From an uncultured Bacteroidota bacterium (GTDB lineage: Bacteria > Bacteroidota > Bacteroidia > Bacteroidales > GWA2-32-17), in assembly GCA_903872185.1 (NCBI GenBank), contig CAIQJL010000220.1, positions 1-32,762 of the forward strand: a stretch of 32,762 bases of DNA, written 5' to 3'. The position numbers were made by a program, and so were the translations under genes. How positions within the stretch are numbered: the stretch's first letter is position 1; each line of letters opens with the position of its first letter. Below, piece by piece: positions 1-32,762 of this stretch. The notes beneath the pieces are model-generated. The model was given only the letters and a program-made list of their open reading frames with translations, did no database searches and was not told the DNA's origin.

Positions 1-297
1 ACCATTTTTCCATCCATGACGGTGTTGATTTCCATTTCCACAATTATTACCGCATTTTCTATTTTGCCTATTATCACAAATTCCATCTTTATTATTGTCA
101 ACATAATTTTGACCTTTTTGATTTGAATTTGATAATTGCAAATTATCACAAACTCCATCCTTATTTTTATCTATGTAATAAGCCCCCTTTTTATTTGACA
201 CTAAGGAAGAATCTAATTTATTATTTTGCTGGGCAGTTGTAATAATTGCAGAAAGCATTAATACAACAATACTGATGACAATTACATTTGTTTTCAC
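1..297 (-). CDS. Small secreted protein with DxNxDGxCDN repeats (3' end beyond window)
   Basis: This reading frame begins at a GTG at 297 and is still open at the window edge, so only the first 99 residues are seen. An AAGGAGA ribosome-binding sequence lies 8 nt upstream (306-312), which is unusually strong for this phylum and decides the GTG start. Residues 1-22 form a hydrophobic signal peptide ending at TTAQ. Two copies of a motif then follow, YIDKNKDGVCDN and YVDNNKDGICDN. Their Asp/Asn spacing (D-x-N-x-D-G) resembles EF-hand or thrombospondin type 3 calcium loops. After them comes a Cys/Gly/Asn/His-rich tail (CGNNCGN, then HRH). The gene follows the methyltransferase by 55 bp with no Bacteroidota promoter visible between them, so it is probably the last gene of the operon. 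Metal or calcium binding is an inference; the function is unknown. Confidence 0.7.
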   Translation of the reverse strand, partial: MKTNVIVISIVVLMLSAIITTAQQNNKLDSSLVSNKKGAYYIDKNKDGVCDNLQLSNSNQKGQNYVDNNKDGICDNRQNRKCGNNCGNGNQHRHGWKNG

Positions 298-352
298 TTT
301 TATATTCTCCTTCTTTTAATTTATAATTTTTGTATAAAATAATTTAACGTAT

Positions 353-973
353 TTATATTTTTTTTGCTGTTAATAAGAACAGAGGATAGGCTTTCCCAAT
401 ATGTGGACCGTCTGCTTTTTTTATTTCATAACATGGTTTATGAAAAATTTCTACAAAACCGATTTTTATTAAAATTTTCGATAAATCCAACGGTCTAAAT
501 CCAAAATGACCCATAAAATCACTATCGTGAAATGTTCCATCTTCTTTATATAAATCAATAATAGCAAGAGTTCCTCCAGTATTTAACAGCGCATAGAATT
601 TGGAAAGTAAAAGATCAATTTCCATAACATGGTGCATTGCCATTTGAGTAAAAATAAAATCAAATGTTTTATTAGTATAATTATCCTTTTCCAAATCAAA
701 AAATGTTGGGATTAGATTAGTGATCTTTTCCCTATCAAGCTTTTCTTTAGCTACTCGTACCATTTCTACAGAACTATCCATTAGAACTATTTCAGAGAAT
801 AAATCCTTTAAAGCAAAACTTAATAAACCTGTTCCAGCACCAAAATCAAGCGCTTTAGAATTTTCCTTAAATTCAATAATATTTCTTAATTCCTTAGCAA
901 CCGCCTCAGTTCTTTTAACATGTATTTGGTTCATGTCCCAATCTTTTGCAGCTGTATCAAAAAAGTTTTCCAT
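353..973 (-). CDS. Class I SAM-dependent methyltransferase (copy 1)
   Basis: The 206-residue product is a soluble class I methyltransferase. Motif I is ALDFGAGTG at residues 41-49, the acidic residue expected to contact the SAM ribose is D66 in VLMDSS, and FDFIFTQMAMHH at about 104-115 is the post-motif strand seen in Methyltransf_11/25-type enzymes. The acceptor substrate is not evident from the sequence. The gene lies 13 bp downstream of the methionine gamma-lyase-like gene in an operon of redox and sulfur functions, so a small thiol or sulfide acceptor is possible but unproven. A paralogue of the same length, about two-thirds identical by eye, is encoded at 13517-14137 in the second DUF134 operon. 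Sharing of this gene by both operons suggests it is a core part of the system. Confidence 0.85.
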   Translation of the reverse strand: MENFFDTAAKDWDMNQIHVKRTEAVAKELRNIIEFKENSKALDFGAGTGLLSFALKDLFSEIVLMDSSVEMVRVAKEKLDREKITNLIPTFFDLEKDNYTNKTFDFIFTQMAMHHVMEIDLLLSKFYALLNTGGTLAIIDLYKEDGTFHDSDFMGHFGFRPLDLSKILIKIGFVEIFHKPCYEIKKADGPHIGKAYPLFLLTAKKI

Positions 974-986
974 TGTGTTATTTCAA

Positions 987-2168
987 TTATATTTTTTCTA
1001 AACCATGTTTTAAATCTTCAATAATATCTTTTGCATCTTCAATTCCAACAGCAAAACGAATTAAATCATCTGTAATTCCTGCTTTTTGTTTATCTTCTTT
1101 TGAAACTTTTGCATGTGTCATTGATGCTGGATGTTGAATTAAGGTTTCAATACCACCTAGCGAAACAGCTAGTAAAGCTAAATGAACATTATTCATTAAT
1201 ATTTTAGCTCCTTCAAAACCAGTTTTTAATCCAAAACTGATCATTGAACCATCTCCTTTCATTTGTTGCTTTCCCAATTCATATTGTGGATGGGATTTAA
1301 GTCCGGGAAATTTAACCCAGGCAACTTTAGGATGTTTCTCTAGAAACTCAGCAACTTTCATAGCATTTTCCTGTGCTCTATCAATACGAATTGATAAAGT
1401 TTTTAAGCCACGTAAAACCATATAAGCTTGATGTGGGTCCATATTACAACCCAAATTAATCATCATCGTTCTTAATTGAGTATATAAAGCTTTTTCTTTT
1501 GTTATTATTATACCTGCTATAATATCAGCATGACCATTTATAAATTTTGTCATTGAATGAAATACAATATCAGCTCCAAAATCCAATGGGTTTTGCAAAT
1601 AAGGACTGCAAAAAGTATTGTCAACAACTAATATAATTCCATGTTTATGAGCAATGTCAGCACAAGCTTTAAGATCTGTAATGTCCATTGTAGGATTCGC
1701 AGGAGTTTCAATGTATAGCATTTTTGTATTTGGACGAATAGCTTTTTCTATAGCATCAACATCAGTAGTATTAATATATGTTGATTGAAATCCAAATCTC
1801 ACAAATTGTTTTTCCATAACACCACGTGATGGTCCATAAATCGCATCTGTGCTAACAATATGATCACCTGAACTTAATAATGCAAGATAAATTGTTGTTG
1901 CTGCTGCCATTCCAGAGCTTACAGCAATTGCACCATACCCGTTTTCGAGTATTGCAATTTGTTTTTCTAATGCATTTATCGTTGGATTACCAATACGAGT
2001 ATAAATGTAGCCATCACTTTCACCAGCAAAACATTTTGCACCTTCTTCTGCACTTTTAAAAGAAAAAGTTGATGTTTGATAAATAGGAACTGTGGCGGAA
2101 CCGAATTGATCATCAATATCACCACCATGAATTAATTTGGTATTAAAACCAGCGTTTTCTGTATTCAT
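987..2168 (-). CDS. PLP-dependent Cys/Met metabolism enzyme, methionine gamma-lyase-like
   Basis: The 393-residue protein is a full-length Cys/Met-metabolism PLP enzyme (the MGL, cystathionine gamma-lyase and cystathionine gamma-synthase family). Visible residues are Y56-T57-R58 (phosphate contact from the neighbouring subunit), SSGMAA at 84-89, Y111 stacking on PLP, D183 in VVDN, and the Schiff-base lysine K208 in SMTKF. Methionine gamma-lyase would cleave methionine to methanethiol, ammonia and 2-oxobutyrate; related enzymes release H2S from cysteine or homocysteine. The cysteine that follows Tyr-Gly in well-studied methionine gamma-lyases is a proline here (Y111-G112-P113), so substrate preference cannot be fixed. 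The gene sits 6 bp after osmC and 13 bp before the methyltransferase, clearly one operon. The family call is firm; the exact reaction is less so. Confidence 0.85.
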   Translation of the reverse strand: MNTENAGFNTKLIHGGDIDDQFGSATVPIYQTSTFSFKSAEEGAKCFAGESDGYIYTRIGNPTINALEKQIAILENGYGAIAVSSGMAAATTIYLALLSSGDHIVSTDAIYGPSRGVMEKQFVRFGFQSTYINTTDVDAIEKAIRPNTKMLYIETPANPTMDITDLKACADIAHKHGIILVVDNTFCSPYLQNPLDFGADIVFHSMTKFINGHADIIAGIIITKEKALYTQLRTMMINLGCNMDPHQAYMVLRGLKTLSIRIDRAQENAMKVAEFLEKHPKVAWVKFPGLKSHPQYELGKQQMKGDGSMISFGLKTGFEGAKILMNNVHLALLAVSLGGIETLIQHPASMTHAKVSKEDKQKAGITDDLIRFAVGIEDAKDIIEDLKHGLEKI

Positions 2169-2174
2169 TATTAC

Positions 2175-2564
2175 TTATTTTAAAGATGTTATTATTTCAA
2201 ATTTAGGATTACTTGCAAGTGTTTTTTTTACTTTGCAAAATTGTGCTGCACTTATTACTGCCTCTTTATATTTTTCAGGAAAATCTGAAGGTAATTGAAT
2301 TTCTATTTTGAAATTTGTTGGCAAACCAGTTTGTTTATCATATTCAGCATGTTGAATAAGCTTAATGTTATCAGTTGAAATTTCTCGTTGATTGCAAAAT
2401 GATTTAACATTAATACCTGCACAAGTACCAATTGACGCTAAAAATAACTCATAAGGTGATGGAGCTGAATTTTCACCACCATCCTCCAATGCTTGATCAG
2501 TTCTTATAATATGACCATTAATATGGGCGGTTACTACTTTTCCGCCATCAAAAGTTATTTCCAT
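2175..2564 (-). CDS. OsmC/Ohr family protein (copy 1)
   Basis: The 129-residue protein has the OsmC-like fold signature. APSPYELFLASIGTCAG at 34-50 carries the first redox cysteine C48, and AAQFCKVKK near 106-114 carries the second, C110. OsmC/Ohr proteins reduce organic hydroperoxides through such a cysteine pair; many short OsmC-like members have unknown thiol substrates. C57, in SFCNQRE, is a third cysteine, also kept in the paralogue at 14178-14567. The two paralogues are about 84% identical by eye. Here the gene follows cydB, whereas in the second operon it directly follows the DUF134 gene, so it appears to be a core member with different insertions around it. A role in thiol or peroxide stress is inferred from family and neighbours. 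Confidence 0.88.
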   Translation of the reverse strand: MEITFDGGKVVTAHINGHIIRTDQALEDGGENSAPSPYELFLASIGTCAGINVKSFCNQREISTDNIKLIQHAEYDKQTGLPTNFKIEIQLPSDFPEKYKEAVISAAQFCKVKKTLASNPKFEIITSLK

Positions 2565-2601
2565 TTATTTTATTATTTGTTATTAAATATTTTGCTAATT
2601 A

Positions 2602-3774
2602 TTAATAAATATGTGTTTCATTATTTATTTCTTCAATGTCAATTTTTTTATTGTCAATAGATCGCCAAGCATACCATATATATGCTATAACAAAAGGAAC
2701 TAATAAAGAAACATAACTCATTACAGTTAATGTGTATTGACTTGAAGAACTATTCTCGATAGTTAATGAACTTTGCAAATCGAAAGTTGAAGGATAATAA
2801 GCTGTATTATTAAAACCTGCTATTAAAAGAAGAGAGAAAACTGTTAAGATTGTACCTATACCAGTTAGCCAAATTCCTTTTGTTCCACATTTTGTAAAAC
2901 AAGTAATAGGTCTTATAATACCAACTAAAACCATTAATATACCAAATAGAAATAGTATGCTAACAATTGGCATTGAAAGTAGGTTATGTAAGTATTTATA
3001 AGGCTCTATAAAAACTACTTTTGAAATTGGATTGACTGCAAATCCAGGTGAAAGTATTAACCAAATTGTAAAAATTAGAAAGAAAACAACAAATGGTATA
3101 GCATTATAAATTAATTGTTTTTTAACTCTTTCCATTATTTCAGTATTTTTAATACGATTCATAAAATAAAGCAAGGCTAAAACTCTTGACAAGAAGAAAA
3201 CTGCTATTCCTAAAGAAATATTTTGAAAATTTAATGCAGCTTCTAAACCATTTGCTGGCCCAGTCCATTCAGAGATAATGGGCATTTTACCACCTGTCAG
3301 TTTAGTTATATTCATTTTATCAATTAAAAACTCTGAACCAGTAAAGAAAGTAGCAACAGCAGTACCTATTAGCACAGTTCCTAACAATCCATTAATAAAA
3401 AGTAAAATCTCAAATGTTTTTTTGCCAAATAAATTATTTGGCTTTTTACGATATTCATATGATACAGCCTGAACCACGAAAGCAATTAAAATAAGTAACC
3501 AAACCCAATAGGCACCTCCAAAACTTGTAGAATAGAACAATGGGAATGAAGCAAAAAATGCACCACCAAAAGTTACAAGTGTAGTAAAAGTAAACTCCCA
3601 TTTTCTTCCTAACAAATTAACCAATAATGTACGCTCATCTTCAGATTTTCCAAGTGTGTAAATAAGAGTTTGTCCACCTTGAACAAACATTAGAAAAACT
3701 AGTATTGCACCTAAAAGTGAAATTATTATCCACCAGTATTGTTGCAATGTTATATAAGATAATGTTTCAAACAT
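2602..3774 (-). CDS. cydB: Cytochrome bd ubiquinol oxidase subunit II
   Basis: The 390-residue product is a polytopic membrane protein with about nine hydrophobic segments, and is the expected partner of CydA, which ends 32 bp upstream. Cytochrome bd transfers electrons from quinol to O2 without proton pumping and works at very low oxygen; in other bacteria it is known for tolerance to sulfide and cyanide. The first transmembrane segment has FVQGGQTL where the enterobacterial protein has a DGFDLG-type motif, a difference I associate with CydB of this phylum rather than damage. The start at 3774 gives a normal N-terminus. The gene belongs to the DUF134-led operon and, with cydA and the HdrC-like gene, is missing from the paralogous operon at 13098-14979. 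Confidence 0.92.
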   Translation of the reverse strand: MFETLSYITLQQYWWIIISLLGAILVFLMFVQGGQTLIYTLGKSEDERTLLVNLLGRKWEFTFTTLVTFGGAFFASFPLFYSTSFGGAYWVWLLILIAFVVQAVSYEYRKKPNNLFGKKTFEILLFINGLLGTVLIGTAVATFFTGSEFLIDKMNITKLTGGKMPIISEWTGPANGLEAALNFQNISLGIAVFFLSRVLALLYFMNRIKNTEIMERVKKQLIYNAIPFVVFFLIFTIWLILSPGFAVNPISKVVFIEPYKYLHNLLSMPIVSILFLFGILMVLVGIIRPITCFTKCGTKGIWLTGIGTILTVFSLLLIAGFNNTAYYPSTFDLQSSLTIENSSSSQYTLTVMSYVSLLVPFVIAYIWYAWRSIDNKKIDIEEINNETHIY

Positions 3775-3806
3775 ATTTTTAAAGTTTATATAATTGATAA
3801 ATTAGT

Positions 3807-5345
3807 TTAGTTTGCTGGACCTTTTTTAATTTGGGTTGTCATTATCTTAATTTCAGCAATTAACAAACCAGTAAAAATTATGAAAAAGATCCAAAATGTT
3901 AATTGCACAGAAGATGATTTTATTTGAGAAACAGCAGCAATTGTTGGCAATACATCCTGAATAACCCATGGTTGTCGTCCAACTTCTGCTACCACCCAAC
4001 CTAATTCTGATGCTATATAAGCCAATGGGATAGTCCATAAAGCAGTATATAAAACAATTCGTTTTTTCTCTACTTTATTTTTTAAGGTTAATATTAAAAT
4101 AACAATGAATAGAAGTATAAAATGAAAACCTAAACCAACCATTATTCTAAATGAATAAAATGTTACTGGCACATTAGGTATTAATTCATTTACATCTCTA
4201 TTAGCATAAAATCCGTATCCAAAATGAGGATAATTTTTCCTAAATTTTGAAAGTGATAATTGAATAAGACTATCATTACCTGCTTTTTTTGCATTTTTAT
4301 AATCGGCCAGGGAATTTATTACTACTTCACCTCTCTCACTTCGTTCTTTATAAGACAAAATATTATGTTCTTCATTTCCTTTAACTAAATCATGAATTCC
4401 TGGGACATAAGCATTAGGATCAAGAAATGCCATATAAGAGAGCATATTTGGTATTTCTATTTTAAACAGAAAATCTTGTTTTTTAGGGTCAGTTTCTGTT
4501 TTGTTTTTTTGTAAAAAACCTATTGCAGCTAATGGTGCATTTTGTTGACCAATGTAAAGATTTTCCATAGCAGCAAATTTCATGGGCTGATATTTTGCCA
4601 TATTACGAGCAGAACCATCACCTGTGAAAATGACTAATAATGAAGACACCAGACCAAAGATGGAAGCTACAATGATGCTTTTTTTAGCAAATAATTGTTC
4701 CCGATTTTTAAGTAAAAACCATGCACTTATTCCTATTACGAAAATTGCTGCTAACAAATAACCAGACAAAACGGTATGTGAAAATTTATTTAAAGCAACA
4801 GGAGAACCAATAACATCCCAAAAATTAACCATTTCATTACGTGCAGTATCAAGATTAAATTTCATTCCAGTTGGAAATTGCATCCATGCATTTGCTACTA
4901 AAATCCATAATGCTGAAAGATTCGCACCGATAGCAACTAACCAAGTAGAAAGTAAATGAAATTTTTTACTGACTTTATTCCATCCAAAAAACATAACTGC
5001 AATAAATGTACTTTCCAAGAAAAAAGCCATTATACCTTCAATTGCAAGTGGAGCACCAAAAATATCTCCAACAAACCACGAATAATTTGACCAATTAGTC
5101 CCAAATTCAAATTCCAAAATTATTCCTGTTGCAACACCTATTGCGAAATTAATACCAAATAGTGTCATCCAAAATTTAGTAATCCGTTTCCACTCAGGAT
5201 TTCCAGTTTTCACATATAATGATTCCATTAATGCAATTATGATAGAAAGCCCAAGAGTTAATGGTACAAATAGCCAATGGTACATTGCAGTGAGCGCAAA
5301 TTGAGCTCTCGACCAATCAACTAAAGAAAAATCTACATGTTCCAT
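3807..5345 (-). CDS. cydA: Cytochrome bd ubiquinol oxidase subunit I
   Basis: The 512-residue membrane protein is the haem-bearing, quinol-oxidising subunit of cytochrome bd. Haem ligands and channel residues can be placed by comparison with the E. coli protein: H23 in TAMYHWLF, E103 and E111 in IEGIMAFFLEST, H190 in KFSHTVLSG, R400 and M402 in FYSFRIMVG. The GRQPW element is at 456-460 in a GWVVAEVGRQPW motif. The Q-loop begins at YQPMKFAAMEN (about 252-262) and is long, containing a charged segment up to about 375. All catalytic residues are present, so it should be active. It lies 34 bp after the HdrC-like gene and 32 bp before cydB. Membership in a DUF134 operon rather than a stand-alone cydAB operon is the notable part. 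Confidence 0.95.
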   Translation of the reverse strand: MEHVDFSLVDWSRAQFALTAMYHWLFVPLTLGLSIIIALMESLYVKTGNPEWKRITKFWMTLFGINFAIGVATGIILEFEFGTNWSNYSWFVGDIFGAPLAIEGIMAFFLESTFIAVMFFGWNKVSKKFHLLSTWLVAIGANLSALWILVANAWMQFPTGMKFNLDTARNEMVNFWDVIGSPVALNKFSHTVLSGYLLAAIFVIGISAWFLLKNREQLFAKKSIIVASIFGLVSSLLVIFTGDGSARNMAKYQPMKFAAMENLYIGQQNAPLAAIGFLQKNKTETDPKKQDFLFKIEIPNMLSYMAFLDPNAYVPGIHDLVKGNEEHNILSYKERSERGEVVINSLADYKNAKKAGNDSLIQLSLSKFRKNYPHFGYGFYANRDVNELIPNVPVTFYSFRIMVGLGFHFILLFIVILILTLKNKVEKKRIVLYTALWTIPLAYIASELGWVVAEVGRQPWVIQDVLPTIAAVSQIKSSSVQLTFWIFFIIFTGLLIAEIKIMTTQIKKGPAN

Positions 5346-5379
5346 ATTATTTTAAATGTTATATAATTAATAATCATAT

Positions 5380-6096
5380 TTAATCGTTTAAAGAATGTTT
5401 CCCATTATTTGTAGTATAAACATGTTTGAAGTATTCACATGTATTTGTGTTGTCAAATTGCAAACCCAATTCTTTTGCTTTTTGTTCTGAATGTTTTTCT
5501 ATGTTATCGAAAAATTCTTTTCCACCTGATACCTCAAAAATACTTTTCAATTCTTCCAATGCTTCTTCAGGAATTTTACGCATTGCTCCATCTCCATTAC
5601 CTTTATAATTAGCACCACATCTCTCGTAAACATCTTTGGCATTTTTTCTAACCCATTCCCAAACCGGACCTTGTTCTGGATGCATTTCAGAAGTAATACG
5701 ATCAACATACATACAATAACCAGATTTTAAAATCTCATCTCCTACAGTTCTTTTAATGGCTAATGATTGACGACCTTTTTCGCTTTCAACAAAATAACCA
5801 AGTTGGTGTGATAAATGTCGTAATGCTTGAATTATAAAACCAGGTGTATTATTTCTTGGACATCTTGTTTTACATGATAAACACTCACCACAATACCAGA
5901 TTGTGTCACTTTTTAAAAGTGCTTCAATTTCATTATTATTTTTATTTTGAAGAGTAACTGCAATTAATCTGGGATCGTAATTATAAAACTCAGCAGCAGG
6001 GCAAATAGCTGTGCATGTACCACAATTTATGCAAGCATTTAATCCTTCAATAAAACGAACATCACTTTTTAATAAAGAATATAAATCTTCAGTCAT
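5380..6096 (-). CDS. HdrC-like 4Fe-4S dicluster protein
   Basis: The 238-residue soluble protein has two classic [4Fe-4S] motifs, C22-x2-C25-x2-C28-x3-C32-P and C69-x2-C72-x2-C75-x3-C79-P. This arrangement is that of heterodisulfide reductase subunit C and related electron-transfer proteins. The 150-residue C-terminal part has no transmembrane segment. No HdrB or HdrA gene is nearby, so it is an orphan. Its position just before cydAB suggests it may carry electrons to or from the quinone pool or to a thiol/disulfide partner, but this is inference. It starts 1 bp after the DUF134 stop codon (TAA-A-ATG), so translation is probably coupled. The second operon shows the same 1-bp junction but with osmC in this place. 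Confidence 0.82.
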   Translation of the reverse strand: MTEDLYSLLKSDVRFIEGLNACINCGTCTAICPAAEFYNYDPRLIAVTLQNKNNNEIEALLKSDTIWYCGECLSCKTRCPRNNTPGFIIQALRHLSHQLGYFVESEKGRQSLAIKRTVGDEILKSGYCMYVDRITSEMHPEQGPVWEWVRKNAKDVYERCGANYKGNGDGAMRKIPEEALEELKSIFEVSGGKEFFDNIEKHSEQKAKELGLQFDNTNTCEYFKHVYTTNNGKHSLND

Positions 6097-6097
6097 T

Positions 6098-6508
6098 TTA
6101 CTTTTGATTTAAATTAATTAATTCCTCTTTACCAAACCGATTACAATCCGAACATTTTATATGATTTTCAAGTCCTTCGATTAATTTGAAACACTTTTTA
6201 CATTTATACCAATCTTTACCAAATTCAAAATTGCCTCCTTCAATAATAATTGACTTCCCTTCAACAAATGCTTTTGCAATTTTTATTAAAGCACTATTAT
6301 ATATTCGAGTAAGTGTTGGACGCGACACTTCCATAAGATCAGCAGCTTCGTCTTGAGGAAGTAAATCATAATTCACCAGCTTTATAGCTTCATATTCATC
6401 ATATTGCATTAATATATGTTCAGTTTCACAGAGTGCAATTCCAAAAGGCTTAAAGCCCTGCATCTTTGGAGGATTACATATTTTTCTATTTTTCTGAGGT
6501 CTTGCCAT
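6098..6508 (-). CDS. DUF134 (UPF0251) DNA-binding protein, likely regulator (copy 1)
   Basis: The 136-residue protein starts MARPQKNRK and carries the DUF134 N-terminal block (CNPPKMQGFKPFG, 11-23). A sigma-70 region 4-like helix-turn-helix follows at about 52-82 (DEAADLMEVSRPTLTRIY). A C-terminal zinc ribbon is marked by C103-x2-C106 and C119-x2-C122; C11 and C27 could add metal or redox sensing. It is the first gene of the operon, and its promoter region contains the palindrome TGAAC-N4-GTTCA, which is also found before the paralogue at 14569-14979 (about 87% identical by eye). Autoregulation and control of the operon and the divergent thioesterase are inferred from this placement. The family is poorly characterised, so the signal sensed is not known. 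Confidence 0.85.
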   Translation of the reverse strand: MARPQKNRKICNPPKMQGFKPFGIALCETEHILMQYDEYEAIKLVNYDLLPQDEAADLMEVSRPTLTRIYNSALIKIAKAFVEGKSIIIEGGNFEFGKDWYKCKKCFKLIEGLENHIKCSDCNRFGKEELINLNQK

Positions 6509-6547
6509 GAATTAAAAAAATTAGAAAATCATAAATTTATTATTACA

Positions 6548-6578
6548 CAAAAGTAATGAACCTGCGTTCATAATCAAA
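6548..6578 (-). promoter_or_regulatory. Promoter of the DUF134-HdrC-cydAB operon
   Basis: On the minus strand a -33 box TTTG (6575-6578) is followed after exactly 19 bp by TACTTTTG (6548-6555), a full match to the Bacteroidota -7 consensus TAnnTTTG. Transcription should start near 6541, giving a leader of about 33 nt. The whole spacer is taken up by the palindromic operator at 6556-6571. Confidence 0.72.
6556..6571. promoter_or_regulatory. Operator 1: ATGAAC-CTGC-GTTCAT palindrome
   Basis: Six-base arms ATGAAC and GTTCAT flank CTGC. The site lies between the -33 and -7 boxes of the operon promoter, the classic position for a repressor. The same site with CTAC in the centre precedes the second DUF134 operon. 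The DUF134 protein is the most likely binder, by inference. Confidence 0.72.
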
Positions 6579-6589
6579 TTTATTTATTA

Positions 6590-6597
6590 TATATTTG
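6590..6597 (+). promoter_or_regulatory. -7 box for the divergent thioesterase gene
   Basis: TATATTTG matches TAnnTTTG and lies 54 bp before the ATG at 6652. The -33 region is weak. The predicted start point near 6604 falls just before operator 2, and operator 1 covers the -33 region, so both palindromes could affect this promoter. Confidence 0.5.
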
Positions 6598-6606
6598 CAG
6601 AAATTT

Positions 6607-6620
6607 TGAACATATGTTCA
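6607..6620. promoter_or_regulatory. Operator 2: TGAACATATGTTCA perfect palindrome
   Basis: This 14-bp sequence is its own reverse complement and has the same arms as operator 1 (TGAAC, four bases, GTTCA). The two centres are exactly 50 bp apart, close to five helical turns, which would allow cooperative binding on one face of the DNA. It lies over the predicted start of the thioesterase transcript. Confidence 0.7.
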
Positions 6621-6651
6621 TTATCAATCTTTTAATTTTCAAAAAATATTT

Positions 6652-7062
6652 ATGGAATTAACAGAACGTATAAAAAAATCAGAGACAAGTCAATTTAAAG
6701 TTATTTTCCCTTGTACATTAAATGATCATGAAACTTTATTTGGCGGAACTGCCATGAAATGGATGGATGAAGTTGCTTATATAACAGCAACACGATTTAC
6801 TCGTATGAAAATGGTAACAGTATCATCTGAAAAAGTTCAATTTCTATTACCAATAAAATCAGGCACTATTGCGGAAATAATTGGCAAAGTTGTTAAAACA
6901 AAAAATGTAAAAATTGAAATACATGTTGATATTTATATTGAAGATATGTATTCTAACTACCGACAAAAAGCTGTAGATGCACTATTTACTTTTGCTGCTA
7001 TTGATAATGAAAACAAACCCATTCCATTTAATTTGAAAGAAGAATCACTACAATTAGTATAA
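6652..7062 (+). CDS. Hotdog-fold acyl-CoA thioesterase
   Basis: The 136-residue protein is a single-hotdog acyl-CoA thioesterase of the YciA/BACH type. The diagnostic stretch is N24-D25-H26 ... T28-LFGG (to residue 32), then WMDE at 37-40, where the asparagine and the Asp on the central helix form the active site. Such enzymes hydrolyse acyl-CoA to free acid and CoA in the cytosol as hexamers. It is transcribed divergently from the DUF134 operon and shares a control region with two palindromic operators, so it probably belongs to the same regulon. The start at 6652 is the only one that keeps the family N-terminus. Which acyl-CoA it prefers cannot be read from the sequence. Confidence 0.87.
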   Translation: MELTERIKKSETSQFKVIFPCTLNDHETLFGGTAMKWMDEVAYITATRFTRMKMVTVSSEKVQFLLPIKSGTIAEIIGKVVKTKNVKIEIHVDIYIEDMYSNYRQKAVDALFTFAAIDNENKPIPFNLKEESLQLV

Positions 7063-7109
7063 TTTCCTTTTTACACTAACATTTTTTTATTTTATTTTTT
7101 TTCATTTTT

Positions 7110-7309
7110 CACTTACAATCTTACAATATTCTTCTAGAACCTTTGTTTAGTATATGTTTTAACATTGTAAGATTAAAAAAATAAAATATTACAATGTTAC
7201 AATATATTGTAATATTGTAACTTCTTGTAAGATCAAAAAAGATAATCTTACAATGCTATAATGCAATAATAGCAAGTATAACAAAGCATCATTGTAACAT
7301 TGTAACTTG
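7110..7309. repeat. Foldback repeat module A (TTACAAT words)
   Basis: This gene-free 200 bp is built from TTACAAT and its complement ATTGTAA. Its ends are near-complementary: TTACAATCTTACAAT at 7113-7127 against ATTGTAACATTGTAA at 7291-7305, with one mismatch. Inside are three more inverted repeats: 7118-7127 with 7164-7173 (10 bp); 7189-7204 with 7205-7220 (16 bp with one G-T, no loop); and 7225-7233 with 7245-7253 (9 bp). No ORF or tandem spacer pattern is present, so it is not a CRISPR. It may be a MITE-like element, a recombination or attachment structure, or a structured RNA. Confidence 0.6.
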
Positions 7310-7392
7310 ATTTTGTTTTATATTAAATTTCTCATTAAAAATTTAGATATAATTTTTAATAATCTTTTAAATTAATTTATTTTTTCAATTTT

Positions 7393-7601
7393 CTCTTACA
7401 AGCTTACATGAAACCTCTATAATAGCTTTAAACATTAAGAATATTTCATGTAAGATGTTATATAAACTAAATATTCAACTTACATGAATGCCCTTTTTCA
7501 TGTAACCTTGTAACTTCTTGTAACTAAAAAAAAAATAATCTTACATGACTACAACATAGATTTAGAAAGGGATTTAAACAATTCATGTAGGATTGTAAGT
7601 G
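7393..7601. repeat. Foldback repeat module B (TTACATG words), homologous to module A
   Basis: This module has the same layout as module A about 285 bp upstream but is written mostly with TTACATG/CATGTAA. Its ends pair over 20 bp with three mismatches (7393-7412 against 7582-7601). Internal hairpins are CTTACATGAAA 7403-7413 with 7444-7454 (11 bp) and TTACATGAA 7480-7488 with 7497-7505 (9 bp). The strings TAACTTCTTGTAA and GATTTTG occur at equivalent places in both modules, as does a T-rich left flank, which shows common origin. The two modules are separated by about 80 bp of AT-rich DNA (7310-7392) in which I see nothing. Confidence 0.6.
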
Positions 7602-7699
7602 GATTTTGTGATCTGTTTTTTTTGCAAATAACAATTAAAATAAATAGATAAAAAGTAAGTTTATAATATCATATGTTTGCGTAATAAAAAAATATTTTT

Positions 7700-7729
7700 T
7701 TTGGTAAAATAAATCTTTTGTTACCTTTG
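7700..7729 (+). promoter_or_regulatory. Strong promoter for a small RNA
   Basis: TTTG at 7700-7703 is followed after 18 bp by TACCTTTG at 7722-7729, a near-ideal Bacteroidota promoter. No credible plus-strand ORF begins within the next 400 bp, but an intrinsic terminator lies about 200 bp downstream. Confidence 0.65.
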
Positions 7730-7735
7730 TAAATT

Positions 7736-7936
7736 AAAGCAAACAGGTTCTTTTAAGTGTAATAATAAGTTGTCTTTCAGCAATTGGATTTCTGATTGGA
7801 CTAACTTTAATTTTTTATAAAAACAACTGATTTTAAATATTATGGAGAGTAATGTAAAACAACCTTCCTCTCCGCCAGATAGAGAATGAATATCAAGGAA
7901 CAATCCAGTAAAATCAGCGTTTTACTGGATTTTTTG
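7736..7936 (+). ncRNA. Putative ~200 nt small RNA, possibly 6S-like
   Basis: The unit is defined by a consensus promoter ending at 7729 and an intrinsic terminator at 7902-7935, giving a transcript of about 200 nt. A closing stem GTTCTTT (7747-7753) with AAGGAAC (7895-7901, one G-U) abuts the terminator, so the body folds back on itself. Inside, GGAGAG (7844-7849) pairs with CTCTCC (7868-7873), leaving AU-rich, mostly unpaired flanks. Length, an independent strong promoter, and a long imperfect rod fit 6S RNA, the RNA polymerase-binding regulator, but I cannot align it to a known model, so that identity is a guess. It is too short for tmRNA or RNase P RNA and lacks SRP RNA tetraloop features. 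A minus-strand 60-codon frame over it (7721-7903) has no supporting features. Confidence 0.55.
7902..7935 (+). terminator. Intrinsic terminator of the small RNA
   Basis: A 12-bp perfect stem, AATCCAGTAAAA (7902-7913) with TTTTACTGGATT (7920-7931), encloses the loop TCAGCG and runs into a T tract at 7930-7935. It is one of the two clearest intrinsic terminators in the window. Confidence 0.85.
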
Positions 7937-7940
7937 TTTA

Positions 7941-8105
7941 AACTAAACTGTAAAAATTTAACAAAATAAAGCTCCAATTTTGATTTTAAACAATTGAAAA
8001 CCGTATTTATTATTTTAGTTACAAACTAATATTATTTCAAAATCCATTTAGTGACAAAAATCCACTATTGGGAGATATATTCAAGCTATTGAGTGATTCA
8101 TTTTT
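7941..8105. other. AT-rich spacer with no recognised feature
   Basis: Between the small-RNA terminator and the receptor promoter I see no ORF, strong hairpin or repeat. Short AT palindromes such as GTTTAAAC (7936-7943) are not distinctive in DNA of this composition. Confidence 0.5.
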
Positions 8106-8133
8106 TTTGAGCTTAGCAGTTGGCTTACTTTTG
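8106..8133 (+). promoter_or_regulatory. Promoter of the TonB receptor / LytS-LytTR operon
   Basis: TACTTTTG at 8126-8133 matches the -7 consensus and lies 31 bp before the ATG. A TTTG at 8106-8109 is 16 bp upstream, slightly closer than usual, so the -33 assignment is uncertain. Confidence 0.5.
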
Positions 8134-8164
8134 AAATACTATTCACAATTAGATAAAATATTTC

Positions 8165-10582
8165 ATGAAAAAGACTTTTAAAAAATCAAATCAGCATAAC
8201 AGATTCTTTAATTATAACTTTATATCGCTAAGAATACTTATTTTACTTTGTTTTACATTGACAGCTAATTTATTATTTGCTCAAAGCAACAAACAAAATA
8301 TACGAGGTGTTGTTATTGATAAACTTTCGCAAACAACACTTCCTGGTGCATCGATTCAAATAGCAAATAAAAGTGAAACAAAAGGGACTATTACAGATGA
8401 AAAAGGAAATTATGTACTTGCTGATATTTCTCCAGATAGATATGAAATAAAAATCTCTTTTATTGGATATAAAGATGTAATTGTGCCTAATGTTATTGTT
8501 GTTTCAGGAAAAGAAACAATATTGGATATTACAATGGAAGAAAATGTTACAAGCTTAAATGAAGTTGTAGTAACTGCAAATAGTAAAGACAAGACAATAA
8601 ATAACTTAGCAACAATTAGTGCACGCACATTTTCTACCGAGGAAGTGAACCGCTATTCTGGTGGGCGAAGTGACGCAGCTAGATTAGTTGCTAACTTTGC
8701 CGGAGTTAGTGCACCAGATGATTCAAGAAATGATATTGTAATACGAGGTAATTCGCCAGTAGGTGTTTTGTGGCGTATTAATGGAATGAACGTAACAAAT
8801 CCTAACCATTTTTCAACAACGGGTACTACTGGTGGCGCTGTAAGTGCTGTAAATACGAACCTTCTTAAAAGTTCTGATTTTTTTACTTCAGCTTTTCCAG
8901 CAGAGTATGGAAATGCAATTGCTGGTGTTTTCGATTTGGGTTTCAGAAACGGGAACTCACAAAAAAGAGAAACCACATTACAGGTTGGTGTAATAACAGG
9001 AATAGAGGCAACAACAGAAGGGCCAATTAGCAAAGCAAACAATTCTTCATATTTAGTAGGTTATCGCTATGCTCTAGCTGGCGTAGCACAGGCTCTTGGC
9101 GTTAACATTGGTACAACAGCAACACCTTCTTATCAGGATTTATCATTCAATGTAAACAGTGGAAATGGCAAATTGGGAAAATTTACTTTGTTTGGTATTC
9201 TTGCAACAAGCAGTATCAGTATTTCTGGTGGTAATTCAGGCTCTATGTATGGTGGCAGAGATGGCCATGATTTGAGTAGTAAAATTGGCATAATTGGTTT
9301 AAATCATTTTAAACAGTTAAACAAAAAATCATATTTCAGTTCAACAATAGGCTTAAACTATTCGCAAACAGATCAGACTGACTATAGCTTTGACCGTTTA
9401 ACAAATACAAATTTTACTCGTGAAGAAAATAATGTTGCTAAAACAGGATATAATTTTGCAACTAGTTTTAATTCAAAAATAAATGCCAGGCTTTTCGTAA
9501 AAGTTGGGGTTCAGGACGAGCTTATAGGGCTTAGTTTATATTACAGAATGAAAGAAAGAATTATTGATGACTGGAAACAGATTTGGGATTATAATAGTTA
9601 TACAAACCTTGCACAAGCTTATATACACGCGAAATATAGTTTTAATGAAAAACTCACTTTAAATGCTGGTGTACATTCACAAATATTTTTGTTAAATAAT
9701 TCGTTATCTGTTGAACCACGTTTAGGGTTAAAATATGACTTAAATAATAAAAGCAGTTTTAATTTCGGATATGGACTTCATTCGCAGATGCAACCTATAA
9801 ATGTATATTTTCTGCAAACACAAAATGTAGATAGTACTTATAGTTATAACAATAAGAATCTGGACTTCACTAAAAGTCATCATTTTGTCTTAGGCTATGA
9901 TTTGAAACCATTTACCGATTGGCGTTTAAAAGCTGAAGTATATTATCAATATCTATTTGATGTACCAATAAATACATTTTCGAGCAGCTATTCAATGCTT
10001 AATACTGGTGCAGGTTTTAAAACAGACCTGGAAGACAGTCTTACTAATGGAGGTAAAGGCCAAAATTATGGTGTAGAATTAACTATTGAAAAGTTTTTCA
10101 ATAAAGGATATTATGTATTGTTTACCTCTTCACTTTATAGTTCAAAATATATTGCAAGTGATGGTATAGAAAGAAATACTGCATTTAATGGAAGATATGT
10201 GTTTAATGTTCTGGGAGGTAAAGAATGGAAAGTTGGCAGCGATAAAAGAAATAAGATATCTGCTGATTTAAAATTAACTAATGCAGGCGGAAGAGCTTAT
10301 ACTCCTATAGATTTAACGGCATCAGAGGCAATTGGTCGCGGTGTTTATTCCACTGATCTTTTTTCTGATTATTATGACTCTTATTTTAGAATGGACTTTA
10401 AAATTGGTTTTACTCTTAATGGTCGTAGTAAGAAAATATCACAATCAGTTTCTTTAGATTTACAAAATGTAACAAATAATAAAAACGTTTTTTCACAAGA
10501 GTATGATGATAGATCGAGATCAATAAAAACGACCTACCAACTCGGATTTTTTCCTAATTTTATTTATAAATTGCAGTTTTAG
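8165..10582 (+). CDS. TonB-dependent receptor with carboxypeptidase-regulatory-like domain
   Basis: The 805-residue outer-membrane protein has a basic N-terminus and a signal peptide ending near residue 40 (LLFAQ). A CarboxypepD_reg-like beta-sandwich follows at about 45-130 (IRGVVIDKLSQ to the NEVVVTA linker). A plug domain at about 135-260 contains VIRGNSPVGVLWRINGMNV. The remainder is a beta-barrel of alternating aromatic strands ending in IYKLQF, a typical C-terminal insertion signal. It is shorter than SusC proteins and no SusD partner follows, so a polysaccharide role is unlikely; the cargo is unknown. The gene is followed after 22 bp by a LytS-type kinase and a LytTR regulator. This linkage suggests the pair may control or respond to this transporter. 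Confidence 0.88.
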   Translation: MKKTFKKSNQHNRFFNYNFISLRILILLCFTLTANLLFAQSNKQNIRGVVIDKLSQTTLPGASIQIANKSETKGTITDEKGNYVLADISPDRYEIKISFIGYKDVIVPNVIVVSGKETILDITMEENVTSLNEVVVTANSKDKTINNLATISARTFSTEEVNRYSGGRSDAARLVANFAGVSAPDDSRNDIVIRGNSPVGVLWRINGMNVTNPNHFSTTGTTGGAVSAVNTNLLKSSDFFTSAFPAEYGNAIAGVFDLGFRNGNSQKRETTLQVGVITGIEATTEGPISKANNSSYLVGYRYALAGVAQALGVNIGTTATPSYQDLSFNVNSGNGKLGKFTLFGILATSSISISGGNSGSMYGGRDGHDLSSKIGIIGLNHFKQLNKKSYFSSTIGLNYSQTDQTDYSFDRLTNTNFTREENNVAKTGYNFATSFNSKINARLFVKVGVQDELIGLSLYYRMKERIIDDWKQIWDYNSYTNLAQAYIHAKYSFNEKLTLNAGVHSQIFLLNNSLSVEPRLGLKYDLNNKSSFNFGYGLHSQMQPINVYFLQTQNVDSTYSYNNKNLDFTKSHHFVLGYDLKPFTDWRLKAEVYYQYLFDVPINTFSSSYSMLNTGAGFKTDLEDSLTNGGKGQNYGVELTIEKFFNKGYYVLFTSSLYSSKYIASDGIERNTAFNGRYVFNVLGGKEWKVGSDKRNKISADLKLTNAGGRAYTPIDLTASEAIGRGVYSTDLFSDYYDSYFRMDFKIGFTLNGRSKKISQSVSLDLQNVTNNKNVFSQEYDDRSRSIKTTYQLGFFPNFIYKLQF

Positions 10583-10604
10583 TTAAGTTATATATTTTAG
10601 CAAA

Positions 10605-11669
10605 ATGAAATCACTTAAGATGAATAGCAGGAAAATTGAAGTTTTGCTTTACGTTTTAATCTGGACTTTTGTTTTTTCAGTACCATATTTTAACGAACGC
10701 ATTTCAGACCGTTTTAATTGGAACGAAATTATAAAAAATTGGATACATGTTTTTGGGTATCTTATTATATTCCTTACAAATGTTTATTTTCTGGTACCAC
10801 GATTACTCTTTAAAAAGAGATATCTAAACTACTTTGTTTTAGTTTCAGCTATAACATTTCTGGTGATAGCCGTAAAACTTATCACTATACCAGGTTTTTC
10901 TCCTCCAAATATTTCACAATTAGATGGAATTAGGCAGCCTGAAATAAATTTACATGAACAAAAATCACCATTCTTAGCCTTTGCTGATAATATTATTATT
11001 TGCATACTAATAGTAGGATCAGGTACAACTATAAGATTAATGTCGAAATGGCTAAATGAAGAGAAACTCAGAAAAGATATTGAAAAAGAACAACTCAAAA
11101 CAAACTTAGCATTACTAAGGCATCAGGTAAGTCCTCATTTTTTCATGAACACACTTAACAACATACACGCTCTAATTGAATTAGATTCAGAAAAAGCTCA
11201 GAATGCTATCGAAAGGCTTTCTACTCTAATGAGATATTTACTTTATGATTCTGCTCAAAATAAAATAGAATTAAAAAAGGAGATTGAATTTTTAAATAGC
11301 TTTATTTCTTTAATGCAGCTTAGGCATTCAGATGAAGTAGAAGTTACAATATCAATCCCCGAACAAATTCCTGAAGCTAAAATCCCTCCTATGTTATTTA
11401 TATCATTGCTTGAAAATGCCTTTAAGCATGGGGTCAATTATCCTATAAAGTCATACATTTATTTTGAACTAACAATTATTGAAAATACAATAATTTGTAT
11501 AATTAAAAACAGTAAACATAAAAAAAATTCGAAAAATCAGGACGAATATTCCGGATTAGGTCTCAGTAACATTAAAGAAAGTTTAAAACTAATATATGGA
11601 GATCAATTTCAACTAAATATACTTGATAAAGAAAATGAATTTGAAGTAAATCTAAAAATTCTTTTATGA
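10605..11669 (+). CDS. LytS-type sensor histidine kinase
   Basis: The 354-residue protein has four predicted membrane segments (about 12-28, 45-65, 75-95, 125-142), a short coiled linker, then a His_kinase (LytS/YpdA) domain. The phosphoacceptor is H178 in HQVSPHFFMNTLNN. The ATPase domain follows with the N-box LLENAFKHG (N271) and the G-box GLGLSNIKESL (318-328). There is no separate extracytoplasmic sensor domain, so the membrane part probably senses. It follows the receptor gene by 22 bp and its stop overlaps the next start as ATGA. An alternative start at M6 is possible. The partner is most likely the LytTR regulator at 12169-12888, with an unusual chimeric ORF between the two. Confidence 0.9.
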   Translation: MKSLKMNSRKIEVLLYVLIWTFVFSVPYFNERISDRFNWNEIIKNWIHVFGYLIIFLTNVYFLVPRLLFKKRYLNYFVLVSAITFLVIAVKLITIPGFSPPNISQLDGIRQPEINLHEQKSPFLAFADNIIICILIVGSGTTIRLMSKWLNEEKLRKDIEKEQLKTNLALLRHQVSPHFFMNTLNNIHALIELDSEKAQNAIERLSTLMRYLLYDSAQNKIELKKEIEFLNSFISLMQLRHSDEVEVTISIPEQIPEAKIPPMLFISLLENAFKHGVNYPIKSYIYFELTIIENTIICIIKNSKHKKNSKNQDEYSGLGLSNIKESLKLIYGDQFQLNILDKENEFEVNLKILL

Positions 11670-12172
11670 GTAACAAAAGGGTTATAGATATTGAAGATTC
11701 AAATTTTCAAACGAAAATGATAGCTGAAAATATCATCAAAAAACAATTTCCTGAATTGATGGTTGAATGTATGACTGCTTTTGAAACAATTGAATTAATT
11801 AATTGTTTTATTTCATTAATGGAACAAAGAAATTCAAATTTAATAGAAGTTACTTCAGTAATTCCAGAACAAATACCACACGTTAAATTGCCTCCAATGC
11901 CTTTTATCTCTCTACTTGAAAATTCATATAAACATTGCTATAATAAATCAAAGTCGTATATTTATATTGAATTTATATTTAATGAAACTTTTTTGAATTG
12001 TGTTATTAGAAATAGCAAACTTAAAATTGATAAAAAATATAATAAAGAACAGTTAGGTATAAGTCTTAATAATATTAAAGTAAGTTTAGAATTATTATAT
12101 AAAAATAATTACCAAATGAATATCTTTGATAAAGAAAGTGAATTTGAAGTGAACCTAAAAATTCCAATATGA
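11666..12172 (+). CDS. Chimeric receiver-start / kinase-end ORF (degenerate two-component fusion)
   Basis: The 168-residue ORF is a fusion of two fragments. Residues 1-46 align with the first 45 residues of the downstream LytTR regulator (VIDIEDSNFQ against CIAIDDEPLA; ECMTAFE against ECRSAFE) and stop before the phosphoacceptor aspartate. Residues 47-168 align with residues 232-354 of the upstream kinase (FISLME, PEQIP, LLENSYKH, FDKESEFEVNLK), about 55-60% identical by eye. The catalytic histidine region is missing. N86 of the N-box remains, but the G-box GLGLSN has become LGISLN, so ATP binding is doubtful. Both ends overlap the neighbours as ATGA. The simplest origin is tandem duplication of the kinase-regulator pair followed by an internal deletion. 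The open frame despite this divergence argues against a recent dead pseudogene. Confidence 0.8.
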   Translation: MSNKRVIDIEDSNFQTKMIAENIIKKQFPELMVECMTAFETIELINCFISLMEQRNSNLIEVTSVIPEQIPHVKLPPMPFISLLENSYKHCYNKSKSYIYIEFIFNETFLNCVIRNSKLKIDKKYNKEQLGISLNNIKVSLELLYKNNYQMNIFDKESEFEVNLKIPI

Positions 12173-12888
12173 AAATACAATGTATTGCCATTGATGATGA
12201 GCCTTTGGCAGTAAAAAAAATGGCTGGGTATATTCAGAAAACTCCATTTTTGGAATTAAAAGGTGAATGCAGAAGTGCATTTGAGGCAATGGATTTTCTT
12301 AGCAATAACAATATTCAACTTATATTTATCGATATTAACATGCCTGACTTGAATGGGATGGAATTTGTGAGATCATTAAAAGAAAAACCATACGTTGTAT
12401 TTACCACTGCCTATAGCGAATATGCAATAGAAGGTTTTCAAGTCGATGCGATAGATTATTTGTTAAAACCTATTACTTATAGCAATTTTCTAAAAGCTGC
12501 TAACAAGGTGAAAAATATTATTGATTTAACATCTGAGAAACAAAAGGAAAGTATTAAAACTACAGCAAATCATCTATTTGTTAAATCAGAATATAAGCTA
12601 ATTAGAATAGAACTTGATGATATAAAATATATTGAAAGTCAACATGAGTATATTAAGATTCACTTGATTAACAATACACCTGTTCTTACTCAATTGAGTA
12701 TAAAAAGCGTTGAAGAACTATTGCCATCTGACCGGTTTATGAGAGTTCACCGCTCGTTTATTGTAAATCTTAAAAAAGTTTCAGTAATTGAACGGAATAG
12801 AATTGTTTTCGATGGTAAAATATTTATACCAATTAGCGATCAATATAAAGATACTTTTCAGAAATATATTGATGGAAATTTTATTTGA
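12169..12888 (+). CDS. LytTR-family response regulator
   Basis: The 239-residue protein has a receiver domain (1-120) and a LytTR DNA-binding domain (about 132-237). The acidic pair is D9-D10, the phosphoacceptor is D55 in FIDINMPD, the signalling threonine is T80, and the conserved lysine is K100 in LLKPI. LytTR hallmarks are the IKYIESQHEYIKIH strand and RVHRSFIVNL. It acts as the transcription factor partner of the LytS-type kinase at 10605-11669. Its ATG overlaps the stop of the chimeric ORF (ATGA), so translation is probably coupled through the operon. Target sites cannot be recognised here, although the upstream receptor is a natural candidate. Confidence 0.92.
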   Translation: MKIQCIAIDDEPLAVKKMAGYIQKTPFLELKGECRSAFEAMDFLSNNNIQLIFIDINMPDLNGMEFVRSLKEKPYVVFTTAYSEYAIEGFQVDAIDYLLKPITYSNFLKAANKVKNIIDLTSEKQKESIKTTANHLFVKSEYKLIRIELDDIKYIESQHEYIKIHLINNTPVLTQLSIKSVEELLPSDRFMRVHRSFIVNLKKVSVIERNRIVFDGKIFIPISDQYKDTFQKYIDGNFI

Positions 12889-13042
12889 TATTTTCTAATA
12901 TTTCATTTTTGATAAGTGGAAATTCACACAAACTATCATAAGAAAAAAAATAATCAAATTTACCTCTTAGTTCATTTATATTTTCTACATCTTAGCATCA
13001 GAGAAATTACTATATAAGCCATTTTTATTTAGCTTAACTTAG

Positions 13043-13068
13043 TAGTAAAATTTTTGATTTTTTTACTA
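13043..13068. terminator. Possible bidirectional terminator hairpin
   Basis: TAGTAAAA (13043-13050) pairs with TTTTACTA (13061-13068) between the convergent regulator and NifX-like genes. The stem is AU-only apart from one G-C pair, so it is weak; the position supports the call more than the structure does. Confidence 0.35.
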
Positions 13069-13097
13069 AAAATTCATTCTTTCCACTAAGGTATTTC

Positions 13098-13484
13098 TCA
13101 ATGTTTACAAACATGACCACCTTCTCCATTATGATGCTCATGTTGCATACAACTTTCATTACTATCACTAATTTTTCCAGTTATATATTGTTCAATTATT
13201 TCATGCGCATCACCAGAACAACCTCTTATTACCTGTATCCCAACACTATTAAGAACATTTATTGCACCACCACCTATTCCACCAGCTAACATTATGGTAA
13301 CACCTTGCTCAAATAACACAGATGCAATATTCGACTTACTACCACAACCCTTTTCTGATTCAATTGTTTGCACCTCTAAAATTATATTGTTATCAGATAC
13401 CCTATACACATTAAAAAAATCACAATGGCCAAAATGTGCATCAATTTGATTACTTCTGGTAACCGGAACTGCTATTTTTTTCAT
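13098..13484 (-). CDS. NifX/NifB-type (DiNase family) iron-molybdenum cofactor-binding protein
   Basis: The 128-residue protein has the dinitrogenase iron-molybdenum cofactor domain: MKKIAVPVTRSNQIDAHFGHCDFF at the N-terminus, LAGGIGGGAINVL at 67-79, and the conserved CSGDA at 89-93. Family members bind Fe-S or FeMo-type clusters, often outside nitrogen fixation. The tail from 111 is a Cys/His-rich metal-binding candidate (CMQHEHH, then HVCKH). I start at 13484 because MKKIAVPV is the family N-terminus; a longer frame to 13532 adds a lysine-rich leader and overlaps the methyltransferase. No nif genes are nearby. The gene ends the second DUF134 operon; DUF134 and DiNase domains are often linked in anaerobes, which fits. 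Confidence 0.83.
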   Translation of the reverse strand: MKKIAVPVTRSNQIDAHFGHCDFFNVYRVSDNNIILEVQTIESEKGCGSKSNIASVLFEQGVTIMLAGGIGGGAINVLNSVGIQVIRGCSGDAHEIIEQYITGKISDSNESCMQHEHHNGEGGHVCKH

Positions 13485-13516
13485 TTTTATTATTTCTTTT
13501 TTAATTTGTTTACATT

Positions 13517-14137
13517 TTATAGTTTTTTGCAACTAAGTAAAAAAAGCGGATAAACTTTTCCTTTGTCAGGTCCATCAACCTTTGTTATTTCAAAGCATTG
13601 CTTGAAATTAACGTCAACGAAACCAATTTTACTAAGTATTACTTCCAAGTCTTCGGGATTAAATCCAGAATGTCCAGTAAAATCTCTATCGTGAAAAGTA
13701 CCATTCTCTTTATACAAATCAACTATTGCTAGTTGTCCTCCTTTGTTTAACAATTTGTAAAATTTTGAAAATATCTCAAGAATATTTGATACATGATGTA
13801 AAGTCATTTGGGTAAAAATAAAATCGAAAGACTTTAGTTCATAATTCTCTTTTTCAAGATTAAAGAAAACTGGAAATAAATTTTGAATATCTTCTTTCTC
13901 AAGTTTTTCAGTAGTAACACGAACCATTTCTAAGGAACTATCCATAAGAGTAATTTCAGAGAATAAATCCTTAATCGCAAAACTTAATAAACCTGTACCT
14001 GCTCCATATTCGAGGGCTTTTGAATTTTGTTGAAATACTAGTATTTCACGAAATTCTTTTGCTATCGCTTCCGCTCTTTTAATATGTATTTGATTTTTAT
14101 CCCAATCTTTTGCAGCCGAATCAAAAAAGTTTTCCAT
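13517..14137 (-). CDS. Class I SAM-dependent methyltransferase (copy 2)
   Basis: This 206-residue paralogue of the enzyme at 353-973 starts MENFFDSAAKDWD and keeps motif I as ALEYGAGTG and the acidic MDSS loop. The family-specific YKENGTFHDRDFTGH stretch and the DGPDKGKVYPLFLL end are also shared. By eye about two-thirds of positions match copy 1, clearly less than for the DUF134 and OsmC pairs, so this enzyme has diverged most. It could act on a different acceptor. It lies 40 bp after osmC copy 2 and 32 bp before the NifX-like gene. The acceptor is unknown. Confidence 0.85.
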   Translation of the reverse strand: MENFFDSAAKDWDKNQIHIKRAEAIAKEFREILVFQQNSKALEYGAGTGLLSFAIKDLFSEITLMDSSLEMVRVTTEKLEKEDIQNLFPVFFNLEKENYELKSFDFIFTQMTLHHVSNILEIFSKFYKLLNKGGQLAIVDLYKENGTFHDRDFTGHSGFNPEDLEVILSKIGFVDVNFKQCFEITKVDGPDKGKVYPLFLLSCKKL

Positions 14138-14177
14138 TTTATTATATTTTAATTATTTTTTTTTAAATTCTGTTTTA

Positions 14178-14567
14178 CTATTTTAATGTTGTTGTTACTT
14201 CAAATACTGGTTGACTAGCTATTGTTTTTTTTACTTTACAATATTGTGCTGCATTTATTACAGCATCCTTATACTTATCAGGAAAATCATATGGCAATTG
14301 AATTTCTATTTTGAACTTTGTTGGCAAACCTGTTTGATTATCATAATCGGCATGTTGAATAAGCGTAATGTTATCAGTTGGAATTTCTCGCTGATCACAA
14401 AATGATTTAACATTTATTCCAGCACAAGTGCCAATTGAAGCCAAGAATAATTCATAAGGAGAAGGGGCAGAATTTTCACCACCATCTTCTACTGCCTGAT
14501 CTGTTCTAATAACATGACCACGGATATGAGCACTTACAACTTTTCCACCATCAAATGTTATTTCCAT
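14178..14567 (-). CDS. OsmC/Ohr family protein (copy 2)
   Basis: The 129-residue protein is about 84% identical by eye to the OsmC-like protein at 2175-2564. It has the same cysteines (C48 in GTCAG, C57 in SFCDQRE, C110 in QYCKVKK). Most exchanges are conservative or on the surface. It starts 1 bp after the DUF134 stop codon, so translation is probably coupled. In operon 1 the corresponding position is taken by the HdrC-like gene and osmC comes three genes later, which shows that a block was gained or lost between DUF134 and osmC. Confidence 0.88.
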   Translation of the reverse strand: MEITFDGGKVVSAHIRGHVIRTDQAVEDGGENSAPSPYELFLASIGTCAGINVKSFCDQREIPTDNITLIQHADYDNQTGLPTKFKIEIQLPYDFPDKYKDAVINAAQYCKVKKTIASQPVFEVTTTLK

Positions 14568-14568
14568 A

Positions 14569-14979
14569 TTATTTTTGATTTAAATTTATTAATTCATCTT
14601 TTCCAAAATGAGTACATCCGTAACACTTTACATGATTCTCAAGTCCCTCAATTAATCGGAAACAATTTTTACATTTATACCAATCTTTATCAAACTCAAA
14701 ATTTCCTCCTTCAATAATTATTGACTTACCCTCAACAAATGCTTTGGCAATTTTTCTTAATGCATTATTATAAATTCGCGTTAGTGTTGGCCTCGAGACT
14801 TCCATTAGATCAGCAGCAGCATCTTGTGATAGCAAATCATAATTAATTAATTTAATAGCTTCGCATTCATCATATTGCATTAAAATATGTTCTGTTTCGC
14901 AAAACGCAATTCCAAAAGGCTTAAAACCCTGCATTTTAGGTGGATTACAAACCTTTCTACTTTTTTGAGGTCGTGCCAT
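14569..14979 (-). CDS. DUF134 (UPF0251) DNA-binding protein, likely regulator (copy 2)
   Basis: The 136-residue protein is about 87% identical by eye to the one at 6098-6508. The helix-turn-helix core AADLMEVSRPTLTRIYN is identical, which predicts the same DNA target. The zinc-ribbon cysteines are kept (C103, C106, C119, C122), as are C11 and C27. A new cysteine appears at position 39 (Tyr in copy 1). Differences cluster in the zinc-ribbon knuckle (SDCNR against YGCTH), so the sensing end may have drifted while the DNA-binding end has not. It leads operon 2, with the shared palindrome 48 bp upstream of its start. Confidence 0.85.
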   Translation of the reverse strand: MARPQKSRKVCNPPKMQGFKPFGIAFCETEHILMQYDECEAIKLINYDLLSQDAAADLMEVSRPTLTRIYNNALRKIAKAFVEGKSIIIEGGNFEFDKDWYKCKNCFRLIEGLENHVKCYGCTHFGKDELINLNQK

Positions 14980-15017
14980 TAACTAATAATTTCGAAAAAA
15001 ATGAGATAAATATTCCA

Positions 15018-15025
15018 CAAAGATA
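15018..15025 (-). promoter_or_regulatory. -7 box of the second DUF134 operon
   Basis: Minus-strand TATCTTTG is an exact TAnnTTTG match, 39 bp from the ATG at 14979, almost the same as the 40 bp in operon 1. The -33 box is poor (no TTTG at the right spacing). Confidence 0.6.
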
Positions 15026-15026
15026 A

Positions 15027-15040
15027 TGAACCTACGTTCA
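15027..15040. promoter_or_regulatory. Operator 3: TGAAC-CTAC-GTTCA palindrome
   Basis: This is the same palindrome and the same placement relative to the -7 box as operator 1 (one base upstream of it). Sixteen of seventeen bases match across AATGAACCTRCGTTCAT. No second copy is seen nearby, unlike operon 1. Confidence 0.72.
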
Positions 15041-15078
15041 TAATTGATTTTTTTAACTCTTTATTTAGGTAAGGTATT

Positions 15079-15166
15079 AAAATGTAAAAATTCTACATTT
15101 TATATTTAATTCAAACAACATGAGAAACCATTAAATTTAGCAAACTACCAATTTACAAGTAAATTG
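15079..15166. repeat. Two AT-rich hairpins downstream of the CotH-like gene
   Basis: AAAATGTA (15079-15086) pairs with TACATTTT (15094-15101). CAATTTAC (15149-15156) pairs with GTAAATTG (15159-15166) around a 2-nt loop. They lie beyond the minus-strand end of the CotH-like gene and could help to stop its transcripts, but neither has a convincing U tract. Confidence 0.35.
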
Positions 15167-15210
15167 TATTTATAATTAAACTAATTTGAATAAAATTTTA
15201 AAAATAGTTT

Positions 15211-18200
15211 CTAGAAATCTGATATTACTATTTTTGAAGTTAAAATTTTTCCTGCATTATTTATTTTCAAAAAATACACACCATTAGATGAATTAGAAAG
15301 ATCAATACCAATTGGCATCTGCTGGTTTAAATATGACTTAGAATAAACTTTTTCGCCAAAGACATTAAAAATTTCAATTTCAAAAATTGAATTATCTATC
15401 TCATATTTTTCTAAATAAACAGTAAATTTTCCATTTGATGGATTTGGAAATACTTTTATTTTAGGCGATGATGAAAGTAAATCAACATTTGTTAAACAAG
15501 GGAAAAAATATGCACTTCCAGGTGAACCTTCATAACATCCATCCATCCAATTTGTGCCATCACAAAAATTGCCATTTACATCAATAAGCTCTAAAGTATA
15601 ACCATTGCCCACTGCTCCTTGAGGCCATGGCGATGTTTCATCATAAACAACAGACTGATATAATCTTCCAGAAGCATCAAATAATCTGATTGCTTCTCCT
15701 GTACTTCCTAATCCAAAGGTAAATGGGCCAGTTATATTAGAAATTAACTGAAATAAAGAACCAAACTTTAACAAATCACTAAATAATACTAAATATCCTG
15801 ATTGAGTTAAAATTGTACCTGCAGGAAAAGTATAAGTATGGGCATTATCGCCATCTCGAAATTTCCAACCAGAAATATCAATATCATCTGTACCAATATT
15901 GTGTATTTCTACCCAATCGCCTGCGTCAGCTAAAGGAGAAGACTTGTAATTTATTTCACTAAAAATAATATCTTCTGTGCATGGCACATATGGTCCACCT
16001 GGGGAACCACCAATACAACCTGCAAACCAACTTTCAGGTAATGCTGGATTAAGAGTATCATTTACCAGTTCAAGAGTTCGTCCCAACCCATCAGCTGCCT
16101 GAGGCCATGGAATAGAATCGTCATAATGAAAAGTTAAAATAGGAGTATTTGAAAAATCTAAAACCGTCATAGATTCATCAGAATTACTAAATCCAAATCC
16201 AGCAGGGCCTAAAACTTGAACCGAAGGATGTTGAGTATGAAACTTTAAAGTATCTTCTGCTAACACTATATACCCACCTGGTTGAATTATAGTTCCGTTT
16301 GGAAAAATATAGTTATGAAAAATAATACTATCGGTAAATCTCCATCCAGAAATATCCATTTGTCCAGTTCCATAATTATGAAACTCAATCCAATCACCAG
16401 CAGTTCTGGTACTATCTGAATGATAATTTAATTCACTCACACACAATTTACCAATAAACTGACTCGCAGTAAAAACTGCATTAAAAGTTGCATCTGCAAA
16501 AATATTTAGATTAAGAGTTGGATTTAAACTTTGTGACATAACAGCATTTGGATCCCAGTATGCAAATGTATAACCTGGGTTAGGGTAAGCAGTAATTATA
16601 ACTGGATTTCCATTAAAATAAACACCTGTCCAGGGAAGTGATGTTGGAATAATTGTAGAAATTTTAATTTTCCCAGCACCTGTTGGAAAAACATTAAGAG
16701 TAACATCAACCTGACCAGCTAGAGAAAAATTTGATTGAATATGGTTTCTAACCTGAGTGGTTCTTGATGCAAGTTCAGTTTGAAATGTTTGATGACTATT
16801 ATTAAAATCAATCATTTGTTGACTAATGTTATTTGGATCTCCCCATCTTAAATATTCTTTTTGCATCTCCATAACAGTTTGTCCAAACATACTATTTTCA
16901 ATGGGTAAAATACGATTACTTAAATAAGAAGTATTCATAACATCAGCAAAACGATTAATAAAATAATTTTTAAACCTATCATTCTGCATTCCTTTTAACC
17001 AAATATTCATATATGGATTTGAAGCATCATATGTTAGCATATAATGAATATGATCAAAATAACAGTCTGTCCACCCATTTGGATTTAAAGATAATTCCAG
17101 ATCAGTTAAACAAAATCTCCAACGATAATCTGTTTTATCTGACCGATATATTTTAATATTATTATAAGGCCAATCGGTATCTCCAATCCACGACTGAGCA
17201 ATAATATAATCATTGTAATAAGTCATGTCAAAATGGTTATCAGCTAATCTCCAAAAACCAGTGTCGGCAGGGCTTAAAGAATTAAATGCTGCATATGAAG
17301 TATAAAAAGAATCTACCGAACCTTCTAAAGCTCGCAAGACACTTCCATTCCAATAACTTAAAGTCAATATATCTGTTGAATCGGCAATTGCATTATCTTT
17401 TGTTTCAAAATACTCTAAATCAATTTTTTCACGCAATTCATAAAGTCCAAAATAAGCACCATTAATATATACAGAAACTGGCCTCCATCCCGAATAATAA
17501 TTATTTGTTGCACCACCCATAGTTTCAACCTCACAGGCATCTTTATAGGGAAAATTCAAATACTGATTACTTCCATTTCTTAAATAAAAAGTACTATATT
17601 TCATTCTATATGGCTTATTTGGAATAATCTGATAATTAATTGGCCCATCTCCTAATACGCTATTATCCAATTCTACCCTAAAAGAATGTTGTGGATTTGA
17701 ACGACTACCGCCTGCACCACCATCAATTTGCATTCCCGCTCTTTGAGAAAATATTAGCTGTTGAGTAGAATCAAAATATTCGACATATGCAGCTTTTTCC
17801 CAATCAAATTGAAAATTATCGAAAATTCCGGTTGCACCATAAAGATTTGTACTAGATGTTACAACAGATAACACTGGAGTTACATGATTAACTCCTAAAA
17901 GATATGACGCAACAGTTATTGGACTTGGTAAAATGCCAGTTCCAAATGCTCTTGCTTTTAAAACACTTGAATAATAAATATTAATTGGCAATCCGTTGTA
18001 AAGCGCAGAAGTTGGAGTAGGATCGCTACCATCAGTAGTATATCTAATTGCATAACTAGTTCCATTAGGATTAGTAATGCTAACAGCTACCTGAGAACTA
18101 TATATTCCTGACTGTGCTGAAAAAACAGGTGCAAGAAGATAGCCAGAATAAGTTGCAGATAAATTATTTGTTGCAGAAGGTGTAGAAGTTTGAAAAAACG

Positions 18201-19185
18201 AAATATTTATTGAAGAATCGGGAAAACTGCCAACGCTATTATCAAGATTAATACAATTTACAAACAAAGAATTTAATAGAGTTTGTGAAGGCGAATACAA
18301 ATAAACCGTTTCACCCGATCTTGAAATTTTAAAATTAGTATGTAAATTACAATTTGTATCAACTTGCACAAATACAGACGACAATTCGTTTGCATTTTCC
18401 ATTTTCATGTTTATGTCAATATAGTCATAAATGGTATTTACATCTGTTGAAGCCACATTAAATGAAATACTCGAAATATTTCCAGCTGTTAATCCTGAGG
18501 CCAATAGTTCTGATCCACGAATTAACATTTGATTTTTTGCTGCCCAATACCAATTACCGTATGGCGCTGGATAATCGGTTGGTGAATTTTGAACTACGCC
18601 AGTTCCTACAATATGATTATTAAACTTCATATTGGGCCTTTGTTTTACCTTGTTTCCATAACTAGTTTCGCATATATAAGGACTACCATCCTGAAATGCA
18701 AAAAGACTTGAATAATATGGCGTTATTGTTTGATTGAAAACTGAATTTGTAGTATAACCTGAAGAACTATAAGAACAAATATTAATTAAAATATTTGAAA
18801 CACCATCCCAATATAATGGATTTGAAAAAAAATGTGTATTCCAGCCAACTATAGGATTATAAGTTCCAGTATTTAAAACATGAACAAAGCCTGAAATTGG
18901 TTTACGATTTTTACCACTACAAAAAATTGTTTTATATTCTCCAGGTAAAAGATTAATATTAGGAAAAACCCATTTAACAGGATTTAAACTATCATCGGTT
19001 AATGAATAGTTCAATAAATTTATAGTATCATTACTTACGTTGTATATTTCAATCCAATCGTGAAATTCACCATCTTCATCTTTAATTGTTGAATAATTTC
19101 TATTTGACCCTTCATTTATAACAATTTGCGCAATTAAATTATTTAAAGAAATAAATAACAGTAAACAAATTAGTAAACTTTTCAT
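15211..19185 (-). CDS. Secreted CotH/lamin-tail multidomain protein, type IX secretion cargo
   Basis: The 1324-residue protein has a signal peptide (1-20). A lamin-tail domain follows (about 20-95, with a second part near 125-160), then a region without a recognised domain. A chitobiase-type C-terminal domain (about 355-430, RYTTDGSDPTP) precedes a CotH kinase-like domain (about 440-790). After these come an InlB-like repeat (about 828-906), two more lamin-tail domains (about 912-1045 and 1072-1205) and a type A T9SS sorting domain (about 1240-1324). In the CotH part DWPYNNIKIYR (671-681) and FCLTDLELSL (691-700) are visible; the usual second Asp of the D-x-D motif is Glu697. CotH proteins can phosphorylate secreted proteins; here cell-surface binding or modification is inferred. 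Domain borders are approximate. Confidence 0.88.
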   Translation of the reverse strand: MKSLLICLLLFISLNNLIAQIVINEGSNRNYSTIKDEDGEFHDWIEIYNVSNDTINLLNYSLTDDSLNPVKWVFPNINLLPGEYKTIFCSGKNRKPISGFVHVLNTGTYNPIVGWNTHFFSNPLYWDGVSNILINICSYSSSGYTTNSVFNQTITPYYSSLFAFQDGSPYICETSYGNKVKQRPNMKFNNHIVGTGVVQNSPTDYPAPYGNWYWAAKNQMLIRGSELLASGLTAGNISSISFNVASTDVNTIYDYIDINMKMENANELSSVFVQVDTNCNLHTNFKISRSGETVYLYSPSQTLLNSLFVNCINLDNSVGSFPDSSINISFFQTSTPSATNNLSATYSGYLLAPVFSAQSGIYSSQVAVSITNPNGTSYAIRYTTDGSDPTPTSALYNGLPINIYYSSVLKARAFGTGILPSPITVASYLLGVNHVTPVLSVVTSSTNLYGATGIFDNFQFDWEKAAYVEYFDSTQQLIFSQRAGMQIDGGAGGSRSNPQHSFRVELDNSVLGDGPINYQIIPNKPYRMKYSTFYLRNGSNQYLNFPYKDACEVETMGGATNNYYSGWRPVSVYINGAYFGLYELREKIDLEYFETKDNAIADSTDILTLSYWNGSVLRALEGSVDSFYTSYAAFNSLSPADTGFWRLADNHFDMTYYNDYIIAQSWIGDTDWPYNNIKIYRSDKTDYRWRFCLTDLELSLNPNGWTDCYFDHIHYMLTYDASNPYMNIWLKGMQNDRFKNYFINRFADVMNTSYLSNRILPIENSMFGQTVMEMQKEYLRWGDPNNISQQMIDFNNSHQTFQTELASRTTQVRNHIQSNFSLAGQVDVTLNVFPTGAGKIKISTIIPTSLPWTGVYFNGNPVIITAYPNPGYTFAYWDPNAVMSQSLNPTLNLNIFADATFNAVFTASQFIGKLCVSELNYHSDSTRTAGDWIEFHNYGTGQMDISGWRFTDSIIFHNYIFPNGTIIQPGGYIVLAEDTLKFHTQHPSVQVLGPAGFGFSNSDESMTVLDFSNTPILTFHYDDSIPWPQAADGLGRTLELVNDTLNPALPESWFAGCIGGSPGGPYVPCTEDIIFSEINYKSSPLADAGDWVEIHNIGTDDIDISGWKFRDGDNAHTYTFPAGTILTQSGYLVLFSDLLKFGSLFQLISNITGPFTFGLGSTGEAIRLFDASGRLYQSVVYDETSPWPQGAVGNGYTLELIDVNGNFCDGTNWMDGCYEGSPGSAYFFPCLTNVDLLSSSPKIKVFPNPSNGKFTVYLEKYEIDNSIFEIEIFNVFGEKVYSKSYLNQQMPIGIDLSNSSNGVYFLKINNAGKILTSKIVISDF

Positions 19186-19233
19186 ATTAACCTTTTCTAA
19201 AATAATTTATTCTAAAAAATATTTTAACTTAAA

Positions 19234-19266
19234 CAAAAGTATCTAAAATTTATGTGTTTTATCAAA
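19234..19266 (-). promoter_or_regulatory. Promoter of the CotH-like gene
   Basis: Minus-strand TTTG (19263-19266), then 21 bp, then TACTTTTG (19234-19241). The predicted leader is about 42 nt. The rest of the 287-bp divergent region up to 19444 is plain AT-rich DNA. Confidence 0.6.
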
Positions 19267-19444
19267 ATTCTTATATATTTATCACATTATCAATATTATT
19301 TTAAAAAATACTGCTTATTTATTTTTAAACAATCTCTATTTAAGAGTAATTAATTTAACTTTATTTTTTTCTAACCAACATAAAATCAATCACAAATAGT
19401 TTTTGATTCTTTAATTACTTTAATCACTTTTAGTACTTTTTTAA

Positions 19445-19452
19445 TATCTTTG
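19445..19452 (+). promoter_or_regulatory. -7 box of the ABC-F gene
   Basis: TATCTTTG lies 20 bp before the ATG at 19473, implying a leader of only about 14 nt. No clear -33 box. Confidence 0.5.
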
Positions 19453-19472
19453 CGCCTCACAAAAAAATTACA

Positions 19473-21110
19473 ATGATTGCAGTTGACGGACTTACAGTAG
19501 AATTTGGAGGAACAACCCTATTTAAAGATATCTCTTTTGTAATAAATGAAAAGGATAGAATTGCTCTTATGGGTAAAAACGGAGCAGGAAAATCTACATT
19601 ATTAAAAATTATTGCTGGTGTTAGAACAGCATCTGGCGGAAGAGTATCATCACCTAAAGACACAGTTATTTCATATCTTCCACAGCATTTAATGACCGAC
19701 AATACTCGAACAGTATTTGAAGAAGCAGCACAAGCCTTTGCAAGTATTTTTGAAATGCAGAGACAAATTGACGATTTAAATAATCAGTTATCAACCAGAA
19801 CTGACTATGATTCTGCAGAATATTATGCTTTAATTGAACAAGTTTCGACGATTAGCGAGAAATTTTACACAATTGAAGAAATAAACTACGATGCTGAAGT
19901 TGAGAAAATACTTTTAGGATTAGGTTTCCTTAGAACTGATTTCACAAGACCTACAAGCGAGTTCAGCGGTGGATGGAGAATGCGAATTGAGTTAGCAAAA
20001 ATACTTTTACAAAAACCAGATTTAATTCTGCTTGATGAGCCTACAAACCATTTGGATATTGAATCGGTTCAATGGCTTGAAGATTTTCTAATAAATAGTG
20101 CAAAAGCAGTAATAGTTATTTCTCACGACAGGGCATTTGTTGACAATATCACAAATCGCACAATAGAAGTAACAATGGGCAGAATTTACGATTACAAAGT
20201 AAATTATTCGAGTTATTTACAATTAAGAAAAGAGCGTCGCGAACAACAACAAAAAGCATTCAACGAGCAACAAAAAATGATTGCCGAAACTCAAGATTTT
20301 ATTGATAGATTTAGAGGAACTTTCTCAAAAACACTTCAAGTTCAATCACGAATTAAAATGATTGAAAAATTACCATTACTTGAGGTTGATGAAGAAGACA
20401 CATCAGCTTTACGTTTAAAATTCCCACCTTCTCCCCGATCAGGCAATTATCCTGTTATTGTTAAAGATTTATCAAAAAGTTACGATAATAATGTAGTATT
20501 TAAAAACGCATCGCTAACAATAGAACGTGGAGAACGTGTAGCTTTTGTCGGCAAAAATGGTGAAGGAAAATCTACTCTTGTAAAATGTATAATGGGTGAG
20601 ATTGATTTTGAAGGCGAATGCACACTTGGACATAATGCATTGGTCGGATATTTTGCACAAAATCAGGCATCGATGCTTGATGAAGAATTAACAGTTTTTC
20701 AAACTATTGATAATGTTGCGAAAGGTGATATCCGTTCAAAAATCAGAGATATATTAGGTGCATTTATGTTTGGAGGTGAACATTCTACAAAAAAAGTAAA
20801 AGTACTTTCGGGCGGAGAAAGAACAAGACTTTCAATGATTAAACTTTTACTAGAACCTGTTAACTTTTTAATTCTTGACGAGCCAACAAATCATTTGGAT
20901 ATGCGAACAAAAGATATTCTTAAAGCTGCATTAATGGATTATGATGGTACATTAATTCTGGTTTCTCATGATAGAGATTTTTTAGGTGGTCTGGTTAACA
21001 AAGTATACGAATTTGGCAACAAACAAGTAAAAGAACATCTTGATGATATTTATTCTTTCCTGGAAAAGAAGAAAATGGAAAACCTTAAGGAACTCGAAAG
21101 AAAAAAGTAA
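19473..21110 (+). CDS. ABC-F family ATP-binding protein
   Basis: The 545-residue soluble protein has two ABC ATPase domains and no membrane segment. Domain 1 has Walker A GKNGAGKST (34-42), signature SGGWRMR and Walker B LILLDEPTNHLD. Domain 2 has GKNGEGKST, LSGGERTRL and FLILDEPTNHLD. Between them is a charged linker of about 80 residues (KERREQQQKAFNEQQKMI), the part that reaches the ribosomal tRNA sites in ABC-F proteins. Both catalytic Walker B glutamates are present. These factors act on ribosomes, resolving stalled complexes or protecting from antibiotics; the subfamily (Uup/YdiF-like) is not settled. The C-terminal tail is lysine-rich. It has its own promoter. Confidence 0.92.
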   Translation: MIAVDGLTVEFGGTTLFKDISFVINEKDRIALMGKNGAGKSTLLKIIAGVRTASGGRVSSPKDTVISYLPQHLMTDNTRTVFEEAAQAFASIFEMQRQIDDLNNQLSTRTDYDSAEYYALIEQVSTISEKFYTIEEINYDAEVEKILLGLGFLRTDFTRPTSEFSGGWRMRIELAKILLQKPDLILLDEPTNHLDIESVQWLEDFLINSAKAVIVISHDRAFVDNITNRTIEVTMGRIYDYKVNYSSYLQLRKERREQQQKAFNEQQKMIAETQDFIDRFRGTFSKTLQVQSRIKMIEKLPLLEVDEEDTSALRLKFPPSPRSGNYPVIVKDLSKSYDNNVVFKNASLTIERGERVAFVGKNGEGKSTLVKCIMGEIDFEGECTLGHNALVGYFAQNQASMLDEELTVFQTIDNVAKGDIRSKIRDILGAFMFGGEHSTKKVKVLSGGERTRLSMIKLLLEPVNFLILDEPTNHLDMRTKDILKAALMDYDGTLILVSHDRDFLGGLVNKVYEFGNKQVKEHLDDIYSFLEKKKMENLKELERKK

Positions 21111-21116
21111 CTTTAA

Positions 21117-21143
21117 TGTCACACTGAGGTTCTCGAAGTGTGA
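21117..21143 (+). repeat. REP-type palindrome, S form
   Basis: Arms TCACACT (21119-21125) and AGTGTGA (21137-21143) enclose a conserved core GAGGTTCTCGA. It lies 7 bp after the ABC-F stop and could also act in termination. Confidence 0.7.
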
Positions 21144-21158
21144 ATTAGCAGTATATAA

Positions 21159-21208
21159 GTCATCCTTCGAGTGCCTCAGGATGACGATACGAGTACGTCA
21201 GGATGACG
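21159..21208 (-). repeat. REP-type palindrome, L form, plus a partial second copy
   Basis: GTCATCC (21159-21165) pairs with GGATGAC (21179-21185). Read on the minus strand the core is CTGAGGCACTCGAAG, nearly the same as the S form, so S and L are inverted relatives with compensating arm changes. Bases 21190-21208 repeat the right half (GTCAGGATGACG). Confidence 0.7.
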
Positions 21209-21246
21209 ACACTACAACTTAAATACATTTCACACTACTACAATAC

Positions 21247-21273
21247 TGTCACTCTGAGGCTCTCGAAGAGTGA
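21247..21273 (+). repeat. REP-type palindrome, S form
   Basis: Arms TCACTCT (21249-21255) and AGAGTGA (21267-21273). With its left flank ACAATACTG it forms a direct repeat of about 33 bp with 21768-21794 on the other side of the GIY-YIG gene, with one base difference. Confidence 0.75.
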
Positions 21274-21295
21274 TAGCAATTATCAGAAAAAACGA

Positions 21296-21303
21296 TATTT
21301 TTG
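21296..21303 (+). promoter_or_regulatory. -7 box of the GIY-YIG gene
   Basis: TATTTTTG matches the consensus and lies 18 bp before the ATG at 21322; no clear -33 box. Confidence 0.4.
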
Positions 21304-21321
21304 TAATATTAATTTTATGCC

Positions 21322-21621
21322 ATGAATCAGTTAAGTGTTTATATCCTTAAATGTAATGACAATTCATATTACACTGGTGTAACAAATGACATTGAAAGAA
21401 GATTATACGAACACGAAAATGGAACAAATAATTCCTGTTATACTTTTTCAAGAAGACCTATAATGTTAGTTTGGCATTCAGAATCCATGGATGCAACCCA
21501 AGCAATAGAACTTGAGAAACAAATAAAAGGATGGAGAAAATCTAAAAAAGAAGCATTAATAGCTGGAAATTGGGATGAGCTAGTAAAACTATCTTCAATA
21601 AGAAAAAGTAAAATTAAGTAA
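21322..21621 (+). CDS. Small GIY-YIG nuclease-family protein
   Basis: The 99-residue protein is a single GIY-YIG domain (COG2827/YhbQ type). VYILKCNDNSYYTGVTND contains the two half-motifs (here VYI and YTG), followed by the arginine in ERRLYEHENG and the catalytic glutamate region AIELEKQIKGWRKSKK. No DNA-binding domain is attached. Such stand-alone domains are proposed to cut structured DNA. The gene is isolated between two convergent housekeeping genes and is surrounded on both sides by REP-type palindromes of one family, with a 33-bp direct repeat on each side. This setting suggests a mobile or formerly mobile unit in which the nuclease acts on the hairpins; that is inference. Confidence 0.88.
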   Translation: MNQLSVYILKCNDNSYYTGVTNDIERRLYEHENGTNNSCYTFSRRPIMLVWHSESMDATQAIELEKQIKGWRKSKKEALIAGNWDELVKLSSIRKSKIK

Positions 21622-21630
21622 AACAGCCAG

Positions 21631-21657
21631 GTCATCCTTCGAGTGCCTCAGGATGAC
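21631..21657 (-). repeat. REP-type palindrome, L form
   Basis: GTCATCC (21631-21637) and GGATGAC (21651-21657); identical over 27 bp to 21159-21185. Worn copies follow between 21683 and 21722 (TTCGAGTAAATCAGG, ATTCGAATGC, GATGACG). Confidence 0.75.
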
Positions 21658-21767
21658 GATTTTAGTATCCAATAATAATAATTTCGAGTAAATCAGGAGA
21701 GGATTCGAATGCAATAGATGACGAAACTAGCAACATAAAACAATAACACTTAATATATACACAATAC

Positions 21768-21794
21768 TGTCACTCTGAGGCTCTTGAAGAGTGA
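21768..21794 (+). repeat. REP-type palindrome, S form
   Basis: TCACTCT (21770-21776) and AGAGTGA (21788-21794); differs from 21247-21273 by one C-to-T change in the loop. Confidence 0.75.
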
Positions 21795-21810
21795 ATTTAG
21801 TACAATACAA

Positions 21811-21837
21811 GTCATCCTTCGAATGCCTCAGGATGAC
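21811..21837 (-). repeat. REP-type palindrome, L form
   Basis: GTCATCC (21811-21817) and GGATGAC (21831-21837). It pairs with the S form 16 bp upstream, the same S-then-L arrangement as at 21117-21185. Confidence 0.75.
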
Positions 21838-21875
21838 TATTAGCTTCTAGGCTCATTAAGAGTACAACACAAAAA

Positions 21876-23117
21876 TTAAGACTTCTTTCCTGCTTTCTTC
21901 TTCTTTTTGTTCTGAAAAGCATCATCTTCGGCAATTAATGCCTGCCAATCGTGTTTCGTATCAGCTGACAGATCTCTGGTTTCTTCATATTCCTCGGGAT
22001 TTATATTTCTAATAGTAATTGGTTGAGTTAAAAAACTTTCAATTTCTTTAAGCGTTTTTCTCTCTTCTTTACTACAAAAAGAAATAGCCAAACCTTTTTT
22101 ATCAGCTCTTCCTGTTCTACCAACACGGTGCACATAATTTTCGGCTTCTTCTGGTAAATCGTAATTAATAACATATTCCACATTTGGAATATCAACACCA
22201 CGGGCACTTACATCGGTCGCAATTAAAATTTTATTTATTCCTTCTTTAAATTGGTTCATTGCAGATGAGCGCTGATTTTGATTCTTATCACCGTGAATAG
22301 TTTGACTAGTAATACCAACTCTTTCCAAAGCTTTGCAAACTCTCTCAGCACGAACTTTAGTCCTAACAAATACCAATATTTTACTCTCAGGATGCTCCTG
22401 AACAATTCGCTCTAAAAAGAAACGTTTATCATCCATTTCAACAAATTCAACCGAATGAGTAATATTCTTAGAAACTGGATCTTTAGGAGAAATCTGAATT
22501 CTTACTGCTCTTTGAACTAACGAATATGCTAAATCTTTAATTCTTTCGTTAATTGTTGCGGAAAAGAAAAGTGTTTGTCTGGTACGAGGGATCTTTGTTA
22601 TAAGATGATGCATTTCATTAATAAATCCAAGCTCAAGCATATGATCAGCTTCATCCAAAATAAGAATTTCAACATCATCAAAGAAAATATGCTTTCTATG
22701 TTCCAAATCAAACATTCTGCCAGGTGTTGCAACAAGAACATCTACTCCCCTTTTTAACATTTCAATCTGAGGTTCAATTTCAACACCGCCTATTAACCCA
22801 AGAACCTGCAAGTTTGTTCCTTTTCCCAATTGTTCAAAAACCTCAGAAACCTGTAAAGCTAATTCATGTGTTGGAACCATAACAACGCAACGAATTCCAT
22901 GCTCATGACGCACTACTCTTCTACCTTGTAAAATTTCTATTACAGGAATTGCAAACGCTGCAGTTTTTCCTGTCCCAGTTTGTGCAATTGCTAAAACATC
23001 TTCGCCTTTTAAAATTGGAGGTATTGCTTTATATTGAATATCAGTAGGGCGTGTAAAGCCTAGTTTCTCAAGATTTTGCTTTATTTCTGGCGCAAAATTA
23101 TATTTTTCGAATTTCAT
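21876..23117 (-). CDS. DEAD-box ATP-dependent RNA helicase
   Basis: The product is 413 residues from the start at 23117 (MKFEKYNFAPEIKQNLEKLGF). All helicase motifs are present: Q-motif GFTRPTDIQ, AQTGTGKT, DEAD (ILDEADHML), SAT, ARGVDIP and HRVGRTGR. The C-terminus is a short lysine-rich tail (NKKKKKAGKKS). The family unwinds short RNA duplexes in ribosome assembly or mRNA decay. I chose 23117 because a consensus -7 box lies just upstream at 23139-23146; the in-frame ATG at 23162 would be above the predicted transcription start and adds a hydrophobic, non-conserved leader. It converges with the ABC-F and GIY-YIG genes across the REP region. Confidence 0.93.
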   Translation of the reverse strand: MKFEKYNFAPEIKQNLEKLGFTRPTDIQYKAIPPILKGEDVLAIAQTGTGKTAAFAIPVIEILQGRRVVRHEHGIRCVVMVPTHELALQVSEVFEQLGKGTNLQVLGLIGGVEIEPQIEMLKRGVDVLVATPGRMFDLEHRKHIFFDDVEILILDEADHMLELGFINEMHHLITKIPRTRQTLFFSATINERIKDLAYSLVQRAVRIQISPKDPVSKNITHSVEFVEMDDKRFFLERIVQEHPESKILVFVRTKVRAERVCKALERVGITSQTIHGDKNQNQRSSAMNQFKEGINKILIATDVSARGVDIPNVEYVINYDLPEEAENYVHRVGRTGRADKKGLAISFCSKEERKTLKEIESFLTQPITIRNINPEEYEETRDLSADTKHDWQALIAEDDAFQNKKKKKAGKKS

Positions 23118-23138
23118 ATTAAAAATACTTATTAAGTG

Positions 23139-23146
23139 CAAAGGTA
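23139..23146 (-). promoter_or_regulatory. -7 box of the DEAD-box helicase gene
   Basis: Minus-strand TACCTTTG predicts a start near 23132 and a leader of about 15 nt. This box decides the start codon at 23117. Confidence 0.55.
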
Positions 23147-23224
23147 CAATAACTTTTAGCATGAATGTTTGGTTTGAAAATAGTTGAATATGAAATCATA
23201 GTACAGACCTATAAAACAATTCAT

Positions 23225-23232
23225 TATTTTTG
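23225..23232 (+). promoter_or_regulatory. -7 box of the TcdA/ThiF-like gene
   Basis: TATTTTTG lies 24 bp before the ATG at 23256; no clear -33 box. Confidence 0.5.
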
Positions 23233-23255
23233 CAAAAAAAATAAATAAAATTTTA

Positions 23256-23972
23256 ATGAATAATTGGCTTGAACGCACAGAATTACTAATTGGAAGTGAC
23301 GGAATTAAAAAACTTGAGAATGCACATATTTTAATTGCCGGATTAGGAGGAGTTGGAGGATATGCAGCTGAAATGCTTTGTAGAGCAGGAGTTGGAACAC
23401 TTTCAATTATAGATAGTGATAAATTTATGCCTTCAAATAGAAACCGACAAATTGGAGCACTTGTAAGCACTACTGACCTACCTAAGACTGAAGTAATGAC
23501 ATCTAGATTACTTGATATAAATCCGAATGTAAAAATTATTTCCTATTGCGAATATTTAAAAGAGAATGAGATAATAGAAATTTTATTAAAAGAAAAGTAC
23601 GATTTCATAATTGATGCTATTGATACACTTACACCAAAGTTTTTTGTTATTTACCACTCAGTAATGAATAATTTAAAATTTGTAAGTTCTATGGGAGCAG
23701 GCGGAAAGCTTGATCCATCAGAAATAAAAATTACAGATATCTCTAAATCCTATGAATGTAAATTAGCATATAAAATAAGAAAAAAACTTCATGCGCACAA
23801 TATAAAAACCGGGTTTAAAGTAGTTTTCTCTGCTGAAGTGGTTCCAAAATCGGTAATTATTGCAGAAGAAACAGGTCCAAATAAAAAATCAACAATAGGC
23901 ACAATATCATATATTCCTGCAATTTTTGGCTGTTATTGTGCAGCAGAAGCAATAAAAGAAATTTTATCTTAA
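23256..23972 (+). CDS. tcdA: TcdA-like E1 enzyme (tRNA threonylcarbamoyladenosine dehydratase family)
   Basis: The 238-residue protein is a ThiF/MoeB-type adenylating enzyme. The nucleotide loop is IAGLGGVGGYAAEMLCRAG near residues 24-42. DSDKFMPSNRNRQ (about 52-64) contains the acidic and arginine residues for ATP, and DAIDTLTPK follows. The length, the start with a short RTELLIG segment, and the end GTISYIPAIFGCYCAAEAI match TcdA (CsdL), which cyclises t6A at tRNA position 37. ThiF and MoeB would be accompanied by sulfur-carrier genes, which are absent here. There is no operon partner; PanB is convergent. The family is certain; TcdA is the most likely member. Confidence 0.85.
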   Translation: MNNWLERTELLIGSDGIKKLENAHILIAGLGGVGGYAAEMLCRAGVGTLSIIDSDKFMPSNRNRQIGALVSTTDLPKTEVMTSRLLDINPNVKIISYCEYLKENEIIEILLKEKYDFIIDAIDTLTPKFFVIYHSVMNNLKFVSSMGAGGKLDPSEIKITDISKSYECKLAYKIRKKLHAHNIKTGFKVVFSAEVVPKSVIIAEETGPNKKSTIGTISYIPAIFGCYCAAEAIKEILS

Positions 23973-23977
23973 AATTC

Positions 23978-24001
23978 ATTAAAAGCGTGGACGCTTTTAA
24001 T
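23978..24001. repeat. Palindrome with AGCGTGGACGCT core (copy 1)
   Basis: ATTAAAAGCGT and ACGCTTTTAAT form an 11-bp perfect stem around GG, just past the TcdA-like stop codon and between convergent genes. The strong stem could also act as a two-way terminator. Confidence 0.7.
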
Positions 24002-24013
24002 ATCAAAACTATT

Positions 24014-24039
24014 TAAAGCAAGCGTGGACGCTTGCTTTA
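24014..24039. repeat. Palindrome with AGCGTGGACGCT core (copy 2)
   Basis: TAAAGCAAGCGT and ACGCTTGCTTTA form a 12-bp stem around GG. The core is the same as copy 1 but the outer arms differ, with both arms changed together. Confidence 0.7.
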
Positions 24040-24050
24040 TAAGACTAAAT

Positions 24051-24866
24051 CTAATATTGTTCCATATCATTAGGAAACTCAACTGACTTCACATCTTGTA
24101 TGTAATGTGTTACAGCTGATTTTATTTCTTCAAATAAATTATGGTATCTTCTTAAAAAACGTGGTGAGAATTCATTGGTAATTCCAAGCATATCATGTAA
24201 AACCAAAACCTGTCCATCAACTTCATGGCCAGCTCCTATTCCAATAATTGGAACACGAACTTCTTTAGAAACTTTTGCAGCAAGTGCAGCAGGAATTTTT
24301 TCAAGAACAATTGAAAAACATCCTATTTTATCTAAAATATGAGCATCAGAAATTAATGCTTTAGCTTCCTCCTCTTCTCTTGCTCTTACTACGAAAGTGC
24401 CAAATTTATTAATACTTTGTGGCGTTAATCCAAGATGGCCCATTACGGGAATTCCAGCAGATAAAATTCTTTGTATAGATTCTTTTACAACATCTCCACC
24501 TTCAAGCTTAACAGCTGAAGCACCAGTTTCTTTCATTATTCTGATCGCAGAACTTAATGCTTCTTTTGAATTTCCCTGATAAGTTCCAAAAGGCATATCA
24601 ACAACAACTAATGCACGTTTAGTTCCACGAACAACTGCTGATGCAAAATAAATCATTTCATTTAAAGTAATTGGCAAAGTAGTGTCATAACCAGCCATTA
24701 CATTTGAGGCAGAATCACCAACCAAAATGACATCAATTCCTGCTTCATCTAAAATTTTAGCCATTGAAAAATCATATGCAGTAAGCATTGAAATCTTTTC
24801 ACCTCTCATCTTCATTTCAGCTAAGACATGAGTAGTTACTTTCCTTGTATTTTTATGAACGGACAT
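24051..24866 (-). CDS. panB: 3-methyl-2-oxobutanoate hydroxymethyltransferase
   Basis: The 271-residue protein is ketopantoate hydroxymethyltransferase, the first committed step of pantothenate (and so CoA) synthesis. It transfers a hydroxymethyl group from methylene-tetrahydrofolate to 2-oxoisovalerate. It has the (beta/alpha)8 PanB sequence with metal ligands D51 in VGDS and D90 in VVDMPFG, E122 in KLEGG, and the catalytic E189 in [27 protein letters not shown] (208-228) is a PanB hallmark. Length and start agree with the family. panC and panD are not adjacent. No clear TAnnTTTG box was found in its 77-bp upstream region shared with the lipoprotein gene. Confidence 0.95.
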
Positions 24867-24895
24867 AAAGCATTTTTATTTATTGATATAATAAC

Positions 24896-24903
24896 TACAT
24901 TTG
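24896..24903 (+). promoter_or_regulatory. -7 box of the lipoprotein gene
   Basis: TACATTTG lies 41 bp before the ATG at 24944; the -33 region is T-rich without TTTG. Confidence 0.45.
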
Positions 24904-24943
24904 CATAAACAAATACAAAGTTGTATAAAATTTTGGAATCAAA

Positions 24944-25990
24944 ATGTTGAAGTTTGCAAAAATAAAACTAACTCTCTTAATAGCAGTAACTTTATTTCTA
25001 TCTCAGTGCAAAAATGATTTTGATGTAAACGATAATTGGAAAGATATTTCGGTTATTTACGGTTTAATAAGTTCTACCGACAGCATTCATTATATAAGAG
25101 TTTCAAAAGCGTTTTTAGGAGATGAAGATGCATATACAATGGCACAAGTTAGCGACTCATTATATTACCAAAACGCAATAGTTAAAATTGAAGAAAGAAT
25201 TAGTGGCACCTTAACTAACACTTTTAATTGTACAAAAATTGACACAATTCGCGATCCAGGAGTTTTTGCACATAAGAATTTTGTATTTGCAACTGTTGCC
25301 AACTTATCAACTAATCCTAATGCGACATACAAACTTGTCGTTTTTGCAAACAATAATGAAATTACATCAGAAACTGCATTAATCCAAAATTTTAATGTAG
25401 TAATACCCCCATCTGTTAACCTTTATGCTTCATCAGGTAAACTCAGTTTTCAATGGGAAACACCAGCTATGGCAAGAATATTTGAACCAGTTGTAAGATT
25501 CTTTTATTATGATGTAACCTTAATTGATACTACTTTAAAGTTTTTAGATATTCCTCTTGGATCAAAAAATTCAAACACAAAAGTTGGTGGCGAAACATTA
25601 AGTTCAGAATTAATAGGAACATCATTTTTATCAACTATTGCTAACATAATGCCTAACAGCCCTAATTTGATTAAAAGAGTTGTTGCAAAAGCTAGTTTAG
25701 AGGTTAGAATTTCTGTAGGCTCTGATGATATGTATACTTATATACAAGTAACACAACCATCATCAGGTATAGTTACTGAAAAACCAGCATTTTCAAATAT
25801 TAGTAATGGATTAGGTTTATTTACTTCAAGATATTTAAAAGTAGCACCAACATATCCAACTCCAAAACCATTTTTAAGCACAAGAACAATGGATTCGTTA
25901 GCTTTAGGAGTTTTGACTGGACCTTCAGGAAAAAATTTAAAATTCATGAAAGGTACCGACACCCAAAATATTTGGAATAGCTTTCCTTAA
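24944..25990 (+). CDS. Lipoprotein, DUF4249-like
   Basis: The 348-residue protein has a signal peptide with the lipobox LSQC, lipidation cysteine C22, and KND after it, so it is probably anchored in the outer membrane. The start of the mature part (ISVIYGLISSTDSIHYIRVSKAF) and the C-terminal FSNISNGLGLFTSRY resemble the DUF4249 family. These are Bacteroidota lipoproteins often coded near TonB-dependent receptors, but no receptor is adjacent here. The rest is beta-rich with no catalytic motif seen. The family assignment is by pattern memory and should be taken as tentative; the lipoprotein call is firm. It is followed by the dnaK control region. Confidence 0.72.
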   Translation: MLKFAKIKLTLLIAVTLFLSQCKNDFDVNDNWKDISVIYGLISSTDSIHYIRVSKAFLGDEDAYTMAQVSDSLYYQNAIVKIEERISGTLTNTFNCTKIDTIRDPGVFAHKNFVFATVANLSTNPNATYKLVVFANNNEITSETALIQNFNVVIPPSVNLYASSGKLSFQWETPAMARIFEPVVRFFYYDVTLIDTTLKFLDIPLGSKNSNTKVGGETLSSELIGTSFLSTIANIMPNSPNLIKRVVAKASLEVRISVGSDDMYTYIQVTQPSSGIVTEKPAFSNISNGLGLFTSRYLKVAPTYPTPKPFLSTRTMDSLALGVLTGPSGKNLKFMKGTDTQNIWNSFP

Positions 25991-25993
25991 TTA

Positions 25994-26097
25994 CTGCCTT
26001 TTTGACTTACCATTTGCCTTTCTGACGGTGCGACATATTGTCAGACTGCCAAAATTGCTGCCATTTAATAGAATTTACCTCGTGGCATAAACATTGA
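25994..26097 (+). promoter_or_regulatory. dnaK upstream control region with direct repeats and a sigma-54-like site
   Basis: No TAnnTTTG box is seen before dnaK. Instead, TGGCATAAACATTGA at 26083-26097 resembles a sigma-54 -24/-12 element (TGGCAC-N5-TTGC), with the final C replaced by A. Upstream are CTGCCTTTTTGAC (25994-26006) and TTGCCTTTCTGAC (26014-26026), a direct repeat with a 20-bp period. CTGAC (26022-26026) with GTCAG (26040-26044) forms an inverted pair. These may bind an activator. The GG is at 26084-26085, so transcription would start near 26108. Confidence 0.4.
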
Positions 26098-26141
26098 AAA
26101 TCCCATTTACAAAATTTTGAAAATCTTAAACTAAAAATAAA

Positions 26142-28061
26142 ATGGGAAAAATTATCGGGATCGACTTAGGAACAACAAACTCATGTGTTTCTGTTATGGA
26201 AGGCAATGAGCCAGTGGTTATAGCAAACAGCGAAGGAAAACGCACAACACCTTCAATAGTGGCTTTTTTAGATAATGGTGAGCGTAAAGTTGGTGACCCA
26301 GCAAAACGTCAAGCTGTTACAAACCCTACAAAAACTATTTCGTCTATTAAAAGATTCATGGGATCAAAATTTGACGAATCAACAAAAGACATTTCACATA
26401 TGACTTACAGTGTAGTAAAAGGTGATAATAATACACTAAAAGTTAAAATTGATAATCGCAATTACTCACCTCAAGAAATTTCTGCAATTGTACTTCAGAA
26501 AATGAAGAAAACAGCAGAAGATTATTTAGGTCAAGAAGTAACTGAAGCAGTAATTACTGTTCCTGCATATTTTAACGACTCACAACGTCATGCTACCAAA
26601 GAAGCTGGAGAAATTGCCGGTTTAACAGTTAAAAGAATTATTAACGAACCAACTGCTGCTGCTCTTGCATATGGATTAGACAAACGGGGGAAAGATATTA
26701 AAATAGCTGTTTATGACCTTGGTGGTGGAACATTTGATATTTCAATTCTTGAAATGGGCGATGGAGTTTTTGAAGTAAAAAGCACAAACGGCGATACTCA
26801 TCTTGGTGGTGATGACTTTGACCAGACAGTTATTGATTGGTTAGCTGATGAATTTAAAAAAGATGAAGGAATTGATCTTCGTAAAGATCCAATGGCGTTA
26901 CAACGCTTAAAAGAAGCAGCTGAGAAAGCTAAAATCGAACTTTCCAGCTCAACTCAAACAGAAATCAATCTTCCATACATTATGCCAGTGGACGGAGTTC
27001 CAAAGCATCTTGTAAAAACTCTTACCCGTGCAAAATTTGAACAGTTAATTGATAAATTAGTTCAGGCTACTATTGAACCTTGTCGTAAAGCAGTTGCAGA
27101 CTCAGGTTTTAGCGTTAAGGAAATTGATGAGATAATTTTGGTTGGTGGTTCTACAAGAGTTCCAATTATTCAAAAAGTAGTAGAAGATTTCTTTGGAAAA
27201 TCGCCATCAAAAGGCGTAAATCCTGACGAAGTTGTTGCTATTGGTGCTGCAATACAAGGTGGTGTTCTTTCTGGTGAAGTAACCGATGTTTTATTGTTAG
27301 ATGTTACTCCTTTATCACTTGGAATTGAAACTATGGGTAGTGTTACAACTCGATTAATTGAATCAAACACAACTATTCCTACACGTAAAACTGAAACATT
27401 TACAACTGCAGCCGACAATCAATCATCAGTAGAAATTCATATTCTACAAGGCGAACGCTCAATGGCTCGCGATAACAAAACAATCGGACGTTTCCATCTT
27501 GATGGTCTTCCACCTGCTATGCGCGGTACTCCACAGATTGAAGTAACTTTTGATATAGATGCAAACGGTATTCTTAATGTTTCAGCAAAAGATAAAGCTA
27601 CTAGCAAACAACAGAGCATTCGAATCGAAGCTTCTTCGGGTTTAACTGATGATGAAATTAAAAGAATGAAAGCAGAAGCTGAAGCTAACGCTGATTCAGA
27701 TAAAGCTGCAAAAGAAAAAATCGACAAATTAAATCATGCAGACAGTTTAATTTTCCAAACTGAAAAACAACTAAAAGAATTTGGAGAAAAACTTCCTGCT
27801 GATAAAAGAGGACCTATCGAAAGCGCTTTGCAGAATCTTAAAGACGCACACAAAAATGAGGATATTGCTGGTATCGACAAAGCAACTGAAGAATTAAATA
27901 CAGTTTTTCAAGCAGCATCTGAAGAAATGTACAAAAACGGTCAGCAAGCACAGGGAAATCCTAACGAGCAACCTCATCAAGAGCATCAAGAACAACAAGC
28001 AGATGGCAAACAAAATAAAAATGCCGAAGTTCAGGATGTAGACTTTGAAGAAGTAAAATAA
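26142..28061 (+). CDS. dnaK: Chaperone protein DnaK (Hsp70)
   Basis: The 639-residue protein is a complete Hsp70. It starts [16 protein letters not shown] and has the ATPase-domain signatures [13 protein letters not shown] and [13 protein letters not shown]. The hydrophobic linker [18 protein letters not shown] leads into the substrate domain, then the helical lid, a Gln/Asn-rich tail and the terminal VDFEEVK (the EEVD-like end). It refolds proteins with DnaJ and GrpE, neither of which is adjacent. An intrinsic terminator lies 23 bp after the stop. The upstream region lacks the usual -7 box, which suggests a different, perhaps stress-specific, promoter type. Confidence 0.97.
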
Positions 28062-28083
28062 CAATACTTAATAAAAAATCAAG

Positions 28084-28108
28084 AAGCCGGTGGAAACCGG
28101 CTTTTTTT
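28084..28108 (+). terminator. Intrinsic terminator of dnaK
   Basis: AAGCCGG (28084-28090) pairs with CCGGCTT (28097-28103) around TGGAAA, followed by a run of seven T. Confidence 0.88.
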
Positions 28109-28133
28109 ATAAATAAATATTTATAAATGAGAT

Positions 28134-28150
28134 TGCGGCTCCAGACCGCA
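28134..28150. repeat. Short palindrome with GCGG...CCGC arms
   Basis: TGCGG and CCGCA enclose CTCCAGA. It is a GC-rich hairpin in very AT-rich DNA and looks like one more short dispersed repeat type, but only one copy is in the window. Confidence 0.45.
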
Positions 28151-28168
28151 TTGACGTTTAAGGTTTTT

Positions 28169-28192
28169 ATTTCAAGCGTGGACGCTTGAAAT
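28169..28192. repeat. Palindrome with AGCGTGGACGCT core (copy 3)
   Basis: ATTTCAAGCGT and ACGCTTGAAAT form an 11-bp stem around GG, between the convergent dnaK and pyrG genes. It shares the core of the copies at 23978 and 24014, with different outer arms. Confidence 0.7.
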
Positions 28193-28203
28193 AGTACATT
28201 ATG

Positions 28204-29805
<1,602 letters not shown>

Positions 29806-29815
29806 TTAAAAATAA

Positions 29816-32122
29816 TTAAAATGAAATATTAAGACCTATACTAGGAATAATTGGTAGCTGATTTACTCGTTTAGCCTTTACTCTGTCATAATAAAAAATA
29901 TTATCTCTATCATAAACATTAGTAGTACTAAATGTAATTTCGCAAATAGAATTTTTAGAAAGCTCAAAACTTTTCTTAAGTGTTAAATCCATTCTGTGAT
30001 ATGCTGGCAATCTTCCTTGATTTAAATCACCGTATATTATTCCCATTTCACCATTTGCAGTAACGATATTAGAATTTACACCAGTTGAAAAAGGCAGTTT
30101 TTCATAATATCCACCTGTTTTACTAAATGGAAAACCAGAACCAAAATTCCATCTTGCACTTAATTCCCAATCAAGTCCTCTGCCAAATGTTCTTGTAGCT
30201 ACAAGATTCACATTATGTCTTCTATCGTAATGTGGCCTATAAGTATTAAACCCATCATAACGATCAACAAAACCTAGTGAATATACTACCCATAAATAAG
30301 TACGTTTAAAATCATATTTAAAAGTAAAATCCACACCATAAGCATTTCCGGTTTCGATTACAAAGTCTTTCTTAAGATAATCTGGTTTATCATAATTCTC
30401 AGCTATATCATCATAAATTTTGTTGCGATTTAAGTTTGTAAGTTGTGTATTTCGTTTAACGTAACCTTCAACATTTAAATCGATGCTCTTTGTTAAATCA
30501 ATTTCACAGCCTAAAATTGTATGCCATGATTTTTGCAATGAATTTTTAATCTTCTTACCATCAAATTCTTTTTGTAAATCACCTATTTCAGGACTACTCA
30601 AGAAACCATAAAATAAATTAACAACATCTCTATCACTGGTTGCACTAACAAAATTCTGAGAATATAATCCACCTGCAAATTTTAAGCGAAAATTTTTACT
30701 CATACTATATTTCACACCAATTCTAGGCTCAGGAGAAATAGCAGAAAGCGATGCATAATACTGTAAACGCAATCCGGGTTCAATTAAAAATTTATTTTTA
30801 TTAATTTTATACTTAATGAAACCACCTAACTCTGAAGTATTCTGTTGCTGATCGATCTTTCTGTTTGCACTATTATAAAAATCAAAAGATGTTTTAAATC
30901 CCAAAGTTTCAATTCCATAATTTAATTCATTTTTACCCATAAAATAAACGAAAGTTAAACCTAAATTATATCCGTTTATTAAACTGCTTTTTGGTAACTG
31001 ATCAACTTCGTTTAATGTTATTTCATAATTTGAAAAACTCATATTAATTTTCAAAAGAAAAGGAGAACCCGAAGGCACAAGTATAATGTTACTACCAACA
31101 CCAAACGAGTTCCAATCAAGATTTGATAATTCTTTATATTTAACTTTATCACTAAACTTAAAACCAAAAATATTTATTTTGCTTCCATTCTCAGTATTTA
31201 AAGTCAATTTACCATAAAAATCGGTAAAAGAAAAAGGAATACCAGCTGTATCAACATAGTTGTATAGAACTTTAGAGGACTCTTTAATAAATGAAGTTTT
31301 TCCTGAAAAAACATAAGACAATGAAGTTTTAGTATTATCCTCTCCTTTAAAAATGGGACCTTCTAATAACAGCTTAGATCCAAAAGTACTAGCAGAAATT
31401 TTTCCAGCTTGACGATTTTTATTTCCATCTCTCATTGTTATATCCATGATAGAAGAGATTCTACCACCATAATCTGCATTAAAACCACCAGTATAAACAT
31501 CAGCATTTCTAATTAAATCGGAATCAAATACTGAAAAGAAACCAATTGAATGGAAAGGATTATAAACGATCATTCCATCTAAAAGAACCTTATTCTGTAT
31601 TGGGGAACCACCTCTGATATATAATTGCCCACCCTGATCGCCTGTAAAAACGACACCGGGAACAACTTGCAAGTACTGTGCAAAATCAGGTTCACCACCA
31701 ACACTTGGAATACGCTCTATTTGTTTAGGTGTAATTTTATTTATTGAAATTCTTACCTGTTCTGTTTTATCTTGTTTTTCGGCAGAAACTACAGTTTCAC
31801 TAAGCATAACAGCAGATTCGGTTACATATATTTTTTTAGTAACCATTTCCTTATCTTTAACAGATACTTGAATTGAAATGGTGTCGTAACCAATAAAATT
31901 TACACGAAGAGTATAATTTCCAGCAGGAACTTTTGTTAGATTAAAAAACCCGTTTATATCTGTTGCACCTCCTATTTTGGTTCCATTTAAAAAAACATTT
32001 GCGAAACTTACTGCTTCACCAGATTTTTTCTCGTAAACAAAACCTCTAACTACACCTTGCGACCATAAATTTAGAGAAAAAGCAAATATTAAAATGGTAA
32101 CAAGTATTATTAATCTTTTCAT
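29816..32122 (-). CDS. TonB-dependent receptor with carboxypeptidase-regulatory-like domain
   Basis: The 768-residue protein has a signal peptide (1-21, ending NLWSQG). A CarboxypepD_reg-like domain at about 24-105 begins VVRGFVYEKKSGEAVSFANVF. A linker with SETVVSAEKQDKTEQVRIS leads to a plug domain at about 125-235 (QLYIRGGSPIQNKVLLDGMIV). The beta-barrel ends in PSIGLNISF with the C-terminal phenylalanine. It is smaller than SusC proteins and has no SusD partner. The substrate is not known. It lies 2 bp after the DUF349 gene and 10 bp before pyrG on the minus strand. It resembles the receptor at 8165-10582 in domain plan but is clearly a different lineage in the barrel. Confidence 0.9.
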   Translation of the reverse strand: MKRLIILVTILIFAFSLNLWSQGVVRGFVYEKKSGEAVSFANVFLNGTKIGGATDINGFFNLTKVPAGNYTLRVNFIGYDTISIQVSVKDKEMVTKKIYVTESAVMLSETVVSAEKQDKTEQVRISINKITPKQIERIPSVGGEPDFAQYLQVVPGVVFTGDQGGQLYIRGGSPIQNKVLLDGMIVYNPFHSIGFFSVFDSDLIRNADVYTGGFNADYGGRISSIMDITMRDGNKNRQAGKISASTFGSKLLLEGPIFKGEDNTKTSLSYVFSGKTSFIKESSKVLYNYVDTAGIPFSFTDFYGKLTLNTENGSKINIFGFKFSDKVKYKELSNLDWNSFGVGSNIILVPSGSPFLLKINMSFSNYEITLNEVDQLPKSSLINGYNLGLTFVYFMGKNELNYGIETLGFKTSFDFYNSANRKIDQQQNTSELGGFIKYKINKNKFLIEPGLRLQYYASLSAISPEPRIGVKYSMSKNFRLKFAGGLYSQNFVSATSDRDVVNLFYGFLSSPEIGDLQKEFDGKKIKNSLQKSWHTILGCEIDLTKSIDLNVEGYVKRNTQLTNLNRNKIYDDIAENYDKPDYLKKDFVIETGNAYGVDFTFKYDFKRTYLWVVYSLGFVDRYDGFNTYRPHYDRRHNVNLVATRTFGRGLDWELSARWNFGSGFPFSKTGGYYEKLPFSTGVNSNIVTANGEMGIIYGDLNQGRLPAYHRMDLTLKKSFELSKNSICEITFSTTNVYDRDNIFYYDRVKAKRVNQLPIIPSIGLNISF

Positions 32123-32124
32123 TA

Positions 32125-32762
32125 CTAATCTTTGTAGATATTATCAAGATATTTTACCTGTTCCTTTATTATAGCAGTTTCTTTTTTTCCAGCTTCGATT
32201 TTTGAAGAAAAATCTTTTAACAACGAATCAGAGTTTTTAGATTTTGAGAAGAAACCAATATTGTTTTCTAAAGTCTTTAGTTCAGCTTCAATCTGATTAA
32301 GTTTTTTCACAAGATTCTCACGTTCCATATAAAGTCTATCTCGTGAATTTTGTTGCTGCATAATGTTTTCAATACGCATTTTAAACTTAATGTTATCTTT
32401 TTTCTTATCATCTACCTGCAATGAATCAAAAGCTTTATTTATTGCTTTACGATAACGATCCTGTATTGCCATTTTTACATTTTCTGGCACATGACCAATT
32501 TCAACCCAGTCTTTCTGAAATATCTTTAAATTTTTTAAATCTTCATCACTATTTTCAGTAAACTGATATGTTTCAATTTTTTCAAGTAAATCTTCTTTTT
32601 TCTTGATATTCTCGTCTAAAAGTCCATCTATTGTACAATAATGAGTTGCTTTACGCTCAAAAAATTCATTACATGCAGCTCTGAATCTAAACCAAATTTT
32701 ATCAGAAACTCTTCTAGAAACAGGGCCTATTCTTTTCCAATCTTTTTGAAGTCGAATTAGAT
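32125..32762 (-). CDS. DUF349 domain protein (5' end beyond window)
   Basis: The frame is open from the window edge (first full codon at 32760) to the stop TAG at 32125, so 212 residues of the C-terminal part are seen. Two DUF349 repeats are marked by LQKDWKRIGPV and, 75 residues later, FQKDWVEIGHVPENVK. Each continues as a charged helical bundle (FRAACNEFFERK; RYRKAINKAFD). The C-terminal 85 residues are a predicted coiled coil (RENLVKKLNQIEAELKTLEN). The GTG at 32490 is an internal valine of the second repeat, not a start. The function of DUF349 proteins is unclear. It precedes the TonB receptor by 2 bp, so the genes are probably coupled. Confidence 0.85.
   Translation of the reverse strand, partial: LIRLQKDWKRIGPVSRRVSDKIWFRFRAACNEFFERKATHYCTIDGLLDENIKKKEDLLEKIETYQFTENSDEDLKNLKIFQKDWVEIGHVPENVKMAIQDRYRKAINKAFDSLQVDDKKKDNIKFKMRIENIMQQQNSRDRLYMERENLVKKLNQIEAELKTLENNIGFFSKSKNSDSLLKDFSSKIEAGKKETAIIKEQVKYLDNIYKD

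What the first reader, a model, noticed from the sequence alone, without database searches (positions are those of the whole stretch)
7110..7601. Two homologous foldback modules whose repeat word changes in concert (TTACAAT against TTACATG)
Modules A and B share layout, flanks and some strings, yet the inverted repeats in A are spelled with ATTGTAA and most of those in B with CATGTAA. Both members of each hairpin have changed together, so pairing is kept while sequence changes. Each module also has near-complementary ends (about 15-20 bp). This points to selection for structure, or to a copying mechanism that homogenises repeats within a module. It matches no standard element I know, and there is no ORF inside.
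Basis: seen in the sequence. Interest (0 to 1): 0.66.

Follow-up and report, generated by a model that had tools for sequence, protein, structure and literature searches.

The report
Two orphan replication origins of mobile DNA
The two foldback modules look like replication start sites of a little-described family of integrating mobile elements in Bacteroidota, left at the end of an inserted island without the replication gene that normally sits beside them, and their repeated word appears to change together with an amino acid in the protein that should read it.

Summary
Module A carries 10 exact TTACAAT words; module B carries 5 TTACATG and 3 TTACAAG; both share one layout. In a same-genus genome three homologous arrays lie directly 3' of a BT4734/PriCT_2/VapE replicase (AEP primase, SF3 helicase, C-terminal winged helix). 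Of 72 such replicase loci (not all independent) 28 have a strong word array on the 3' side, against 0 of 63 downstream and 1 of 58 upstream controls. The word differs between elements (TTACAAT, TTACATG, TTACTAC, TTACCAC, TTACCC, TGACTACA, TTACCTA...) while spacing is kept. The word follows the replicase's winged helix: arginine in the wing goes with CTAC words (17 of 18; 6 of 7 independent contrasts, 1 tie; blind test 9 of 11). The concerted change is best read as initiator-iteron co-evolution, not hairpin compensation. The arrangement matches SaPI rep-ori and pRN1; binding and origin activity are inferred. The window pair is orphaned: no replicase was found in the window, and one of apparently different specificity in the genome. 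It lies about 250-770 bp inside the end of an island in tRNA-Ser: a 13-nt half-site at 7863, with intact tRNA-Ser plus integrase on another contig.

The parts
7075..7108 (.). A+T-rich tract (91% A+T) on the far side of array A; putative DNA-unwinding element (inferred)
   Evidence: similar tracts follow the arrays in L032, L033, L034
7104..7320 (-). Array A: orphan iteron array (putative replication origin), word TTACAAT (10 exact + 1 TTACAAG); strand is that of the absent replicase gene
   Evidence: 84% identical to the array 3' of the replicase in G004:C161 (L032/L061)
7309..7335 (-). About 27 nt resembling the last codons of the replicase gene (weak trace of a lost rep 3' end beside array A)
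   Evidence: DNA match runs past the rep stop in L032; alignment; no significant tblastn hit
7388..7610 (-). Array B: orphan iteron array, 5 TTACATG, 3 TTACAAG, 1 TTACAAT
   Evidence: related to the array 3' of the replicase in G004:C82 (L034/L055)
7601..7625 (-). Short stretch resembling the replicase 3' end beside array B (weaker than in A)
   Evidence: alignment, by eye
7863..7875 (+). CCTTCCTCTCCGC: 3' end of tRNA-Ser(GGA), read as the attachment half-site at the right end of the integrated island
   Evidence: exact match to the tRNA-Ser 3' ends in G004:C194 (L167) and G000:C50 (L177); only match in the window with up to 2 mismatches, 0.14 expected
8037..8189 (.). Start of host DNA collinear with G004:C194 (88%; the TonB gene follows at 93%)

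Best explanation
Modules A and B are iteron arrays, most likely replication origins, of a Bacteroidota family of integrating mobile elements whose replicase joins a BT4734-type AEP primase, PriCT_2, a VapE/SF3 helicase and a C-terminal winged helix. In related elements the array often lies directly 3' of the replicase gene; the winged helix would bind the repeated word, and the helicase would load and open the adjacent A+T-rich DNA. The word diverges together with the winged helix, so the copies in an array change in concert while spacing is kept. In the window the replicase genes are gone and two arrays of different word remain in tandem near the end of an island integrated at the 3' end of tRNA-Ser. 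Shown by computation: homology and layout, position beside the replicase, word/wing association, orphan status in this assembly, tRNA-Ser half-site. Inferred: binding by the winged helix, origin activity, loss of the replicase genes by deletion.
For: Three same-genus arrays lie directly 3' of the replicase. 28 of 72 replicase loci have a strong array against 0 of 63 downstream controls, 1 of 58 upstream and 0 of 72 shuffle maxima (2 of the 28, L058 and L105, were searched at displaced offsets chosen; one search lists the 28). The 11 new loci with a prediction all show an array, 7 with score 30 or more and 4 with 17-24. 22 of the 24 arrays printed have a forward-to-inverted step of 41-47. Word similarity follows the C-terminal domain given the helicase core: partial rank correlation 0.25, reached by 0 of 500 permutations. 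Wing R and CTAC over 60 loci: 17 R&CTAC, 1 R only, 1 CTAC only, 41 neither; of 7 independent contrasts 6 agree and 1 ties. Blind predictions: 9 of 11 right. Three arginine-wing loci without an array near the stop have CTAC arrays at +845, +2541 and +3208 (L070, L060, L068; 4, 3 and 4 exact words), L059 none within 4 kb. Residues 604-681 of the model fold as a winged helix (RFX5 Z 8.2; RFX-DBD 1dp7 Z 6.7), and the best overall match is PriRep1 with dsDNA, 7pds. SaPI origins lie just downstream of rep and are read by the Rep C-terminal domain (PMC7581432, passages); the pRN1 origin lies 3' of an AEP-SF3-winged-helix replicase (PMC4234260, passages). tRNA-Ser half-site and integrase.
Against: No replication or binding assay. 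The strong-array count is 28 of 72, not all; some loci (e.g. L044, L046, L059, L103) show none. Word similarity also correlates with the helicase core given the C-terminus (0.22). The blind test missed L144 and L152, and the finer class predicted for L156 was wrong; L155 counts as right only because I read its word by eye (8 of 11 by the program's seed). Loci are related, so only the 7 contrasts are near-independent (6 if L155 is not overridden). The rep trace beside A is about 27 nt, beside B weaker. The assembly is a draft of 407 contigs, so a cognate replicase may be unassembled; the middle of the island between C50 and the window is not seen. The helicase part of the model has low confidence (pTM 0.40).
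Confidence: 0.78

Rival explanations
1. The arrays are replicase- or regulator-binding operator or partition (centromere) sites of the elements, not origins.
For: Iteron arrays can also serve copy control or partition (recalled). A second, different array type sits upstream of the replicase operon in many of these elements, so arrays need not have one function.
Against: Position 3' of the replicase, A+T-rich flank, and SaPI/pRN1 precedent. The word follows the replicase's own C-terminal domain, which argues for replicase binding rather than a separate partition protein.
Confidence: 0.13
2. Selected nucleic-acid hairpins (RNA or single-stranded DNA) with compensatory changes.
For: DNA folding z -4.6 and -3.1; outer-side complementarity beyond the word is raised (0.47-0.65 against 0.29); pRN1-type replicases are proposed to use a stem-loop origin.
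Against: Loop-side complementarity is near the composition level from the second base past the word; head-to-tail doublets share the word; arrays can lie up to 3.2 kb from the replicase, against a 3' UTR element; no Rfam match in the window.
Confidence: 0.06
3. MITE- or REP-like dispersed transposable repeat.
For: Several copies in a sister genome; inverted ends.
Against: No further array in the own genome by three searches (weak matches on C266 and C323 are A+T-rich or coding DNA without arrays). Elsewhere arrays sit beside one gene and differ in word between elements. Target-site duplications were not looked for systematically.
Confidence: 0.03

Closest known systems
SaPI rep-ori (staphylococcal pathogenicity islands; SCCmec Cch2 is similar)
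   Same: Integrating element; self-loading helicase whose C-terminal domain recognises an origin of short repeats directly downstream of the helicase gene; primase fused or separate (passages of PMC7581432). Best PDB match of our replicase is 7pds, 'PriRep1 with dsDNA', molecule 'Similar to D. nodosus vapE'; that this is a SaPI helicase is recalled.
   Different: Bacteroidota hosts, BT4734-type primase, own words and an 11-12-site layout; phage dependence unknown.
pRN1-type plasmids (ORF904)
   Same: AEP primase, SF3 helicase and C-terminal winged helix; origin 3' of the gene and still working when moved (passages of PMC4234260).
   Different: The pRN1 origin is one 100-bp stem-loop without iterons; archaeal.
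Satellite P4 alpha protein with ori and crr
   Same: Primase-helicase initiator with a C-terminal DNA-binding domain and repeated sites (mostly recalled; short comparison in a passage of PMC4234260).
   Different: TOPRIM-type primase; different repeats (recalled).
NBU-type Bacteroides integrating elements
   Same: Tyrosine integrase at a tRNA 3' end with a short common core (recalled).
   Different: Origin arrays of this kind are not known to me for NBUs; not tested.

Membership tests
SaPI-type rep-ori module (functional class) | Array of short repeats directly 3' of a self-loading replicase gene | tested here: met
   Met by relatives of the family, not by the orphan pair itself, which has no replicase beside it
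SaPI-type rep-ori module (functional class) | Replicase C-terminal domain recognises the repeats | tested here: inconclusive
   Co-variation of word and wing residue; no binding assay
SaPI-type rep-ori module (functional class) | Replicates when the replicase is supplied | not testable with these tools
   Needs experiment
Staphylococcal pathogenicity islands / PICI (lineage membership) | Helper-phage induction and packaging genes | not tested
   Not searched for systematically; no structural-gene hit among the 20 proteins scanned against PHROGs
tRNA-integrated mobile island (window) | Intact tRNA plus integrase at one end, tRNA 3' half-site at the other, tRNA present at the same site in a relative | tested here: met
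   G000:C50 tRNA-Ser and integrase, window 7863-7875 half-site, G004:C194 tRNA-Ser; that both ends belong to one island is inferred across a contig gap
Rfam-described structured RNA | Match to a family at gathering score | tested here: not met
   0 matches in the window
MITE/REP repeat | Multiple dispersed copies in the genome | tested here: not met
   No further array found in the own genome

The most novel reading that the evidence does not exclude
The tRNA-Ser island is a replicase-less passenger that carries two origins of different specificity so that it can be replicated in trans by either of two replicase types circulating in its genus (both words occur, with replicase, in the sister genome G004): a satellite of satellites. 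Words kept intact in A while spacers changed, two words side by side, and no cognate replicase found in the genome are consistent with this, but also with recent loss of the replicase genes. More generally, the family would offer a natural, readable code between winged-helix wing residues and origin words.
Probability: 0.15. Interest if true: 0.8.

Novelty: new variant of a known kind. Interest (0 to 1): 0.62.

Why it matters
It turns an odd repeat into a testable replicon: a Bacteroidota family of integrating elements with a self-encoded primase-helicase and a matching putative origin, in places next to defence-type genes (AbiE-like genes near L033's array, by reading; restriction genes near L058's). 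The word/winged-helix association gives a handle on how initiators and origins change specificity together, and hence on incompatibility between elements. The orphan pair raises the question whether replicase-less islands borrow or titrate the replicases of others.

Tried and rejected
Own-genome search for more copies: no further array. Searches hit only the window; one search adds a 59-nt A+T-rich match on C266, and one match on C323 (3 matches of the reversed control pattern); neither place holds an array. Other relatives: one search lists matches in 16 of 60 genomes; apart from the own genome and G004 these are weak (E 1e-6 to 9e-4), mostly to the A+T-rich stretch between the modules, and were not studied. 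Phage DNA search: no match. Viral contigs protein scans: no relative. Plasmid and phage protein searches gave only relatives under 60% identity (19 and 181 records); their flanks were not examined. Viral contigs word pattern: 13 stretches, 11 of them versions of one phage intergenic region with 5 TTACAAT and no replicase hit; unrelated. tblastn of the replicase C-terminus against window 7050-8170: nothing significant, so the rep remnant rests on a short DNA alignment. Direct repeats around the C82 element: none convincing. Copies of the tRNA 3' 10-mer as half-sites: found in L099 only, 1 of 4 loci tried (L068, L059, L099, own C65). A shared 12-mer at both island ends is about what chance gives and was dropped. 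tRNA in the window: none. Papers: keyword searches for this family's origin or for Bacteroidetes satellites listed nothing that by title or abstract describes it; (PriRep1) found none; I read only passages of PMC7581432, PMC7145576, PMC4234260 and PMC5862659, the last naming the BT4734 family in passing. This covers the held open-access library only.

Rows dropped before counts: of 80 loci, 4 run off (L066, L111, L125, L127), L056 had too short a flank, and L039, L041, L045 are duplicates, leaving 72; these still include near-identical pairs (e.g. L122/L123, L079/L080). Four of the 72 (L058, L078, L092, L105) were scored at displaced offsets. One search uses 60 loci: L064 left out (replicase broken before the C-terminus); L091 (arginine wing, CTGACTAC) left out with score 19.7; L120, L126 and L059 (arginine at or near the wing position, no array called) are not in the table. 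Words for L036, L060, L062, L068, L070 and L155 were set by me. For L155 the program's seed was GTAAGATG and I read CATCTTACTACA; without that the table is 16 R&CTAC and 2 R only. Of 17 loci, L154 is a duplicate of L105 and 5 had no prediction (L142, L143, L149, L153, L157).

Full report
Check of the observation. A (7104-7320) has 10 exact TTACAAT words on both strands plus one TTACAAG; B (7388-7610) has 5 TTACATG, 3 TTACAAG and 1 TTACAAT. TTACANNNTTACA occurs 6 times in the window, all in the modules, against 0.27 expected, and the density scan found no other such array in the window. Both fold better as DNA than all 200 shuffles, as inverted words must.

Relatives. Among 60 genomes searched (own genome and relatives), 16 have some match, but only the own genome and one same-genus genome (G004) have strong ones: in G004 two relatives of A (84% and 78%) and one of B; the others are weak matches, mostly to A+T-rich DNA between the modules. 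In all three G004 places the array begins within 0 to about 15 bases of the stop codon of a replicase: 685 aa in L033, 682 aa in L034, cut by the contig end in L032. It has BT4734-like N, PriCT_2 and VapE-like domains. Neighbours in these loci include a tyrosine integrase and an RteC-like protein (L034) and an HTH_17 protein (L033). Contigs of G004 match those of MAG Loclat_bin-05662 in length and identity, so it is most likely that genome.

Generality. From 74 named loci and 6 earlier ones I took the DNA 3' of each replicase. A de novo word finder gave a score of 30 or more in 28 of 72 usable loci, against 0 of 63 stretches 1.2 kb further on, 1 of 58 upstream stretches and 0 of 72 shuffle maxima; at a cut-off of 20 it is 45 of 72 against 3 of 63, 2 of 58 and 1 of 72. 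Four of the 72 were scored at displaced offsets because one search had shown the array there; two of them (L058, L105) are among the 28. Some loci are near-identical, so these counts are not independent. Words differ: TTACAAT, TTACATG, TTACTAC, TTACCAC, TTACCC(C), TTTCCCC, TGACTACA, TTATATC, TTACTCG, TTACCTA/T and others. In one search, 22 of 24 arrays have a forward-to-inverted step of 41-47, and many repeat the order 8, 43, about 24, 10, 8; A has the same layout as L061.

What the word follows. Among 45 loci, word similarity correlates with C-terminal identity after controlling for the helicase core (partial 0.25; 0 of 500 permutations reach it); it also correlates with the core given the C-terminus (0.22). 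One residue stood out: four positions after the conserved R/Q/K of G[FY]x[RQK] in the wing. Arginine there goes with CTAC words. I wrote predictions for 11 new loci before reading their flanks: 9 were right on CTAC or not; L144 (R, but CTTACCTA) and L152 (K, but CTTACTAC) were wrong; L156 was right on 'not CTAC' but wrong on the finer class; L155 counts as right by my reading of its array, not by the program's seed. Three arginine-wing loci that had seemed to lack arrays have TTACTAC arrays 0.8-3.2 kb further on; L059 has none within 4 kb. Over 60 loci: 17 R&CTAC, 1 R only, 1 CTAC only, 41 neither. On a helicase-core tree, 7 independent contrasts give 6 agreeing, 1 tie and 0 opposed (sign test 0.016).

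Structure. The AlphaFold2 model (mean pLDDT 71, pTM 0.40; helicase core poor) has a C-terminal winged helix at 604-681 whose closest solved folds include RFX5 and the RFX DNA-binding domain (Z 8.2 and 6.7) and Fur; the best overall match is 7pds, PriRep1 with dsDNA (sequence E 2.4e-10). RFX domains read DNA with the wing (recalled), which would suit a specificity residue there. Z values of 7-8 can reflect a common fold, so this shows fold, not function.

How it likely works. SaPI origins are repeats directly downstream of rep, read by the Rep C-terminal domain (PMC7581432, passages). In pRN1 the origin lies 3' of an AEP-SF3-winged-helix replicase and works when moved (PMC4234260, passages). 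By analogy the replicase here would bind its words, load and open the A+T-rich flank (91% A+T beside A). Divergence of the winged helix would force all words of an array to change, which gives the 'concerted' pattern. The pairing idea is weaker: loop-side complementarity is 0.52 at the first base past the word and about 0.35 next, against 0.29 by composition, though the outer side stays at 0.47-0.65.

The window pair. No replicase is detectable near it, and the own-genome search found one homologue, on C65, with an arginine wing and a weak TTACTAC-type array. So neither A nor B has an evident cognate replicase in this draft assembly. The DNA alignment of A runs about 27 nt into the replicase 3' end of L032, suggesting the gene was once there. 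Along A's own branch 0 of 77 word columns and 11 of 116 spacer columns changed (p 0.003): the words were under constraint for most of that branch, which fits recent orphaning or continued use.

Where it sits. In G004 the DNA collinear with window 8037 onward (88-93%) is preceded by an asparaginase-like gene (named by reading) and an intact tRNA-Ser(GGA). The window keeps 13 nt of that tRNA's 3' end at 7863-7875. In the window's own genome contig C50 carries the same gene, an intact tRNA-Ser and, about 240 bp on, a tyrosine integrase, 52% identical to those of replicase loci L058 and L074. So A and B lie about 250-770 bp inside the right end of an island in tRNA-Ser; that C50 and the window are two ends of one island is inferred. 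No half-site was found between A and B, which speaks against simple tandem insertion of two elements. L099 looks like a complete relative: half-site, integrase, helicase, array, separate primase genes, tRNA-Arg, 11.8 kb; in three other loci tried no half-site was found.

Verdict. Real, and largely explained: a new Bacteroidota variant of the known replicase-plus-downstream-iteron-origin kind, here as an orphan pair. Searches of the held papers listed no description of it. Binding and origin activity remain to be shown.

Noticed in passing
L058, L060, L062, L059, L073, L076, L083, L056, L068, L070, L074: about 600-800 nt upstream of the replicase start (e.g. L058:7300-7700): A second, different array on both strands upstream of the replicase operon (before the HTH_17 gene in L058), its word also varying by element (AGTCCCC, AGTCTTC, AGTTCCC, AAAGTC-like). 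Possibly the operator of another regulator.
   Followed up: partly
L099:120-11941: Apparently complete 11.8-kb tRNA-Arg element with helicase and AEP primase as separate genes and the array between them; carries a YafQ-type toxin gene.
   Followed up: partly
window 353-6508 and 13098-14979: Two similar gene sets (methyltransferase, OsmC-like, DUF134) on either side of the island end; relatives of the left set lie on separate contigs in same-genus genomes.
   Followed up: no
L032:3870-6570 and L033:2-1613: A protein with a predicted N-terminal membrane segment (by reading) and no family match, and a transglutaminase-like protein, conserved between two elements; function unknown.
   Followed up: no
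L167 (G004:C194) 7427-8974: A 515-aa gene lies between the upstream flank and the TonB gene in G004 but not in the window, so the locus has changed more than once.
   Followed up: no
L128-L140 (viral contigs): A phage family (11 of 13 stretches) with 5 TTACAAT words in one intergenic region and no replicase of this kind found.
   Followed up: no
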